From: Rothia terrae
Lineage (GTDB): Bacteria; Actinomycetota; Actinomycetes; Actinomycetales; Micrococcaceae
Reading direction: 5' to 3'
NCBI RefSeq assembly: GCF_012396615.1
Contig: NZ_JAAXPV010000001.1
Location: forward strand, 186,001-250,000
Length of the DNA stretch: 64,000 bases
Shown here piece after piece: positions 1 through 64,000 of the stretch. The notes under the pieces were generated by a model, which worked only from the letters and a program-made list of their open reading frames with translations, was not told where the DNA came from and did no database searches. The number at the start of each line of letters is the position of its first letter. Position 1 is the first letter of the stretch. The translations under genes were made by a program, and so were the position numbers.

Positions 1-1042
1 CGGATTCTTCTTCTGCGATGAATGTTTGCCCATGCACGAAAACGGTATGTGCATCATCGCTTTCAACGGTGAGACAGAGGTTCTTCACAAAACCTACTAT
101 TCCATCGGTGGCGGCTTCATCGTAGATCAAGAGAACTTCGCAAAGCGCGGCGAGAGCGGGGCTGAGGTCCCCTACGATTTCAGCAATGCAGAAGAGATGC
201 TGGAACTGTGCGAAAAGCACAATCTCACTCTTCCAGAGCTCGGCTGGGCTAATGAAACAGCAGTGCGAAGCGAGGACGAGATTCGCGCTCATATCCATAA
301 GGTGTGGGAAGTCTGGCACGCAGGTGTAGAACGCGGCTCTCACTCTGATAGGCCATTGCCCGGTAACCTTTTGCTTCCGCGTCGCGCAGCAGCCCTGCGT
401 CGTCGCTTAGAAGCTCAAGAGACCACCGATGCTATGAGTGTGCTGAGCTGGATCAATATGTTCGCATTTTCGGTTTCTGAAGAAAACGCATCATGCGGAC
501 GCGTGGTCACAGCTCCCACGAACGGTGCGTGCGGTGTGGTTCCAGCGGTTCTGCACTACTACGACAAGTTTGTGGCTCCTGTTGATGAGAAGATACTGAC
601 CGATTACATTCTTGCTTGTAACCAGATTGCATCGCTCTACAAGATGAATGCATCGATTTCAGTAGCTGAAGTTGGTTGCCAGGGTGAAATCGGTGTTGCG
701 TGCTCAATGGCGGCCGGCGGTTTAGCCCAGCTTCTTGGAGCAACACCCGAGCAGGTCTGCGTTGCATCTGAGATCGGCATGGAACACAACTTGGGTCTTA
801 CCTGTGACCCGGTTCTTGGGCAGGTACAGGTTCCCTGTATCGAGCGTAACGGTGTGGCATCGGTTGAGGCTATCAATGCAGCTAACATGGCACTACAGCG
901 TGAAACCACGCCCAGTGTCTCGTTGGATAAGGTCATCGAAACCATGTACCTGACCGGTAAAGATATGAATTGCAAGTACCGAGAGACCTCGCTGGGCGGC
1001 TTAGCTTCCGTTATCAAGCCCAAGGTAGCTCCCTGCGGTTAA
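1..1042 (+). CDS. sdaA: L-serine ammonia-lyase, iron-sulfur type (C-terminal part)
   Basis: Deaminates L-serine to pyruvate and ammonia in the cytoplasm. The reading frame is open from base 2 (G-F-F-F-C-D-E-C) into the protein, so the gene begins before the window and only its 3' part is seen. Family marks include APTNGACG near base 515 and three Cys codons near 803 (LTCDPV), 836 (VPCIER) and 971 (MNCKYRE), which match the three Fe-S ligand cysteines of single-chain bacterial serine dehydratases. The frame ends in TAA. A YheO/DauR-type regulator follows 95 bp downstream on the same strand and may sense a related amino acid; that link is inference. The upstream promoter cannot be seen. Confidence 0.95.
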
Positions 1043-1137
1043 CTAATACCTGTACATAGTTAGGGGGCGCTTCGCTTGATTCTAAGCGGATGCACCCCAT
1101 TCTTATAAAAAGTTTGTGTCATAATAAATGAAATTTT

Positions 1138-2004
1138 ATGAGTTGCATAACACACGGCAGAATGAAGGCAAATGTGGCTACACCAGTTGAAAACACCAGC
1201 AGGTTTATTGAGCGCTACATTCCTCTCGTTGATTTTCTGGGCCAATCGTTAAGACCAAACGTTGAGATTGTGCTGCATGATCTTGATGTGCCTGACCGCT
1301 CCATCATTGCCATCGCCAATAGCCACATCAGCGGTCGTGAAATTGGTGGCCCCGTCACAGATTTTGCCCTCTGGTTTATGCAGCAGGGCAACACCGCCCA
1401 CGTACCCATGATGACAGGCTACCGTGCGGTCAATGCAGAAGGTCGCGTATGCCGCTCGTCCAGTTATTTCTTGCGCGATGAAAATGATGTCATGCGGGGG
1501 ATGCTCTGCATCAACGTTGATATTTCAGAGTGGATTCACCTGCGCGATGTTGCCGCGGGAATGTTGGGTGGCTCAGAAACAACCCTTCCCGATAAATTTG
1601 ACGCCTTTGGTGGCTACCCGGGGACGCCGCTCCCTGCCCATGCCGACGCTGTTGTTTCGCATTTTGTAGATAGCGTGCAGCCTCCAGCTCCGGACGAGGG
1701 CTTACCGGTGGCTGCTCCCGCGGCGGCGGCGCCAACGGCTCCTGTGGGTGAAAACGGGAAAGAAGTCATTACAGAAAGCCTGCGCTCCAATATTCAGAAC
1801 CTCATCGATTCAATGCTGAATACGGCACTGTCAAAGCAAAGTATTCCGCCAGAGCGTATGCAGAAGGAAGAGCGACTTGCTGTTGTAAAAGACCTGGAGG
1901 ATATGGGTTTCTTTATTCTCAAGGGTGGCATCACGGCAGCCGCTAAGCGCTTGGGGGTCTCTGAGCCGACCGTGTATCGAGATCTTGTACAGGTGCGAGA
2001 CTAA
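1138..2004 (+). CDS. YheO/DauR-type transcriptional regulator (PAS-like + HTH)
   Basis: A 288-aa predicted DNA-binding regulator. The N-terminal part (about residues 20-135) has the YheO PAS-like pattern, including RYIPLVDFLGQSLRPNVEIVLHD and the NSHISGREIGGP stretch given here in pieces. The C-terminal 45 residues form a helix-turn-helix (GGITAAAKRLGVSEPTVYRD). They are joined by an Ala/Pro-rich linker around residues 170-205 that is longer than usual for the family. In DauR of Pseudomonas this family controls D-amino acid catabolism. Position just downstream of serine dehydratase suggests an amino-acid signal, which is inference. The start is uncertain: ATG 1138 lacks a clear Shine-Dalgarno, and ATG 1162 (MKANVATP) is in frame and fits homologues. 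Confidence 0.85.
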   Translation: MSCITHGRMKANVATPVENTSRFIERYIPLVDFLGQSLRPNVEIVLHDLDVPDRSIIAIANSHISGREIGGPVTDFALWFMQQGNTAHVPMMTGYRAVNAEGRVCRSSSYFLRDENDVMRGMLCINVDISEWIHLRDVAAGMLGGSETTLPDKFDAFGGYPGTPLPAHADAVVSHFVDSVQPPAPDEGLPVAAPAAAAPTAPVGENGKEVITESLRSNIQNLIDSMLNTALSKQSIPPERMQKEERLAVVKDLEDMGFFILKGGITAAAKRLGVSEPTVYRDLVQVRD

Positions 2005-2010
2005 GTAGAT

Positions 2011-2075
2011 AAAAAATTACCCGGTTCCGCGCTTCATGCCCTGGTTTTGGTGGATGTGGCGCGGAAACCGGGTAA
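2011..2075 (-). terminator. Long hairpin, terminator-like toward the minus strand
   Basis: Arms 2017-2032 and 2059-2075 pair with a single bulged base (TTACCCGGTT... / ...AACCGGGTAA) around a 26-nt loop. On the minus strand the stem is followed by a run of six T (complement of 2011-2016), so it could stop transcription coming from the initiator tRNA. On the plus strand it begins seven bases after the regulator stop codon but lacks a T run. Confidence 0.5.
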
Positions 2076-2102
2076 CTTTCTCGCAGCTAATTGTGGATAA
2101 GC

Positions 2103-2136
2103 AAAAAGACCCAGTTCCGAAGAACTGGGTCTTTTT
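2103..2136. terminator. Bidirectional intrinsic terminator
   Basis: An 11-bp perfect stem (2107-2117 with 2122-2132, core GACCCAGTTC) closes a 4-nt loop and is flanked by A5 on the left and T5 on the right. It therefore works as a rho-independent terminator for the regulator on the plus strand and for the initiator tRNA on the minus strand. Confidence 0.85.
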
Positions 2137-2143
2137 CTTTATC

Positions 2144-2218
<75 letters not shown>

Positions 2219-2230
2219 GCGTTGATATTT

Positions 2231-2259
2231 ACTTTACACACCTTAAACAGTCATTGCAA
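2231..2259 (-). promoter_or_regulatory. Promoter of the initiator tRNA
   Basis: On the minus strand a -35 box TTGCAA (2259-2254) and a -10 box TAAAGT (2236-2231) are separated by exactly 17 nt, placing the transcription start a few bases before the tRNA 5' end at 2218. The 202-bp space up to the UPF0182 gene otherwise holds only that gene's terminator; a further TATAAT lies near 2293 on the minus strand. Confidence 0.7.
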
Positions 2260-2359
2260 ACCAATTTGCCCGTTTGAGACTCAAAACACAATTATAAGCA
2301 CGATTGGGCGTAGATAACCAGAGGCTCTTTGAGGAACTCCCCTACCGCATCCCAAGTAA

Positions 2360-2395
2360 AACCCCTGCCGCACAGAACAGTACGGCAGGGGGTCA
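2360..2395 (-). terminator. Terminator of the UPF0182 gene
   Basis: Arms CCCCTGCCG (2362-2370) and CGGCAGGGG (2383-2391) form a strong hairpin. On the minus strand it is followed by TTTTACTTG, 26 bp past the stop codon of the UPF0182 gene. Confidence 0.75.
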
Positions 2396-2420
2396 ATGAC
2401 GCTGACTTGATGCGAGTAAA

Positions 2421-5400
2421 CTACTTGTTCGCGCCGTCAGCCTCGATAGCACGATCCAACGCTTCTTGAAGTCGTTTCTGAGCTTCGCCGTAGGCAGCCC
2501 AGTCGCCCTTCTTCATCGCAGCGTCGGCGTCCTTCATTGCAGTATTAGCGTCATCGAGTGCCTGCTGCAGGCTACGCGTATCAGCAGAAGAAGCTGAATC
2601 ATTAGAGTCAGACTTATTCTCATCAACCGACTCCGTGCCGGTCTCAGCAGCTGCCTTCTTCTCATCAACTCCGGAGTCAGCGGCTACATTTGCCCCGGAA
2701 TCTCCACCGAAGACCTCATTCAGCGCCTCATCCAAGGTAGGAGCAAAGCCCACCTTATCGCCAAAGCTGACCAGCACACGACGCAAGGTCGGGTAAGCAG
2801 AATCGCCGGATGACTGCACATAGACAGGTTGCACATACAAAATGCCGTCACCCACGGGCAAGGTCAACAGATTACCGTTGATCACAGTGGACGCACCGCG
2901 ACGTAAGAGGTTAAGTTCCGTCGACACATCGGCATCAGAGTTGAAGTTATTCTGCGCCTGGCCGGGACCAGGAACAACCGATGAACGTGGCATCTCTAAC
3001 AGCTTGAGCTTGCCGTAGTCCGCGCTACGTTCACCATCCTTACCGGTACCCGCATCGCCGTTCGCCGCCAAGAAACCATACATCACGTTACGCGTGTTGG
3101 AATCTGACTGCTGCGGAATAAACGAGGTGGTCAGCGAGAACGCTGCCTTCTTTTCATCGGGCATCTGTAATGAGAGGTAGTACGGCGGCAAAGGCTGAGG
3201 AGTCTCAGACTCAACGGTGGGATCGTTAGGAGTTGCCCACACGTCGTCGCCTGCGTAGAGGCTGTTCGCGTCAGTCACGTGATGCGTGTTAAGCATCTCG
3301 CGCTGCACCTTGAACATATCCTGCGGATAGCGCACGTGATCCAGCAGTTCGGAGCTCATTTCTTTGTAGCTCTTCAGATTATTCGGGAATACCTTTTGCC
3401 ATGCCTGCAGTACGGGGTCCTCTTCATCCCACGCGTACAAGGTGACAGAACCGTCATACGCATTGACCGTAGCCTTCACCGAGTTACGGATGTAGTTGAC
3501 CTCATCCTGCGGCAGTGCCTGCGCCACACCCGCTGCGGTCTCTGAGTCTGAAGTAGCCGCATCCAGCTGTGAATTCTCAGAATAGGGGTACTGGTCAGAG
3601 GTGGTGTAGGCGTCCACAATCCACTGCACCTGACCGTCAACAATTGCCGGGTAGGGGTTACCATCAACGGTCAGATAGGGCGCTACCTTCTCAACGCGTT
3701 CTGACGGATTGCGGTTGTAGAGAATCTGCGAGTTATCTCGCACGACGTCCGATAGCAAGATATCAGTGGACTGGAACTTGATAGCGTACGCCAGACGACT
3801 CAGAGCATTACCGATGCTAGGGCCACCGTTACCGGTGAAGGTGTACTTGGCATCGCCCTTCTCATCACCTGCAGTTTGAGGGCGGTCAAGCTCAAGAGCT
3901 TCGTCTCCCTCGCCGCCACCGACAATGGAGTAGTCCGGTGAAGACTGGCCAAAATAGATGCGCGGCTCGTAGTCCTTAGAGATATCACCGGTCGCAGTAA
4001 TACCCGACTGAGTGAACTTCGGCTTGCCATCTGATTCAACCTGGTTACCGGAGGCCGCAATAACACCGTAGCCGTGAGTATAAACCACGTGCTGATTCAG
4101 CCACGATGAGTCAGCGTTTTGCTGGGGATTGAGCTCACGGGCAGCCAAAACGGTATCTTGGACCTCGCCGTCAATCTCATAGCGGTCAACTGCCAGGTTA
4201 TCTTCAAAACGGTAGTAGGGTCGGAACTGCTGAAGCTGCGCAAAAGCATCTGACACTACGTTCGGGTCAAGCAAACGAATGTTTGAAACGGTCTCTGACT
4301 GACCTTTCAACGCGCCGGATGCGGCGTTGGTAGTCGCGTCGTAATCGCTAGTTTCGATTTTATCGAGACCGTAGGCAGCACGCGTCATATCGATGTTGCG
4401 TTGAATGTACTCGTTCTCGTAGGCCTGCTCGTTAGGGGTGACCTGAAAACGCTGAACAATCCACGGGTAGATACCGCCTACCACAAGGCTGGTTATCAGC
4501 AAGACTGCGGTGCCGATCAGAGGCAGGCGCCACTGATGAGAGACAGCTGCGTAGATAAACAAGGCGGCTACCAGCACAGCGGCAATCGCTAAGATTGCAC
4601 GCGTGGGAATAATAGCGTTGACGTCCGTGTACATAGCACCGGCCCAGCGTCCGGACTGGCTCTGAATCGCGGTGTAGCGTTCAAGCCAATAGCGCACGCC
4701 GCGCACCACGATAAACAAGGCGATCAAAACAGCAATATGACGCTTGAAGTGCCGAGTGGTTTCAACACCGCGGTCGAGTACCTTGATGCCGCCGTTGAAG
4801 TAGTGGACCACAATAGCGCCGATAGCTGAGATCACGATTGCTGAGCTCAAAAAGCCTGTGAGCAAGTTCCAGAACGGCAGATTAAAAACGTAAAAGCCGA
4901 TATCTTTGTTGAACTCGGGGTCGGTCTGACCGAAATCTACGCCGTTGAAAAACAGCAGAACAGTTTTCCATTGAGTCATCAACGAAGACGCTAAGAACAC
5001 GCCCACAATAAGCGGCACAACCCACGTCAACGTCTTGCTCAGGGAATCACCGGCTTTGCGGTAACGGTTAAGGTTCTGGTTGAACATATCCTGCAGTTCC
5101 ACAAAAGGATCCTGCGGACGCTGCGGAATGGGGTTACCCTGAGCATCGAACTGCTGTGGACGCTGGTGAGTAGTACGCGGACGCGATGTCGTCTGCGCCT
5201 GCGGATCTGCATGTTTAAGAGCGTACCGGATACTAGCCCACAGTGGCAGGGCAATCAGCAAAGTACCCACGCAAAACAGCACGATTTTCACTAGGTTCTC
5301 GGTTACAAAGACGTTGCCGAAACCGAGCTGGTTGAACCAGAGCACCTCGGTGTACACCTGGGTGGCGAACACAAAGAGTGCAATGAGAATGCCCACGATG

Positions 5401-5477
5401 ATAAGAGTGAGCGTGAGGGTGTTATTTTTGCGCTTACCTGATGGGGCGGGCCGCACGCTGGATGGTCCGTTTATCAC
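2421..5477 (-). CDS. UPF0182 family membrane protein
   Basis: A 1018-aa member of UPF0182 (COG1615), a conserved actinobacterial membrane family of unproven function. About seven transmembrane helices occupy roughly residues 18-345. A large domain follows, rich in aromatic and acidic residues and predicted extracytoplasmic, and then a low-complexity Asp/Ser/Ala tail from about 930 ending in a charged helix. Homologues of the same size are usual, so the gene looks complete. The start is GTG at 5477 with GAGGAAA six bases upstream; the nearby ATG runs into TGA after four codons. It lies next to the PDZ/Lon-like protease gene, the order seen in mycobacteria (Rv3193c-Rv3194c). Confidence 0.93.
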   Translation of the reverse strand: MINGPSSVRPAPSGKRKNNTLTLTLIIVGILIALFVFATQVYTEVLWFNQLGFGNVFVTENLVKIVLFCVGTLLIALPLWASIRYALKHADPQAQTTSRPRTTHQRPQQFDAQGNPIPQRPQDPFVELQDMFNQNLNRYRKAGDSLSKTLTWVVPLIVGVFLASSLMTQWKTVLLFFNGVDFGQTDPEFNKDIGFYVFNLPFWNLLTGFLSSAIVISAIGAIVVHYFNGGIKVLDRGVETTRHFKRHIAVLIALFIVVRGVRYWLERYTAIQSQSGRWAGAMYTDVNAIIPTRAILAIAAVLVAALFIYAAVSHQWRLPLIGTAVLLITSLVVGGIYPWIVQRFQVTPNEQAYENEYIQRNIDMTRAAYGLDKIETSDYDATTNAASGALKGQSETVSNIRLLDPNVVSDAFAQLQQFRPYYRFEDNLAVDRYEIDGEVQDTVLAARELNPQQNADSSWLNQHVVYTHGYGVIAASGNQVESDGKPKFTQSGITATGDISKDYEPRIYFGQSSPDYSIVGGGEGDEALELDRPQTAGDEKGDAKYTFTGNGGPSIGNALSRLAYAIKFQSTDILLSDVVRDNSQILYNRNPSERVEKVAPYLTVDGNPYPAIVDGQVQWIVDAYTTSDQYPYSENSQLDAATSDSETAAGVAQALPQDEVNYIRNSVKATVNAYDGSVTLYAWDEEDPVLQAWQKVFPNNLKSYKEMSSELLDHVRYPQDMFKVQREMLNTHHVTDANSLYAGDDVWATPNDPTVESETPQPLPPYYLSLQMPDEKKAAFSLTTSFIPQQSDSNTRNVMYGFLAANGDAGTGKDGERSADYGKLKLLEMPRSSVVPGPGQAQNNFNSDADVSTELNLLRRGASTVINGNLLTLPVGDGILYVQPVYVQSSGDSAYPTLRRVLVSFGDKVGFAPTLDEALNEVFGGDSGANVAADSGVDEKKAAAETGTESVDENKSDSNDSASSADTRSLQQALDDANTAMKDADAAMKKGDWAAYGEAQKRLQEALDRAIEADGANK

Positions 5478-5536
5478 GTTTTCCTCATCGATAGTAATGT
5501 CGTTGCCTTATGCCTTGTAGGCAGGCACTGCTTGAA

Positions 5537-5559
5537 TTTCAAAATGTGCGATTTTGAAA
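5537..5559. promoter_or_regulatory. AT-rich inverted repeat upstream of the UPF0182 gene
   Basis: TTTCAAAAT and ATTTTGAAA are perfect 9-bp arms around GTGCG, 60 bp upstream of the UPF0182 start. Its symmetry and AT content fit either an operator or a hairpin in the leader. It is the only marked structure in this 190-bp gap apart from a weak TTGAC/GTCAA hairpin just after the PDZ protease stop codon. Confidence 0.4.
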
Positions 5560-5667
5560 AAATTATTACTATCTATTGTGCCAGCTCACGCCTGCAGATA
5601 TAAGGCGAGATGACCTTGTTAAGCGGTTTTAAGCCCCAAATCTTTGACGTTCGGTCAATATTCAGAC

Positions 5668-6807
5668 TTACGGGGCCGGGCAGGATGCGAAGTCTGAGGG
5701 ATCTTTACTGCCCTCCCCTATCTGCTGCACTGTTTGAGCTGCCTCATCCAGAGTCTTCACAGGAATAACAGTCAGGCCTTCGGGGATTCGTTCGGCAATA
5801 TCCGCACAATTATCGGCAGGTAGCAAGAAGATTTGGGCACCGGCGTCTTGAGCACCGGTCAGTTTCTGCGGCGCCCCGCCGATAGCACCAACGTTTCCGG
5901 CGCTATCGATGGTACCTGTTCCCGCAAAATGCTTGCCACCGGTCATGTTCACTTCATTGAGCTCATCGATAATGCCCAAGGCAAACATCATGCCTGCGCT
6001 TGGACCACCGACCTCTTCAAGTCCGTAATTTACGGTAAACGGGAACGTGTAGTCCTTCTTGATGTAGAGCCCCAGCAGATACTTTTGAGAATCTTCGTTA
6101 TAACGAGGAGTTACTGCGACGTTGTGTTCCTTACCATCGCGTTCCACCGTTACTGTGATCTCTTTACCGTCTGATTCATCAACCAGTTTGTTCAGCTGAT
6201 CATAATGCTCAAGTTTTTCACCGTTGATAGCGGTAACAACGTCGTTTTCTTGAATCTTGTCTGCGCTGGCACTGTCATCAGCCAAATCTGCAACCACAAG
6301 TTTCTCAGTGAAATCCTTCTTGAGATACGTCAATGCAGCTGCCTCAGCATTTTGCTGGGAATCTGTCATATCGGCAGCGTTTTGTGCGCTCACCTCGTCA
6401 GAAGACGTGGTGGGAGCATACATCAGCGCGCTCGGCACCACGTTGGATGCCTTATCAAAGAAATTCGCCAGCACATACAGCGAATTCACATCGGTATTAG
6501 GCCCGCCCGCAACAGATACGGTGGTCATATCTAGCTGTCCCTCGACCGGGTAAGATTTCTCCCCCTCAATAGTAATCAGTTGCTTGCCGTCATATTCACC
6601 GATGGTGTTGAAGGTAGGCCCGGGCTGCTCAGTAATGTACTGCACCGGAATCACAAACGAGCCAAGCGCCAACAACGCCGTACCAAAACCGCAAGCGCGA
6701 GCAAGCGTCCACGGGCGACGCGAACGATTTGCGCGCCGCAAATTGTGGGCTCGCTTGGACTGATTCTCGGATGCAAAAGAAATAGAAGAAGGACGCTCAC
6801 TGTGCAT
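5668..6807 (-). CDS. PDZ domain-containing Lon-like serine protease (YlbL family)
   Basis: A 379-aa membrane-anchored protease. After a basic cytoplasmic start there is one transmembrane helix (about residues 35-58), then a PDZ domain (about 170-240), then a Lon-type S16 domain. The catalytic Ser lies in GGPSAGMMFALGI and the Lys in GAIGGAPQKLTGA, so the Ser-Lys dyad looks intact. Such proteins act at the outer face of the membrane; natural substrates are mostly unknown. The ATG at 6807 has no Shine-Dalgarno but is preceded by TACTCT seven bases upstream, suggesting a leaderless transcript. It is divergent from the DUF2342 gene. Confidence 0.92.
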   Translation of the reverse strand: MHSERPSSISFASENQSKRAHNLRRANRSRRPWTLARACGFGTALLALGSFVIPVQYITEQPGPTFNTIGEYDGKQLITIEGEKSYPVEGQLDMTTVSVAGGPNTDVNSLYVLANFFDKASNVVPSALMYAPTTSSDEVSAQNAADMTDSQQNAEAAALTYLKKDFTEKLVVADLADDSASADKIQENDVVTAINGEKLEHYDQLNKLVDESDGKEITVTVERDGKEHNVAVTPRYNEDSQKYLLGLYIKKDYTFPFTVNYGLEEVGGPSAGMMFALGIIDELNEVNMTGGKHFAGTGTIDSAGNVGAIGGAPQKLTGAQDAGAQIFLLPADNCADIAERIPEGLTVIPVKTLDEAAQTVQQIGEGSKDPSDFASCPAP

Positions 6808-6874
6808 GCGTACTAGAGTACCGCGAAAACATGCAAAGACGCTGATAACGGCACTACCCGCCCAGCACCGTCAC

Positions 6875-6899
6875 AAGAACCACTTTGGAACCGGTTCTT
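6875..6899. promoter_or_regulatory. Inverted repeat in the divergent promoter region
   Basis: AAGAACC and GGTTCTT (6875-6881 and 6893-6899) flank a spacer, and GAACCGGTTC (6888-6897) is a perfect 10-bp palindrome inside it. It lies between the divergent PDZ protease and DUF2342 genes and could be an operator for either. No regulator gene is adjacent. Confidence 0.4.
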
Positions 6900-6993
6900 C
6901 TCGGCTGTGCGCTAAACACTTACGCAACTCCCAGCAAAAATCTGTAACGTAGAGACAGTAAGCCTGTTTTGGTAAGGCAACGAAAGGTGCACA

Positions 6994-8406
6994 ATGTCTA
7001 ACAACCCCTTCGGTGAAAACGGCCAAGACCCGTTCGAAGAATTCTTCAAAAAACTCAGCCAAAACGGCGGCGCAAACTTCAACGCTGATGACTTGCGCGG
7101 CATGGGAATCCCGCTCGATCCCTCAATGCTCCAAGGCATCTTTTCCCAGTTCACCAATATGATGAACGGGCAGGGTGAGGACGGTAGCGTCAACTGGGAT
7201 ATGGCTCGCCAGCACGCGCGTCAGACTGTTGCAGCTAAAAACGATCCTTCAGTCACCGCCAACCAGAAATCAGCGGTACGCGACGCATCTCAACTAGCAG
7301 ATTTGTGGCTTGACCCCGTCGTTGAATTCTCACGCCCCGACTACGCCACCGAAAGCTGGTCACGCTCAGAATGGGTAGAGAACTCATTCGACACCTGGAC
7401 CGAAATCGCAAGCCCCGTCGCTGAAGAGACCACCAACGCTATGAACGAGTCCATTCAGCAGCAGATCCCCGAAGAAATGAAGGGAATGCTCGGTGGCGGT
7501 AATCTGCTCGGCGGTATCGGCTCCATGATGTTTGGCATGCAGGTCGGCTCAGGAGTTGCCCAGCTAGCGCAAGAAGTTCTCTCTACCAACGACATCGGCA
7601 TCCCACTGATCTCAGGACGCAGCGCGCTACTACCCGACGCCATCAAGTCCTTCACCGACGATCTAGAAATCCCAGCCCAGGAAGTCATGCTCTACCTGGC
7701 TGTTCGTGAAGCTGCCCTCGTTCGTCTGCACAAGGCAAACCCCTGGCTACGCGAAGACATCATGAGCCTCATCAAGCGCTTTGCCCGCGGTATCCACGTA
7801 GACATCGAACGCATCCAATCGCAGGCAGTTGAGATTGACCTTGATTCACTTAATCCCGAAAACCTGCAAGAAATCTTCGGTGCCGAAATGTTCGAACCCC
7901 AGCATACCGAGGACCAGCAACTAGCGCTCGATCGCATCGAAAACCTGCTAGCGCTCATTGATGGCTGGGCAACAGTGGTCACCGAACAAGCAACCAAGAA
8001 CCTGCCCAGTTCATCACGCATGAGCGAAGCAATGGCTCGACGACGCGCATCCGGCGGCCCCGTTCAGCACGTTTTCCAGGGCCTACTGGGCCTCAAAGTG
8101 CAACCCCGAAAGTTCCGTGAAGCAACCGATTTCTGGCGCACCTACGAATCAGAACACGGCGCAGTAGCACGCGATGGACTCTGGGAAGCACCCGAAAATC
8201 TGCCCACCAGCGAAGAAATGGATAACGCTCAAGCATTCGAAGAACGCAGCGAATTCCTCAACGCATCCGATGATGAGTTCGATGCAGCGCTTGAGAAACT
8301 TCTGGCAGGCGGATATGACGAGCCCGCGGAGGGCAGCTCCGATGAGAAAAAGACTGACGAGGACTCAGGCGAAGAAAAGCCTGAGGACGGTCCTCAAGAA
8401 AAATAA
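6994..8406 (+). CDS. DUF2342 family protein (putative zinc-dependent metalloprotease/hydrolase)
   Basis: A 470-aa protein of the actinobacterial DUF2342/TIGR03624 family, which databases label a zinc-dependent metalloprotease or coenzyme F420 biosynthesis-associated protein. I do not see an HExxH motif, so the enzymatic label is family knowledge rather than something the residues prove. Conserved family segments are visible as REAALVRLHKANPWLRED, RFARGIHVDIERIQ and LLALIDGWATVV. The N terminus is Asn/Gly rich, and the last 40 residues are an acidic Glu/Asp/Lys tail. ATG 6994 has a good ribosome site (AAAGGTGCACA). It is divergent from the PDZ protease, as in mycobacteria (Rv3194c/Rv3195). Confidence 0.85.
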   Translation: MSNNPFGENGQDPFEEFFKKLSQNGGANFNADDLRGMGIPLDPSMLQGIFSQFTNMMNGQGEDGSVNWDMARQHARQTVAAKNDPSVTANQKSAVRDASQLADLWLDPVVEFSRPDYATESWSRSEWVENSFDTWTEIASPVAEETTNAMNESIQQQIPEEMKGMLGGGNLLGGIGSMMFGMQVGSGVAQLAQEVLSTNDIGIPLISGRSALLPDAIKSFTDDLEIPAQEVMLYLAVREAALVRLHKANPWLREDIMSLIKRFARGIHVDIERIQSQAVEIDLDSLNPENLQEIFGAEMFEPQHTEDQQLALDRIENLLALIDGWATVVTEQATKNLPSSSRMSEAMARRRASGGPVQHVFQGLLGLKVQPRKFREATDFWRTYESEHGAVARDGLWEAPENLPTSEEMDNAQAFEERSEFLNASDDEFDAALEKLLAGGYDEPAEGSSDEKKTDEDSGEEKPEDGPQEK

Positions 8407-8447
8407 AAAGTGACTGAGATTATGATGAGTTGCTCTTAGATTGATAA

Positions 8448-8546
8448 GATGCGCAAGTCGCCAGCTGGCATCGGGTCTGGCGTGAATCACGGTGAGCGCC
8501 CCAGCGCGAATCCGTGAGAGGGACTGCTGGCGACGGCGCATCTTTT
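8448..8546 (+). ncRNA. Structured intergenic element, copy A (unidentified RNA candidate)
   Basis: A long imperfect stem: GATGCGC (8448-8454) pairs with GCGCATC (8536-8542), and GTCGCCAGC (8457-8465) pairs with GCTGGCGAC (8526-8534). Inside are TGGC...GGGTCTGGCGTGAATC and an inner hairpin CACGG-TGA-GCGC-CCCA-GCGC-GAAT-CCGTG, whose internal loop has facing GA steps, then AGAGGGACT. A T run follows directly (8543-8546), with more T at 8552-8556. A second copy at 33853-33928 keeps the loops but has different, still paired stems. The element lies between two convergent genes, so it regulates no downstream plus-strand gene. It might be a stand-alone small RNA or a dispersed repeat. No convincing promoter is seen and it matches no RNA family I know. 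Confidence 0.45.
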
Positions 8547-8580
8547 CAAGCTTTTTATTCCAGTGCAAATATTGGTGCAT

Positions 8581-8625
8581 ACAAATGCCGGGAACATCCC
8601 CTTCACGGGTGTTCCCGGCATTTGT
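8581..8625. terminator. Bidirectional terminator hairpin
   Basis: A 16-bp perfect stem, ACAAATGCCGGGAACA (8581-8596) with its complement at 8610-8625, plus a CCC/GGG extension in the loop. It sits between the convergent DUF2342 and DUF45 genes. There is no long T run, which is common for actinobacterial terminators. Confidence 0.7.
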
Positions 8626-8682
8626 GTATTTAGATGCTCTTCTTATCTAGCAAGAGAATCTGAGTCTTTCTGCAAAACACCG

Positions 8683-9285
8683 CTAGCTCTCTTGACGGTG
8701 CTGAAAACTCACACCGTCCAAGAATCCTTGCGCTTTTTCAAGGTGAGGGTAGCGTTTTTCGAGGGCTTTGAACTGCGGCCCGTGGTCCAGGTGCATAAAG
8801 TGGCAGAGTTCGTGGTGTAGCACGTAGTCCACCACGTACTCGGGTGCGCCCTGGATCATATGAGAGATGCGGATGCGCGAGGTCGCCGGGGTTGCCGAAC
8901 CCCAGCGGGTATTTTGGTTGGTGACCCAGCGAATTTCATCGGGCAGGCTGGTTTCGGGCAGATATGTGTCAATAAGGTATTGAGCGCGTTCGACCAGATA
9001 GGCATCGCTGGAGAACTTGCGTTTGCGTTGCCCTTGCTGTTGCGCTCGCGCCATAATTCTGGGTGCCAGTTGCTGAAGATATTCTTCAATATCGTGCTTG
9101 GTAGAGGATGCTGGCACGAGTAGCCGCAGACTGCCATCGGGGTTCATGGCTCCGCTAACTGTCTTGGTACGACGCGATGAACGCACAATTTCAACGGCAG
9201 GATGCTCAGCTGTGGCATCCCACCACTCAGTTCTCGTGTTCCTAGTGCGAGGTGTACCGGTGCGAGAAGCAGTTTTTCGCGGCAT
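8683..9285 (-). CDS. DUF45/YgjP-type zinc metallopeptidase-like protein
   Basis: A 200-aa protein ending in the DUF45 signature HHELCHFMHLDHGPQF, with the two His and Glu of an HExxH zinc site and a third His downstream, followed by KRYPHLEKA. The N-terminal half is basic and of the type that precedes this domain in M48-like YgjP proteins. I place the start at ATG 9285, not at the longer open frame reaching 9384, because AGGTAGGG stands just upstream and the longer frame would run into the uvrD2 coding sequence. It begins eight bases after the uvrD2 stop, so the two are likely co-transcribed. Confidence 0.88.
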   Translation of the reverse strand: MPRKTASRTGTPRTRNTRTEWWDATAEHPAVEIVRSSRRTKTVSGAMNPDGSLRLLVPASSTKHDIEEYLQQLAPRIMARAQQQGQRKRKFSSDAYLVERAQYLIDTYLPETSLPDEIRWVTNQNTRWGSATPATSRIRISHMIQGAPEYVVDYVLHHELCHFMHLDHGPQFKALEKRYPHLEKAQGFLDGVSFQHRQES

Positions 9286-9293
9286 CTGTTGCC

Positions 9294-11120
9294 CTACCTG
9301 TACATATTCTTGGGTGCAAGGGTATCTAAGAAGCGCGAGCGTTTGCGGTTGGCGCGGCCTCCGGGGGTGCGCGATAGCGACCACGAGAAGGTGATGTATT
9401 TGCGTGCGCGGGTGATGCCTACGTAGAGCAGGCGGCGTTCTTCATCGATTTCGTCGCTTGTTTTGGCGAAGGAGATAGGCATCAGCCCTTCGTTGAGTCC
9501 GCAGAGGTAGACCGCGTCCCATTCCAGGCCTTTAGCGGAGTGCAGCGATGCTAACGTGATGCCGTCCATGCTGGGTGCATCTTGGTTTTGAAGACGCTGG
9601 GCGAGGTGGGCTGCGAATTCGTGCAGGCTAAAGACTTGAGGGAGTTCGCTGGCGTTGTTTTCGCGTGCTTGGGCGCGTTCTTTTTCGCGGGTGGCGTTGA
9701 GCGAATCCGCCATGGAGACCAGGGCCGCGAGTGACTCCCATTTTGCGCGTACTGCGCCGCTAGATGCGGGAGCTTGATCGGAGTATCCCAAAGATTTGAG
9801 GACATCGCGTACTAGTTGCGGGGTTTTTTCGTCTGTTTGGGCGTTGGCTGAATTGCGCAGCAAGGTCATTGCGTTACGAACCTCGGGACGGGCAAAGAAC
9901 TGCTCGGCACCGCGCAGCTGGTAGTGCACACCGATTTCTGAGAGTGCTTGTTCCAGTACTGCCGACTGCGCGTTGGTTCTAAACAGTACGGCAATCTCTG
10001 ATGCGGGAATTTCATTGTGGTGGATGAGTTCTTTAATGTCTCGGGCGATGCGGTGCGCTTCGTCTTCGTCGTCTGCTGCCTCAATCCAGTCAGCGTCCGG
10101 CCCTTTACCTCGTTGCGAGACTAGTTCGAGGGGCTGAGCCCATGCGCCGGGTGTTGAATCTTTGCCGGGCTTGCGCGCTTTGAGTAGGTTGTTAGCGAGC
10201 TCTACCACGGTGTGAGTGGAGCGGTAGTCGCGCACGAGTTTGACCACGTTGGCGTTACGGTGGCGACGTTTGAAGTCCATGAGAAACCGACTGGTTGCGC
10301 CGGTAAATGAGTAAATGGTCTGCGACGCATCGCCCACAACGCAGACGTCATCGCGTCCGCCCATCCATACGTTGAGCAGACGTTGTTGAAGAGGTGAAAC
10401 GTCCTGGTATTCATCAACCACAAAGTGACGGTACTGAGCGCGAACGGCGGCGGCAATGGTTTCGTCTTCTTCTAAGATGCCCACTGTCAGCATGAGTACA
10501 TCTTCAAAGTCGATGATGTGTCGTTCGTCTTTGAGTTCTTCGTAAGTGCGGTAGAGACGCACCATGTTGATGGGCGTGATGTCGTTAGGTAGCGCGCGGT
10601 CAGCTAGATGCGGCATCAGGGTATCGGGGGTGAGCATTTTGACTTTTGCCCACTCAATTTCGCCGGCAAGATCTCGAATAGTAGCGCGGTCTGTTGACAG
10701 GCGCAGACGGTTGGCTGCCTCGGTGATGAGTTGTGCTTTGTGGGGGATGATGGTGGGCGGTGTGCCGCCCACAGCTTGGGGCCAGAAGTACTGAAGCTGA
10801 CGCAGTGCCGCCGAGTGGAAGGTTCGTGCTTGCACGCCAACGGCGCCGAGCTGGCGTAGACGCACGCGCATCTCGTCAGCTGCACGCGTGGTAAAAGTCA
10901 ATGCAAGAACTCGTTGGGGAACGTAGCGTCCGATGGCAATACCGTAGGCAATACGATGCGTGATTGCGCGGGTTTTACCGGTGCCCGCGCCCGCTAAAAC
11001 ACACATAGGCCCATCAAGTTCGGTGGCGACGCGTCGCTGCTCCGGGTCAAGGCCCTCAAGGATTTGTTCTGGGCTGGGAGCGCCTGCGGTGGGTAAAGCG
11101 GTGGTTACCTGCTGTGACAT
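9294..11120 (-). CDS. uvrD2: ATP-dependent DNA helicase, UvrD2-like (SF1A)
   Basis: A 608-aa 3'-5' superfamily 1 helicase. The Walker A is AGAGTGKT at residues 43-50, motif II is VVDEYQDVSPLQ, the QTIYSFTGA segment is motif III, and motif VI is LLYVGITRARK close to the C terminus. Gene order (nudC upstream, DUF45 and DUF2342 genes downstream) agrees with mycobacterial UvrD2. The protein stops soon after motif VI, so the HRDC domain and tetracysteine region of mycobacterial UvrD2 are absent. ATG 11120 has AGGGGCGCAT just before it. The likely role is repair of nicked or forked DNA, inferred from the family. Confidence 0.9.
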   Translation of the reverse strand: MSQQVTTALPTAGAPSPEQILEGLDPEQRRVATELDGPMCVLAGAGTGKTRAITHRIAYGIAIGRYVPQRVLALTFTTRAADEMRVRLRQLGAVGVQARTFHSAALRQLQYFWPQAVGGTPPTIIPHKAQLITEAANRLRLSTDRATIRDLAGEIEWAKVKMLTPDTLMPHLADRALPNDITPINMVRLYRTYEELKDERHIIDFEDVLMLTVGILEEDETIAAAVRAQYRHFVVDEYQDVSPLQQRLLNVWMGGRDDVCVVGDASQTIYSFTGATSRFLMDFKRRHRNANVVKLVRDYRSTHTVVELANNLLKARKPGKDSTPGAWAQPLELVSQRGKGPDADWIEAADDEDEAHRIARDIKELIHHNEIPASEIAVLFRTNAQSAVLEQALSEIGVHYQLRGAEQFFARPEVRNAMTLLRNSANAQTDEKTPQLVRDVLKSLGYSDQAPASSGAVRAKWESLAALVSMADSLNATREKERAQARENNASELPQVFSLHEFAAHLAQRLQNQDAPSMDGITLASLHSAKGLEWDAVYLCGLNEGLMPISFAKTSDEIDEERRLLYVGITRARKYITFSWSLSRTPGGRANRKRSRFLDTLAPKNMYR

Positions 11121-11254
11121 ATGCGCCCCTTACGAGTTTCAAACGTTGCCCATTTAGTTTAGTGCTTTTCGCACGGGTGTGGGGCGTGCGAAAACTCATA
11201 GTCTTGTATGGGGGTTCAGGCGTGAGAGCACCCGACAGGAGGGCTTACCTCTGG

Positions 11255-12358
11255 TTATTCCACGGGTAAGGGGCACCCAACCCAGTGTTCGATGAGCTTA
11301 CGGGAGATGGAGCTGCGTTGCGGCACGCTGATTTCTCCACTTGCGCAAGCGGTGCGCAACTCATCGCGGGTGAACCAGCGGATTTCTGCGATTTCTTCAC
11401 CATCGGCCTGAACCTCATGAGGGTTAGCGGCGACCGCGCTATATCCCAGCATCAGCGAGCGAGGGAACGGCCAGGGCTGAGAGCCCATGTACTGCATGGC
11501 TTCAACCCGCACACCGGCTTCTTCAAAAAGTTCTCGCTCCACAGTATTTTCCAGGGATTCGCCAACCTCAACAAAGCCAGCAAAGGTTGAGAACCGGTTC
11601 TTACCCCAAGCTTGAGCGTTACCTAAAAGTATGCGTTCTTCGCCGTCGAAAGTTGCGCTGACCACGGTAATAACCGCCGGATCTGTGCGCGGAAAAATTT
11701 CGCGTCCTTCCGGCGTCAATCGTGCCCACCCTGATTTGATGATGCGGGTGGGCTGGCCGGTTGCGGGGTCAAAGGACGCGCGTTGATGCCAGTTGTTCAA
11801 CGCGATGGTTGCGCTGAGAATATCTCCCCAAGCGCGTTCAACGCGGTTCTCCGCCAGCACGTCAAAACTGAGCGGAGCGAAAGTTCTGAGGTGCACCAGG
11901 GCCGGTGTGTTCTCTATATCAGCCAGTGATGACGCCCGCTGAGCATCCTTGAGTTCGGTCCAGCATTCGTGGCTCAGCAGGCTCTCGTGGTCTCCGATAA
12001 TTGCTAAGACCGGGCGGGCAGAGTCTAGGGTGTCCACTACGAGTTCACCGCTGTAGATGAGTGAGGACGTGCTGGGCTGGTCGGTGACGGGGGTGCGCAA
12101 CGCCTCAAGGTTGAGCTGCTCTAGCTGGAGCTCTTGAGGCACGACGCGTCCGGCGGCATTGCGTTGCATGAGAATGCACTCCCCCTGAACCGCAATCACC
12201 ACGGGGGTTTCACTCCAGGGGTAAATAGCCGCATCCGGGGTCTTTCCTGCAACAGCTTCTACCAGGTGCGATAGAAAGTCGTCCCGGTTGCGTAGCTCAT
12301 CGAACCGGCGCATCATTGTTCCTGAGAGGGGCGTTGCGCCCAGCGGTGAAAAATTCAT
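11255..12358 (-). CDS. nudC: NAD(+) diphosphatase, NudC family
   Basis: A 367-aa Nudix hydrolase that splits NADH/NAD to NMN(H) and AMP and may remove NAD caps from RNA. The Nudix box runs from GFVEVGESLENT through RELFEEAGV, and the NADH-pyrophosphatase signature SQPWPFPRSLMLGY lies downstream, so the family call is firm. The zinc-ribbon region that normally carries four Cys before FPRTDPAVI reads RASFDPATGQPTR...ARLTPEGREI and has none, so this protein likely folds without the structural zinc. Start ATG 12358 with AAAGG nine bases upstream. It is divergent from the phosphotransferase-fold gene. Confidence 0.92.
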   Translation of the reverse strand: MNFSPLGATPLSGTMMRRFDELRNRDDFLSHLVEAVAGKTPDAAIYPWSETPVVIAVQGECILMQRNAAGRVVPQELQLEQLNLEALRTPVTDQPSTSSLIYSGELVVDTLDSARPVLAIIGDHESLLSHECWTELKDAQRASSLADIENTPALVHLRTFAPLSFDVLAENRVERAWGDILSATIALNNWHQRASFDPATGQPTRIIKSGWARLTPEGREIFPRTDPAVITVVSATFDGEERILLGNAQAWGKNRFSTFAGFVEVGESLENTVERELFEEAGVRVEAMQYMGSQPWPFPRSLMLGYSAVAANPHEVQADGEEIAEIRWFTRDELRTACASGEISVPQRSSISRKLIEHWVGCPLPVE

Positions 12359-12484
12359 GTCTCAACCTTTTTGTGACGAATACTCCCTCCATCATAAACA
12401 TGCATTCTTTTGGGTTCTGCCGAGAAAACCCATAAAAAACGGTGCGTATGCTTTCAGCCGATTCATGTGGGTGTTTATCTCTAG

Positions 12485-12499
12485 TACCCTTAAAGGGTG
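12485..12499 (+). promoter_or_regulatory. Probable leaderless promoter of the phosphotransferase-fold gene
   Basis: TACCCT (12485-12490) fits the TANNNT -10 pattern and ends six bases before the GTG start at 12497. No Shine-Dalgarno is seen. The same spacing recurs at several other genes in the window. Confidence 0.45.
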
Positions 12500-13771
12500 A
12501 CTGTTACTCCGCTTCAACTTGCCGCTCTTGTATCTGCAGGCGTGCCGGGGCTCTACCCCGTAGCCGCCCTGCCTTCAGCCGACGACGTTGCCGATTTCGA
12601 TTCGGCAATTATCATCGACTCCGCCAATAAGCGTTGGCGTGTGCGTTCGCCGCGCCACCCTGAAGCTAGTGTGCGCCTTGAATCGGAGCACGTTATTTTG
12701 CAGTCATTCTCTGCTGGTTTGCGCGCTCGTCTGCCGTTCCAGCTACCCACCATCGTGGGTACTGTGCCGCTGAACGGTATGCAAACCTTTATCTACACTC
12801 ATATTCCCGGTGAACACTACGACATCGACGATCTCGCAGAAATCTCGGCGATGGCAAAACCCGGCACCGAAGATTTAGCCACTGCGCTCGGCAGGCTTAT
12901 TGCTACCATCCACGTGATGCCCGAGACCATCATTGATGAAGCTGATTTGCCGGTCTATTCTGCGCAAGAGTTACGCGAACGTCGCCGCACTGATTTGACC
13001 CGCGCGCGCGAAACCGGCAAGGTACCCACCGCCCTGCTCAAACGCTGGACGGATATGCTCAACGATGATGAGATGTGGTCTTTCCGCACTCGCGTAATTC
13101 ACGGCGATTTGAACGAAGACAATCTGGTTATCGATAAGAAAAAGGTCAGCGAAGTTACTGGATGGTCTGAGGTCTGTGTGGGTGATCCCGCTGTGGATTT
13201 CTCGTGGTTGCTCGCCTGCTCAGATCAAGGTTTCGGAGACAAGGTCATTGACGTGTATTCGGAGCAGATGCCGCAGCGTCCTGATCGCAACCTGCAGCGT
13301 CGCGCGAATCTCTATGCAGAGTTCGCGCTGGCGCAGTGGCTGATTCGCGGTATTGAGCTGGATGATGACGGCATGATCGCTGAGGGCATTGGCATGCTTC
13401 AGGGGCTCGAACGCGATTTGTACGATGCCGGTGAGCTCAAAATTGAACAGCCGCTACCGGCTGCCGTCGATGATTCTGACATTCCCGATACTGACCCCAC
13501 CATCACGTGGAATCCGTCAACCGGTGCCGCTGAGCGCAAACCGGCTGAGGATGCCTCAAACGCTGTTGAAGTTCAGGCTGAGGGCTCTAAGACTCAGCCT
13601 TCCGCCGATTCAGTAAAGGCTGATTCCGATGCGGGCACGACGTCCTCCGCGTCACGTCCCAAGAGCTCTCTGCTCGACGATATCGCTCAGATTTCACAAC
13701 CTCAGCAACGAAAAACTTTGGACGCAACAGATTCTCACCACGATCCAGCAGGCGGTTCGGTAAGGGCATAG
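12497..13771 (+). CDS. Phosphotransferase (APH)-fold protein with acidic tail
   Basis: A 424-aa protein with an aminoglycoside/macrolide phosphotransferase-like kinase fold over residues 1-290 and a disordered Ser/Ala/Asp/Lys tail beyond about 330. The catalytic loop HGDLNEDNLVID keeps the Asp and Asn of the Brenner motif, and VGDPAVDFSWLL follows. The metal-binding Asp, normally in an I-D-W triplet, reads T-G-W here (VTGWSEV), so activity is doubtful or altered. The substrate is unknown, and nothing suggests an antibiotic resistance role. Relatives occupy the same place between nudC and adnB in other Micrococcaceae as far as I recall. The start is GTG 12497. Confidence 0.8.
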   Translation: MTVTPLQLAALVSAGVPGLYPVAALPSADDVADFDSAIIIDSANKRWRVRSPRHPEASVRLESEHVILQSFSAGLRARLPFQLPTIVGTVPLNGMQTFIYTHIPGEHYDIDDLAEISAMAKPGTEDLATALGRLIATIHVMPETIIDEADLPVYSAQELRERRRTDLTRARETGKVPTALLKRWTDMLNDDEMWSFRTRVIHGDLNEDNLVIDKKKVSEVTGWSEVCVGDPAVDFSWLLACSDQGFGDKVIDVYSEQMPQRPDRNLQRRANLYAEFALAQWLIRGIELDDDGMIAEGIGMLQGLERDLYDAGELKIEQPLPAAVDDSDIPDTDPTITWNPSTGAAERKPAEDASNAVEVQAEGSKTQPSADSVKADSDAGTTSSASRPKSSLLDDIAQISQPQQRKTLDATDSHHDPAGGSVRA

Positions 13772-13827
13772 AGACTTATTCATAAGCGTCTAAAACCCCT
13801 GCGCACCTGAGCTTCTGTTGATCTCTG

Positions 13828-13875
13828 AAAGGATGCTGGTGGCCACCATCTAGGTGCACACCAGCATCCTTTTTG
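13828..13875. terminator. Bidirectional terminator between convergent genes
   Basis: AAAGGATGCTGGTG (13828-13841) pairs with the complementary arm at 13859-13872, with a smaller CACC/GGTG hairpin inside and a T run to 13875. It ends both the phosphotransferase-fold gene and adnB. Confidence 0.85.
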
Positions 13876-13914
13876 TTAACAATCGCCGACTCAGCGATGG
13901 TGCAAGCACTCGCT

Positions 13915-16900
13915 CTAGGATGCGCCGAGCCTACGCGCCTTCTTGATCAGTTGCGTCAGTTTCTTCTCATCAGCCAAGCGAACGTCCTCCGGTGAATGCT
14001 CATAATCGTGGGCCACATAGTAGAAGGTCGCCCGAATGTTCTCCAGCGGAACATCCATCAGCCGCGAGAACCCCAGACGGTACACAGCCAACTGAACTTC
14101 ACGATGCTTGAGTTCACTATCGGTAGGTACGCGTCCAGACTTCCAGTCCACCAGCTCCCATTCAACCTCACCGTTCTCTAGCTGATGTTTGAAAATCGCG
14201 TCCACGCGTCCGCGCACCGAAATACCGTCAACCGGAGTTTCAATCGGGTACTCCACGGCCCACGGGGTGAGGTGAGCCCAACGGCTGCCCAAGAAATTGT
14301 TCTTGAGCATTTCTAGCTGAAGCGACTCCTCAACCTCGTCATCGGCGTAAATATCCTCCCCGAAATCAAGCATGGCGGCGCTCTCATAATGGTTTTCAAT
14401 CCACAGGTGAAAAGCTGTACCCTGCCGTGCGCTCAAAGTGGGGCGCATCGGCATAGGACGCCTCAGCTGCTCAATAACGTCTTTGGGGGATGAGCTCAGC
14501 GACACCAGTTGAGAAGCACTCATATGGCCTGGTAACTCCACAGTTTTTTCACGCTGTGGAGCATTGAGGATACTGAGCAACAGCTCAGTTTCATCACGCC
14601 ACGCCGCTACCTGTTCAGCAGATTCATCGCGAACGTAGTCCAGCGGATCGTCGCTATCTGGTTGCGGTTCTCCGCCTTCTAAGCCTCCCCTAAAAACGTT
14701 GTGCGCGGCTCGCTCTAAACGGGCACGACGCGAGAGCGCAAAATGCAGGGCTGGATCATGAGGAGCAGGAGCTGAATGTTCAACGTTCCGCCCCTCTAAC
14801 GCGGCCTCAGCACCGGCTGCATCTAAGTCTTCCTGGGAATCCCAAGTACGTGTCACCGGACCATCGAGAGGATCAAACGGCCACAGTGCAGTGGTGATGG
14901 CTGCGCGTTGCGGGTTTTCTTCGCCGATTTCTTCGGGCGTAGCGTAGGCGATGAGCTCCGGGGCCTCAGCGTTCTCAGAGTCAGCGATCTCTAACTGCTC
15001 CTGCAAGAATATGGACGTTTCAGCTGGTTTTTGAGTAGAGCCAATCCAGCTACTTGCGCTGAGCACTAGCAATGAACGCGCGCGGGTGAACCCCACATAG
15101 GCAAGACGGCGTTCTTCGCCTAGAGCGTGCTCGTCAGCTTGTTCTTTGAAGAGGGCAAGTTCTTCGTCCAGCTCCCGCAAAGTTCCTGGCGTTGCTTCCC
15201 ACGGCGGCAGATAGTTGTGATCCCCGCGCAAGGCCCACGGCAATGACTCAGCGTTTTGAGTCCACCGATTATCTTTTGTGGAGGGAAATTTACCCGTGGA
15301 CATCGCCGGGATATACACATGATCCCATTCCAGCCCCTTCGATGCGTGCACGGTCAGAATCTGAACGGCATCGTGACGGGGTTCTTCCCCCGCAGTTTCA
15401 AGGCCGTTTTCCTGTTGTGCTGCCTGCTCGCACCAGGCAAGAAAACCGCTCACACCGTTAGCAGATGCCGAGGACGTATTGAGCGAGAACTGCACCTGCT
15501 CACCTTCGCTATCCGCGCTCGTTGCCACGCCGTCGCGTCCGGCCAGAAGAGTGGCGTTAATGCGCGGTGCACTCACAAGATACGAGGACGCGACATCGTG
15601 GAAAGCATCCAAGTGTCGGCGCGCAGTCTGCGAGTTCACCGGCGATTTCGCGGCAACCTCGATATCCATGAGCGTTGTCTCTTCGATGCGGTACATCAAG
15701 GTATTGAGATCATCAGCCATAAACTCTCGGAGGTAGGCAAGCTCGTAGGCGATACGCGACAGACGCGCATACCCGGTATCGGTGAACGAACGTCCGGATG
15801 CCGGTGATACCCAGCCCTGCGGTGGGAGGTTTTCAACTGCCTCAATCAATGACGAGTTATCTGCAATATCAGACTCTGCAGCCGCTGTAATACTTGCCCA
15901 TTTTTCGCGGGCTTGACGACGCGTGTGCTCATCTCTAACGCGTGAAGCGGCAGCCTTAGATCTCGAGTGCTCAGCTACGAGCTCTTCTGCGCTCTGCGCG
16001 CTTTGAGTGGCAACGGTGTAGAGCTCTTCGAGGTCTAGGCCTTCGCCCATGGCAGCGATATCAAGTTCAATGCCTTCGCGCACTAAAAGTTCGCGTCGTT
16101 TTTCTAAGAACCGGGCCCACTCAGCCAGCACCAGCAGGTCTGAGGCACCAATACGCCAGCGAGCGCCCGAGAGAATACGCATGAGGGCATCGGATCGTCC
16201 CGGATCAGAGAGCACGTGCATGATAGAGACAAGATCAACGATCTCGGGCGTATCGAGAAGACCTCCGAGCCCCACTACCTGGTAAGGGATGTCGGCGCGT
16301 TCGAAGGCTTGACGCAGTGGCTCCATGCTCGATTTAGCGCGGGTAAGTACCGCCATGGTGGGCATCTGATGAAGCGGTTTGTCAGCAAAGGGCGCGCGAC
16401 GTTCAGCAATCAAGGTGGCGATAGCGTCGGCCTCGGTTTCTTCGCTGATGTATGTTCCCACCAGTACCTGACCGGTGCCTGGCTTGGGTCGTGCTTTCAG
16501 GTCAGGTAAATCGATAGTGTTGGACGCGCGTACCCACTTAGCAGGTTCTTTCAGCGGTTCAGCTACACGGTTAGCGGCTGCCAAAATTGAGGTGTCGTTA
16601 CGCCAAGCAACGCTCAGGTAGCTGGGTGTAGTGTCATCAGTTGGAAAGAAATCGTAGAAGCTAAAGAGCTGACCGTCCGATGCTCCGCGAAAACCGTAGA
16701 TAGACTGCTTGGGATCGCCCACCGCCATGACGGGGTGTTCGGCGCGTCGTTCAGCATCAACGGCTCGTTGAGTAGCGCCAAAGAGGTCAGAGAACAGCTT
16801 CATCTGAGCATGAGAAGTGTCTTGGAATTCATCGAGTAGCACCACTTTGAAACGGTCTCGTTCTGCGGCTGCTGCCTGCGGTACATCACGGGCGATGCGA

Positions 16901-17667
16901 GCAGCGTTGGCAATGAGGTCACCGTAGTCCAGTACCTGCATACTCTTTTTCAGACGGACGTAACGCTCCACTAAATCTGCTACGACCAGCCGTGCCTGAA
17001 TATTTTGTGCCACACCGTTACGTTTAGAAACCGCACCGGGCTTCTCCAGGTTCTTTAATATAGTTTGTTGCTGTAGACAGAATTCACGCACGTGCTCGGT
17101 AGATACCAGGTGCTCTGAGCAGTCACCGGCTAGCTTCATCACCGCAGAAATAAGCGTAGACTTCGCCATAGCTTTCTCGGGCAATTCGCCCTCATAGAAT
17201 TCCACCAGTTGCGCCACCAGCTGCCACGACTGGGTTTGTCCCAGCATCTGCGCGTCTTGCTCAATGCCAATACGCAACCCGTAGTTTTGCACCAGAGTGT
17301 TCGCGTAGGAATGATAGGTGCTCACGACCGGATCAGTGGACGTCACCTCGTGTTCCGCACCCTCTGCCACGCGCATCAGCCCTTTAGCCCGCAAAGTCTC
17401 AAGCCCGCTACGCATACGCTCACGCAATTCACCGGCAGCCTTACGGGTAAAGGTCACGCCCAGCACCTCATCAGCGCGAACGTAGCCATTAGCAACCAAC
17501 CACACCACGCGATCAACCATGGTGGCAGTTTTGCCCGAACCCGCACCGGCAACTACCAGGCGAGGTTTCAGCGGCAGAGAAATAATCTGCGACTGTTCAG
17601 GCGTTGGACGGTGCCTGCCCAGTACATCAGCAATATCTTCGGGGCTCAGAATTCTCTCGTTAGTCAT
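13915..17667 (-). CDS. adnB: AdnB: ATP-dependent helicase/nuclease subunit
   Basis: A 1250-aa subunit of the AdnAB motor-nuclease that resects DNA double-strand ends in actinobacteria. The N-terminal UvrD-like motor has Walker A AGAGSGKT at residues 40-47, motif II LLDEFQDTSHAQ, DPKQSIYGFRGA, and motif VI RRLAYVGFTRARSLL. The C-terminal RecB-family nuclease shows the metal-binding pattern GRVDAIF, LVDWKSGR and QLAVYRLGF at about residues 1155-1205, so both activities look intact. The start is ATG 17667 (MTNERILSPED), preceded by GGGGAAAGAG; the open frame extends to 17715 but would overlap adnA. It follows adnA by 17 bp in one operon. It is somewhat longer than mycobacterial AdnB. Confidence 0.92.
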   Translation of the reverse strand: MTNERILSPEDIADVLGRHRPTPEQSQIISLPLKPRLVVAGAGSGKTATMVDRVVWLVANGYVRADEVLGVTFTRKAAGELRERMRSGLETLRAKGLMRVAEGAEHEVTSTDPVVSTYHSYANTLVQNYGLRIGIEQDAQMLGQTQSWQLVAQLVEFYEGELPEKAMAKSTLISAVMKLAGDCSEHLVSTEHVREFCLQQQTILKNLEKPGAVSKRNGVAQNIQARLVVADLVERYVRLKKSMQVLDYGDLIANAARIARDVPQAAAAERDRFKVVLLDEFQDTSHAQMKLFSDLFGATQRAVDAERRAEHPVMAVGDPKQSIYGFRGASDGQLFSFYDFFPTDDTTPSYLSVAWRNDTSILAAANRVAEPLKEPAKWVRASNTIDLPDLKARPKPGTGQVLVGTYISEETEADAIATLIAERRAPFADKPLHQMPTMAVLTRAKSSMEPLRQAFERADIPYQVVGLGGLLDTPEIVDLVSIMHVLSDPGRSDALMRILSGARWRIGASDLLVLAEWARFLEKRRELLVREGIELDIAAMGEGLDLEELYTVATQSAQSAEELVAEHSRSKAAASRVRDEHTRRQAREKWASITAAAESDIADNSSLIEAVENLPPQGWVSPASGRSFTDTGYARLSRIAYELAYLREFMADDLNTLMYRIEETTLMDIEVAAKSPVNSQTARRHLDAFHDVASSYLVSAPRINATLLAGRDGVATSADSEGEQVQFSLNTSSASANGVSGFLAWCEQAAQQENGLETAGEEPRHDAVQILTVHASKGLEWDHVYIPAMSTGKFPSTKDNRWTQNAESLPWALRGDHNYLPPWEATPGTLRELDEELALFKEQADEHALGEERRLAYVGFTRARSLLVLSASSWIGSTQKPAETSIFLQEQLEIADSENAEAPELIAYATPEEIGEENPQRAAITTALWPFDPLDGPVTRTWDSQEDLDAAGAEAALEGRNVEHSAPAPHDPALHFALSRRARLERAAHNVFRGGLEGGEPQPDSDDPLDYVRDESAEQVAAWRDETELLLSILNAPQREKTVELPGHMSASQLVSLSSSPKDVIEQLRRPMPMRPTLSARQGTAFHLWIENHYESAAMLDFGEDIYADDEVEESLQLEMLKNNFLGSRWAHLTPWAVEYPIETPVDGISVRGRVDAIFKHQLENGEVEWELVDWKSGRVPTDSELKHREVQLAVYRLGFSRLMDVPLENIRATFYYVAHDYEHSPEDVRLADEKKLTQLIKKARRLGAS

Positions 17668-17684
17668 TTTTCTTTCTCTTTCCC

Positions 17685-20600
17685 CTACTGCGTTACTTGA
17701 CGGCCGCGAGCGCACAAGGGACAGATTTCTGGTAGCTTACAGCCGATGCTAAAGCCTCCATCGGCAGTATGACGGGCCTGATAAGTATCGTGCGAGATCA
17801 GCTCGGCGGCACGGTTAATGAGCTCAATCGCCCACTGCCCGGTGTCTGGGTTCAGCGGTTCTTGTTTCTGGCTGAAGGTATCGACCTTGGTGCTCTTATC
17901 GCCCAGTTGAATGAGCCACGCTCCACCGGTCATTTCGTGCAAACCTACCAGCTCGGGCATTTCATCCTCGGCGATATAGGGGTGGTCTTTTCCTTCGTGG
18001 ATCGCCTCAATATCGTCGTTCATTTGCTGGCCAGCACCGGCTTCGAGAGCTACCTGGTAAGCAGCCAGCTGCGGGTGCACCTCGAGGTCTTTCTTGGTGG
18101 GTTTGCTCTTTCCAGTTTTCAAGTCAATGATCACAAATTTACCCGCCTGGTCGACCTCAAGGCGGTCCACGCGTCCAGACAAAATAGCGTCTTTTGCTGG
18201 TCCGGGAACAATCACGCTAAAGGAGCCTTCTACGCCGACGAGCTCGCGTCCGTTGGTCGAGAGTTCTTGCACGTAGGATGCGAAGCGACGCATCATCTCT
18301 TGAGCGCGGTCAAACTGTTGCTGAGTTTCCCAGGTATCGGGCAGATGGAGGGTTTCAAAGCGGGTACGCAGTTCAGCAAGGAGCTCCGCTTCAGTGCCCT
18401 GCGGTAGATCTTCAGCGATAGCGTGTACCAGCGAGCCGATGGAGCGTGAGACGTCAGTGAGAGCTTCTGCGCGCGCGGCTTGAACAAACCAATCCAGTGG
18501 CGAACGGTGAATTGTTTCAACGCGCGACGGTGAGATTCTCACTCGTTCTTCGCGGGTGAAGATGGGCCCGCTTGAGGAGAGCGGTAACAGGCCCCACCAG
18601 CTTGCCGGGTGCGCACCGGGAACCTCTACCCCGGCTGTTTGTTCCGGGTTATTGAGGCGGTTGAGCAAAACAGCAGCGTGATGGGCACGCACCGGGTTGC
18701 GGTCCTCTTCAGCGACCCATTGACGCAACTCAGCCACCAGGGCACGCAGGGTCAGCGGGCGTCGAACTTCAGTATTGACGCGTTTTTCGCCCACTGCAGG
18801 TGCCACAATATCTATCAGCTCTGAGGGCATATCGTCTGCTGAGGACGCCGCTGTGCACACCAGTCTGTATTCAGCACGAGAAATCGCGGTGGAGAACATG
18901 CGGTATTCATCGTATCGGGTATCGCGAATCCGCTGAGAAATAGTCATGGTGCGGGCAATGTCCCCACCAAATTCAACGGTATCGATTAACTCTTGAGTGC
19001 TCAGCAAAGAACCGCGAATTGTCGTGTTGGGCCACACGCCGTCTTGAAGACCTGCAACGTACACAATGTCCCATGTGCGTCCAGCTGCCGTTGCCGGGGT
19101 CAACAAAGCCACAGCGTCCTGCGCCGTCGAACGGGTTGCCAGGGTATCCATGGGCAAATCTTGCGAATCAATGTACTCCAAGAACTGCGCAGCCGTAGCC
19201 CCTGGCATCTGGTCAACATAGCGGGTGGCTGCCTCGAACAGACCGATCATGGCGTCCAAATCGCGGTGTGCTCGTTGGCCTGCGGTGCTGTCTTCTGCAG
19301 AAATTTCTCGCCACATCTCAGCCAGGCCGCTGGCATCCCACAAAGCCCAGAGCACAGTTTCGGCGGTAGCCCCGGGAACATGAAGTGCCTCTGTGCCCGC
19401 CGACAGAACTTTCGCTACACGCCGGGCGGCGGCGCCGTCGCGTCCGCGAGGAATCATAGGAAGGTTAGTCAGACACTCCACTAGCAAGGTTTCTGAGCTC
19501 CGGCTGCCACCGGCACGAAGTTCTTGCCCGCGCAGCAGCTGCCTGAGGTTACGGATGTCCATGGTGGATGCTCCACCCAAGCGCGAGGACAGCAACGCGA
19601 CGGCGTTTTCATAGCCCAGGGCGTAGGACGATGAAGGTTGCGCGTTCTCAGCGGCGGTATCAGCCTCGGTATCGTGCGCGGCGCTCCCCTCTGTATTCAT
19701 AGTGAGTGCGCCGTCCGCATCATCCTCAGGCTGAGAAGCAGCGGCATTAATGATAAGCGCTAGGGCATCTAAGAAGGGACGTACCGCAGGTTCATCACGC
19801 ACAGGAGTCTCGGCAGCCGATACTTCAACGGGGATTCCCTGGGCGTCTAGTACACGCTTGAGACGAGAGATATCGGCACCGTTACGCACGATAATGGCGC
19901 TGCGGCGGTAGCTTCTACCGCGGTGGAGGCGGTCTTCGAGAATCATCTGAGCCAGCAAGGCACCTTCGTGCTGCGGGCTATCAACGGTTAGTGCTTCAAC
20001 AGCTAGGTCATTTCCCGCTGATTTTTCAAGATCTAGTAGCTCGTGGTCATCGCCCAGTGGCAAAAGTTCTTGCTGTATCAGTTCAGTTTCTTCAGGTTGT
20101 TCAAGGACGCGCGGGGCGTCCAAACCAGCTACAGCAGGTGGAATGCGGTGAGCGAATGCAGACCAGGCACCCGCGATTTCAGCGTTCATTCGATACGAGG
20201 TCTTGAGCTTGTGAACATTCACCTCGGTGAAAATATCGCGGACGCGGGCAATCATGTCGGGGCGCGCGCCGCGGAAACCTTGGACCACGGTGTCAGTGCA
20301 GGCGGTCATATACACGGTGGGTTCAACGGTAAAAGCTTGCGCGAGGGCGTCGGCGTCCACCGTCATGTTCTGCGCTGTTTGAGCGAGAACAAGGGAAAGC
20401 TGGTGGCCGCACACAATACTGAGTAGCCTGTAGATCGACGGGCTTGCCTCTTGCAAATCATCAATTAGAATCAGGTCAAATGCAGCGCGTTCGTCAGCTA
20501 AAAACTCGGGGTTAGCCACAAAGACCCGGGCGGCTTCGTGGATGAGTGCCGCAGGGTCAAAGGCGTTGGGGGCGCGCAAACGACGAATTTGTCGGTATTC

Positions 20601-21176
20601 CGTGTAAAGTTGCGCAGCTGCTGCCCATTCAGGGTGCTGATACCGGCTGGCTAGTTCTTGGACGGCGCCCGCGTCCAGATTGTACTCGGCCATACGGTCA
20701 AAGAAATCGCGAATCTCATGGCGAAAACCGTTGGTTGGCAAAGCCTCACTTAAGTCCGTAGGCCAGTGAGGGCCAAACCCGCTTTGCCTGTGACCCTCAA
20801 GAAGTTCGCGGATCATCACATCTTGTTCAGGGCCTGAGAGCAATTTGGGTGCAAACTCTAGACCCGGTAGGAGCTCCAGAATATGAGCGCGGCGTAGAAC
20901 ATCAAAGGCGTATGCCTGCCATGCGCGCACCGGAGCTGAAGACATGGTGGTGTTCACGCGGGCTGTCAGTTCTTCGCGGACGCGAGTTGCACTAGCACGC
21001 GAGGGGGTGAGCACTAGCAGTCGCGCAGGATTACCACCGGATTCAATGAATTGCGCGGCTCGTTCAATCAGCGCGCGCGTCTTTCCCGTGCCCGGTGCTC
21101 CGGCAATAAAATGAACACCGCTCACCTCTTTCAAGCGGTTAGCGGCGTCCATCGTGTTGTGCAAAGAAGTGCTCAT
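17685..21176 (-). CDS. adnA: AdnA: ATP-dependent helicase/nuclease subunit
   Basis: A 1163-aa partner of AdnB. It has Walker A AGAPGTGKT at residues 25-33, a degenerate motif II (LIDDLQEA, with Asp in place of the usual Glu), a motif VI-like EYRMFSTAISRAEYRLV, and a C-terminal RecB-type nuclease with GRVDRLEVDQ, VIIDLKTGKSK and QLAAYQVAL. Three Cys remain at the extreme C terminus (IGCKLPEICPLCARG), but the segment that usually carries a Cys before the nuclease reads SPSRVETIHRSPLDWF, so a complete four-Cys Fe-S site is not evident. Weak motor chemistry in AdnA beside a stronger AdnB fits what is known of AdnAB. Start ATG 21176. Confidence 0.9.
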   Translation of the reverse strand: MSTSLHNTMDAANRLKEVSGVHFIAGAPGTGKTRALIERAAQFIESGGNPARLLVLTPSRASATRVREELTARVNTTMSSAPVRAWQAYAFDVLRRAHILELLPGLEFAPKLLSGPEQDVMIRELLEGHRQSGFGPHWPTDLSEALPTNGFRHEIRDFFDRMAEYNLDAGAVQELASRYQHPEWAAAAQLYTEYRQIRRLRAPNAFDPAALIHEAARVFVANPEFLADERAAFDLILIDDLQEASPSIYRLLSIVCGHQLSLVLAQTAQNMTVDADALAQAFTVEPTVYMTACTDTVVQGFRGARPDMIARVRDIFTEVNVHKLKTSYRMNAEIAGAWSAFAHRIPPAVAGLDAPRVLEQPEETELIQQELLPLGDDHELLDLEKSAGNDLAVEALTVDSPQHEGALLAQMILEDRLHRGRSYRRSAIIVRNGADISRLKRVLDAQGIPVEVSAAETPVRDEPAVRPFLDALALIINAAASQPEDDADGALTMNTEGSAAHDTEADTAAENAQPSSSYALGYENAVALLSSRLGGASTMDIRNLRQLLRGQELRAGGSRSSETLLVECLTNLPMIPRGRDGAAARRVAKVLSAGTEALHVPGATAETVLWALWDASGLAEMWREISAEDSTAGQRAHRDLDAMIGLFEAATRYVDQMPGATAAQFLEYIDSQDLPMDTLATRSTAQDAVALLTPATAAGRTWDIVYVAGLQDGVWPNTTIRGSLLSTQELIDTVEFGGDIARTMTISQRIRDTRYDEYRMFSTAISRAEYRLVCTAASSADDMPSELIDIVAPAVGEKRVNTEVRRPLTLRALVAELRQWVAEEDRNPVRAHHAAVLLNRLNNPEQTAGVEVPGAHPASWWGLLPLSSSGPIFTREERVRISPSRVETIHRSPLDWFVQAARAEALTDVSRSIGSLVHAIAEDLPQGTEAELLAELRTRFETLHLPDTWETQQQFDRAQEMMRRFASYVQELSTNGRELVGVEGSFSVIVPGPAKDAILSGRVDRLEVDQAGKFVIIDLKTGKSKPTKKDLEVHPQLAAYQVALEAGAGQQMNDDIEAIHEGKDHPYIAEDEMPELVGLHEMTGGAWLIQLGDKSTKVDTFSQKQEPLNPDTGQWAIELINRAAELISHDTYQARHTADGGFSIGCKLPEICPLCARGRQVTQ

Positions 21177-21234
21177 GTTCTTATTCTTTCAGCACCCACT
21201 GACAAAATAAGAACGTTTTTGAGATCTCTCGGCT

Positions 21235-21732
21235 TTATTTTTTCTTCATCATTTTGAGCACTGTGGGCAAGTGACGGGCTAACTGTTCAGCCGCGTACAG
21301 GCCGGCGCTCTGCGATGAGGTGCCACGCTGGTGCTCGTTAGAGGGGTTGTACCCGTGATGCGTTTGACTGTAGGGATTCTGTTGCTGGGCACTGCCCTGC
21401 CCGAATCCGCCAAAGAACCCACCGGTTGGCTTGGAGTACCCCGGACGCGATCCACCGGCTTGGCGCATACCGTCTTGGAAACCGCGGTCGTACCCCTGAT
21501 GGTAGTCCGCTGATTTACCGCGTCTAAACCCCGTGCCACGCGTTGAACCATTTTTGAATTTGTTGACCTGCTGCGCGATAAACAGTGCCTGCGATAACTT
21601 TGATTTTTTACGATGTGAACTCGACTGATTGCGTGAAGCCGCAAACTCCAAACCCCAGTTGATAGCTTGCATGATTTGTTCTTCTCGGCTGCCCCTTCCA
21701 TGCGAGTAGCCGCTACTAAATTTTTGAGCCAT
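21235..21732 (-). CDS. Small Gly/Gln/Ser-rich basic protein of unknown function
   Basis: A 165-aa protein that I do not recognise. The start is ATG 21732 because a strong GGAAGGGGGAAAGC precedes it; the open frame itself reaches 21786. The first 60 residues look helical and basic (QSSSHRKKSKLSQALFIAQ). Residues 65-135 are low-complexity Gly/Gln/Tyr/Ser. The last 25 residues form an amphipathic helix (AAEQLARHLPTVLKMMKKK). There is no signal peptide or membrane helix. It lies 58 bp upstream of adnA on the same strand. The composition suggests nucleic-acid binding or a flexible scaffold, which is only a guess. Confidence 0.7.
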   Translation of the reverse strand: MAQKFSSGYSHGRGSREEQIMQAINWGLEFAASRNQSSSHRKKSKLSQALFIAQQVNKFKNGSTRGTGFRRGKSADYHQGYDRGFQDGMRQAGGSRPGYSKPTGGFFGGFGQGSAQQQNPYSQTHHGYNPSNEHQRGTSSQSAGLYAAEQLARHLPTVLKMMKKK

Positions 21733-21868
21733 GCTTTCCCCCTTCCAACAATAAGTACGCTTTATAAGTATAGTCTGCTCAACCATCCGTGACTTAAAAC
21801 TTCTCGTGAAGACACCTTCTCAAAACAGCATCTTTTCGCATGTACTCGCCCACAGTTGCCCCGCGTTG

Positions 21869-21883
21869 TACTCTTAGAACATG
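21869..21883 (+). promoter_or_regulatory. Probable leaderless promoter of the DEDDh exonuclease gene
   Basis: TACTCT (21869-21874) ends six bases before ATG 21881, with no Shine-Dalgarno between them. This fits a -10 box whose transcript starts at or next to the A of the ATG. Confidence 0.5.
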
Positions 21884-22564
21884 ACTTCATGGACTGAACT
21901 ACCCCGCGCCACCTTTGACCTAGAGACCACCGGCATCGACGTGCGCACCGCTCGAATCGTCACCGCATCCCTTATTCTGGTGGATGCTGAAGGTGAGGTT
22001 ATCCGTCAGGCTGAGTGGCTGGCAGATCCGGGCGTAGAAATCCCCGAAGAAGCTTCTAAGGTTCACGGCATTACCACCGAATACGCAAAGGCTAACGGTA
22101 AGCCCGGCCAGCAGGTCGCCTACGAAGTTGCTATGGCGCTCGGCGGTCTGTTTGCTGATGGTGTGCCTGTGATTGCTTTCAACGCCGCTTACGATTTTTC
22201 GGTCATGCACTACGAGCTTTCTCGTTACGGTTTTCCGCCGCTCACCGCCTTCCCTGTTCTTGACCCGCTGGTTATTAACAAGCAGGTACATAAGTTCAAA
22301 AAGGGCAAGCGCACCTTAGAAGTACTGGCGCAAGAATACAATGTCGAGCTTGATAATGCGCACTCATCAACCGCAGATGCTATTGCCGCTGAACGTGTTC
22401 TCACCGCGATGAGCCTTGAGTACCCCGATGAACTTGAGCAGGACGCGGTCACCTTGCACAATGCGCAGATTGGCTGGGCAGCGGAACAAGCAGCTGACCT
22501 TCAGGCGTACTTTGATCGTATTGGAAAGCAGGCAGATATAGACGGCACCTGGCCTGTTCGATAG
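21881..22564 (+). CDS. DEDDh 3'-5' exonuclease (DnaQ-like)
   Basis: A 227-aa exonuclease of the DnaQ/RNase T fold. All four metal ligands and the general base can be read: FDLETTG (Exo I, Asp and Glu), VIAFNAAYDFSVM (Exo II Asp) and NAHSSTADAIAAERV (Exo III, His and Asp). It could proofread or trim DNA or RNA; it is a free-standing protein rather than an obvious polymerase epsilon subunit, and the substrate cannot be told from sequence. It is divergent from the Gly/Gln-rich protein and followed by the exporter gene 82 bp downstream. Confidence 0.9.
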   Translation: MTSWTELPRATFDLETTGIDVRTARIVTASLILVDAEGEVIRQAEWLADPGVEIPEEASKVHGITTEYAKANGKPGQQVAYEVAMALGGLFADGVPVIAFNAAYDFSVMHYELSRYGFPPLTAFPVLDPLVINKQVHKFKKGKRTLEVLAQEYNVELDNAHSSTADAIAAERVLTAMSLEYPDELEQDAVTLHNAQIGWAAEQAADLQAYFDRIGKQADIDGTWPVR

Positions 22565-22646
22565 CTCAGATTCACGTATCGGTCGCAGGTTATTCTGCGG
22601 CCGATATTTTCTTGTTTTCGTATCTCGACACTCAGGATAGATAGCG

Positions 22647-23981
22647 ATGGATGATTTTACCCGCAGTATCACTCTGGGCTCTTCTCGCCTACAACATGAG
22701 GAACTCGTTCAACAGTCTGCGGTGGTGATGCGCCTGGGTATGATGCTGATGGCATCGGGCGCGAGCGCGTACCGAGTGAAGTCGTCGATGGCTCGGTTGG
22801 CTCGTGCTGTTGGACTCACCGAGCATCATGCGCAGGTATCATTCACTGAAATCTCTACGACGTCCTATGCCAAGGGTTTTTACCGCACTGAAATTTCCGA
22901 ACAGCGCGCCGTGGGAATCAATGCGCATCGCATCGATGCTTTAGGCGAGTTTGTTTCTGCTTTGCCTTCTCAGATTTCGCCGGCGGTTGCAAACCGCACT
23001 CTCGACCGTATTGAGGCGTTGCCCAAGCTGTATGCGCCGTGGCTTTTGGCCTTGATTGCCGGTATAGCGTGTGCGGCTTTTGCGTTCATGAACCGCGGTG
23101 GTTTGCTGGAGTGTACCGTGGTGTTTTTTGCCGCCTGCGCAGGTCAGTTTCTTCGCTCTCAGCTACTTCACCGGCACATTAACCATATGGCGGTGTGGAT
23201 TCTGTGCGGGGTGCTCTCCGCCGGTTTATATATCGCCGTGATGACGGGGTTCAGCTCCGCTGGGCTTATTTCTGCCGACCATATGGTGGGCTTCATTTCT
23301 TCGGTTCTGTTTCTGGTGCCGGGTTTTCCGCTGGTCACCGGGATGCTGGATTTAGCGCGAATGGATATCTCAGCAGGGCTCTCGCGCCTAACGTACGTGG
23401 TGCTGATGCTGATGAGTGCGTCCTTCGCGATTTGGCTCCTGTCCTTTCTTTTTGATGTGCCGCTATCAACTGCCCCTGATTTGGGGCTTCCGGTGCTTGC
23501 GCTCGTAGCTTTGCAAATCATCGCGTCCTTCTGTGCCGCCGTCGGTTTTGCCATGCTGTTCAATGCAACTCCGCTGGCCTGCACGTGGGCAGGAGTTATC
23601 GCTGCACTGGTTAACCCCGCACGCGTGTGGCTGACGGATGCCGGTTTAGCACCCCAATTGTCCGTTGCTATTGCTGCGTTTGTCGCCGGTTTGCTGGCAG
23701 AAGTTATTGCGCCGCTTCATCACCGTCAAATCTCCCGCGTTTCACTCTCTGTGCCCGCGGTGGTCACCATGGTTCCAGGCGTGCTGTTTTATATGTCGAT
23801 GGCTCACTTTAGTAACGGCGATGTCACCTCGGCGCTCGCAGGAATGGTGCAAGTGATATTGGTGTTCGCCGCCATCGGTATGGGACTTGCCGCAGCTCGT
23901 TTGATGATGGATAAAAACTGGCTGTACGATCGCGATACACAAAAGCTTGGCTCTCTCAGAGCCGATCAACACATGCGTTAG
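22647..23981 (+). CDS. thrE: Threonine/serine exporter, ThrE family
   Basis: A 444-aa single-chain exporter combining the two domains that other bacteria split (DUF1212 and DUF3815). A cytoplasmic N-terminal domain carries the family segment ASGASAYRVKSSMARLA (about residues 33-50). About ten transmembrane helices follow from residue 130, and the VPGFPLVTGMLDLARMD segment sits in the middle. In Corynebacterium ThrE exports L-threonine and L-serine. The start is ATG 22647 with AGGATAG upstream. The next gene begins 13 bp after its stop, so the two are likely co-transcribed. Confidence 0.88.
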   Translation: MDDFTRSITLGSSRLQHEELVQQSAVVMRLGMMLMASGASAYRVKSSMARLARAVGLTEHHAQVSFTEISTTSYAKGFYRTEISEQRAVGINAHRIDALGEFVSALPSQISPAVANRTLDRIEALPKLYAPWLLALIAGIACAAFAFMNRGGLLECTVVFFAACAGQFLRSQLLHRHINHMAVWILCGVLSAGLYIAVMTGFSSAGLISADHMVGFISSVLFLVPGFPLVTGMLDLARMDISAGLSRLTYVVLMLMSASFAIWLLSFLFDVPLSTAPDLGLPVLALVALQIIASFCAAVGFAMLFNATPLACTWAGVIAALVNPARVWLTDAGLAPQLSVAIAAFVAGLLAEVIAPLHHRQISRVSLSVPAVVTMVPGVLFYMSMAHFSNGDVTSALAGMVQVILVFAAIGMGLAAARLMMDKNWLYDRDTQKLGSLRADQHMR

Positions 23982-23993
23982 GAACAACCAGCC

Positions 23994-24383
23994 GTGGTCT
24001 CTCAACATATTTCACGCATCATCGGAACCTCCCCGCAGAAGGTGTATGACTATGTGCGTAATCCGTTCACCCTGCCGCTCTGGGCCGCGGGGTTGGCGAC
24101 TTCAACTGTGACTGAGGATAACGGAAGGTATTTTGCGCAGGCTCCTTTTGGACGCGTGCAGGTACGCTTTGTGCAGACCAACAGTTCTGGGGTGCTAGAC
24201 CACGAGGTCATCACCGAGAACGGCGCAACTTTCTACAACCCAATGCGCGTCATACCGCATCCGCAGGGTTCTGAAATCATCTTTACGGTGCGACAGCTAG
24301 AGATGAGCGATGAACAGTTCGCCGCCGATTGTCGTGCTGTGGCTGCAGATTTAGAGACGCTTGCTCAGCTGTTAGAGCGGTAA
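23994..24383 (+). CDS. SRPBCC (START/Bet v1-like) family protein
   Basis: A 129-aa protein with the pattern of a polyketide-cyclase/SRPBCC ligand-binding fold: SPQKVYDYVRNPFTLPLWAAG near the start, a run of beta-strands and a long C-terminal helix (EQFAADCRAVAADLETLAQLL). It begins with GTG 23994, preceded by TAGGAAC, and is probably translated from the thrE transcript. These folds bind hydrophobic ligands or lipids, but there is no residue here that points to a reaction, so its role is unknown. Confidence 0.75.
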   Translation: MVSQHISRIIGTSPQKVYDYVRNPFTLPLWAAGLATSTVTEDNGRYFAQAPFGRVQVRFVQTNSSGVLDHEVITENGATFYNPMRVIPHPQGSEIIFTVRQLEMSDEQFAADCRAVAADLETLAQLLER

Positions 24384-24457
24384 AAGACAGAAAATCGCGG
24401 TAATCTACAGCCCTCGCCGCAACACCGCTATGGCGCACAAATCTATAAACAGCAACG

Positions 24458-24482
24458 GGGCACCTGAAAATTTCAGGTGCCC
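24458..24482. terminator. Palindromic terminator-like hairpin
   Basis: GGGCACCTGAAA and TTTCAGGTGCCC form a 12-bp perfect palindrome with one central base, placed between the convergent SRPBCC gene and hemL. There is no T run on either side. Confidence 0.6.
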
Positions 24483-24502
24483 TGTCTGATGAGTCGTGAC
24501 GC

Positions 24503-25828
24503 TTATGCGGTGGCTGATGCCGCTGCTTGAGCCGCTGCAGGAAGAGCCGAGATGATGCGATCCATCGCAGCATCATCGTGAGCGGCGGAGAGGAACCATG
24601 CCTCAAACGCGCTCGGCGGCAGATAGACGCCTGATTCCATCATGGAGTGGAAGAACGCGTTGTAGCGGAAGGTCTCGCTTGCCTTGATGTCATCGTAGTT
24701 GTGAACACCGTTGGCAGAGGTACCGAAAGCCACCGAGAAGAGGTTGCCAGCCGTGTGGATGGAGTGGTCCACTCCGGCATCGTTGAATGCTTCAGTCAAA
24801 GCCTTCTGGAGTTGAGCTGAGCGTTCATCGATATGCTGGTACGCCGCAGCATCTGCGGCTGTGAGGGTGGCGATGCCCGCTGCCATAGAGATGGGGTTAC
24901 CCGAGAGAGTACCAGCCTGGTAGACGGGTCCGGTGGGAGCGAGGTATTCCATGATCTCGCGCTTTCCGGCGAGCGCAGCGATGGGCATACCGCCGCCAAT
25001 GACCTTACCGAAAGCGAAGAGGTCGGGAACCCAGCCGCCGTCGTTGGGTGATGCAAAGCCCCAGTAACCTGCAGATGAGACGCGGAAGCCCGTAAGAACT
25101 TCATCGAAAATCATGAGGGCACCGTTTGCGGTAGTGAGCTCGCGAATGGTTTTGTTGAATCCCTCGTGAGGGGTGACAACACCCATGTTGCAGGGCGCTG
25201 ATTCAGTGATGACCGCTGCGATTTCACCGGGGTAGGTTTCAAAAGCTGCGCGCAGGGCGTCCTTGTCGTTATAGGGCAGGACGATGGTCTCCCCTGCAGT
25301 TGCGGCGGTGACGCCTGCGGAACCCGGCAGTGCCAGGGTAGCTACGCCTGAGCCCGCTTCTGAGAGCAGGGCGTCCACGTGTCCGTGATAGCAGCCAGCG
25401 AACTTGATGATTTTGTCGCGGGACGTATAACCGCGTGCCAGGCGCACTGCCGTCATGGTGGCTTCGGTGCCGGTTGAGACCATACGAACCTGGTCGATAG
25501 CCCCGGGAGTAACAGCGTTAATACGCTCGATGACCAGCTCAGCTAAACGAGTTTCAGATTCTGTTGAGGTACCAAAGGATAGCCCGTGATCAGCTGCGGT
25601 GTGTACAGCATCAATGACGCGAGCGTCCTTATGACCCAAAATCGCAGGTCCCCAAGACCCCACGAGATCAACGTACTCTTTACCGTCAGCATCGCGCAGG
25701 TAGGCGCCTTCGGCATCCACCATGAACGCGGGAGTGCCGCCCACAGAGTTGAATGCACGCACGGGGGAGTTCACGCCGCCGGGGATTACGCGACGAGAAC
25801 GTTCAAAAAGCTCTTCGTTATGAGTCAT
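24503..25828 (-). CDS. hemL: Glutamate-1-semialdehyde 2,1-aminomutase
   Basis: A 441-aa PLP enzyme converting glutamate-1-semialdehyde to 5-aminolevulinate, the second step of the C5 heme pathway; HemA, encoded divergently 9 kb away, makes its substrate. The N terminus [15 protein letters not shown] is characteristic, and the PLP lysine is in [24 protein letters not shown] and the cofactor-binding [15 protein letters not shown] are also present. It is the last gene of the heme operon, 42 bp after hemB. ATG 25828 is preceded by GAAAGAAG. Confidence 0.97.
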
Positions 25829-25870
25829 GTGTTATCTTCTTTCGACGGTGAAAACAGTGGTGTTGTCAGC

Positions 25871-26878
25871 TTACTTGGTTTGGTTCAGCCAGGTAGCAAC
25901 TTCGGTCGCGTAGTAGGTCAAGATGATATCGGCGCCGGCGCGGCGAATGCCCATCAGCGATTCCGTGACAATGCGCTCACGGTCAATCCAGCCTTTAGCT
26001 GCTGCTGCTTCGATCATCGCGTATTCGCCAGAGACCTGGTAAGCGGCGACGGGAACCGGTGATACAACGGCAAGTTCACGCACGATATCAAGGTAGGCCA
26101 TGGCGGGTTTGACCATCACAAAGTCAGCACCCTCTTCAATATCCAGCTGAGCTTCCAACAGTGCCTCTCGGCGCTGAGCGGGGTCCTGCTGGTACGTCTT
26201 GCGATCGCCTTTAAAGGTTGAACCGACGGCGTCACGGAAAGGACCAAAGAACGCTGATGCGTATTTTGCAGAATACGCCATGATAGAAACATCGGGATAT
26301 CCGGCATCATCAAGAGCCGCACGGATTGCGCCGACCTGACCGTCCATCATGCCCGAGGGGCTCACAGTATGCGCACCTGCTTTCGCCTGTGAAACAGCCA
26401 TCTTGCAGTAAGATTCCACAGCGCGATCGTTGTCAACAACCTCGTTGCCCCACTCATCGGTGACCAGCGGGCCACAGTGACCGTGAGAAGTAAATTCATC
26501 CAAGCAGGTATCTGCCATGATGACAATCTCGTTGCCGAATTCTTCGCGAAGAGCACGAATACCGCGGTTGAGAATACCGTCCTCAGCCCACGCTACTGAA
26601 CCTTCATCGTCCTTGTCTTCATCGCGCGGCACGCCAAAGAGGTCAACGCACGCAATACCTGCATCGATAGCTTGACGTACCTCGTATTTGAGGCTGTCTA
26701 GGGTGTGCTGATACTGTCCGGGCATAGATTCGATGGCTACCGGGGCATCAATGCCATCTCGCACAAAGAGAACCTGAATCATGTTGCGAGGTTCCAGCGA
26801 AGTCTGGGCAGTCAGTGCTCGCATAGCATCGGTGGTACGCGCGCGGCGCGGTCGAAAAGCTAAATCAAGATTTTTCAT
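25871..26878 (-). CDS. hemB: Delta-aminolevulinic acid dehydratase (porphobilinogen synthase)
   Basis: A 335-aa enzyme joining two 5-aminolevulinates into porphobilinogen. The two active-site lysines are in MAYSAKYASAF and MVKPAMAYLD. The metal-site region reads DTCLDEFTSHGHCG: two Cys are kept, but the middle ligand of the three-Cys zinc form is Asp, so metal use may be mixed or magnesium-type. The start ATG overlaps the end of hemD by four bases (ATGA), a sign of translational coupling. The length is normal. Confidence 0.97.
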   Translation of the reverse strand: MKNLDLAFRPRRARTTDAMRALTAQTSLEPRNMIQVLFVRDGIDAPVAIESMPGQYQHTLDSLKYEVRQAIDAGIACVDLFGVPRDEDKDDEGSVAWAEDGILNRGIRALREEFGNEIVIMADTCLDEFTSHGHCGPLVTDEWGNEVVDNDRAVESYCKMAVSQAKAGAHTVSPSGMMDGQVGAIRAALDDAGYPDVSIMAYSAKYASAFFGPFRDAVGSTFKGDRKTYQQDPAQRREALLEAQLDIEEGADFVMVKPAMAYLDIVRELAVVSPVPVAAYQVSGEYAMIEAAAAKGWIDRERIVTESLMGIRRAGADIILTYYATEVATWLNQTK

Positions 26879-27714
26879 GATGCGTTGTCTTCCTTTTCAA
26901 TACTGTCAATGGTTGTCTGCGCTAGATCGCTGGGCGAAGGTGTAGGAGATTGCACGACGCGTAGTCCCAGTTGCTCAGCGGTGCGGGCAGTGGTTGCGCC
27001 AATGGCGATGACCAGCGGAAACTCGGTGTCGGGCTCCTTTTGCGCTAAACGCCAACTTTCGTAAAGCCCGGTTAGCAGGGAGGGAGCTGTTGCGACCACT
27101 GCTCTTACCGACGGCAGTTCTTCAACGGCCTGGTCAATCCGCACATTGGTAAGTTCAGCGTCTGCTTCCCGAGTGTTCAGCGGGTTCTGGCAGGGGTACG
27201 GGCTCATGGTGTAGACATTCCACGGAGTAACCTCCCACCCCGCTGAGGTGAGCCCCTTCGTAAGGGTTGCCCGAGCGTTCGTTCCTTGAACGCACAGTAC
27301 AGCACGGTTCGCGTGATCAGCAGCTGTCTCTGGCAATTCACTCGCCAGGTGGGCGGCATCGGAAACTGTGGGTGTGAAGTCTACTTTCACTCCCCTGCCT
27401 TCCAGTGCACGAGCCGTAGCTTTGCCCACGCAAGCTACTTTTAACGACGCTAAAAATTGACTCAGCGGTTGATGCAAAACAGCCTCAGCTGCGAGAACGC
27501 CGTTAGCGCTGGTAAAGGTGACCCAACGAAAGTTTTTACCTAAAAATGCCTCACGCTCAGCCTTCGCCCCTTGATAAAGCTCAGCCTCATGAACAGGCGC
27601 ATAGATAAGCTCCACAGGCGCTAACCGACCAGAGCAGCTGGCAAGTTCTTGCGCGAACACACCAGCTGCCCCATGCGTGCGGGTGATAAGAACCCTGCGG
27701 TCTGTACAGGTCAC
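26875..27714 (-). CDS. hemD: Uroporphyrinogen-III synthase
   Basis: A 279-aa cytoplasmic enzyme that cyclises hydroxymethylbilane with inversion of ring D. Sequence conservation in this family is low. Support comes from the two-lobed pattern (RVLITRTHGAAGVFAQEL, then WVTFTSANGVLAAEAV, and VACVGKATARALEGRGV) and from its place between hemC and hemB. It overlaps hemC and hemB by four bases each. The Thr/Ser-rich TATTARTAEQLGL segment near the C terminus is typical. Confidence 0.92.
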   Translation of the reverse strand: MTCTDRRVLITRTHGAAGVFAQELASCSGRLAPVELIYAPVHEAELYQGAKAEREAFLGKNFRWVTFTSANGVLAAEAVLHQPLSQFLASLKVACVGKATARALEGRGVKVDFTPTVSDAAHLASELPETAADHANRAVLCVQGTNARATLTKGLTSAGWEVTPWNVYTMSPYPCQNPLNTREADAELTNVRIDQAVEELPSVRAVVATAPSLLTGLYESWRLAQKEPDTEFPLVIAIGATTARTAEQLGLRVVQSPTPSPSDLAQTTIDSIEKEDNAS

Positions 27715-28718
27715 AGGGTTAGACCAGCCAACTCTGCGGCGCCCTGGTCTAACAGTGCCTCAGCAACTCGCACGCCGAGTTCGTAGGCAGCTTCAACGCT
27801 CATATCCGACGTTGAATCCTGATGACGCAGGGTGCGCGTACCATTCGGATGCGCGACCAGAGTATCGAGCACCAAAGAACCATCTTGAATTCGCCCGTAA
27901 GCGCCTACCGGGGCGGCGCATCCAGCCTCTAAACGACGCAAAAGCGCACGTTCAGCGGTGACCGCCAAACGGGTTTCAAGGTGGTCAACGGCAACCAGAG
28001 CCCTCGCCAGTTCACTGGGCTGATCGCCTTCAGCACCGAACTCAGTGGAGCGGGTCTCAAGGGCTAAAGCCCCCTGCCCCGGAGCGGGCAGTACCTTATC
28101 GCACGCTAGGTACTCGGTAATCGCGTCCTCTTTGCCCAAACGAATCAAGCCGGACGCAGCCAGCACAACGGCATCGCAGTCGCCGGTAATGGCACCCAGC
28201 TTTTTCTCACCGTGCAAACCGTGCGCTGCGATTCCGTGTTCTTCAAGACCTTTCACGCGCGCCAGGCGAGTTCCCACGTTGCCGCGAATATCAACAATCT
28301 CAATATCGGGGCGAAGAGCAAGGATCTGCGCGGCACGACGCGGCGAGCCGGTTCCCACGCGAGCACCTTCAGGAAGTTGCTCTAAGGTCAGGCCATCGCG
28401 AGCGCACAGGGCGTCGCGAGGGTCTTCCCTCTCGGGAATAGCGGCTACGACCAAGCCTTCAGCGGGCATGGTGGGTAGGTCTTTGAGTGAATGAACCGCA
28501 AAGTCGACGGTGCTATCAAGGATGCGCATACGCAAGGTTGCGGCGAACACGCCGGTACCGCCCATTTGCGAGAGCGGGCCGGTGAGCACGTCCCCTTCAG
28601 TTTTCACTGTTTTGAGCTCGACGTCGAAGTCCCCGGCTTCTGCAACGAGTGCCCCTGCCATGCCTGACTGGGTGAGAGCCAGCGCTGATCCGCGGGTGCC
28701 TAGCAGGTACTTGCTCAT
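27711..28718 (-). CDS. hemC: Hydroxymethylbilane synthase (porphobilinogen deaminase)
   Basis: A 335-aa enzyme that links four porphobilinogens. The dipyrromethane cofactor attaches to the Cys of LEAGCAAPVGAY near residue 265. Conserved substrate-binding segments TRGSALALTQSG, VHSLKDLPT, and RVGTGSPRRAAQ with downstream RGNVGTRLARV are all present. The length matches the family. It overlaps hemH by four bases and hemD by four bases. Confidence 0.97.
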   Translation of the reverse strand: MSKYLLGTRGSALALTQSGMAGALVAEAGDFDVELKTVKTEGDVLTGPLSQMGGTGVFAATLRMRILDSTVDFAVHSLKDLPTMPAEGLVVAAIPEREDPRDALCARDGLTLEQLPEGARVGTGSPRRAAQILALRPDIEIVDIRGNVGTRLARVKGLEEHGIAAHGLHGEKKLGAITGDCDAVVLAASGLIRLGKEDAITEYLACDKVLPAPGQGALALETRSTEFGAEGDQPSELARALVAVDHLETRLAVTAERALLRRLEAGCAAPVGAYGRIQDGSLVLDTLVAHPNGTRTLRHQDSTSDMSVEAAYELGVRVAEALLDQGAAELAGLTL

Positions 28719-30043
28719 GAGCGAGCACCTGCCTGAGCGTCGTCGCCCTGATAGTTAGCGATCACGGGACGGTCGACCTTAGCCCGCGCTGACTTGCAGC
28801 AATCGGGGTTGCAGGCATCAAACCAACCGCGGGATCCGCACACGGAATCGCGGTTTTGTTCGAGCTCAGCAGGGTCTTGAGAACTTGCCGTTGAGCTTAC
28901 GCGTTCGGCAATGAGCTGACGCAAGGACTCGATGTATTCGGGGTGCACACCCGGGGTGGGAGTACGCGTGGCGATGAATCCCAGGTTCTTGCAGGTGTCA
29001 AGAGCCTCGGTGTCCAGATCCCACTTGACCTCCATGTGGTCAGAGACAAAGCCCAGAGGCACCAGTACAATACCGTCAACCTCACCCTCAAGCTTTTCAA
29101 GGGCATCGTTAACGTCTGGTTCAAGCCAGGGCATGCTGGGCGGGCCTGAACGTGACTGGTAGACCAGCTCCCAATCAACGTTATCCAACAAAGCGGGATC
29201 AACCGCTTCTACACCTGCCAGTACAGCGCGAGCAGCCTGAAGGTGCTTCTCTACATAGGCGCTACCGCCTTCGTAGTCTACCCCGCGGGGGCCAGCCTCA
29301 TTCGCTGCGCTAGTGGGTACCGAGTGTGTGCAGAACATGATGCGAACGCGTCCATTGCCAGCCGCTGTTTTTTCTGCAGAGGCAATGCCGGAACGCACCT
29401 CAGTCAGACCGTCCACCAGGCCATCCACAAATGACTTGATAAAACCGGGGGCATCCCAGAACTGACGCACCTTATCGATCTGAAGTTTGCCTTCTAACCC
29501 GAGCTTCTCAAGTGCCATACCGTAGTCTTCACGGTACTGACGGCACGATGAGTAGCCAGGGTAAGCGCTAGTTGCCAGCACCAGAATTTTGCGGGCGCCG
29601 TCGTCATATGCCTTTTGCACCACGTCGTTGACGTAGGGCTCCCAGTTACGGTTAGCCCAGGTGATAGGCACGTTGGGCCCGCGCGTCTCAAGGGCTTCGC
29701 GCAGAGCTGCCAGTAGGGCACGGTTCTGCTCGTTAATCGGTGAGACACCGCCGTTAGCACGGTAGTGAGTAGCGACTTCTTCTAAGCGCTCATCGGGGAT
29801 CCCGCGTCCTGCGGTGACATTGCGCAAAAAGGGAATCACGTCGTCTTGACCTTCAGGACCGCCAAACGATGACAGAATCACGAGGTCGTAATCCTCAGGT
29901 GCCTGTGAACGCGCACGCTCAAGGTTTTCTTCGCCGTGAAAATCCGGTGCGCTGTTCTCATCAAGCACAGCAGGTCCGTTAGACGCGGTGTTGTGAGGGT
30001 CAGTGCGGTTGGGTCGAACGTCGTTAGGTACGGTTGCAGTCAT
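28715..30043 (-). CDS. hemH: Coproporphyrin III ferrochelatase (CpfC)
   Basis: A 442-aa enzyme inserting ferrous iron into coproporphyrin III. In Actinobacteria this family works before HemQ. The active-site His is in RIMFCTHSVPTS and the Glu in PLGFVSDHMEVKWD. The C-terminal extension holds a Cys cluster (VCGSRGWFDACNPDCCKSA) that may bind a [2Fe-2S] cluster as in mycobacterial ferrochelatase, but the spacing differs from what I recall, so this is a guess. An N-terminal extension of about 45 residues is low complexity. It starts one base after the hemQ stop codon and overlaps hemC. Confidence 0.95.
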   Translation of the reverse strand: MTATVPNDVRPNRTDPHNTASNGPAVLDENSAPDFHGEENLERARSQAPEDYDLVILSSFGGPEGQDDVIPFLRNVTAGRGIPDERLEEVATHYRANGGVSPINEQNRALLAALREALETRGPNVPITWANRNWEPYVNDVVQKAYDDGARKILVLATSAYPGYSSCRQYREDYGMALEKLGLEGKLQIDKVRQFWDAPGFIKSFVDGLVDGLTEVRSGIASAEKTAAGNGRVRIMFCTHSVPTSAANEAGPRGVDYEGGSAYVEKHLQAARAVLAGVEAVDPALLDNVDWELVYQSRSGPPSMPWLEPDVNDALEKLEGEVDGIVLVPLGFVSDHMEVKWDLDTEALDTCKNLGFIATRTPTPGVHPEYIESLRQLIAERVSSTASSQDPAELEQNRDSVCGSRGWFDACNPDCCKSARAKVDRPVIANYQGDDAQAGARS

Positions 30044-30871
30044 TTAGGCAAGTACCTTTGCGACCTCGCCAGCTTCGATGCGGCGACCGGTGTAGAAGGG
30101 CAGCTCATCACGAACGTAGAGGCGCGCTTCGGTGTTGCGGAATGAACGCATGAGATCAACGAGCAGAACGAGTTCGGGAGCTTCAAGAGCAATGAGCCAC
30201 TCGTAGTCGTTCAGGCCGAAGGTTGCGATGGTGTTGGGCAACACCTCGGGGAAGTCGATGCCTTTCATACCGTGATTCTTCATAATCTCGCGGCGCTTTT
30301 CGGGGTTGATGGTGTACCAGTCGTATGAACGAACGAAGGGGTAAACGCAGACCCATTTCTCGGGGTCAATACCCTTAGCGAAGGAGGGAGTGTGACCGGC
30401 TGAGAATTCAGCATCGCGGTGCACGCCCATTGTTGACCACACAATCTTGGTGCCGAAGAAAGCATCGGTACGGCGGATATCGCGGATTGCTGCCTGAAGT
30501 TCCTCAGGCTTTTCGCCGTGAACCCACACCATAACATCAGCGTCATTGCGCATTGCTGAAACATCGTAGAAGCCACGAACGGTGACTCCGCGAGACTTCA
30601 AATTTTCGACCACAGCGTTGAGCTCTGCAGTTGCTTCTGCTGAGTTAGCGGTAGCACTCGGTGCGCCTTCGCGGGCAAAAACGGTGTAAAGAGCGTAGTG
30701 GAACTGGCTGTCACCCTCCGCTACCTCACCGGGGCGCTGCCCCTGGATCTTGCCGTGAGCGTCCTTGGCGGTGGGCATAGCGGGACGTCCGTGTGCGCTG
30801 TGAGAATACGCGGGGTGTGAACCGCCAGCGGTTTCGTGTGCGTGCTCTTCGGGCTTGCCGTGGTGTGCCAT
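30044..30871 (-). CDS. hemQ: Coproheme decarboxylase (HemQ/ChdC)
   Basis: A 275-aa enzyme converting coproheme to heme b by two oxidative decarboxylations, the last step of the coproporphyrin-dependent route. The catalytic Tyr stretch YPFVRSYDWYTINPEKRR and the NHGMKGIDFPEV loop are as in actinobacterial ChdC. The first 45 residues are His-rich (HHGKPEEHAHETAGGSH) and not part of the fold; they may bind metal or be disordered. ATG 30871 is chosen because AAAGGA lies nine bases upstream; the longer start at 30889 has none. Encoded immediately before hemH. Confidence 0.95.
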   Translation of the reverse strand: MAHHGKPEEHAHETAGGSHPAYSHSAHGRPAMPTAKDAHGKIQGQRPGEVAEGDSQFHYALYTVFAREGAPSATANSAEATAELNAVVENLKSRGVTVRGFYDVSAMRNDADVMVWVHGEKPEELQAAIRDIRRTDAFFGTKIVWSTMGVHRDAEFSAGHTPSFAKGIDPEKWVCVYPFVRSYDWYTINPEKRREIMKNHGMKGIDFPEVLPNTIATFGLNDYEWLIALEAPELVLLVDLMRSFRNTEARLYVRDELPFYTGRRIEAGEVAKVLA

Positions 30872-30916
30872 GTGAATAATTCCTTTCATTTCACAGCTTG
30901 TGCGTGAGTTTGCCGG

Positions 30917-30933
30917 GCACCGTTTTGCGGTGC
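30917..30933 (-). other. Small hairpin between hemY and hemQ
   Basis: GCACCG/CGGTGC arms around a 5-nt loop lie in the 102-bp gap between hemY and hemQ, the largest gap in the leftward heme operon. It may tune expression or mRNA stability. It lacks a T run, so full termination is unlikely. Confidence 0.35.
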
Positions 30934-30973
30934 AGGGCTAATAGTGTGCCGGTTGTTCTCAACCAGCAAGTCT

Positions 30974-32434
30974 TTAGTGGTGGTTCAACAGTTCATCGGC
31001 GTATGCTTCGATGACAGCGTGAGTGTCTTTGGTAACCGCTACAAGTCCGGTGCCCGAAAGCCATGCTCCAACGGCGCAGACCCCCTCTAGCTGGTCCAGT
31101 GACTGTCTAAAGGCAACGATCTTTTCTTTATGACCGGCTTTAGGCGCGGGCATCGCGCCCTGCCAACGCACAACGTCGGCGTCCACCAGTTGTTTGGGAG
31201 AGATATTAGTGCCCAGCAGCTTTGAGGCATCGTGCAGTGCCAGCGTAATGAGCTGATCATCGTGCAAGGCTACCTCGCTCAGCGGCGAGTTGGCGTCGCT
31301 GGAGCGGCCGTACGACAGGCGGACAACGTGGCGTCCTTCGCCCAGTTTGTCGGCAACCCACTGCCATTTTGCCGATGCGTGGGTTAGGGCTTTTGCGCGA
31401 ACGTTCGTCACCTGATCTGAAATGAGCAGGCCGGTGCCGCGCGGTGCGCGATCAAGTTCAGGCTTATCAACGACCAGTGAGACCAAAGCAATTTCGGGCC
31501 CGGCCTTGATGGAGGGCACCGCGTGTGCGGGAAGGTGCGAGCCCAAAATACGCACAGCGGTGGGACCGTCTGTTGCCATGACGAGATTGGGTGCTGAGAT
31601 AGCGATAGGACGCGCCCCCACATCCGAGCGGCGCTGGATTAAGGTCCACTCCCCTGTCACGGGATCACGGTCTACAGCAATAACGTTGAACCCCGTCATG
31701 ATGCGCACGTGCATGCGCTGCAAATCTTGCACCAAAGCCTCAGACAGCTGGTTCATGCCACCCTCGATACCCGCAACGGCAGACCCCGCGGGAGCCGCTT
31801 TACGAATGGAGCCCGCCGCTGCAGCCAAAGAACCCAGGCGCAGCATTGCGTCCTTGAGGCCAGGAGTCACAACATCAACATCGAGCTTATCGGGGTGCAC
31901 CGAGTGAACACCTGAAACTACAGGCGCTACCAGATTATCCAGCACCTGTTGACCCATACGTGCCCGTACCAGCTCACCCAGCGTTTTAGCCTTCGCTCCC
32001 ACGGATGCTGTCAAAAACTTATCCATGCGAGCGCGAGCAATACCACTGGCGCTCAGGGTAGCTTTCAAGGCGGGATCATCAAAGCTACCGGGAATACCCA
32101 TCAAACCGGTGCTGGGCGAAGGCTTAGCTCCCGTGGGAAGATACAGCCAGGAACCCAAGCTATTCGGCAACACAATTTTATCTTTGAGCCCCAGCTCCTG
32201 TAGCAAATCAGAGACAACCGTAGAGCGCGTTGCAAAAGATTCAGCACCGGCATCCAGCACCATACCCGCAAGCTGGTGGGAGCCCACCGCACCACCTAAG
32301 TGCGCTCGCCCCTCAACAACGGTGACTTTAAAGCCCTTGCGTGCCAGCATGCGAGCAGAGAGCAAACCGGCGATGCCGCCACCTACGACGAGCACACTTT
32401 GTTCGGTTGATGATGAAGCGGGTGAAACTGCCAT
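30974..32434 (-). CDS. hemY: Coproporphyrinogen III oxidase (CgoX/HemY type)
   Basis: A 486-aa FAD enzyme that oxidises coproporphyrinogen III to coproporphyrin III in this pathway; older annotation calls it protoporphyrinogen oxidase. The dinucleotide-binding motif VLVVGGGIAGLLSARML is at residues 14-30, followed by VVEGRAHLGGAVGSH. The middle (KTLGELVRARMGQQVLDNLVAPV, given here for identification in part) and the C-terminal GVCAVGAWLSGTGL are typical. It starts five bases after the hemE stop, with AAGAAGTAAG as the ribosome site. Confidence 0.95.
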   Translation of the reverse strand: MAVSPASSSTEQSVLVVGGGIAGLLSARMLARKGFKVTVVEGRAHLGGAVGSHQLAGMVLDAGAESFATRSTVVSDLLQELGLKDKIVLPNSLGSWLYLPTGAKPSPSTGLMGIPGSFDDPALKATLSASGIARARMDKFLTASVGAKAKTLGELVRARMGQQVLDNLVAPVVSGVHSVHPDKLDVDVVTPGLKDAMLRLGSLAAAAGSIRKAAPAGSAVAGIEGGMNQLSEALVQDLQRMHVRIMTGFNVIAVDRDPVTGEWTLIQRRSDVGARPIAISAPNLVMATDGPTAVRILGSHLPAHAVPSIKAGPEIALVSLVVDKPELDRAPRGTGLLISDQVTNVRAKALTHASAKWQWVADKLGEGRHVVRLSYGRSSDANSPLSEVALHDDQLITLALHDASKLLGTNISPKQLVDADVVRWQGAMPAPKAGHKEKIVAFRQSLDQLEGVCAVGAWLSGTGLVAVTKDTHAVIEAYADELLNHH

Positions 32435-32439
32435 GATTC

Positions 32440-33552
32440 TTACTTCTTTGTGTTCGTATGGATGTATGAAACGAGATCGGTGAGAACCTGAGGGTCGGTG
32501 CTCGGCGGTACGCCGTGACCGAGATTAGCGATGTGAGTCGGAGCTGCCTGAGCTGACTCAAGCACCTGGTCGACGTGCGCGAACAGGGCTTCACTTCCCG
32601 AGGCAAGCAGCGCGGGGTCGATGTTGCCCTGAAGAGGGATGCCGCCGCCCAGTCGACGGTTAGCTTCGGAGAGGCTCAGTCGGTAGTCAACGCCCATGAC
32701 GTCGGCGCCAGCCTCATGCATTGCGGGTAGAAGTTCCGCGGTGCCTGTTCCAAAGTGGATGCGGGGAACACCGAATTCTTCGACCATCGACAGCGCGGTT
32801 GCTGAGTGCTCCTGCACAAATCGGCGGTAGTCGGCCTCACCTAAAGAACCTGCCCAGGAATCAAAGAGCTGAACTGCTGATGCGCCAGCTTCAATCTGAG
32901 CACGCAGGAACTGGCCTGAGGTACGAGCAGCCCACGCGGCTAGTTTTGCCCACGCCTCAGGGTTCGCGTGCATCATGGTGCGCGGTTTGAGGTGATCGCG
33001 TGAGGGGCCGCCTTCTACCATGTAGGCCGCGACGGTAAAGGGAGCGCCTGCAAAGCCAATAAGCGGGGTAGACCCAAGCTGCTCGACGGTGTTAGACACA
33101 GCTTCGCGGATAACATCAAGAGCAGAGTCTTCAAGTTCAGGTAACTTATCGATATCGCTCATGCTATCGATTGCCACATCAAGCACGGGGCCACGACCGG
33201 GCACGATATCAACGTTGACGCCGGCAAGCTTCATCGGTACCACAATGTCCGAGAAGAAAATTCCGGCATCCACCTGGTGACGGCGCACGGGCTGTACCGT
33301 AATTTCAGCAGCCAATTCAGGGTTCAGGCAGGAGTCCAGCATCGGAATACCTTCGCGTACCTTACGGTACTCAGGTAGCGAGCGTCCTGCCTGACGCATA
33401 AACCACACGGGTGTGTGTGCGGAGGCGCGCCCCGTCAGAGCTTGCAACATTGCGGAATCCGCGGTGTTCGCCGCGCGCAGTGGATGCTGCGGTGAAAGCA
33501 GTGAGAGATGTGCATCCGTCAGTAGCGGACGCTGGTTTAAAGAATTAGGCAT
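32440..33552 (-). CDS. hemE: Uroporphyrinogen decarboxylase
   Basis: A 370-aa enzyme removing four carboxylates from uroporphyrinogen III to give coproporphyrinogen III. Conserved segments are PVWFMRQAGRSLPEYR, LIGFAGAPFTVAAYMVEGG and NLGHGVPPSTDPQVL. It is the first gene of the leftward heme operon. The start is uncertain: the frame is open to a GTG at 33594, but ATG 33552 (MPNSLNQRPLL) fits homologues best. It is preceded by CACAAT seven bases upstream, a weak -10-like box that would make the message leaderless. No Shine-Dalgarno is visible. Confidence 0.95.
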   Translation of the reverse strand: MPNSLNQRPLLTDAHLSLLSPQHPLRAANTADSAMLQALTGRASAHTPVWFMRQAGRSLPEYRKVREGIPMLDSCLNPELAAEITVQPVRRHQVDAGIFFSDIVVPMKLAGVNVDIVPGRGPVLDVAIDSMSDIDKLPELEDSALDVIREAVSNTVEQLGSTPLIGFAGAPFTVAAYMVEGGPSRDHLKPRTMMHANPEAWAKLAAWAARTSGQFLRAQIEAGASAVQLFDSWAGSLGEADYRRFVQEHSATALSMVEEFGVPRIHFGTGTAELLPAMHEAGADVMGVDYRLSLSEANRRLGGGIPLQGNIDPALLASGSEALFAHVDQVLESAQAAPTHIANLGHGVPPSTDPQVLTDLVSYIHTNTKK

Positions 33553-34162
33553 ATTCACCATTGTGCCAATTAATGAGCTGAAGTTTGCAGACACAGTGTC
33601 ACCGAAAGTACCGGCATGGCGTTTTGTCCCCTGCCTCGCAGGTTTTCGGACCCTTCATACATGCGTCCTGACAAAAATTTAGGTAATGCTTCAGACGCTC
33701 TTATCTCACAAATTAACGGCACTTTCATCATCAATGTCTTATGCTTACAAAGGGCGAATCACCTCAGGGACAAGCAGTGCACTCGCCCGTTGCTCTTTTT
33801 GCAAACGGTCTTAAAGACTTCTCTCGGTGACAATCGGGCGGCAAAAACAACGGGCGGCAAACTGGCTGGGTCTGGCATGAATCGTCCTGGGAGCGAAGCG
33901 AACCGGGAGAGAAGGACTGTTTGCCGCCGCTGTGTTTGCGAAGGACTTTACACTCCCGATAAATCGATCCCTAGCATCTACATACGATAGCTACCCGCAG
34001 AGCACGTAAGAATCCCCTTATTCCTTCACTATTTTTAGCAATCTGCACCCCACCTCGCTCCCTCTTATGGGTACAGCATTCCCTGTATTAGCTATCTAAT
34101 AGGGCAGAACCCAAAATATTTGATACTGTTGATGAGTTCTCGAAATAAGAACCTAAATTTTC
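33553..34162. other. 610-bp divergent intergenic region between hemE and hemA
   Basis: This is the only gene-free stretch over 300 bp. It must hold the promoters for both heme transcription units. It contains structured element copy B (33853-33928) and, upstream of it, CGCCCGTTG (33784-33792), which is complementary to CAACGGGCG (33848-33856). GATACT near 34120 and CTAAT near 34097 are possible -10 parts for hemA. There is no convincing open reading frame with a ribosome site, and no obvious operator. Confidence 0.6.
33853..33928 (+). ncRNA. Structured intergenic element, copy B (unidentified RNA candidate)
   Basis: GGCGGCAAAC (33853-33862) pairs with GTTTGCCGCC (33919-33928). The inside reads TGGCT-GGGTCTGGCATGAATC, then an inner hairpin (CTGG-GAGC-GAA-GCGAA-CCGG region, 33887-33906), then GAGAGAAGGACT. 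The motifs GGGTCTGGC(A/G)TGAATC, GAGC.../...GCGAA and GGACT are shared with copy A at 8448-8546, while the paired arms differ in sequence. This is what conserved RNA structure looks like. It points the same way as hemA and ends 234 bp before it, so it could lie in the hemA leader, but copy A is not upstream of any gene in its direction. Confidence 0.5.
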
Positions 34163-35452
34163 ATGACAATATTTACCCTTGTAGCATCGCACCAGTCAGT
34201 TGACTTAGAAACCGTTGCCCAGTTGAGCAACGGTGTTATTGGTCTACCTGAATATTTGCGTGAAGAAAATATTGATGGATCTGTGGTCTTATCAACGTGC
34301 AACCGTCTTGAACTTTACGTTGAGGTAACCACCCCACCTTCTTCAACCGAGCAATTTATTGCTACTCAGGTAGCAACTATCAGCGAAAAGATATTTGATT
34401 ATATTGCTCGCACGTCATCGCTTTCTTTGTCGGTTGTAGCTACCAGCTTTGAAACATTTATCGATGACAGAGCCGCGCACCACCTCTTTACGGTGGCATC
34501 CGGCCTGGAATCGGCTGTTGTCGGTGAGCGCGAAATTACCGGTCAGGTACGACGCGCTATTTCAACCGCTCAAGACGATGGCTACGCTACGGGTAATCTG
34601 GTACGACTTTTCGACAGGGGCGCGCACACCGCTCGTCAGGTGGGTCAGCAAACTGCCCTGGGTTCACGTGGACGCTCGGTTGTCTCCGTGGCTCTTGATT
34701 TGGCTGACGAAGTTTCTGACAGCGATTGGGCACACCGCACCGCTCTGGTCTTCGGCACCGGTGCATACGCGGGCGCCACGATGGCAGCTCTACGCGATCG
34801 AGGATGCACCGAAATTTATGTGTATTCCCGTTCAAACCGCGCAGAAACGTTCACCGAAAAACGCGGCGGCTCCCCTGTTCCTCTTGATCAGCTACATCCG
34901 GCCATGGAAAAAGCTGATGTCATCATTGGTTGCTCGGGAGGTTCCACTCCCCTGCACCCCAACGAAATTCCTGCGGGCAAGCGCGTCATTCTAGACCTTG
35001 CCCTCACCCGAGATTTTGATCCCGCTGTGGCTGACATGCCAGAGATAGACCTCATCACCCTGGAGTCTGTCCGATTGGCTGCCCCCGAGGAAACAGCGGA
35101 ATCAGTAGAAACGGCACGCACCATCGTTAACGCCGCCAGCGCAGACTTTGCGCAAAAAGAAAAGGCGAGAAACGTGGATGCTGCTATCGTTGCTCTCCGA
35201 GCACACACAATGTCTGTTCTTGAAACCGAACTGCAAAAAGTTCGCGGTCAGTTTGGTTGCGGCGCCGCCGCAGAACAGGTGGAGTTTGCAATGCGTCGCA
35301 TGGTGAAGTCTTTGCTTCACACCCCAACAGTACGCGCGCGTGAGCTAGCTCAAGAAGGTCGCACAGCAGATTATATTGCTGCACTCGATGCTCTCTACGG
35401 CATTGATGTTCAGCAGCCCCAAGTCTCTGAGCAGAAGCGTAACGCTTCTTAG
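34163..35452 (+). CDS. hemA: Glutamyl-tRNA reductase
   Basis: A 429-aa NADPH enzyme reducing glutamyl-tRNA to glutamate-1-semialdehyde, the first and usually controlled step of the C5 heme pathway. The catalytic Cys is in LSTCNRLELYVEV. The VVGEREITGQVRRA segment, the Rossmann region (TALVFGTGAYAGATM) and the C-terminal dimerisation helices are in order. ATG 34163 has no clear Shine-Dalgarno. It is divergent from the hemE-hemL operon, so one intergenic region could control the whole pathway. Confidence 0.96.
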   Translation: MTIFTLVASHQSVDLETVAQLSNGVIGLPEYLREENIDGSVVLSTCNRLELYVEVTTPPSSTEQFIATQVATISEKIFDYIARTSSLSLSVVATSFETFIDDRAAHHLFTVASGLESAVVGEREITGQVRRAISTAQDDGYATGNLVRLFDRGAHTARQVGQQTALGSRGRSVVSVALDLADEVSDSDWAHRTALVFGTGAYAGATMAALRDRGCTEIYVYSRSNRAETFTEKRGGSPVPLDQLHPAMEKADVIIGCSGGSTPLHPNEIPAGKRVILDLALTRDFDPAVADMPEIDLITLESVRLAAPEETAESVETARTIVNAASADFAQKEKARNVDAAIVALRAHTMSVLETELQKVRGQFGCGAAAEQVEFAMRRMVKSLLHTPTVRARELAQEGRTADYIAALDALYGIDVQQPQVSEQKRNAS

Positions 35453-35545
35453 CGACTTCGTTGGTAGGACGTTAAACAAACCCCCGCTGTGTAACGAATT
35501 CCTGCTGATCTTGCATGTATTTACATCTAGACCAGGATATTAAAA

Positions 35546-36199
35546 ATGGCTGAAGCAAAAACTCGTAAACCGCGCCGCACTTCTTCTAAGGAAGGTAGCG
35601 GCACCGTTCGTCTACCTAAGGCACTTCGCCGCAAGCAGTTGCTTGCTAGCGCTCTTCGTGTGTTCTCGTCGCAGGGCTACCATGTGACCACTATGGAACA
35701 TGTGGCAGAAGAAGCTCAGGTTTCAAAGCCCGTGCTGTACCAGCATTTCACCGGCAAACAGGATCTTTATCTGGCGGTTTTGGATGAGCAGATTTCAGAT
35801 TTTGTTTCTGCTGTGACATCTCCGCTGTATGAAACCGAAGTGAACCGTGACCGTGTTGAGGGCATGCTGGTGGCTTTCTTCGACTTCACTCGTTCAAATC
35901 CTCAGGGCTACCGTCTGATTTTTGAGTCAGATGTGCACGGTGATCTCATGGTTCAAGACCGCGTCGAAGAACTGTACCGCTCCATTGCGCAGCATATTGC
36001 AGATATTCTCGGACCGAATGCCGGTCTTGCGCAGGAACAGGCGATTCTGCTCTCCCGCACTCTCTCGGGCATGGCGCTGAGTGCTACCCAGCACGCGTTG
36101 CAAAGCGGCATGAGCCCCGCCGAACTTGATCAGGTTGGCAAACTCGTGTTCAAGCTTGCCTGGGGTGGCGTCTCAATTATTGACGAAGACTGGATGTAA
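35546..36199 (+). CDS. TetR/AcrR family transcriptional regulator
   Basis: A 217-aa repressor-type regulator. The N-terminal DNA-binding domain reads QLLASALRVFSSQGYHVTTM then VAEEAQVSKPVLYQHFTGKQDLYLAVL. A basic, Ser/Arg-rich extension of about 25 residues precedes it. The C-terminal ligand domain is generic, so the effector is unknown. In mycobacteria a TetR gene (Rv3208) also precedes the DUF3107 gene and rhlE, which matches this order. ATG 35546 has CAGGAT upstream. Confidence 0.92.
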   Translation: MAEAKTRKPRRTSSKEGSGTVRLPKALRRKQLLASALRVFSSQGYHVTTMEHVAEEAQVSKPVLYQHFTGKQDLYLAVLDEQISDFVSAVTSPLYETEVNRDRVEGMLVAFFDFTRSNPQGYRLIFESDVHGDLMVQDRVEELYRSIAQHIADILGPNAGLAQEQAILLSRTLSGMALSATQHALQSGMSPAELDQVGKLVFKLAWGGVSIIDEDWM

Positions 36200-36316
36200 A
36201 AGTTTTTCTGTTCTCTGTTAGAGATGCGGCGATACACCGCCGAACCGATAACTGTAGACTGATTCACAGTGTACGTTGTCTCTCGACATCCAATACATCA
36301 GAAAGGTACACTTCCG

Positions 36317-36544
36317 ATGGATATCAAAATTGGCGTTCAGCACGTTCAGCGTGAAATTGTTATTGAAAGCCAAGAGTCTTCAGAGACCATCAAGGCTCAG
36401 GTAGCTCAGACACTTTCAGAAGGCGGCGTCCTTGAACTGACCGACAGCAAGGGTTCAGTGACTCTGGTTCCTGCGGCTCAGATTGGTTACGTTGAGCTCG
36501 GCGCTGAGAACAAGCGTCGTATTGGCTTCGGCTTCGCTGAATAG
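36317..36544 (+). CDS. DUF3107 family small protein
   Basis: A 75-aa actinobacterial protein of unknown function. It matches DUF3107 in length and pattern: MDIKIGVQHVQREIVIES at the start and a final beta-strand ending KRRIGFGFA. I use ATG 36317, preceded by AAAGGTA, rather than the longer open frame from 36269. In mycobacteria the homologue (Rv3208A, TB9.4) is likewise next to a TetR gene. No catalytic residues are evident. Confidence 0.9.
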   Translation: MDIKIGVQHVQREIVIESQESSETIKAQVAQTLSEGGVLELTDSKGSVTLVPAAQIGYVELGAENKRRIGFGFAE

Positions 36545-36564
36545 AATTTCACATATTCGGTTTT

Positions 36565-36612
36565 AAACCGGTGGTGAGCGTCAATAGTTTTACGCTCACC
36601 ACCGGTTTTTGT
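36565..36612 (+). terminator. Intrinsic terminator after the DUF3107 gene
   Basis: AAACCGGTGGTGAGCGT (36565-36581) pairs perfectly with 36592-36608 and is followed by a T run. It separates the DUF3107 gene from rhlE. Confidence 0.88.
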
Positions 36613-36840
36613 CTACTTTTCAGCGTGATTTTTACCGGGGTTTTGGCTCTTTGTTCGGTGAAACGTATAGACTAGTGAAGTCTCTTGATGTGGTTGCCCG
36701 GTCGTTTCTAAGATTATTTACACCAAAGACATTTTGATGTGTTCGCTCATAACGAGCCCATCACGCATTTTCCGCGATCGGCTTCCTCGTATGTATTGTG
36801 CGCTGTAGAGCGCTATTTATCATTTCTAAGGAATTTCGAC

Positions 36841-38436
36841 GTGTCGGAAGAAAATAAGACTTTTGTTGATTACGGGGTGCGCGAAGATATCGCCGCTGCC
36901 CTCGCTGAAAAGGGCATTACTACCCCTTTTCCTATTCAGGCGCTGACTTTGCCTGTTGCACTGGATGGTCATGACATTATTGGTCAGGCTAAGACCGGTA
37001 CCGGTAAGACTCTGGGTTTCGGTCTTCCCGCTATCCAGCGTGTTGTAGGACGCGATGATGAAAGCTGGGCAAAGCTAAAGTCTCCGGGTGCTCCTCAGGC
37101 TTTGATTGTGGTGCCTACCCGTGAGCTGTGTGTTCAGGTGGGTGCTGATCTGAAGGCAGCTGCTAAGCAGCGTAACGCTCGTATTGAGACTCTCTACGGC
37201 GGTACTCCCTACGATCCGCAGGTCAAAGCTCTTGAAAAGGGCGTTGAAATTATTGTGGGCACGCCCGGCCGGTTGATTGATTTGCACCGTCAGCACCATT
37301 TGAACCTGTCTCAGGTGAAGATTGTGGTTCTTGATGAAGCCGACGAAATGCTTGACTTGGGCTTTTTGCCCGATGTTGAAAAGCTGTTGGCGGCTTTGCC
37401 TGAGGTACGCCAAACGATGCTGTTCTCGGCAACTATGCCCAGCCCGGTACTCACCATGTCGCGCCGTTATATGAATAAGCCCATGCACATTCGTGCAGAA
37501 GCACCCGGCGACGATTCAAAGACCAAGGCTTCTATCCGTCAGGTCATCTACCGCGCGCATCCTTTGGATAAAGATGAAATGGTGGGGCGTATTTTGCGTG
37601 CAGAAGGACGCGGGCGCACCATCATCTTCACCAAAACTAAGCGCAGTGCGGCAAAGCTGTCTGAAGAGCTCATTAATCGCGGTTTCGCGGCTGCTGCTTT
37701 GCACGGCGATTTGAATCAGAGTGCGCGTGAAAAGGCGCTGAAGGCTTTCCGCGATTCTAAGATTGATATTTTGGTAGCTACGGATGTGGCTGCCCGCGGT
37801 ATCGACGTTGACGACGTCACCCACGTCATCAACTACCAGATGCCTGAGGACGAAAAAACCTACACGCACCGCATCGGCCGTACCGGTCGCGCTGCGAACA
37901 AGGGTACCGCAGTAACCTTCGTTGATTGGGAAGACGTACCGCGCTGGAAGTTCATCAACCAGGAACTTGAGCTCAATGTTCCTGAGCCGGTTGAGACCTA
38001 TTCTTCATCTCCTCATCTGTTCACTGACCTGGATATTCCCAAGGGCACCAAGGGTAAGTTGCCTCAGGAAGAGCAGACGCTCGAAGGCATTGGATCACAG
38101 CGTAAAGACATCGAAGGACGCGGCGGACGCGATTCCAACCGTGATTCACGCTCGGGTGGTCGTACAGGCGGTCGCGGTTCACGCGATAAGAGCTCACGTT
38201 CAAGCGAGCGTCCCTCTCGCAACCGTCGTCGCACCCGTTCAGGCGAAAACGGTGACAACACCCAGACATCTGAGCACCGCGAGAGTGCTGAGCACAAGTC
38301 TTCATCATCAGCTTCTTCGCGTCGTCGCACTCGCGGTGGGGAGGGCAAGCCTGAACGTACCAAGTCTGTAGAGAAAACTGAAAACGGTGCCCGCCGACGC
38401 CGTCGCCGCCGTAAGCCTGCCACCGAGACCGAATAG
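36841..38436 (+). CDS. rhlE: DEAD-box RNA helicase (RhlE-like)
   Basis: A 531-aa ATP-dependent RNA helicase. Q-motif region TPFPIQALTLP, Walker A AKTGTGKT, VLDEADEMLDLGF, LFSATMP, and HRIGRTGRAANKG are all present. From about residue 415 the tail is Arg/Ser/Gly-rich and ends in a run of Arg and Lys, a likely RNA-binding extension. The start is GTG 36841 with AAGGAAT upstream; the longer open frame from 36739 has no ribosome site. A leader of up to 228 bp lies between it and the previous terminator. The DNA methyltransferase frame begins seven bases after its stop. Confidence 0.93.
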   Translation: MSEENKTFVDYGVREDIAAALAEKGITTPFPIQALTLPVALDGHDIIGQAKTGTGKTLGFGLPAIQRVVGRDDESWAKLKSPGAPQALIVVPTRELCVQVGADLKAAAKQRNARIETLYGGTPYDPQVKALEKGVEIIVGTPGRLIDLHRQHHLNLSQVKIVVLDEADEMLDLGFLPDVEKLLAALPEVRQTMLFSATMPSPVLTMSRRYMNKPMHIRAEAPGDDSKTKASIRQVIYRAHPLDKDEMVGRILRAEGRGRTIIFTKTKRSAAKLSEELINRGFAAAALHGDLNQSAREKALKAFRDSKIDILVATDVAARGIDVDDVTHVINYQMPEDEKTYTHRIGRTGRAANKGTAVTFVDWEDVPRWKFINQELELNVPEPVETYSSSPHLFTDLDIPKGTKGKLPQEEQTLEGIGSQRKDIEGRGGRDSNRDSRSGGRTGGRGSRDKSSRSSERPSRNRRRTRSGENGDNTQTSEHRESAEHKSSSSASSRRRTRGGEGKPERTKSVEKTENGARRRRRRRKPATETE

Positions 38437-38442
38437 GATTCG

Positions 38443-39498
38443 TTGTTGACTCGTTTCGATGTTGATGGCCACTGCATGGTGGTTCAAGCTGACAACTTGG
38501 CGTACCTCGCCGAGCTTCCAGACGCGTCCTTCACCATGATTTATATTGACCCGCCGTTTAATACCGGTAAGGTTCAGACCCGTCGCACCCTCACCACTAA
38601 ACCTGTAGAAGAGGGTGAGGGCGACCGGGTTGGTTTCGCGGGAAAATCGTATTCTTCGGTGCTCGCTCAGCTGTCGAGTTATTCAGATACTTTTGAGGAT
38701 TACTGGGCTTTTTTGGAGCCGCGTATTCGTGAGGCTCATCGTCTGTTGGCAGAAGATGGAACCCTGTATCTTCACCTTGATTGGCGAGAAGTGCACTACG
38801 CAAAGGTCATGTGCGACATGATTTTTGGACGCGAGTGCTTTTTGAACGAGATCGTGTGGGCCTATGACTTTGGTGCTAAGTCGACTAAACGTTGGCCGAC
38901 CAAGCACGACAATATCTTGGTCTACGTGAAGAATCCCGATCAGTATTATTTCAATACCGATGAGGTAGACCGTGAGCCGTACATGGCTCCGGGCCTGGTC
39001 ACGGCTGAAAAAGCTGCTCGTGGAAAGCTACCTACTGACGTGTGGTGGCATACGATTGTCTCCCCCACCGGTAAAGAAAAGACGGGTTATCCGACTCAGA
39101 AGCCGCTGGGCCTGTTGCGCCGTATGATTGCAGCTTCTACTCGTGAGGGCGATTGGGTACTAGATTTCTTTGCCGGTTCTGGCACCACTGGTGCAGCGGC
39201 AGCAGAGCTGGGACGACGTTTTGTGTGTATCGATCAGAACCCGCCCGCTATCAAGGTCATGAAAAAACGGTTGAATACCGTGGGAGTGCGTAAAGCGAAG
39301 CTCCTCACCGAGATGGGTGAGAACGTCAGTGCGGTCTATGACAAGCACAAGTCTGCTCGCGCTATTGAAAAACGCATCGAAGCCGAGACTGCTGTTCTTG
39401 AAGCCCGACGCAAAGAACGGGCTGAACGCAAGCGAGCCAAACAGCAACGGTTAGCTGAACAAGCTCTGGAAAAACTACCTTTGTCTCAGAAAAGTTAG
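38443..39498 (+). CDS. Site-specific DNA methyltransferase (beta class, N6-adenine/N4-cytosine)
   Basis: A 351-aa SAM-dependent DNA methylase. Catalytic motif IV is IDPPFNTG at residues 35-42, and the SAM motif DFFAGSGTTGAAAAELG comes about 200 residues later, preceded by GYPTQKPLGLL; this order defines the beta class. DPPF usually means N6-adenine. The region between holds target recognition, and the last 60 residues are a charged coiled coil (EKRIEAETAVLEARRKERA). It starts with TTG at 38443 or 38446, just after rhlE, and no restriction gene is near, so it looks like an orphan methylase. Confidence 0.87.
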   Translation: MLTRFDVDGHCMVVQADNLAYLAELPDASFTMIYIDPPFNTGKVQTRRTLTTKPVEEGEGDRVGFAGKSYSSVLAQLSSYSDTFEDYWAFLEPRIREAHRLLAEDGTLYLHLDWREVHYAKVMCDMIFGRECFLNEIVWAYDFGAKSTKRWPTKHDNILVYVKNPDQYYFNTDEVDREPYMAPGLVTAEKAARGKLPTDVWWHTIVSPTGKEKTGYPTQKPLGLLRRMIAASTREGDWVLDFFAGSGTTGAAAAELGRRFVCIDQNPPAIKVMKKRLNTVGVRKAKLLTEMGENVSAVYDKHKSARAIEKRIEAETAVLEARRKERAERKRAKQQRLAEQALEKLPLSQKS

Positions 39499-39521
39499 TA
39501 ACCGTAGTACGGTAAAATGGT

Positions 39522-39566
39522 TAATGGTCTGGCGAAATTTATAGGATTCCGCCAGACCATTGTTAT
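39522..39566. terminator. Bidirectional terminator between convergent genes
   Basis: AATGGTCTGGCG (39523-39534) pairs with 39550-39561. It lies between the methyltransferase gene and the PHP phosphoesterase gene. Confidence 0.8.
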
Positions 39567-39573
39567 TAACGAT

Positions 39574-40422
39574 CTAAGAATTTACCTCGCGTCTATTACG
39601 TGTCGACAGCTCGCGTATTCTCTGAATTGCCTGCGCATTCGTCGTGTTCTCACCCAAGACATTGGGTTTACCGGTTCCGTGGTAATCAGAAGAACCAGTC
39701 ACCAACAAATCATGCTGACGCGCGATCTCCAGCAACACGTTTCGATCTTCCGGAGAATTATCGCGATGATAGATTTCCAGTCCGGCAAGACCCGCATCAA
39801 TCATTTCTTCAATGAGCTCTACAGATGCAACTTTTCCACGAGATCGGGCCCTGGGGTGGGCCATCACCGGAACTCCCCCGGCATCGCGCACTAAACGCAC
39901 CGCGTCCACCGGGTGCACTGCGTAATGAGGAACATAGTAGCCGCCGTGAGGAGTCAGTAAAGAAGCAAAGGCATCGGATCGAGTAGCAACAACACCTGCT
40001 TCGACCAGGGCATCGGCAATATGCGGACGCCCCACGGTCGCGCCTTCCCCCACCCATTGTTGAACAGATTCCCACGTGATGGGGTAATCACGGCTAATCA
40101 GCTCCACCATTTTCTGCGCACGGGTGATCCTAGAATCGCGGGCTTTAGCGATTTCAGCCACCAGCGCCTCATTGCGCGGGTCGTGACAGTACGACAACAG
40201 ATGCACACTTAGCCCGGCCGTTGCACACGAGACCTCCATCCCCGGCAAGAAATCCAGTTCAAGCTCACCAGCAAGCTCTTGGGCGCGAGCCCACCCCACC
40301 GTGGTGTCATGGTCGGTCAATGCAAAGCCTGTGAGCCCCGTAGCCGCAACCTCGCGGACAAGCTCATCCACGGTTTGTGTGCCATCCGATAGCACAGAAT
40401 GCAGGTGAAGATCGTATGCCAT
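39574..40422 (-). CDS. PHP domain phosphoesterase (TrpH/RNase AM-like)
   Basis: A 282-aa metal-dependent phosphoesterase of the PHP fold. Metal ligands appear in order: DLHLHSVLSDGTQ, FALTDHDT, FLPGMEVSC, VMAHPRARS and SSDYHGTGKPN. Relatives hydrolyse 3',5'-nucleoside bisphosphates and trim RNA 5' ends, so a role in nucleotide salvage or RNA decay is likely; the substrate is not proven by sequence. The gene ends at the terminator shared with the methyltransferase and is divergent from the aminopeptidase gene. Confidence 0.9.
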   Translation of the reverse strand: MAYDLHLHSVLSDGTQTVDELVREVAATGLTGFALTDHDTTVGWARAQELAGELELDFLPGMEVSCATAGLSVHLLSYCHDPRNEALVAEIAKARDSRITRAQKMVELISRDYPITWESVQQWVGEGATVGRPHIADALVEAGVVATRSDAFASLLTPHGGYYVPHYAVHPVDAVRLVRDAGGVPVMAHPRARSRGKVASVELIEEMIDAGLAGLEIYHRDNSPEDRNVLLEIARQHDLLVTGSSDYHGTGKPNVLGENTTNAQAIQRIRELSTRNRREVNS

Positions 40423-40528
40423 AGCTCCACTTTAGCCAATCAGAGGAGTTTATGGTGGGCGCGCATCCGGTGAGGCACATAAAGCCAGTGAACGTTGGGC
40501 GTAGCTAGCACAGTCGCGCCCAAGGTCG

Positions 40529-40544
40529 TACAGTGGAGAGCATG
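40529..40544 (+). promoter_or_regulatory. Probable -10 box and start of the aminopeptidase gene
   Basis: TACAGT (40529-40534) ends seven bases before ATG 40542, suggesting a transcript that begins at or near the start codon. GGAG within those bases may instead act as a short ribosome site on a longer message. Confidence 0.45.
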
Positions 40545-42074
40545 ACTGAAGAAACTACCCCTCAAAATATTGAAGAACGCGTCAATAACCGTTCGCAACC
40601 TCCTACATCGCAGGCTTTCAAAGATTTCATGGCATCAAACTGGGCGCCTGCCGATTCAACCCTGCCCGAACGCGCAGAGGTTGCAGATTTTGCGGCGAAG
40701 CGTCGCGCTGCTCTTTCCCAGCGTTTTGCAGGTGAGCGTCTGGTGATTCCTGCCGGCCCGCTCAAGGTTCGTTCTAACGACACCGACTACCGTTTTCGCC
40801 CGCACTCAGCATTCGCGCACCTCACTGGTTTAGGTGTAGACCATGAGCCCGACGCCGTACTCGTGCTGGATCCCGTTGACGAGGGAACAGGCGATAACGG
40901 CTCGCATCACAAGGCAACCCTGTACTTTACACCGCTGGCAGGACGCGAAAGCGAAAAGTTTTATGCTGACCCCCGCTACGGCGAATTCTGGATTGGTCCG
41001 CGCCCCACGCTTGCCGGCATCGAAGCTGAATACGGCATCAAAACCGCTGATTTAGCTGAACTCGAAGTCGCTGTCACCAAGAACGCAGGCAACGAGGCTC
41101 TAGGCGGCCTTCGCATCCGCCTGGTCCGCAACGTGGATCTCAACGTCGATGCCCTTATTGATACTTCGCGTTACAACACCGGCGTAGATTTGGAACAGTC
41201 CGACAATCTCGACGGTGAGCTCACCGAAGCACTGAGCGAAATCCGTCTGGTTAAGGACGAGGTTGAGCTTGCAAACCTGCGCCGCTCCGTCGCATCCACC
41301 ATTGCTGGTTTTGAAAAGATTGTGGAGTCATTCCCCCGGGCAACCGCGCACCGCCGCGGCGAGCGCATCGTTGAAGGCGCATTTTTTGCGCAGGCACGTG
41401 CAGAGGGAAACGACTTGGGCTATGACACCATTGCGGCTTGCGGTAATAACGCAACGATTCTGCACTGGATTCATAACACCGGCACTGTCGATGAGGGCAA
41501 GTTGATTCTGGTGGATGCCGGTGTTGAGGATGATTCGCTTTACACCGCCGATATCACCCGAACTTTGCCTGTCAACGGTAAGTATTCAGAGGTTCAGGCG
41601 AAGGTTTATAACGCTGTTCTTGAGGCTGCGGATGCGGCCTTCAAGGTGGCAGTGCCGGGCAATAAGTTCCGCGATGTTCACCAGGCCGCTATGGAAGTTC
41701 TGGCGGCTCGCCTTGAAGAGTGGGATCTGTTGCCTGTCTCTGCTGAGGTTTCTTTGTCTGAGCAGGGCGGTCAGCATCGCCGCTGGATGCCTCACGGTAC
41801 CTCGCATCATCTCGGCTTGGATGTGCATGACTGTGCACAGGCTAAGCGAGAGCTCTACATCGATGGTGTGATTGAACCCGGCATGGTTTTCACCATTGAG
41901 CCCGGTTTGTACTTCAAGGAAGAAGATCTCGGCATTCCTGAAGAATATCGCGGCATCGGCGTGCGTATTGAGGACGATGTTCTGATTACTGAAGACGGCA
42001 ATGAGAACCTCTCGGCTGCGCTACCTCGCACCGTTGAGGATGTTGAGGCGTGGATGGCTGACATCCTCAAATAA
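40542..42074 (+). CDS. pepP: Xaa-Pro aminopeptidase (PepP, M24B)
   Basis: A 510-aa two-metal peptidase releasing N-terminal residues ahead of proline. The five metal ligands are readable: LVDAGVEDDSLYTADITRT (two Asp), PHGTSHHLGLDVHD (His), FTIEPGLYF (Glu) and GVRIEDDVLIT (Glu). The N-terminal domain (residues 1-200) is the usual creatinase-like lobe. The frame is open to a GTG at 40533, but ATG 40542 fits the -10 spacing. It is divergent from the PHP gene. Confidence 0.93.
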   Translation: MTEETTPQNIEERVNNRSQPPTSQAFKDFMASNWAPADSTLPERAEVADFAAKRRAALSQRFAGERLVIPAGPLKVRSNDTDYRFRPHSAFAHLTGLGVDHEPDAVLVLDPVDEGTGDNGSHHKATLYFTPLAGRESEKFYADPRYGEFWIGPRPTLAGIEAEYGIKTADLAELEVAVTKNAGNEALGGLRIRLVRNVDLNVDALIDTSRYNTGVDLEQSDNLDGELTEALSEIRLVKDEVELANLRRSVASTIAGFEKIVESFPRATAHRRGERIVEGAFFAQARAEGNDLGYDTIAACGNNATILHWIHNTGTVDEGKLILVDAGVEDDSLYTADITRTLPVNGKYSEVQAKVYNAVLEAADAAFKVAVPGNKFRDVHQAAMEVLAARLEEWDLLPVSAEVSLSEQGGQHRRWMPHGTSHHLGLDVHDCAQAKRELYIDGVIEPGMVFTIEPGLYFKEEDLGIPEEYRGIGVRIEDDVLITEDGNENLSAALPRTVEDVEAWMADILK

Positions 42075-42097
42075 CCTGCGGTAGGTTCGCCTTATAT

Positions 42098-42141
42098 AAA
42101 GGTGGCGTCCTTTCCTTGAACTGGAAAGGACGCCACCTTTA
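42098..42141. terminator. Bidirectional terminator between convergent genes
   Basis: AAAGGTGGCGTCCTTTCC (42098-42115) pairs perfectly with 42123-42140. It ends pepP on the plus strand and the general-stress protein gene on the minus strand. Confidence 0.87.
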
Positions 42142-42158
42142 TCTATGAGTGGAAAGTC

Positions 42159-43151
42159 TTAGTTTTGATTTTCCTCGGGCTTGCGAATAGTTGCCTCGTA
42201 TTCTGCGGGGTCTTCTATACGCTTACCGTACTTTTGCAAAGGCTTTTCATTGCGTACAGCTTCAACAGCGGGGTTTGTTTCGGGTGAAGTCGGTGCCTGA
42301 CGAATCATTGCCTCGTATTCTGCGGGGTTATTCACGCGTAAACCGAACTTAGAGGCGCTGCCTTCTTGCGCTGTGGGAGGGGCGAATTCGGCGCTCTGGC
42401 GAGTTTCTTCGCGAGGCTGGGACTGCTCAGGAGCCACATACGAGCCGTGCTGTTCTGCCGCGTGCTGGTCATTTTGCGGGCTGGCATTCCAGGGTTCAGG
42501 CTGGTGATGCGGTGAAGGCTGTGCTGGCGAGTTGGTAGGACGCTGCCACTGAGGATATCCCGGACCATTGGGCTGCTGGTGCGACTGGCTTGGCTGACCC
42601 GCAGGGTGATGGGGTGCACCGTAGTTTTGACCGCCGCTGTGTTGCGAGTTGAACTGCTGAGGTGCACCGAATCCGGGCACCCCCAGTACTTGACGTGCCT
42701 GGTGCGCAATGGGACCAACCGCCATGAGGTCATAGGAGTCAGCAATCATCTGCGGGCGGGTAACAATGGATCCGCGGCTCTTGTTGCGGGAGACCGATAA
42801 AACGCCTGACAGCATCCAAAATGCTATACCCAGCGGAATAGCGGTCAGAGCATTTGCCAAGAATGAAGTATTGGTAACAAGTGCCATAATCACCGAAATG
42901 AAACCACCGAAAACAGCACCTGAGACAGCCCCTGAGATTGCGGCTTTAGGGTAGGTCATTTTGCCAGCAATCAACTCAACCTGGCGAATATTGTTTCCCA
43001 CAATAAAGAGACCTTGCACCGGCACGCCAGCTTCAGACAGGCGAGCTACAGCCTGATTGATCTCATCACGGTTCTTGAAAGTACCGATTTTCTGGCCGTC
43101 CGGAATGCTATTTCCATTCAGTGCTACGTTTTCGATGTGAACTTGTTCCAT
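42159..43151 (-). CDS. General stress protein (YflT-type domain) with Pro/Gln-rich tail
   Basis: A 330-aa protein. Residues 15-70 match the YflT/17M general-stress domain (IGTFKNRDEINQAVARL, VPVQGLFIVGNNIRQVEL), followed by two hydrophobic segments (ISGAVSGAVFGGFISVIMAL and FLANALTAIPLGIAFWML) that probably cross the membrane. Residues 155-260 are Gln/Pro/His-rich and disordered. The end carries two copies of a K-(F/Y)-G-x-R-x5-PAEYEA-x-IR motif. It lies divergently beside the MgtE_N/CBS gene, as in other actinobacteria. Function unknown. Confidence 0.8.
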   Translation of the reverse strand: MEQVHIENVALNGNSIPDGQKIGTFKNRDEINQAVARLSEAGVPVQGLFIVGNNIRQVELIAGKMTYPKAAISGAVSGAVFGGFISVIMALVTNTSFLANALTAIPLGIAFWMLSGVLSVSRNKSRGSIVTRPQMIADSYDLMAVGPIAHQARQVLGVPGFGAPQQFNSQHSGGQNYGAPHHPAGQPSQSHQQPNGPGYPQWQRPTNSPAQPSPHHQPEPWNASPQNDQHAAEQHGSYVAPEQSQPREETRQSAEFAPPTAQEGSASKFGLRVNNPAEYEAMIRQAPTSPETNPAVEAVRNEKPLQKYGKRIEDPAEYEATIRKPEENQN

Positions 43152-43292
43152 GCCCTCTATTTTTCAGGACTTTTGCTCTTTGTCACAGGAGAAACCTCAC
43201 GTTATCGCCACCGGTGAAAACAGCGGAGGTTTAACCGGGTGTATTGCCCCACAAACTCTGTAACTCAACTGTATTTTGTGACTGCTTGCCCC

Positions 43293-43308
43293 TAGTCTTA
43301 TAGATGTG
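43293..43308 (+). promoter_or_regulatory. Probable leaderless promoter of the MgtE_N/CBS gene
   Basis: TAGTCT (43293-43298) ends seven bases before the GTG at 43306. An alternative pair, TTGTGA (43276-43281) and TATAGA (43299-43304) with 17-nt spacing, would start transcription inside the gene and is less likely. Confidence 0.45.
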
Positions 43309-44625
43309 AGTAGTGCACCAAATAAGATTTTTATTGCCCGCCTTCTAGGCCTCGACGTTTTTGACCCGATGGGCGACCGCCTGGGTCGATTACGCGATGT
43401 TGTCGTGCTCAAACGTAATTTTGGTTCGGCAGCGTCCGTCTCTAGTTCTTTGCCTTCTATTGGCAAAGAACCCGTTGTGGTCGGCATCGTTATTGAGGTG
43501 CTGGGCAAAAAACGTATTTTTGTGCCAATGACACGCATTACTTCAATTGATTCCACCCAGGTGATTTCGACAGGTCTGGTGAACCTGCGCCGATTTGAAC
43601 AGCGCGGTTCTGAGGCGCTGGTTGTGGCTGAACTTTTTGATCGTCGCGTCAAAATGACGGACGGTTCTGAAGAGGCAATTATCGAGGACGTAGCGATGGA
43701 ACAGCGTCGCAACGGTGACTGGATTATTTCTGAGCTCTTTGTTTCTCGAGGCAACGGCCACACCGGTCTGATGCGTCGCCGTAAAGAGTCCATGATTATT
43801 GACTGGCACGAGGCAATTGTCTCTACCGACCATGAGCCGCAGGCGGCAACATCCTTCGTGGCTAATCACGAAGATACCCAGGCAGCAGACCTTGCGGACG
43901 CTCTGCACGAGATGAATGACAAGCGCATGATTGAAATTGCGCAAGAACTTCAAGACGAGCGTCTGGCAGACGTTATGCAGGAGCTGCCTGAAGACGATCA
44001 GGTTGAGATTCTGTCGAACCTTGACGTTGAACGCGCGGCTCAGGTGCTTGAAGAGATGGAACCCGACGATGCTGCCGACCTTCTGAACGAGCTGACGGAC
44101 AACCAGCGCGAAGAGTTGCTCAAGCTCATGGAGCCCGAAGAGGCAGACGACGTCCGACGCCTTCTGGAATATGAGGAAGGTACTGCTGGTTCACTGATGA
44201 ACCCAGTCCCCATCATCCTGCCACCCGAGGCTACCGTAGCTGAGGCGCTGGCGCATATTCGTCAAGAAGAAATCTCGCCGGCGATGGCTGCGGCGGTTCT
44301 GGTAGCGCGTCCTCCGCTAGAGACACCCACCGGTAAATATTTGGGCATGGTTCACATGCAGCAACTGTTGCGCGTTCCGCCGTCCGTTCAGGTAGGCACG
44401 CTCTTGGATAGCTCCATTGAGCCGGTCTCAGATATGTCGTCGATGGAAGAAATCTCCCGTATTTTGGCGACCTACGACCTCACTCTGCTCCCCGTTGTGA
44501 ACGACGCTAACCGCCTGGTCGGCGCTATTACTATTGACGACGTTCTCGATGCGATTCTGCCAGAGGACTGGCGTACATACGATGACGGAACCCCCATTCG
44601 AAAGGTAGGACGCCGCTATGAGTGA
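43306..44625 (+). CDS. MgtE N-terminal/CBS domain protein (soluble)
   Basis: A 439-aa cytoplasmic protein. It has an N-terminal PRC-barrel-like part (IFIARLLGLDVFDPMGDRLG), a central MgtE_N superhelix of acidic repeats (LADVMQELPEDDQVEILSNL, MEPDDAADLLNEL), and a CBS pair from about 300 to 425. The membrane channel domain of the magnesium transporter MgtE is absent, so it is not itself a transporter; it may sense magnesium or nucleotides for another protein. GTG 43306 is supported by homologues. It overlaps the DUF1003 gene by eight bases. Confidence 0.88.
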   Translation: MSSAPNKIFIARLLGLDVFDPMGDRLGRLRDVVVLKRNFGSAASVSSSLPSIGKEPVVVGIVIEVLGKKRIFVPMTRITSIDSTQVISTGLVNLRRFEQRGSEALVVAELFDRRVKMTDGSEEAIIEDVAMEQRRNGDWIISELFVSRGNGHTGLMRRRKESMIIDWHEAIVSTDHEPQAATSFVANHEDTQAADLADALHEMNDKRMIEIAQELQDERLADVMQELPEDDQVEILSNLDVERAAQVLEEMEPDDAADLLNELTDNQREELLKLMEPEEADDVRRLLEYEEGTAGSLMNPVPIILPPEATVAEALAHIRQEEISPAMAAAVLVARPPLETPTGKYLGMVHMQQLLRVPPSVQVGTLLDSSIEPVSDMSSMEEISRILATYDLTLLPVVNDANRLVGAITIDDVLDAILPEDWRTYDDGTPIRKVGRRYE

Positions 44626-45232
44626 TAAAAACCGTGACCGTTTCGGTTCGCTGAGCACCCCTCAACAGGCCAAGCGTCCTTCACTTTTGCCTAAGCCAAA
44701 CCCCGATTCTTTCGGGCGTATGACCGAAGGTTTTGCGCGCTACATGGGTACTCCGCAGTTTTTGCTGTGGATGACTTTGTTCTGTGCCATCTGGATTGGG
44801 TGGAACACGCTGGCTCCAGAGAGTATGCAGTTCGATCCGCGCTCTTTGAACTTCACCCTGCTCACGCTCATGCTGTCATTGCAGGCGTCCTACGCTGCGC
44901 CGCTGCTACTTTTGGCGCAGAACCGCCAGGATGACCGCGACCGCGTTGTTGCGACCGAAGACCGCAAGCGTGATCAGCAAAATCTGGAGGAGACCGAGTA
45001 TCTGACCCGCGAAATCGCGTCCTTGCGCATTGCCCTTCGCGAAGTTGCCACCCGCGACTTTGTGCGTAGCGAACTCAAAGACATGCTCGAAGAAATCATG
45101 GAAATGCAGCAGCATGAGAAAAATCATGATTCAGCTACGGATGATGATGAGCAGGATTATCAGCGTAAAGACCGCGAGGTCAAGCTCGTCAAAGACCTAG
45201 ATGAAGACGACGAAACTATCGAAAAGAAGTGA
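44618..45232 (+). CDS. DUF1003 family membrane protein
   Basis: A 204-aa protein with the DUF1003 pattern: FLLWMTLFCAIWIGWNTL as the first and FTLLTLMLSLQASYAAPLLL as the second transmembrane helix, then QNRQDDRDR and a long charged coiled-coil tail to the end. The start overlaps the end of the MgtE_N/CBS gene by eight bases, so the two are translated together and likely work together. The biochemical role of DUF1003 is unknown. The mrp gene begins a few bases after its stop. Confidence 0.9.
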   Translation: MSDKNRDRFGSLSTPQQAKRPSLLPKPNPDSFGRMTEGFARYMGTPQFLLWMTLFCAIWIGWNTLAPESMQFDPRSLNFTLLTLMLSLQASYAAPLLLLAQNRQDDRDRVVATEDRKRDQQNLEETEYLTREIASLRIALREVATRDFVRSELKDMLEEIMEMQQHEKNHDSATDDDEQDYQRKDREVKLVKDLDEDDETIEKK

Positions 45233-45236
45233 TGTC

Positions 45237-46415
45237 ATGAGCGATCACGAATCGCTTGATACCGCGCTGATGCGCGCCCTTGATACCGTTATTGACCCCG
45301 AACTGCGTAAGCCCATTACCGCGGTTGGCATGGTGGATTCGGCTACAGTCAGCGAAGGTGTTGCCACCGTGGCGGTTCTGCTGACCATTGAGGGTTGCCC
45401 GCTCAAAAACACTATTGAGCAGGATGTACGCGAGGCTGCCCTGACAGTGGACGGCATCGAACAGGTGGATGTTCGTATTGGCTATATGAGCCCCGAGCAG
45501 CGAAGCGAGCTCAAAAAACTTTTGGGTCACAGCTCCCGCGCTAATCCTTTTGCCAGCCCCGATTCTTTGACCAAGGTTTATGCGGTGGTGTCGGGCAAAG
45601 GCGGCGTTGGCAAGTCCTCAGCAACAGCAAACTTAGCTGCCGCGATGGCATCTGCCGGACTCAAAGTTGGTGTGGTCGATGCCGATGTTCACGGCTTTTC
45701 TATTCCAGGCTTGTTGGGCATTACGCAGCCACCCACTAAGTTAGAAGAAATGATTTTGCCGCCGGTTGTGCCGCTGCCAGAGGCTCAGCGTCAGGCCTGG
45801 GAAAAAGGACACCCCCACCAAGATCCCGGTTTCATCAAGGTCATCTCCATTGGCATGTTCGTTGAGGGCAACCAACCTATTGCTTGGCGTGGTCCTATGT
45901 TGCATCGCGCGCTAGAGCAGTTTCTGACCGATGTGTACTTTGGTGATCTGGATGTTCTGCTTTTGGATTTGCCGCCGGGTACCGGTGATATCGCGATTTC
46001 AATGGCTCAGCTTCTGCCCGGCGCTCAGCTGTTATTAGTTTCAACCCCGCAGGTGGCTGCCGTTGATGTTGCCGAACGCGCAGGTACTCTTAGCCTTCAG
46101 ACAGAACAGAAAGTCGCCGGCATTATCGAAAACATGAGCGCAATGGTAATGCCCGACGGTAGCACCATGGAGGTCTTCGGTTCCGGCGGTGGAGAGGTAC
46201 TCTCACAGCGTCTTCGTGATGCGTTGGGCTACGAGGTGCCGCTTTTGGGTTCGGTTCCGTTAGATGTTAGCCTGCGCAGCGGAGGGGACGCCGGTGTTCC
46301 AGTGGTGTGGAGCGCCCCCGACTCCCCTGCCGGATCAGCTATGCAGACAGTAGCCGACCGCGTCCTTGAACAAAAGCGAGATCTCGCAGGTAAGTCACTT
46401 CCGCTGAACTTCTAG
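45237..46415 (+). CDS. mrp: Mrp/NBP35 family iron-sulfur carrier ATPase
   Basis: A 392-aa P-loop ATPase expected to carry or assemble Fe-S clusters. The N-terminal MIP18-like domain (residues 1-90) includes EGCPLKNTIEQDV. The deviant Walker A is VSGKGGVGKSSATANLA, and LLLDLPPGTGDIAISMAQ follows. The CxxC pair that usually binds the bridging cluster is missing after IIENMSAMVMPDG, so cluster binding by that site is doubtful. ATG 45237 is five bases after the DUF1003 stop; the longer frame from 45201 would overlap that gene. Confidence 0.92.
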   Translation: MSDHESLDTALMRALDTVIDPELRKPITAVGMVDSATVSEGVATVAVLLTIEGCPLKNTIEQDVREAALTVDGIEQVDVRIGYMSPEQRSELKKLLGHSSRANPFASPDSLTKVYAVVSGKGGVGKSSATANLAAAMASAGLKVGVVDADVHGFSIPGLLGITQPPTKLEEMILPPVVPLPEAQRQAWEKGHPHQDPGFIKVISIGMFVEGNQPIAWRGPMLHRALEQFLTDVYFGDLDVLLLDLPPGTGDIAISMAQLLPGAQLLLVSTPQVAAVDVAERAGTLSLQTEQKVAGIIENMSAMVMPDGSTMEVFGSGGGEVLSQRLRDALGYEVPLLGSVPLDVSLRSGGDAGVPVVWSAPDSPAGSAMQTVADRVLEQKRDLAGKSLPLNF

Positions 46416-46431
46416 CCAATGAGCAACAGAT

Positions 46432-46470
46432 AAAGAGCCGCCCGGAACTTATGTTCCGGGCGGCTCTTTG
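46432..46470. terminator. Bidirectional terminator between mrp and tatB
   Basis: AAAGAGCCGCCCGGAAC (46432-46448) pairs perfectly with 46453-46469 around TTAT. It serves both convergent genes. Confidence 0.88.
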
Positions 46471-46481
46471 TCCATAAAATT

Positions 46482-46868
46482 TTAGGTGGCTTCGATATCG
46501 AACGGAGCGAGTTTACCTGCACTCAAACGGTCAGTCTGAGAGGTACCCTGAACCGGCGCAATCACTCGCGTGCGCTGCTCAGCTGCCTGCCGCTCTCTCT
46601 CACGCTCAGCGTCGTCCTCAGCCAGCGCCTCTCGAACAATGGTGCGGGGGTCATACTGGCGAGGGTCATACTGACGCCAGTTGATGTCATCCAATACACC
46701 AGGGCCCATTGCCTCTTTGAAATCGTCTTTGGCGTCAAACGCCATACGACGAACAGACTTCACAAGTTCTTTGAGCTGTTGGGCGTATTCGGGCATGCGT
46801 TCTGGGCCGATCACCACTAGTGCGATGACGACAATGATAATAAATTCCATACCGCTAATTCCGAACAC
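46482..46868 (-). CDS. tatB: Sec-independent translocase subunit TatB
   Basis: A 128-aa twin-arginine translocase component. One N-terminal transmembrane helix (MEFIIIVVIALVVIGPERMP) is followed by an amphipathic helix (QQLKELVKSVRRMAFDAKDD) and a hydrophilic tail, as in TatB. A short tandem repeat QYDPRQYDPR occurs at about residues 66-75. It starts with GTG 46868, and TAATCT ends six bases upstream (46880-46875), so the message may be leaderless. In M. tuberculosis tatB is separated from the O-methyltransferase gene by sigE, rseA and htrA; here nothing lies between. Confidence 0.9.
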   Translation of the reverse strand: MFGISGMEFIIIVVIALVVIGPERMPEYAQQLKELVKSVRRMAFDAKDDFKEAMGPGVLDDINWRQYDPRQYDPRTIVREALAEDDAERERERQAAEQRTRVIAPVQGTSQTDRLSAGKLAPFDIEAT

Positions 46869-46966
46869 ATTGAGAGATTACCAGCATTGGCGCACAAAAC
46901 GCACATATAAGTGGTACGGGTCTATATGATTAGTAGGGAATCCAAAGCTTTTCAGGGAGATTATCT

Positions 46967-47602
46967 ATGGCTCAGCTACCTCAACTCAGCGCAGCGTTCA
47001 TTGAGGAGTACCCTCGACAAAGCGAGTTGATGCAGCAAACCCGTGCCGAGGGCGAGCGCAGCGGTGTCTCGGGTGTCTCCGCCCCTGTTGCTTCTTTGCT
47101 GACTGTTCTCGCGGCGGTTTCTGCTGCTCAGAATACCGTTGAGGTGGGTACAGGTAGCGGTGTATCGACGCTTGCCCTGTTAGAAGGCTTGCCCGAGGGG
47201 TCAGCGCTGACCACCATTGATATCGACTCCACCCGTGAGCAAACGGCTAAAGAAGCTATTAAGGCGGCGGGCTTTGATAAGACTCACCGGGTTCGTGCTA
47301 TCACCGGGGATGCCGCCCACGTGCTCCCCCGTCTGTCTGAAAATTCCTACGATCTTGCGTTTATCGACGCAGATGCAGAACACTTTGAACACTATGTGTA
47401 TGAATGTTTGGCCCTGCTCAAAACAGGGGGTCTGCTCATAGTGCATGATGCGCTCAACAACGGGGCGGTGGCTTCGCCTACTGCGCGCGATGAAGTGACT
47501 AACTCGCATCGTTCGGTGTTGAACTCGCTACGCGAAATCGACGATATTTTTGTCTCGCTGGTGCATGCTGGCTTGGGGCTGTTTCTGGTCTATAAACGTT
47601 AG
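46967..47602 (+). CDS. SAM-dependent O-methyltransferase
   Basis: A 211-aa methyltransferase of the catechol/caffeoyl-CoA O-methyltransferase family. The SAM motif is VEVGTGSGVSTLALLEGL (about residues 56-73), the acidic loop TTIDID comes next, and the metal-binding stretch is LAFIDADAEHFEHYVYE with LLIVHDALNNG. The substrate is unknown; homologues in actinobacteria (Rv1220c) sit in the same locus. ATG 46967 has a strong CAGGGAG site. Divergent from tatB with 98 bp between. Confidence 0.9.
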   Translation: MAQLPQLSAAFIEEYPRQSELMQQTRAEGERSGVSGVSAPVASLLTVLAAVSAAQNTVEVGTGSGVSTLALLEGLPEGSALTTIDIDSTREQTAKEAIKAAGFDKTHRVRAITGDAAHVLPRLSENSYDLAFIDADAEHFEHYVYECLALLKTGGLLIVHDALNNGAVASPTARDEVTNSHRSVLNSLREIDDIFVSLVHAGLGLFLVYKR

Positions 47603-47607
47603 ATTTT

Positions 47608-47666
47608 CTACAGCCAATGGCTGACTTGCCTCCGGTGGGTAAAGCTCTCTTACCCCAATCTGTAGC
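47608..47666. terminator. Nested hairpin between convergent genes
   Basis: CTACAG near 47608 pairs with CTGTAG near 47661, and inside it GGGTAA (47637-47642) pairs with TTACCC (47650-47655). This is a weaker terminator-like structure between the O-methyltransferase and mannosyltransferase genes. Confidence 0.45.
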
Positions 47667-47687
47667 TTTGGGAGATCGAGATATTTT

Positions 47688-49058
47688 TTACGGCGGGTAG
47701 TCTCCGCCACCGGGCAGTTGCTTCCAGTGCCAAAGCCAGCCAACCCACCCAGCCTGAAGCACAGCACCACTGGTGATCAGCAGTGCTCTGTAGGCTCGCG
47801 ATGTTGAAAGTGCAACCAGCGGCAATACAAGAACAAAAAGCGGTAGCATCATGCGGAAGGTTGAGCTCTGCGGGAACCAGAACAGCAGTAAGTAGACCGC
47901 AAAACTTGCACACCATAGTCTCAGGGCTGGGGCAAGCGTCCGTGAGGTGAGCGGCGACAATAGCACTCCGAAAAAGGCAACTACCAATGCTGCCAGTAAA
48001 AGCGGGCCAAAAACGCCGAGATAGTGTTTACTCTGTTCGATCCACGGTGCAAAGAGGTACAGGTGGCTACCGCGCCACGCTGTTTCTGTTGCTGTATAGG
48101 CATCGGGTTCTCCGGTGCGCATCCACGCTATTAAAGGCCAGAGAAGAGCGAAGGCACACACCGCCAACGCGCACACCAGCTGTACCAGGTGTTTCTTGAA
48201 AGATGTAGCTAGCTTTCTGTAGCTCAGCGCTGTACCGCCTGATTCTGTGAAGACTGTCCATGCCCACCACAGCCCAAAGGTTGCACCTAGCGGCACACCG
48301 ATAGGGCGCGAGAGGCAGGCGATGAGTGCAAACGGCAGGGCAAGAATATAGTGGCTGCGCAGTAAAAATAAAAGACTAGCAGCAAGAAAAATGAGGTTAA
48401 ACGATTCCGCGTAGGGAATTTGCAGGACTGCGCTCACGGGTGCGAAACCAAAGACAGCAACTGTCCACAGAGCTAAGGTGTGGCGGCTACTTTGAGCTGA
48501 AGCAGCCGATACAGATTCTGGCTCCTGCCAGTTGGTTTTAGCAAGAGACTCTTTAAAGAGCAGGTAGATGACCCACGCTGCAATGAACCCGGAGATAAGA
48601 GCTACCCCAATGGCGGCACTCATATAACTAACATCAAATATTTTGGCTAGCCCACCGGAGACCATGGGATATGCAGGCATGAAAGCCCACTGGTTCTGTT
48701 CTACTACCCCGCTGGCGCTGTGCGGAAGGTGCTGGGGGTAGCCGCTAACAGCTATTTTCTCGTACCAGCCAGCATCCCAGATGCTCAAAAACTGGGCATA
48801 GCTCAGAGGACCACTACCCCAGGGGCTTGTCAGTTGTTGGCGCGCTACCGTTGAGAAAACGAACCATCCCCAAACCCTTGATGCAGCAAACACAAGAAGT
48901 ACCTGCGCGAAGGCAGGCAAACCCATAAAGCGGAGTTTGGCACGCAGAAACAGTTCAACCAACCGCTGAGTTGCCTGCGGTACACGAAGTTTTCTGGCTC
49001 CGGTTTGGGGTTCCAGTTGATCAGAGGGGTACACAGGAGACCTATTGCCTGCCGACAA
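47688..49058 (-). CDS. PIG-V-like membrane mannosyltransferase
   Basis: A 456-aa integral membrane protein with about ten transmembrane helices. The lumenal/extracytoplasmic loop after helix 1 reads SIWDAGWYEKIAVSGYP and later QWAFMPAYPMVSGGLA, the W-D-x-x-W-Y and A-F-x-P-x-Y-P pattern of PIG-V/GPI mannosyltransferase-like enzymes, which use polyprenyl-phosphate mannose. A cell-envelope glycolipid or protein would be the acceptor; which one is unknown. The start is TTG 49058, immediately after the TAA of the DivIVA-domain gene, with GAGGTC in the end of that gene as ribosome site. GTG 49034 is an alternative. Confidence 0.8.
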   Translation of the reverse strand: MSAGNRSPVYPSDQLEPQTGARKLRVPQATQRLVELFLRAKLRFMGLPAFAQVLLVFAASRVWGWFVFSTVARQQLTSPWGSGPLSYAQFLSIWDAGWYEKIAVSGYPQHLPHSASGVVEQNQWAFMPAYPMVSGGLAKIFDVSYMSAAIGVALISGFIAAWVIYLLFKESLAKTNWQEPESVSAASAQSSRHTLALWTVAVFGFAPVSAVLQIPYAESFNLIFLAASLLFLLRSHYILALPFALIACLSRPIGVPLGATFGLWWAWTVFTESGGTALSYRKLATSFKKHLVQLVCALAVCAFALLWPLIAWMRTGEPDAYTATETAWRGSHLYLFAPWIEQSKHYLGVFGPLLLAALVVAFFGVLLSPLTSRTLAPALRLWCASFAVYLLLFWFPQSSTFRMMLPLFVLVLPLVALSTSRAYRALLITSGAVLQAGWVGWLWHWKQLPGGGDYPP

Positions 49059-49385
49059 TTATTTGACCTCGGTGGTGGACGCAGGGTGGTGGTGAGTTAC
49101 CCGCGTTTCGTTATGCTCGATGAGCTGAGCAATGAACTGGTCAACTTCGCTCTTGTTATAGCCACCTAGAGAGGTCGCAAATCGAAGGCGTTTGAGGTCT
49201 TCGGCAGATAGATTCTCAGGCAAGATCAGGGCTGGTTCAACAGCTTCATGAAGATCGATTCCGTCAGAGGCAAAGTGCTCCATCGTCTGTCGTCCGGGAA
49301 AGAGTCGCTGACCGCCTAACAAGCATCCTGCAATTACAAGCATGGCCAGCATGACAAAAACGAGAGCCACCAAAATATACGCCAT
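49059..49385 (-). CDS. Small DivIVA-domain membrane protein
   Basis: A 108-aa protein. One N-terminal transmembrane helix (AYILVALVFVMLAMLVIAGC) is followed by a linker and a short DivIVA-type motif (LKRLRFATSLGGYNKSEVDQ, FIAQLIEHNE), which in larger proteins recognises curved membrane and guides cell-wall growth. I start it at ATG 49385, where AAGGTAGGG precedes; the open frame runs back to 49634 but that part has no ribosome site and overlaps the glu promoter region. The next gene begins at the base after its stop codon, so the two are coupled. Confidence 0.85.
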   Translation of the reverse strand: MAYILVALVFVMLAMLVIAGCLLGGQRLFPGRQTMEHFASDGIDLHEAVEPALILPENLSAEDLKRLRFATSLGGYNKSEVDQFIAQLIEHNETRVTHHHPASTTEVK

Positions 49386-49589
49386 TTGCCCTACCTTACC
49401 TTCATAGGATATTGTGCACATCACACCATATGAGCGAAGTGAATCACTCCAAAAGATGCAGTCCGTAACATATCGGTTACTTTGACTGTTTACTGTTGAT
49501 TCAAACATGCCACACTCAAGCTCGTGAAGCATGCCTAAATACTTCATGCTACATGAGCAAATTACTCTATAAGACCCAGGAGGGCCCCG
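49386..49589 (+). promoter_or_regulatory. Promoter region of gluABCD
   Basis: This 204-bp gap separates the divergent DivIVA-domain and gluA genes. Near gluA, TACTCT followed by ATAAG lies about 20 bp before the strong AGGAGG site. AGCATG and CATGCT, 11 bases apart (around 49529-49551), form an inverted repeat that could be an operator. TTGACT occurs further upstream without a well-spaced -10 box. Confidence 0.4.
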
Positions 49590-50333
49590 ATGAGCCAAGA
49601 AGCTCTGGTTCAGGTACGCGGCGTCAATAAGCACTACGGTGCTTTACACGTACTCAAGAACATCAACCTAGAGGTTGGTAAAGGTGAAGTCATTATTTTG
49701 CTCGGCCCTTCAGGCTCGGGTAAATCCACCCTGTGCCGCACCATCAATCGTCTTGAGACCATCGATAACGGTGAAATCCTCATCGATGGCAAGGTTCTTC
49801 CCGCCGAGGGCAAAGAACTAGCTAAACTTCGTGCAGATGTGGGCATGGTTTTCCAGTCTTTCAACCTCTTTGCGCACAAGACCATCTTGGATAACGTAAC
49901 GCTCGGTCCTCGCAAGGTCCGCGGCCTGTCCAAGTCAGAAGCTGAGGCTGAAGCCATGCAACTTCTCAAGAAGGTCGGCGTTGATTCACAGGCAAATAAG
50001 ATGCCCGCTCAGCTTTCCGGCGGTCAGCAGCAGCGCGTTGCTATCGCGCGCGCGCTAGCCATGAAGCCCAAGGTCATGCTCTTTGACGAGCCCACCTCAG
50101 CGCTCGATCCCGAAATGGTCAATGAGGTTCTCGAAACCATGGTTTCACTGGCTCGCGAAGGCATGACCATGATTGTAGTAACCCACGAAATGGGCTTTGC
50201 CCGCCGCGCAGCCGACCGCATCGTTTTCTTGGCAGATGGCGAAATCATCGAGCAGTCCAGCCCCGACGAATTCTTCTCAAACCCCAAGTCAGAACGCGCA
50301 CGCGACTTCTTGGGCAAAATCCTCAACCACTAA
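49590..50333 (+). CDS. gluA: Glutamate ABC transporter, ATP-binding protein
   Basis: A 247-aa ATPase of a polar amino acid importer. Walker A GPSGSGKST, Q-loop VGMVFQSFNLF, signature LSGGQQQRVAIARAL, Walker B VMLFDEPTSALDPE and the switch VTHEMGFAR are all intact. First gene of gluA-gluB-gluC-gluD, the order known from Corynebacterium glutamicum, where the system imports glutamate. ATG 49590 has AGGAGG seven bases upstream. It energises transport at the inner side of the membrane. Confidence 0.95.
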   Translation: MSQEALVQVRGVNKHYGALHVLKNINLEVGKGEVIILLGPSGSGKSTLCRTINRLETIDNGEILIDGKVLPAEGKELAKLRADVGMVFQSFNLFAHKTILDNVTLGPRKVRGLSKSEAEAEAMQLLKKVGVDSQANKMPAQLSGGQQQRVAIARALAMKPKVMLFDEPTSALDPEMVNEVLETMVSLAREGMTMIVVTHEMGFARRAADRIVFLADGEIIEQSSPDEFFSNPKSERARDFLGKILNH

Positions 50334-50368
50334 CCGGCGCACCGGTTTTAGATGTGAAAGAGACACAC

Positions 50369-51220
50369 ATGTTCAACAACATCACAAGCAAAATCGCAAA
50401 GGCAACATCCGTGGCTGCAGTTGCGACCCTTGCGCTGACCGGTTGTGGTTCTTCAACGTCGGCAGATGGCGATACCATCCGCATCGGCATCAAGTACGAT
50501 CAGCCAGGTCTGGGTTACCAGGACGGGCGCGACTACACCGGTTTTGATACCGATGTGGCCCGCTACGTTGCCAACGAGCTGGGCTACGATGAAGACCATA
50601 TCGAATGGGTTGAATCTCCCTCAGCAAACCGCGAAAACATGCTGAAAAACGGACAGGTCGACATGATTTTTGCGACCTACTCCATTTCTGAATCGCGTTT
50701 GAAAACCGTTGATTTCGCCGGCCCATACTTTACCGCGGGCCAGGACCTTCTGGTACAGAAGGACAACACTGACATCACCGGCCCCGATACGCTCGATGGC
50801 AAGAACCTGTGTTCTGTGACCGGTTCAACCTCGGCGAAAAAAGTTCAGGATAAGTACGCATCCTCTGTTCAGCTGGTTCAGCAGAATTCTTACTCTGACT
50901 GTGTGGTTGCGCTGAACGCTGGCATGGTGGATGCGGTGACTACTGACGACATCATTTTGGCTGGTCTTGCGTCGACCAAAGCTAATAAAGGTGAGCTCAA
51001 GGTAGTCGGCAATACTTTCACTGAGGAACGCTACGGCGTTGGCCTGCCTAAGGGTACCGACAAGTGCGAGGCTATCAACAAAGCCATTAACAAAATGGTT
51101 GAAACCGGTGCATGGGAAGAAGCCCTCACCAAAAATGTTGGTGAATCCGGCTTCAAGTACAACCGCGAACTCAACCCTCCCAAGCTTGACTCAGCCTGCG
51201 CTACTGCACCGGCTAAATAA
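50369..51220 (+). CDS. gluB: Glutamate-binding lipoprotein of ABC transporter
   Basis: A 283-aa substrate-binding protein. The signal sequence ends in the lipobox LALTGCGSS, so the mature protein is lipid-anchored outside the membrane. SBP_bac_3 segments are TGFDTDVARYVANELGY, MIFATYSISESRLKTVDFAGPYF and the hinge ITGPDTLDGKNLCSVTGS. A Cys pair (LCSVTG, SDCVVAL) may form a disulfide. ATG 50369 is chosen over GTG 50354 because it begins the signal peptide and has AAAGAG upstream. It lies 35 bp after gluA. Confidence 0.93.
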   Translation: MFNNITSKIAKATSVAAVATLALTGCGSSTSADGDTIRIGIKYDQPGLGYQDGRDYTGFDTDVARYVANELGYDEDHIEWVESPSANRENMLKNGQVDMIFATYSISESRLKTVDFAGPYFTAGQDLLVQKDNTDITGPDTLDGKNLCSVTGSTSAKKVQDKYASSVQLVQQNSYSDCVVALNAGMVDAVTTDDIILAGLASTKANKGELKVVGNTFTEERYGVGLPKGTDKCEAINKAINKMVETGAWEEALTKNVGESGFKYNRELNPPKLDSACATAPAK

Positions 51221-51250
51221 GCATCTCTCACCTATACATACTTTTAGATA

Positions 51251-51946
51251 TTGGAGACTTTCATGTCGTTCTCTGAACAGCTCTCCACGCTCTTTGCCAA
51301 ATACAATGTGATCGATGCGTTTTGGACAAACGTGCAGTTGACCTTCTGGGCAGCTATCGGTGCTTTTGTTCTCGGATCGATTCTGGCATTGATGCGTATT
51401 TCACCGGTTCCTTCGCTGCGTGCGGCGGGTACCGCCTACGTTCACTTGGTTCGCAATACTCCGCTGACCATTTTGATGACTTTGGCAATTTTGGGCGTGT
51501 GGACTCAGTTTCAGCTCTCGCTCTCAAGCAACTTTGAGACTAACTTCTTTCTCTACGCAATTATCGTCCTGGCGATTTATCACGCTGCTTTTGTGTGTGA
51601 GGCTATTCGCTCCGGTGTGAATACTGTGCCCACCGGTCAGGCGGAAGCTGCACGTGCTATTGGTTTGGGTTTTATGCCCACTGCACGCTACGTGATTTTC
51701 CCGCAGGCGCTGCGTGGTTCTATTACTCCTCTGGGCAATACTCTGATTGCTCTTGCTAAGAACACCACTGTTGCTACCGTAGCGTCCGTGGCAGAAGCAT
51801 CGGGCATGATGAAATCCATGATCGAGTTCAACTCTGATCTAGTGTTCATGATCTTCTTTGTTTTTGCGATGGGCTTTGTGGTGATCGTGGTTCCGATCGG
51901 TCTGCTCACTACCTGGGCTTCACGTAAACTGGCGGTGAAACGATGA
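51251..51946 (+). CDS. gluC: Glutamate ABC transporter permease
   Basis: A 231-aa membrane permease with about five transmembrane helices. The EAA loop, which docks the ATPase, reads EAARAIGLGFMPTARYVIFP and continues QALRGSITPLGNTLI. N-terminal VQLTFWAAIGAFVLGSILAL is typical of HisMQ-type permeases. It overlaps gluD by four bases (ATGA). With gluD it forms the membrane channel of the importer. Confidence 0.94.
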   Translation: METFMSFSEQLSTLFAKYNVIDAFWTNVQLTFWAAIGAFVLGSILALMRISPVPSLRAAGTAYVHLVRNTPLTILMTLAILGVWTQFQLSLSSNFETNFFLYAIIVLAIYHAAFVCEAIRSGVNTVPTGQAEAARAIGLGFMPTARYVIFPQALRGSITPLGNTLIALAKNTTVATVASVAEASGMMKSMIEFNSDLVFMIFFVFAMGFVVIVVPIGLLTTWASRKLAVKR

Positions 51947-52863
51947 ATCGTAAAGTTACTACCTCGTCATCTGTACTCTTTGACGTTCCCGGCCCTAAGG
52001 CAGTAGCTCGCACCCGACTTTTCAATATTTTGTCGGTGTTCGCTATTCTCGCGCTTCTTGGCTACATCGGTTATGTCATGCATCGTCAGGGACAGCTTGA
52101 GGCTGATAAGTGGACGTCCCTTTTCAGCGGCAACCTGTGGGCTAACTACATTCTGCCCGGCCTGTGGAATACCTTGAAAGCTGCGCTAATTTCAGTCGTT
52201 ACCTCTGTAGCTTTCGGTGTGTTCTTTGGCATGGCACGCCTCTCACCGTTAGCTCCCGTACGCTGGTTCGGAACTATCGTTGTTGAGTTCTTCCGCGCAG
52301 TGCCGGTGTTAATCATGATGATTTTCTTCTGGCTCTTCTTGGGCAAGTTCTCTGTGTTCTCACCGCAGCAGCTCCCCTTTATCGCTGTTGTGCTGGGTCT
52401 GACGCTCTACAACGGATCGGTTATTGCAGAGCTGTTGCGTTCCGGTGTTCATCAGCTTCCTAAGGGACAGGGTGAAGCTGGCCTTGCCATCGGTTTGACC
52501 CCGTGGAAGGTTCTGACTTCGATTCTGATGCCGCAGGCTATGACCGCCATGATGCCCTCTTTGCTGTCACAGTTCGTGGTGATCCTTAAAGACACCGCGC
52601 TCGGCTACATCATCTCGTACCCCGAGGTGCTCGCATCCGCACGACGCTTTGGCTCCGGTGAAGGCAACATTTTGCAGATGCTCCTTCTGGCAGCTCTCTT
52701 GTTTATCGTCATCAACTTTGCGTTGACGTTGCTTGCTGAACGTCTATCGAAGTTCATGAGCTCACGCTCCAACGTGGAAATCAAGCACGCTGACGGTGTT
52801 CCCGGCGAGGTCGATGATCCTCGCCCGAAGACCGAAATGATGTTCAAGATTCCTAAGGCGTAA
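51943..52863 (+). CDS. gluD: Glutamate ABC transporter permease
   Basis: A 306-aa second permease. A cytoplasmic N-terminal segment precedes the first helix, and the core shows GLWNTLKAALISVVTSVAFG, FFRAVPVLIMMIFFWLF and the EAA loop GEAGLAIGLTPWKVLTSILM. The C-terminal 35 residues are charged and cytoplasmic. It is the last gene of the operon and ends at a strong terminator. Confidence 0.94.
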   Translation: MNRKVTTSSSVLFDVPGPKAVARTRLFNILSVFAILALLGYIGYVMHRQGQLEADKWTSLFSGNLWANYILPGLWNTLKAALISVVTSVAFGVFFGMARLSPLAPVRWFGTIVVEFFRAVPVLIMMIFFWLFLGKFSVFSPQQLPFIAVVLGLTLYNGSVIAELLRSGVHQLPKGQGEAGLAIGLTPWKVLTSILMPQAMTAMMPSLLSQFVVILKDTALGYIISYPEVLASARRFGSGEGNILQMLLLAALLFIVINFALTLLAERLSKFMSSRSNVEIKHADGVPGEVDDPRPKTEMMFKIPKA

Positions 52864-52884
52864 TCTGGCTCTTTCGCAGCAAAT

Positions 52885-52932
52885 AAAAGCACCCGCGTCC
52901 TACCTACTACAGGTAAGGACGCGGGTGCTTTA
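52885..52932. terminator. Bidirectional terminator between gluD and dapE
   Basis: AAGCACCCGCGTCCTACCT and its near-complement (to about 52931) form a long stem, ended by TTT. It serves both convergent genes. Confidence 0.87.
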
Positions 52933-52952
52933 GTTCTGCCCGGGCGTATCTG

Positions 52953-54092
52953 CTAGGCAGTCAACCACTGGTGCAGTGCGCGGTAGCATTCGCGGATGGC
53001 TTCGGCGCTGACATGCTCGTTATCGGTGTGCGCTAGTAGGGCGTCACCGGGGCCGAAGTTCACGGCGGGAATACCGATTTCACTAAAGCGTGCCACATCC
53101 GTCCAACCGTACTTTGGTTTAGGCTCTTGACCTACAGATTCAATCAAGGAACGTGAGAGGTCTGCATCGAGTCCAGGACGCGCCGCTGACGACTTATCAA
53201 CGAATTCTAGCTCGTAGCCTTCAAAAACGTTCTCAACGTGAGCGATAGCTTGATCCAGCGTCTTGTTGGGCGCAAAACGGTAATTGATGTGCACCTTAGA
53301 ATGATCGGGAATCACGTTGCCCGCAATACCGCCCTCAATCTGCACAGCGTTGAGCCCTTCGCGGAAGGCAAGTCCCTCTACATCGTAGGTTTGGGCCTCG
53401 TAGGTGGCCAGGCGGCCCAGGACGTCTGCCATCTTGTGAATCGCGTTCTCCCCCACCCACGAGCGTCCTGAGTGGGATGCCTTACCGTGAGCGTGAATCC
53501 AAAAACGCATGGTGCCGTTACAGCCGCCCTCGATAGTGCCATTAGTGGGTTCTAGTAGCACCGCAAAATCAGCGTCTGTTAGCAAAGACTCGTGATTGCG
53601 CATGAGGCGGGCAAGGCCGGAAAGCTCCGAGGCGACTTCTTCGTGATCGTAAAAGACGTAGGTAATGTCATAGTGAGCGTCGGTCAGTGCAGCCGCCAAT
53701 GTCAGTTGCACAGCCACGCCACCTTTCATGTCGGTGGCGCCGCGTCCGTATAGCACTTTTTCGCCGTCTTCTTCGACCCACTGGCTCGGCACGGTACCCA
53801 AAGACCCTTCAACCTGCGGCAGGGGTACGGTATCGAGATGACCGGCAAGCACTATTCGCTTGTCCTTGCCCCAGTTAGTACGCGCAATAATGGAATCCCC
53901 GTCACGAGTGACGCTCAGATGCTCTAAGGACGTCAGCTGCTTCTCAACAGCATCAGCGATGCGTTTCTCATCGCTCGACACTGAAAAAATATCCAAAAGA
54001 TCGCGAGTCAGCTCCGCAACGTCCTGGGTTAAGTCGAGCTCCTGAGGTCCGATATCAGAAAAATTATCAGCTGTCTGAAGTGTTGTAGTCAT
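52953..54092 (-). CDS. dapE: Succinyl-diaminopimelate desuccinylase
   Basis: A 379-aa M20 metallopeptidase-fold enzyme giving LL-diaminopimelate for lysine and peptidoglycan. Metal and catalytic residues are in [25 protein letters not shown] and [13 protein letters not shown]; the dimerisation lid follows ([20 protein letters not shown] in part). The start is ATG 54092 (MTTTLQT), because TATGGT ends six bases upstream; the frame extends to 54107. It is divergent from dapD with only 59 bp between. Confidence 0.93.
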
Positions 54093-54151
54093 GCGTCCAC
54101 CATACAACTACCACTGGGCAAGACTCATCATCTTTTCGTAGACTGGACTGT
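54093..54151. promoter_or_regulatory. Divergent leaderless promoters of dapE and dapD
   Basis: On the minus strand TATGGT (54104-54099) ends six bases before the dapE ATG. On the plus strand TAGACT (54139-54144) ends seven bases before the dapD ATG. Neither has a Shine-Dalgarno. The two -10 boxes are only 34 bp apart, so their -35 regions overlap or interdigitate. Confidence 0.55.
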
Positions 54152-55105
54152 ATGACTGATTCACGCGTAGCTTCAGGCTTGGGCCTGGCAACCATCGTAC
54201 ATTCTGGCAACAACGCCGGCACGGTTCTTGATACCTGGTTTCCTGCACCGGCACTTACCAAAGAGGCAGACGAATCCTCACGAGCAGCGCTAGAGCAGCT
54301 CGTTGCGGAGGACGCTTCTCGCAACGTTCGCACCGAGGTTGTGAATGTTTCCATCAACTTGGAGGAGGCTCCCGCTGACGCATCAGACGCGTACCTGCGC
54401 CTGCACCTTCTCTCGCATACGCTGGTAGAGCCCAACTCCATCAATCTTGACGGTCTTTTCGGGAAGCTCGCTAACGTGGCGTGGACTAATTTCGGCCCTG
54501 TTTTGGCATCTGAAATCAATGAGCTTTCCATCAAGTTGCGTACCCGCGGCCATCTGAGCATCTCTCACGTAGATAAGTTCCCGCGCATGATTGACTACGT
54601 GGTACCTGCAGGCGTTCGTATTGGCGACGCTGACCGTGTGCGTCTTGGCGCGCATTTGGCGTCCGGCACCACCGTCATGCACGAAGGCTTCGTCAACTTT
54701 AACGCGGGTACTCGTGGCACCTCAATGGTCGAAGGACGCATCTCGCAGGGCGTTATCGTCGGCGACGGTTCTGATATCGGCGGCGGCGCATCCACCATGG
54801 GCACTCTCTCCGGCGGCGGCACCGAACGCGTCTCTATAGGTGAACGTTCGCTGGTTGGTGCTGAAGCTGGCATCGGCATTGCCCTGGGCGATGACTGCGT
54901 CGTTGAAGCCGGTCTTTACGTCACTGCGGGTTCTCGCGTCAATGTCATTCTTGAAAAGGGCGCTGAGCCTAAGACCGTCAAAGCAGTTGAACTTTCAGGC
55001 GTCTCGAACCTTTTGTTCCGCCGCAATTCACTCACCGGTGCAATCGAAGTATTGCCCCGCGCAAATAACACGGTTGAGCTTAACGAAGCACTGCATATCA
55101 ACTAA
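54152..55105 (+). CDS. dapD: Tetrahydrodipicolinate N-succinyltransferase
   Basis: A 317-aa trimeric left-handed beta-helix enzyme transferring succinyl from succinyl-CoA in the lysine/diaminopimelate route. The hexapeptide-repeat region runs from about residue 150 ([60 protein letters not shown]) to 270. The N-terminal 110 residues match the actinobacterial form. It acts before DapC (encoded at 57.9-59.1 kb) and DapE (encoded divergently). Confidence 0.95.
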
Positions 55106-55126
55106 TTCCAGTTGGTAAACATTACC

Positions 55127-55162
55127 GGGGAGTACGAAAACCTTTTTCGTACTCCCCTTTTC
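55127..55162 (+). terminator. Intrinsic terminator of dapD
   Basis: GGGGAGTACGAAAA (55127-55140) pairs with 55144-55157, followed by TTTTC. Confidence 0.85.
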
Positions 55163-55248
55163 ATCGTAATTTTGTAGGTAGTTGTGCGCTCACTAGCGGA
55201 ATTACTGCCACCGCAATTGCTTCTACGGGTAGAGTAGAAATTGCACTA

Positions 55249-55294
55249 TATAATAAGCATTTGCTTTCTTATCGTGCGTGGGGAATAACGCACG
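55249..55294 (+). promoter_or_regulatory. -10 box and leader hairpin of galE
   Basis: A perfect TATAAT (55249-55254) lies 60 bp before galE; no good -35 box is seen at the usual distance. CGTGCG and CGCACG (55273-55278 and 55289-55294) form a small hairpin in the leader, 20 bp before the start codon. Confidence 0.5.
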
Positions 55295-55314
55295 GTTTCA
55301 TCTAAAGGGGATTT

Positions 55315-56328
55315 ATGAAGATTTTGGTTACCGGTGGTGCCGGCTACATCGGCTCGCACACCGTTCTAGAGCTACTCAACGCAGGCCACGACGTCACTGT
55401 CATGGACAACTTGGCAAACTCATCAGAAGAATCATTGGCACGCGTGGCAGAGCTGACCGGCAAGAAGGCCGCTTTCCGCAACGTTGACTTGCTTGATATT
55501 CAGGGCATGAAGGATCTGTTCAACGAAGTAAAGCCCGACGCTGTTATTCACTTCGCTGGTTTGAAGGCTGTTGGCGAGTCGGCTGAAAAGCCGCTGTGGT
55601 ACTACCAGACCAACGTCACCGGTACCTTGAATCTGCTGTACGCAATGGAAGAATCAGGTTGCAAGTCAATCGTCTTCTCATCGTCAGCAACCGTGTACGG
55701 TGCTCCTGAAGAAATGCCGCTGACCGAAAAGATCAATATGGACGCGCAGTCCTGCTACGGCCGCACCAAGGAGCACATCGAAGATATGCTCGTTGACTTG
55801 GCAGCATCCGATGATTCATGGAACATCGCTCTGTTGCGCTACTTCAACCCCGTTGGCGCACACGAGTCAGGTCGTATTGGTGAGGATCCTGCAGGCATCC
55901 CCAACAATCTTGTTCCCTTCATCGCTCAGGTTGCAGTCGGACGCCGCGAACACCTGAACGTGTTCGGCAACGACTACCCCACCGTGGACGGCACCGGTGT
56001 GCGCGACTACATCCACGTGGTTGACTTGGCTGACGGCCACCTCAAGGCACTGGATTACATTGCTGAGCACGGCGGGCTGCACACGTGGAACCTGGGTACC
56101 GGCAACGGCTATTCGGTTCTGGAAGTTCTGCACGCGTTTGAAGAAGCAGCTGGTAAGGAACTGCCCTACAAGATTGTTGACCGCCGTCCCGGCGACGTAG
56201 CAGTCTCCTACGCTGATCCTTCATCAGCACTGGCTGACCTGGGTTGGAGCGCCTCACGCGATATCAAGACCATGGTTCGCGACCACTGGAACTGGCAGAA
56301 GAACAACCCCAACGGTTACGAAGCCTAA
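55315..56328 (+). CDS. galE: UDP-glucose 4-epimerase
   Basis: A 337-aa NAD-dependent epimerase interconverting UDP-glucose and UDP-galactose for sugar use and envelope glycans. The Rossmann motif is VTGGAGYIGSHTVLEL at residues 5-20, the catalytic Ser is in FSSSATVYG and the Tyr-Lys pair in CYGRTKEHIE. VGAHESGRIGEDP and VRDYIHVVDLADGH are typical. ATG 55315 has AAGGGGA upstream. It stands alone between terminators, not in a gal operon. Confidence 0.96.
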   Translation: MKILVTGGAGYIGSHTVLELLNAGHDVTVMDNLANSSEESLARVAELTGKKAAFRNVDLLDIQGMKDLFNEVKPDAVIHFAGLKAVGESAEKPLWYYQTNVTGTLNLLYAMEESGCKSIVFSSSATVYGAPEEMPLTEKINMDAQSCYGRTKEHIEDMLVDLAASDDSWNIALLRYFNPVGAHESGRIGEDPAGIPNNLVPFIAQVAVGRREHLNVFGNDYPTVDGTGVRDYIHVVDLADGHLKALDYIAEHGGLHTWNLGTGNGYSVLEVLHAFEEAAGKELPYKIVDRRPGDVAVSYADPSSALADLGWSASRDIKTMVRDHWNWQKNNPNGYEA

Positions 56329-56347
56329 GCTTTCTTAAATCTCAAAT

Positions 56348-56392
56348 ACGAGGGGGCGGGGACTTTCACTGTGAAAGTTCCCGCCCCCTCGT
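56348..56392 (+). terminator. Terminator hairpin after galE
   Basis: A 22-bp stem (56348-56369 with 56371-56392), with one G-T pair, has almost no loop. The arms start ACGAGGGGGCGGGGAC. It ends galE. Confidence 0.8.
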
Positions 56393-56415
56393 TATAAGTA
56401 GTGCTCGGATACACT

Positions 56416-56473
56416 GCGAGGGGGCATGTATCGTTCAAATCTCATGATTTTTGAACGATACATGCCCCCTCGC
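56416..56473 (-). terminator. 24-bp perfect hairpin after gltA
   Basis: GCGAGGGGGCATGTATCG... (56416-56439) pairs without mismatch to 56450-56473 around a 10-nt loop, eight bases past the gltA stop. There is no T run after it on the minus strand. Its outer CGAGGGGGC is shared with the galE terminator. Confidence 0.65.
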
Positions 56474-56480
56474 GGAAACT

Positions 56481-57770
56481 TTAGTTAGTCTCTACACCCG
56501 GGTAGTGACGCAGCTTCTCGCCGGTGTAAATCTGACGAGGACGTCCGATCTTGGTGTCCGGGTCCTGAATCATTTCGCGCCACTGAGCGATCCAGCCGGG
56601 CATACGTCCCAGTGCAAAGAGCACAGTGAACATCTGCTCGGGGAAGCCCATAGCGGTGTAAATCAGACCGGTGTAGAAGTCCACGTTCGGGTAGAGCTTG
56701 CGCTCGATGAAGTAATCATCAGCCAAAGCCTTCTCTTCAAGACGCTGAGCAATCTCAAGCAGCTCATTATCGCCACCTGCCTTACCCAGAACCTCGTCCG
56801 CGGTCTTCTTGATGATGCGTGCGCGAGGATCGTAGTTCTTGTAGACACGGTGGCCGAAGCCCATCAGGCGTACGCCGTCTTCCTTCTTCTTAACCTTCTC
56901 CATGAAGTCTTCGGGGCTGATGCCCTCTTCTTTGATCTTACGGAGCATGTTGAGAACAGCCTCGTTAGCGCCGCCGTGAAGCGGGCCGTACAGCGCATTG
57001 ATGCCTGCTGAAACAGAGGTGAACATGTTAGCGTGGGCTGAACCGACCAGGCGCACGGTTGATGCGGAGCAATTCTGCTCGTGATCAGCGTGAAGAAGCA
57101 AGAGGGTATCGAGTGCCTTGGCCGTTACGGGGTCAACTTCGTAGTCCTCGGTCGGGAAGCCAAAGCACATGCGCAAGAAGTTCTCAGAGTAGTTGAGATC
57201 GTTCTTGGGGTAGATGAAAGGCTCACCGCGTTCCTTCTTGAACGCGTAAGCAGCCAGGGTGGGAACCTTAGACAACAGTCGGAAGGTAGAAACCTCAACC
57301 TGATGATCGTCGAAAGGATCAAGTGAGTCACCGTAGAAGGTGGACATTGCAGAAACGCTCGCTGCAAGCACAGCCATGGGGTGAGCACCGCGAGGGAAGC
57401 CCGAGAAGAAGGTCTTGAAGTCCTCGTGCACCATGGTGTGACGACGAATCATGGTGTCGAACTCATCAAGCTGTGAGCCGCTGGGTAGTTCGCCGTAAAT
57501 CAAAAGGTAAGCTACTTCAACAAAGCTTGAGTTAGCTGCCAATTCTTCAATAGGATAACCGCGGTAGCGCAGAATACCTTCGTCACCGTCAATATAGGTA
57601 ATTGCTGACTTAGCGTTAGCGGTGTTCATGAAGCCCGGATCGTAGGCTACGTGACCGGTTTCTTTGAGCAATCCCGCGGTTGAAAAGCCGTTGCCACCTT
57701 CGGTTGCCTTAACACCGGGGAGCTTTAGTTCCTTTTTGCCGAAGCTTAGAGTTGCTGAAGTCTCAGCCAT
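56481..57770 (-). CDS. gltA: Citrate synthase
   Basis: A 429-aa type II (hexameric-type) citrate synthase, entry of acetyl-CoA into the TCA cycle. Active-site His and Asp are found in LLLHADHEQNCSASTVRLVG, GPLHGGANEAVLNML, LMGFGHRVYKNYDPRA and NVDFYTGLIY. The N-terminal part shows FMNTANAKSAITYIDGDEGI, as expected. I start it at ATG 57770, where GGAGGAAC precedes; the open frame reaches 57818. Confidence 0.97.
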   Translation of the reverse strand: MAETSATLSFGKKELKLPGVKATEGGNGFSTAGLLKETGHVAYDPGFMNTANAKSAITYIDGDEGILRYRGYPIEELAANSSFVEVAYLLIYGELPSGSQLDEFDTMIRRHTMVHEDFKTFFSGFPRGAHPMAVLAASVSAMSTFYGDSLDPFDDHQVEVSTFRLLSKVPTLAAYAFKKERGEPFIYPKNDLNYSENFLRMCFGFPTEDYEVDPVTAKALDTLLLLHADHEQNCSASTVRLVGSAHANMFTSVSAGINALYGPLHGGANEAVLNMLRKIKEEGISPEDFMEKVKKKEDGVRLMGFGHRVYKNYDPRARIIKKTADEVLGKAGGDNELLEIAQRLEEKALADDYFIERKLYPNVDFYTGLIYTAMGFPEQMFTVLFALGRMPGWIAQWREMIQDPDTKIGRPRQIYTGEKLRHYPGVETN

Positions 57771-57929
57771 TGTTCCTCCATTTTTCGTGGAATGTAGTTG
57801 AGGTGGAAGGTTCGACATCGAACACAGTGCACCTCAACATCACCAAACATCTGTTGTTTAGATTACCCTGAATCATGCACTCGGTCACATCGGGCGCTTC
57901 TTCGGACGAAATATTTGCACCGGCAAGGT

Positions 57930-59063
57930 TTAACCGTTAGAGAGGCGCTGCGCAGCTTTTGCGATGTTTTCATCGCTACCGGTCAGCGCGATACGCACGT
58001 AGCCTTCACCCGCGTCCCCGTAGAAAACACCGGGACCAATCAGAATGCCCTTGTCGGCAAAACGCTGCACAGTATCCCAGGTGCTCTCCCCCGCTGTAGC
58101 CCACAGGTAGAGGCCAGCCTCAGAATGCTCGACGCGCAACCCAAACTTCTCGACGGCAGGTAGTAACATTTCTCGACGCGCGCGGTAGAGATCTTTCTGT
58201 GCCGTTACGTGTAAATCTTCAGTCAGCGCTACTGTCATTGCCTGCTGAACAGGCGCTGGCACAATCATGCCGGCATGCTTGCGAGAGTTCACAAGGTTCT
58301 TCATAATCGCCGCATCGCCCGCAATGAATGCGGCGCGATAGCCCGCCAAGTTTGACTGCTTAGACAGGGAATAAACGCTAAGCAATAGGTCGTTAGAACC
58401 ACCGGTTACTGCCGGATCAAGGATTGAAGGAACGGAGCGTCCGCCGCGCTGAACGTCCCATTCGCCCCATCCTAATTCGGCGTAACATTCATCGGATGCG
58501 ACCACGGCACCGATAGCTCGGGCGTCATCAACGAGTTTCTTCAGCTCATCTACGTCACGAACGATGCCGGTGGGATTTGCCGGAGAATTAACCCACACCA
58601 AGCGCACGCGAGCACGGGTTTCAGCATCCAGCTCGTCCAAAGAATCAGCCGCAACAAAGTCCGCCCCGGCAAGCTGGGCACCAATATCATAGGTGGGGTA
58701 AGCAACGGTTGGACGCACCACGACATCGCCCTTGCCGAGCCCAAGCAAGAAAGGCAACCAGGCGACCAGCTCCTTAGAACCAACAGTCGGCATCACCTGC
58801 TCAACGCTCAGCCCGGGAACATTGCGGCGACGCTCAAACCAGTCAACAATCGCCTGGCGAACCTCAACCGTACCGTGCGTTGTTGGGTAGCCGTGCGCAT
58901 CCGTCGCATCAGCAAGAGCACGGCGGATCACATCCGGCGTAGGGTCAACAGGCGTACCAATCGAAAGATTCACCAAGCCGTCCGGATGCGCCTCAGCTGT
59001 CTTACGGTAAGGAACCATGGTATCCCACGGGTAATCGGGCAGTTGCAAACCAAATTCAGGCAT
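57930..59063 (-). CDS. dapC: Succinyldiaminopimelate aminotransferase (DapC)
   Basis: A 377-aa PLP aminotransferase. The PLP lysine is in YSLSKQSNLAGYRAAFIAG and the cofactor-binding PANPTGIVRD and SDECYAELGW are present. It fits actinobacterial DapC, which makes N-succinyl-LL-diaminopimelate from the keto acid with glutamate as donor. Position next to the ferredoxin gene is the usual actinobacterial arrangement, and dapD and dapE lie 3-5 kb away. ATG 59063 follows AGAAGAG; a TTG two codons earlier is less likely. Confidence 0.9.
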   Translation of the reverse strand: MPEFGLQLPDYPWDTMVPYRKTAEAHPDGLVNLSIGTPVDPTPDVIRRALADATDAHGYPTTHGTVEVRQAIVDWFERRRNVPGLSVEQVMPTVGSKELVAWLPFLLGLGKGDVVVRPTVAYPTYDIGAQLAGADFVAADSLDELDAETRARVRLVWVNSPANPTGIVRDVDELKKLVDDARAIGAVVASDECYAELGWGEWDVQRGGRSVPSILDPAVTGGSNDLLLSVYSLSKQSNLAGYRAAFIAGDAAIMKNLVNSRKHAGMIVPAPVQQAMTVALTEDLHVTAQKDLYRARREMLLPAVEKFGLRVEHSEAGLYLWATAGESTWDTVQRFADKGILIGPGVFYGDAGEGYVRIALTGSDENIAKAAQRLSNG

Positions 59064-59210
59064 CGTCAATCTCTTCTAGCTCGTTGAATATTTTTTCCAG
59101 TCTAAACCTCTGGGCAAGTCGCCCGCTTGTTCAGAACCAAAAATTTCATCTATAGAAACCTCAGCGCTACCCGTATTTCACGCTAAACACCGCCATAAAA
59201 GAAGTTAAAA

Positions 59211-59245
59211 GAAAATCCTGCCAGCATATAGCCAGCAGGATTTTC
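59211..59245 (-). terminator. Terminator hairpin after the ferredoxin gene
   Basis: GAAAATCCTGC (59211-59221) pairs with GCAGGATTTTC (59235-59245), 17 bp past the ferredoxin stop codon. On the minus strand no long T run follows, only TTTT after CTTTTAAC. Confidence 0.7.
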
Positions 59246-59261
59246 ATCAGTAAATGGACGC

Positions 59262-59585
59262 TTAGTCCTGGTTCTGAGGAGGCAAAGCCGCAATCATCGG
59301 GTGATCCTTCTCGATCTTGCCCAAGCGAGCTGCGCCACCGGGTGAACCGAGGTCGTCAAAGAAGTCAACGTTTGCGTTGTAGTAATCAGCCCATTCCTCG
59401 GGAACATCGTCCTCGTAGTAAATAGCTTCAACGGGGCAAACGGGCTCACATGCACCACAGTCAACGCACTCGTCGGGGTGGATGTACAGGGAACGTTCAC
59501 CTTCGTAGATGCAGTCAACGGGGCATTCTTCAACGCATGCCTTGTCCTTAACATCCACGCAGGGCTGAGCAATAACGTAAGTCAT
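59262..59585 (-). CDS. fdxA: Seven-iron ferredoxin ([3Fe-4S][4Fe-4S])
   Basis: A 107-aa electron carrier. The Cys pattern [18 protein letters not shown] and [16 protein letters not shown] is that of actinobacterial FdxA, with the long C-terminal part [18 protein letters not shown] that these proteins share. It passes electrons to cytochromes P450 or other redox enzymes; no partner is encoded nearby. ATG 59585 has GAAAGG upstream. dapC follows on the same strand after 198 bp. Confidence 0.95.
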
Positions 59586-59742
59586 GCTTGCCTTTCTCTA
59601 GCGTCCGCCCGAGATCTCTAAAAGTGGGAATGAGATGGGACCCGGGCGTCCTGTGTGCGAAATTGGGTTATCTTTAGAACAGTTTAGCCCTTAACCTGCA
59701 TCGAAACAGATTTTAGTGGCATACACTACACGGAAAATCCGG

Positions 59743-60177
59743 CTAGTCGCGGGCTACTTTTGCCGGGTTTCTGGCGTGCGATTTTGCGGCGATAATGATG
59801 CCTAAAGTCACGCAAAATAAGGAACCTAAGCCCCATAGCGTACCAGCGACGCCAATGGGCAAATCGGTATTCATCAGCACTAAAACTGATTGATCGCGGG
59901 CGCGGCCGAACGCAAAATACGTAATAATCGCAAAAATCGTCACACCCATCAGACCACCGGTCCACGTTCTTTGCGTGTGCAAGCAAAGCCAGATGGTCGC
60001 CAGGCACGTCATCAGCAGGGCGAGCAGGGTTCCCCACGGGATATAAACGGTCTGCGAGAGGTACCAGATGGATGCGTGCCACATGGTTCCACAAAACGCC
60101 ACGATAGCACCCAGCGCTATAGCAGCAATCGCGCTGGATACTGTTCCCGGCGCGGTAGGTGAAGAAGGTTTCATCAT
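59743..60177 (-). CDS. Four-helix membrane protein of unknown function
   Basis: A 144-aa protein with four predicted transmembrane helices (about residues 15-40, 47-68, 74-92 and 105-130) and short loops. I do not recognise a family beyond the similar small membrane proteins often found after mshB in Micrococcaceae. Its start overlaps the mshB stop by four bases (ATGA), so it is translated with mshB; a direct role in mycothiol synthesis is not shown. There are no conserved charged residues inside helices that suggest transport. Confidence 0.8.
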   Translation of the reverse strand: MMKPSSPTAPGTVSSAIAAIALGAIVAFCGTMWHASIWYLSQTVYIPWGTLLALLMTCLATIWLCLHTQRTWTGGLMGVTIFAIITYFAFGRARDQSVLVLMNTDLPIGVAGTLWGLGSLFCVTLGIIIAAKSHARNPAKVARD

Positions 60178-61064
60178 GCTGAACCCTTTGAACTGAGAAG
60201 TCGGTAGGTCTCTACCGCTGAGATTTTTTGCGGCACGAGGTTGGAGAATTTAAAGACGTCGTCAGAGACGATAATGACCTGTGTGGCGTGAGCGCGCATG
60301 GCTTCACGTTTAGCGTCCTTATCGCCCTCAATAACAGCCTGCAAGCGGGTATCGTCGGGGTTGGAGTCACCTTCAAGCCCCCAAGCCAGCTGCGGCTCAG
60401 CATCACTACCACGCAAGATGTTCAATGCCCGAGATGTCGCAAGATGAACACGTACGTGATCTGGGTGGCCGTACCCGCCACCATCGTCATAGGTCACCAC
60501 AACATGCGGTTTGCGCGCGCGAATATAGGATGCGATTGCTTCGGCTTCTTCTTCCTCCGAGAGCTTGGTCAGGCAGTCATCGGCAGCTACCGGGTTAGCC
60601 TTAGCGCGGCCGTCTTCACCCCATTCCATACCGGAATCACGGTAAATCGTTGCACCGTTTTCTGCGCGAGCATCACCGCGACCTAAATATTCATGGTGCC
60701 TTACGCCTAAAACGTCAAGGGCTGCTTTGAGTTCCTTTTCGCGAAGCTCCCCTAGGCCCTCTCCTCGATCAGTAGTACCGGAGTCCCAGGCCTCAAGATA
60801 TTTGAGGTCATCAGGAATGACCTCGCCCATCTCGCCGCGGGTAGCAGTCAGCAAATCTACCTGTGCACCGGCTCTACTCAGTGCTCCCATGGTGGCGCCG
60901 GTCGAGGTAGATTCATCGTCAGGATGCGCGTGCACAAAAAGAACCCTGGCATCAGCAGGAGCCAGATCTGCGGGCAATAACGATTGCACGTAGTTCTCAG
61001 CCACAAAGCTACCCTGCTCCGGATAGTAGGGGGTGTTCTCTTGAGTCACTGCCATCACTTTCAT
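60174..61064 (-). CDS. mshB: Mycothiol biosynthesis deacetylase MshB
   Basis: A 296-aa zinc deacetylase acting on N-acetyl-glucosaminyl-inositol, the second step of mycothiol synthesis. Zinc and catalytic residues are in VHAHPDDESTSTGATMG and GYGHPDHVRVHLATSRAL. TATRGEMGEVIPDDL is also typical. This marks a mycothiol-producing actinobacterium. Start ATG 61064, with a TATAAAAT about 25 bp before it on the minus strand; ATG 61055 is an alternative. It overlaps the small membrane protein gene by four bases. Confidence 0.94.
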   Translation of the reverse strand: MKVMAVTQENTPYYPEQGSFVAENYVQSLLPADLAPADARVLFVHAHPDDESTSTGATMGALSRAGAQVDLLTATRGEMGEVIPDDLKYLEAWDSGTTDRGEGLGELREKELKAALDVLGVRHHEYLGRGDARAENGATIYRDSGMEWGEDGRAKANPVAADDCLTKLSEEEEAEAIASYIRARKPHVVVTYDDGGGYGHPDHVRVHLATSRALNILRGSDAEPQLAWGLEGDSNPDDTRLQAVIEGDKDAKREAMRAHATQVIIVSDDVFKFSNLVPQKISAVETYRLLSSKGSA

Positions 61065-61138
61065 ACGTTTTTTGAGGTCTCACCTATTTTATAGGGTCTT
61101 GCTGGGTGCTTTCTGCGAACCTGATCGGCACCCATACT

Positions 61139-61178
61139 AAAAGTGAGGTAAGAGCCAACCGGCTCTCACCTCACTTTT
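61139..61178 (-). terminator. Intrinsic terminator of typA
   Basis: AAAAGTGAGGTAAGAGCC (61139-61156) pairs with 61161-61178 with one G-T pair around AACC. It is followed by T on the minus strand, 20 bp after the typA stop. Confidence 0.85.
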
Positions 61179-61197
61179 GTATAACAGCTAGTGCAGC

Positions 61198-63105
61198 TTA
61201 TGCACGCGCACGGCGACGGAATTCGCGAACGCGCTCGTTAGCGTCCAGGATAACCTTGCGGATGCGGATAGCCTCGGGAGTAACCTCAACGCACTCGTCT
61301 TCGCGAGCGAATTCCAGTGACTCTTCCAAGGTCAGCTTGCGCGGAGGGGTCAAGTTTTCGAAGTTATCTGCAGATGCTGAACGCATGTTGGTCAGCTTCT
61401 TTTCCTTGGTGATGTTAACTTCCATGTCATCTGCACGGGAGTTTTCGCCAACAATCATGCCTTCGTAAACCTCTGAGGTGGGTTCAACGAAGAATGAGCC
61501 GCGCTCCTGCAGGTTAATCATTGCGTACGGGGTTACAACGCCGGCACGGTCTGCAACCATTGAGCCGTTGGTGCGGTACTCGATGTCGCCTGCCCAGGGC
61601 TCGTAACCAATTGCGTAGGAAGATGAGATACCTGCACCGCGGGTTTCGGTGAGGAACTGGGTGCGGAAGCCAATCAGGCCACGTGCGGGAACGTTGAATT
61701 CCATGCGAACCCAGCCGGTGCCGTTGTTGGACATGTTGTCCATACGGCCCTTACGAGCAGCCATCAGCTGAGTAACAGCACCCAAGTATTCTTCGGGAAC
61801 GTCAATGATCATGTGCTCCATGGGCTCATGAACCTTGCCGTCAATAGTCTTGGTAACAACCTGAGGCTTACCAACAGTCAGTTCGAAGCCCTCACGACGC
61901 ATCTGCTCCACCAGAATTGCAAGAGCAAGCTCGCCGCGTCCCTGAACTTCCCATGCGTCAGGACGCTGGGTGGGAAGAACCTTGATGGAGACGTTACCGA
62001 TGAGCTCCTTGTCCAAGCGATCCTTCACTTGGCGAGCGGTCACCTTAGCGCCCTTGACCTTACCAGCCAAAGGTGAGGTGTTGATACCGACGGTCATGGA
62101 GATCGCCGGGTCATCAACGGTAATCAGCGGCAGTGGCTTGGGGGTTTCAGGGTCGGTCAAGGTTTCACCGATGGTGATGTCTTCGATACCTGCAACCGCC
62201 ACGATTTCACCGGGGCCAGCTGATTCAGCGGGAACACGCTCAAGCGCCTTGGTAGCCAGAAGCTCTGAGATACGAACGTTCTTGGTTTCGCCGTCCTGGC
62301 GTACCCATGCAACGGTCTGGCCCTTCTTCAGGGTGCCGTTGAAGATACGGAGCAGTGCCAAACGACCCAAGAAGGGTGATGAGTCAAGGTTGGTCACGTG
62401 CGCCTGCAGAACCTCATCGGGGTTGTAAGTAGGTGCAGGAACGCGTTCGATGATGGTCTTGAACAGCGGCTCAAGATCATCGTTATCGGGCAGTGAGCCG
62501 TCAGCAGGCTGGTTCAAGGACGCGGCGCCTGCCTTACCGGATGCGAAAACGATCGGCACATCAAGCAGTGATTCTTCGTCCAGATCGGGTACTTCTTCAG
62601 CCAAATCAGATGCCAGGCCGAGCAGAAGGTCCATGGTCTCGCCGATGACTTCGTCAATACGAGCGTCGGGGCGGTCAACCTTGTTAACCACAACAATAAC
62701 GGGAAGCTTTGCAGCAAGTGCCTTACGCAGTACAAAGCGGGTCTGGGGCAGGGGACCTTCTGACGCGTCCACCAGCAAAACAACACCGTCAACCATGGAC
62801 AGACCGCGCTCAACCTCGCCACCGAAGTCGGCGTGGCCGGGGGTGTCAATGACGTTGATGGTGATCTTTTCACCGTTTGAGCTGGGGCCATCGTAGAACA
62901 CGGTGGTGTTCTTCGCGAGGATGGTAATGCCCTTTTCTTTTTCAAGGTCGCCGGAGTCCATGACGCGGTCTTCAACATCCGCGTGTGCACTAAATGCGTT
63001 GGTCTGCTTGAGCATCGCGTCAACGATGGTGGTCTTACCGTGGTCAACGTGAGCAACGATTGCCACATTGCGTAGATCGCTACGTGAAGCGGTGTTTTCA
63101 GACAT
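61198..63105 (-). CDS. typA: Translational GTPase TypA/BipA
   Basis: A 635-aa ribosome-binding GTPase involved in ribosome assembly and growth under stress or cold. G1 is [10 protein letters not shown]3 [21 protein letters not shown]4 [11 protein letters not shown] and G5 FASGKAG. Domain II and the C-terminal EF-G-like domains follow, with the family segment [20 protein letters not shown]. The length is normal. ATG 63105 is preceded by GCGAGATC. Confidence 0.96.
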
Positions 63106-63302
63106 GCGTTATGATCTCGCTTAATCTAGGGAATAGAAATGCTCGTGTGCGCTATAACAAGTTTTTAGGCGCGCAACAGCACGGGCTTTAGGTACATCAT
63201 ACCTACTGAATGCCCCTAAAAGCTTGTCTATTGCACCACACCCCATATCTGTGGTGCGCTCGACACCTCTAAAACGTCCAGGCACATTCGCTTTTTAAAG
63301 CA

Positions 63303-63337
63303 CTATCGCGCCCGCACACAGTGTGCGAGCGCGATAG
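63303..63337 (-). terminator. Terminator hairpin after the BCCT transporter gene
   Basis: CTATCGCGC and GCGCGATAG, with inner GCACAC/GTGTGC, form a two-part stem 36 bp after the transporter stop. The rest of the 267-bp gap to typA shows no gene. Confidence 0.7.
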
Positions 63338-63372
63338 AAAGTCACTCACTCTTTAGAGCCTGGTAGAAGTCT

Positions 63373-64000
63373 CTACTTCTTCCAAGGCGCTGAAGTACCG
63401 GGCTTTTTAGCTGCACGGTCAGCTTCAACTTCTTCTTGAGTGAGAGAACGCTGTGCCTGGGTATCAGTCATCTGCTCAATGGCTACACTGTGCAGGTTGA
63501 CCTGGTTGACCACGCGATCCACACGAGAATCAACGTCTGATACCGCAGCTTCAACGCGTTCTTCAACCATTTCAGCAACAGCCTCATCAACCGCTGCCTC
63601 AACACGAGCGTCCACTACCGATAAAACCGACGACTTGACCTCGGTTGCCACCATCTCATCAATGTTGTCAGAGACGCGGCTGTGAACAGCTCGCTCGATT
63701 TCCTGACGAGCCTGACGACGCTGACCGCGCACAATGAGCTGGTGCTCGTGGCGCAGGGTCTTGGTCAAGGATGCGCACATCAGCAAGATGACGACGGAGA
63801 ACGGCAGTGCGGTAAGAATAGCGACGGTCTGGATGGTGGTCAGCGATTCTGCGCCACCGGCAAGAAGCAGAGCAACGGATGCTGCGCCTGCAACCAGCGT
63901 CCAGAACACGCGAATCCAGGTCTTAGGCTCGGGTGAACCGTGAGTGGAAATCATACCCAGAACCAGAGCACCTGAGTCTGCTGAGGTCACGAAGAAGATG
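63373..64000 (-). CDS. BCCT family transporter (C-terminal part)
   Basis: The 3' end of a betaine/carnitine/choline transporter gene; the frame is open to the last base (I-F-F-V-T-S-A-D-S), so the start lies beyond the window. VTSADSGALVLGMISTHG and the following helices (WIRVFWTLVAGAASVALLLA; TVAILTALPFSVVILLMC) are the last transmembrane segments of this family. A cytoplasmic tail of about 120 residues follows, with heptad-like repeats (DARVEAAVDEAV; EERVEAAVSDV) predicted to form a coiled coil. Such transporters import compatible solutes under osmotic stress, and in BetP the C-terminal tail senses osmolarity. Confidence 0.92.
   Translation of the reverse strand, partial: IFFVTSADSGALVLGMISTHGSPEPKTWIRVFWTLVAGAASVALLLAGGAESLTTIQTVAILTALPFSVVILLMCASLTKTLRHEHQLIVRGQRRQARQEIERAVHSRVSDNIDEMVATEVKSSVLSVVDARVEAAVDEAVAEMVEERVEAAVSDVDSRVDRVVNQVNLHSVAIEQMTDTQAQRSLTQEEVEADRAAKKPGTSAPWKK

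Follow-up and report, generated by a model that had tools for sequence, protein, structure and literature searches.

MITEs of an IS5-like element in the genus Rothia, with an inner hairpin probably retained as an RNA structure at gene 3′ ends

We found that a dispersed, structured repeat of the genus Rothia represents a family of MITEs that belong to an IS5-like element, and our best reading, to which we assign a probability of roughly 0.6, is that the inner hairpin of this MITE is retained as an RNA structure at the 3′ ends of genes. The original prediction had described a two-copy structured intergenic element in the window, by which we mean the whole 64,000-nucleotide stretch of a Rothia terrae contig (NZ_JAAXPV010000001.1) that was analysed. 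Both copies, A and B, were found in the sequence where it had placed them, and this observation is real and the tip of a larger family; its interpretation as "a small RNA family or a mobile structured repeat" is partly supported.

Copy A is a hairpin on the forward strand (8448..8542), delineated by reading of the sequence, single-sequence folding and covariance model R1. Its proximal stem P1, the outer stem (8457-8465/8526-8534), is prolonged outward by a distal stem (8448-8454/8536-8542) that is followed by TTTT, and P1 encloses the conserved 5′ core TGGCATCGGGTCTGGCGTGAATC (8466..8488), the inner hairpin P2 (span 8488..8516, stem 8488-8492/8512-8516) and the conserved 3′ core GAGAGGGACT (8516..8525). 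P2 was read by eye, as were the tandem G.A (8494-8495/8508-8509) and the tip stem (8496-8499/8504-8507) within it. Copy B (33853..33928, forward strand) has its outer stem P1 at 33853-33862/33919-33928, the conserved 5′ core TGGCTGGGTCTGGCATGAATC at 33863..33883 and, at 33883..33918, an imperfect inner hairpin P2 together with the conserved 3′ core GAGAAGGACT. The sequences said to be shared, TGGC-(1-3 nt)-GGGTCTGGC(G/A)TGAATC and GGACT, are present in both copies. The outer stems had been described as different yet perfectly paired, and the inner stems as different and paired; the inner stem of copy B is in fact imperfect, as one G x A mismatch and one U.G pair were seen by eye and the model marks a non-standard pair too.

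Covariance model R1 matched copy A at 8450-8542 (73.7 bits) and copy B at 33846-33934 (70.8 bits), and the third-best match in the window reached only 13.8 bits. Single-sequence folding gave z values of -4.3 for copy A and -1.7 for copy B on the forward strand, and of -4.4 and -2.0 on the reverse strand; as the fold energy is clearly unusual for copy A only and the two strands are alike, energies alone prove neither an RNA nor its strand. Similarly, the 16-mer GGGTCTGGCRTGAATC, with up to three mismatches allowed, has two matches in the window, a number also reached in 34 of 100 shuffles, so that the case from the window itself is weak and the proof comes from other genomes. At Rfam gathering cut-offs the sole match in the window is a tRNA; around copy A there are four weak matches far under the cut-offs (E 0.74-5.7, 12-17 bits), and around copy B none. 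A known Rfam RNA family was therefore rejected, in keeping with the original remark that no familiar consensus was matched.

Copy A lies 3′ of a forward-strand gene (6994..8406) whose orthologues occur in further Rothia genomes and that, from its resemblance to such proteins, we take to be zinc-metalloprotease-like. Convergent with it, and facing copy A, is a reverse-strand gene (8683..9384), presumably encoding a YgjP/SprT-like metallopeptidase; a separate perfect hairpin, CAAATGCCGGGAACA/TGTTCCCGGCATTTG (8582..8624, no strand assigned), was seen by eye in the gap between copy A and this gene. Copy B lies 5′ of a forward-strand gene (34163..35452) that we assume to be hemA-like, following the earlier naming and its resemblance, and the gene divergent from it across copy B (32440-33594, reverse strand) is presumably hemE-like. 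Terminal ends of the kind described below were not recognisable at either copy (8-9 of 17 positions mismatched), and both are counted as family members because their core and fold match. A lone end-like sequence, GACTTATTCATAAGC, occurs in the window at 13773 on the forward strand, with no partner 60-1300 bp away within four mismatches. Neither window site is fixed among orthologous loci: the model matched 2 of 30 loci at site A (the window's own and that of G030) and 1 of 30 at site B, between hemE and hemA, which is the window's own. Judged by eye, a plain hairpin takes the place of copy A in many other genomes, and in G033 (L166) the site carries another long hairpin, unlike that of copy A, which includes pieces of GGAATC and GAGGG and has no model match.

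As the original prediction had proposed, relatives were searched with a covariance model, here trained on 41 copies. At E 0.001 it gave at least 719 matches in 20 of 35 Rothia genomes, with none in the other 15; at most 123 candidates were scored per genome, so all match counts are lower bounds. These are at least 82, 64, 62, 57, 54, 53 and 48 in G012, G014, G002, G033, G029, G027 and G021, at least 45, 39 and 38 in G028, G011 and G018, at least 37 in the window's own genome, at least 34 and 28 in G005 and G030, and at least 26, 22, 14, 10, 3, 2 and 1 in G024, G016, G032, G017, G007, G026 and G004. In a family-wide sample under stricter filters, 15 of 295 genomes had a match, all of them Rothia. 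The exact 16-mer occurs six times in the window's own genome and is present in 16 of 59 genomes, the window's own counted in; these 16 belong to a single genus. Its reversed form, used as a control, is present in none of the 59. A search for the 16-mer with GAGARGG in a collection of 84,980 species found 53 stretches, every one titled Rothia. Spread by viruses was rejected: the 16-mer matches 26 viral contigs, which we took as chance because the model score there is at most 23.9 bits, and a phage search gave no match to the element. Carriage by plasmids was likewise set aside; the 3.4-kb plasmid pSD9660c of Rothia sp. SD9660Na (L362) bears a 76-bp piece of the element at 1026-1101 with 86.8% identity and without a model match at E 0.1.

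We then described the fold from 116 copies at 97 hand-chosen loci, a selection from all matches. P1 (6 bp) is followed by an internal loop of 3-4 nt and by P1b (~13 bp more), after which an asymmetric internal loop, TGGCT-GGGTCTGGCRTGAAT opposite AGARGG plus three more bases, leads to P2. The tip loop with its tandem G.A, GAGC..GCGA, was present in 87 of 91 traced copies, compared with 12 of 1820 shuffles. Most core columns are 96-99% identical across the 116 copies, a conservation that is partly ascertained because copies were found via the core or the model; the columns that vary more are those of the variable first loop, of the T/G that follows GGG, of the R and of the final C. The purine at the core R and that in GAGARGG are coupled (GG 63, AA 34, AG 11, GA 5, other 3; n=116), which may reflect a tertiary contact or merely two subfamilies. 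Some copies at L037, L043, L044, L075 and L283 have an inner loop longer by roughly 45-67 nt, and the extra sequence folds into a second hairpin around CCGAGCGNGYGAGGAAA whose stems differ and still pair.

Covariation in this fold is very strong. Across the nine modelled pairs, 97.5% of 1028 cells are paired and changes on both sides were seen in all nine, amounting to 202 both-side changed cells against 50.8 ± 5.2 in shuffles and 1-40 with one strand slid. These pair counts carry the covariation beyond the two copies from which it had first been proposed. The 116-copy alignment is fitted to the model; in an unfitted alignment of 41 copies, 98.9% of cells are paired, both-side changes occur in seven of the nine pairs, and 81 cells are changed on both sides against 23.4 ± 5.0 shuffled and 0-10 slid, in agreement with the fitted reading. 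At orthologous sites, pairing is kept by changes in both arms, as in GGGGCAGGTGCCCC/GGGGCACCTGCCC of L041 compared with GGGATGAGCGCCCC/GGGGCGCTCATCCC of L070.

The evidence for mobility comes from the ends of the element. Many loci of the R. nasimurium group share a unit of ~91 bp, at roughly 90-98% identity, and outside it lie inverted ends like GAGGCTTATTCATAAGGG...CCCTTATGAATAAGCCTC. At 17 loci, core-bearing copies of 144-173 bp are bounded by GAGGCTTATTCATAAGG-like inverted repeats, where bounded copies are core-bearing end pairs 140-175 bp apart and at least two pairs of these loci represent one site in two genomes. Of the loci found by a search for the end, 30 were inspected, and many end pairs, for example in G018, lie outside that set. 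Eight of the 17 bounded copies have identical 3-bp flanks (L029 ACT, L030 CTA, L253 AAT, L319 CTT, L334 TAT, L338 ATG, L345 GTA and L352 ATA); the other nine do not. In the 30 loci selected by their ends, irrespective of the core, seven of nine pairs of MITE size contained the element according to the model, L331 and L343 having element-sized end pairs without a model match.

Core-less end pairs 892-932 bp apart were found at nine distinct loci, three of them with identical 3-bp flanks (L332, L333 and L357) and six without. Seven of these nine long pairs (892-907 bp) overlap a transposase match, the exceptions being L337 and L341. The partner transposase (L328, L329) has HTH_Tnp_4 and DDE_Tnp_4 domains, with PF13359 at about 1e-21 and both PF13359 and PF13613 above cut-off; among NCBIfam families IS5 is nearest, IS5_4 scoring 67-71 bits, under its cut-off of 140. 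At L328:745-1512 and L329:2387-2998, the end of the insertion sequence gives a neighbouring frame an in-frame ending, E-A-Y-S-stop. At E 1e-40 the transposase was matched in 18 of the 20 element-bearing genomes versus 1 of the 15 element-free ones (Fisher 7e-7), the latter being a fragment in G010; G012, the genome richest in element matches, has no transposase match at this threshold. The exact end 14-mer GCTTATTCATAAGG is in 19 of 20 element-bearing and 0 of 15 element-free genomes (5e-9), a weaker test than the transposase because the 14-mer sits inside elements too.

The element is thus short and without a transposase gene, with terminal inverted repeats, target-site duplications and ends matching an autonomous element, as in other MITEs. 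Since its ends are shared with transposase-coding insertion sequences and it co-occurs with their transposase, we conclude that these MITEs form a family belonging to an IS5-like element, whose transposase presumably moves them in trans. This transposon part of the account is well supported. REP/REPIN sequences with a RAYT were considered and rejected, as Y1_Tnp (PF01797) was found in 3 of the 35 genus genomes; it was not found in 17 of the 20 element-bearing genomes, nor in G000 or G030.

Pairing and loop persist in copies without recognisable ends. Taking an end as recognisable when at most 5 of its 17 positions are mismatched, we found both ends in 5, one in 7 and none in 103 of the 115 copies with enough flank, with mean core identities of 1.00, 0.92 and 0.975, respectively. 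The arm analysis covered the copies with a traceable core and at least 5 of 6 proximal pairs, a filter that removed 25 of the 116. Counting from the core, the arms are 83-97% paired at nt 12-22 and 52-68% paired at nt 29-36, and pairing climbs again past nt 37 in copies whose alignment extends there; beyond nt 9, arms of the same copy form 23.6 pairs on average, compared with 12.0 for arms taken from different copies.

From this pairing profile a limit of 24 nt was set before mismatches were divided by distance. Among isolated mismatches within 24 nt of the core, G.T outnumbered A.C by 56 to 15 and A.G outnumbered C.T by 30 to 2, whereas beyond 24 nt the ratios were 27:29 and 37:20. Counted once per sequence context, the inner G.T : A.C ratio is 53:15 (p 4e-6). 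Positions 1-6 are biased because the proximal-pair filter accepts G.T; at positions 7-24 alone the ratio is 50:14, divided into 36:5 for copies whose + strand would be transcribed from the upstream gene and 14:8 for copies antisense to it (Fisher 0.047). A count confined to the nine modelled pairs speaks against such an excess, with G.U 24 : A.C 15 (p 0.2). As RNA pairing tolerates G.U and not A.C, the G.T excess points to the + strand as the one transcribed, and the excess disappears beyond 24 nt, where a mutational bias ought to act as well. A.G exceeds C.T beyond 24 nt too, so not all strand bias ends there. The covariation and the strand-specific excess of G.T over A.C together support selection on an RNA fold, as the original prediction had proposed on the strength of two copies.

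We next placed the copies relative to genes, using a custom ORF caller. Convergent genes flank 41 of 116 copies, tandem genes 59 and divergent genes 6, with a further 6 copies overlapping predicted ORFs and 4 left undecided. Among gaps of at least 60 nt at these loci that lack the element, 37 are convergent, compared with 136 tandem and 63 divergent, so that copies are enriched in convergent relative to divergent gaps (p 6e-9). Copies therefore crowd at gene 3′ ends, in either orientation, and the position of copy B, before the hemA-like gene and between divergent genes, is atypical. Tandem copies are 24 sense and 35 antisense. The T run attributed to copy A does directly follow its distal stem, but it is atypical as well: copy B has no U-tract, and of the 91 traced copies 13 have TTTT at 18-45 nt to the right of the core, a spacing at which it also occurs in 7.4% of shuffles. 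U-tracts are too rare for a canonical intrinsic terminator, which we rejected.

Together, these data would fit the following account. A bounded element of ~144-173 bp with 17-bp ends is presumably mobilised in trans by an IS5-like transposase (DDE_Tnp_4). Its inner hairpin of ~105 nt, with 24-nt arms, an invariant internal loop and a tandem-G.A tip, would be retained because it folds in read-through transcripts, where, usually with no U-tract behind it, it could serve as an mRNA 3′-end structure that halts or buffers both transcription and 3′ decay between adjacent genes. The invariant loop exceeds what a stem requires, which suggests that it is probably either bound by a protein or part of a compact RNA fold. 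A transposon-born hairpin would then be tolerated, and probably used, as an mRNA 3′-end structure; an effect on termination or stability is our inference.

The strongest competitor, which we consider unlikely though far from negligible, is a purely selfish MITE, whose hairpin serves the element alone (for example, by causing less damage at the landing site) and whose pairing is kept by template switching during replication, not by selection at the level of the host. Template switching does occur: at L059, the right arm is a perfect complement of the left and the internal loop, kept in four orthologues, is gone. Hairpin-driven rearrangement is seen as well. At L283:1462-1549 and L282:2886-2976 and their orthologues, the element with its proximal arms is inverted between close relatives (G012 versus G021/G028, and G012, G002, G014 and G029 versus G021/G028), and these inversions are arm-mediated; at L283:17410-17497 and orthologues, a deletion between the arm direct repeats GAGCGCA fits the shorter alleles of several relatives, in which arm scars remain. 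Presence also differs by site and genome, as at loci A and B with their two and one model matches in 30. Template switching is strand-symmetric, however, and the G.T/A.C asymmetry is limited to the inner 24 nt; it would also erase internal loops, yet the tip motif is kept almost throughout the traced copies, and the core is intact in copies without recognisable ends.

The same comparisons bear on how the element is lost. At three sites in the R. nasimurium group, some genomes retain no more than scars of it, and it is therefore dispensable where relatives have lost copies. Clean insertion polymorphism was rejected, as at the three closely compared sites the shorter alleles are scars with arms and not pre-insertion sites. 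Given that antisense copies slightly outnumber sense ones and that the element is inverted at two sites, orientation is not fixed; like the losses, this counts against our best reading. At L296 (G014), ~1 kb replaces half an element, with an ORF that we take to resemble a DUF3800 protein, and gaps in the matches point to the same replacement in G002 (L297) and G029 (L298).

We regard as improbable that the inner domain is a chromosome-organising DNA site, whether a cruciform, a G-quadruplex or a binding site for a nucleoid protein. The core does have several G-tracts and a variable first loop, and in G030 the 26 position-known copies (of 28) leave 0.84-1.55 Mb of contig C1 (2,407,675 bp) empty, where 7.7 copies would be expected (p 1e-4, with limits picked after inspection); this element-free stretch is possibly the terminus region. 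Against this, the C, T and A between the G-tracts are conserved as well as the Gs, by which a G-quadruplex as sole cause of the core was rejected, and no preference for G.T over A.C on one strand is expected of a cruciform, least of all where that strand would be transcribed, which is where the bias is mainly found. An independent small RNA or a cis-acting riboswitch-like leader, to which the strong covariation, the invariant loop and the place of copy B upstream of hemA might point, is very improbable, as divergent genes flank 6 of 116 copies, the window's own is the one hemE-hemA locus in 30 with a model match, Rfam has no match at its cut-offs and orientation flips between relatives. Of the interpretation offered originally, the mobile repeat is supported by the terminal inverted repeats, the 3-bp duplications in 8 of 17 bounded copies, the insertion sequence with matching ends and the at least 82 matches in one genome. 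A small RNA expressed independently from a promoter of its own finds no support here, since most copies lie at gene 3′ ends, in either orientation, and two sites show inversion between relatives.

Several known repeats resemble the Rothia element in part. The bcr1 repeats of the Bacillus cereus group are group-restricted, mobile and ~155 bp long with a conserved fold; they belong to another phylum and have other ends. IS5-like insertion sequences (DDE_Tnp_4) have the 17-bp ends in common with the Rothia element but encode a transposase, and past the ends show no likeness to it by eye. According to the accessible text of two reports, Correia/NEMIS, ERIC, RUP and other bacterial MITEs are ~100-200 bp long and intergenic, with terminal inverted repeats and target duplications; long stem-loop transcripts are predicted for them, and NEMIS hairpins have been proposed as RNase III targets (PMC2229807, PMC10969869). 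The Rothia element is like them in size, terminal inverted repeats, target duplications, intergenic position and long stem-loop, and unlike them in its IS5-like ends, its occurrence in Rothia and an invariant-loop domain with covarying stems in copies whose ends are not recognisable; the term "compensat" is absent from the accessible text of PMC2229807.

Pneumococcal BOX and SPRITE are, like the Rothia element, dispersed structured repeats, and SPRITE is described in the text available as enriched near the 3′ ends of convergent genes, with co-option as a terminator suggested (PMC3049150). SPRITE has a long U-rich tract, in contrast to the Rothia element, which mostly lacks one and has a conserved internal loop; the terms "covari" and "compensat" do not occur in the accessible text of that paper. 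REP/REPIN sequences with their RAYT (Y1_Tnp; PMC2817692, PMC3116915) are also high-copy extragenic palindromes, whereas the Rothia element is larger, has MITE ends and mostly occurs in genomes in which Y1_Tnp was not found. The literature searched, mostly outside subscription journals, contained no account of this Rothia repeat family, and term searches of the accessible text of PMC4666352, PMC12306157, PMC13347742 and PMC2267715 did not show it.

Collectively, a MITE whose inner hairpin is retained as a 3′-end RNA structure suggests a once-selfish repeat that may now shape the ends of many mRNAs. A bolder version, which we offer tentatively and think rather unlikely, is that the inner domain is a new class of structured RNA carried as MITE cargo, its invariant loop being read by one protein or ligand at up to 82 or more sites per genome, mostly at gene 3′ ends, so that transposition would have spread a shared 3′-UTR regulon through the genus. 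Bacterial MITEs are usually portrayed as selfish or incidentally structured, and the Rothia family makes that question testable: pairing and loop outlast the recognisable ends, and the wobble bias indicates the transcribed strand. With hundreds of natural replicates, among them orthologous presence, inversion and deletion alleles, it offers a view of how a mobile repeat may turn into a 3′-end RNA element.
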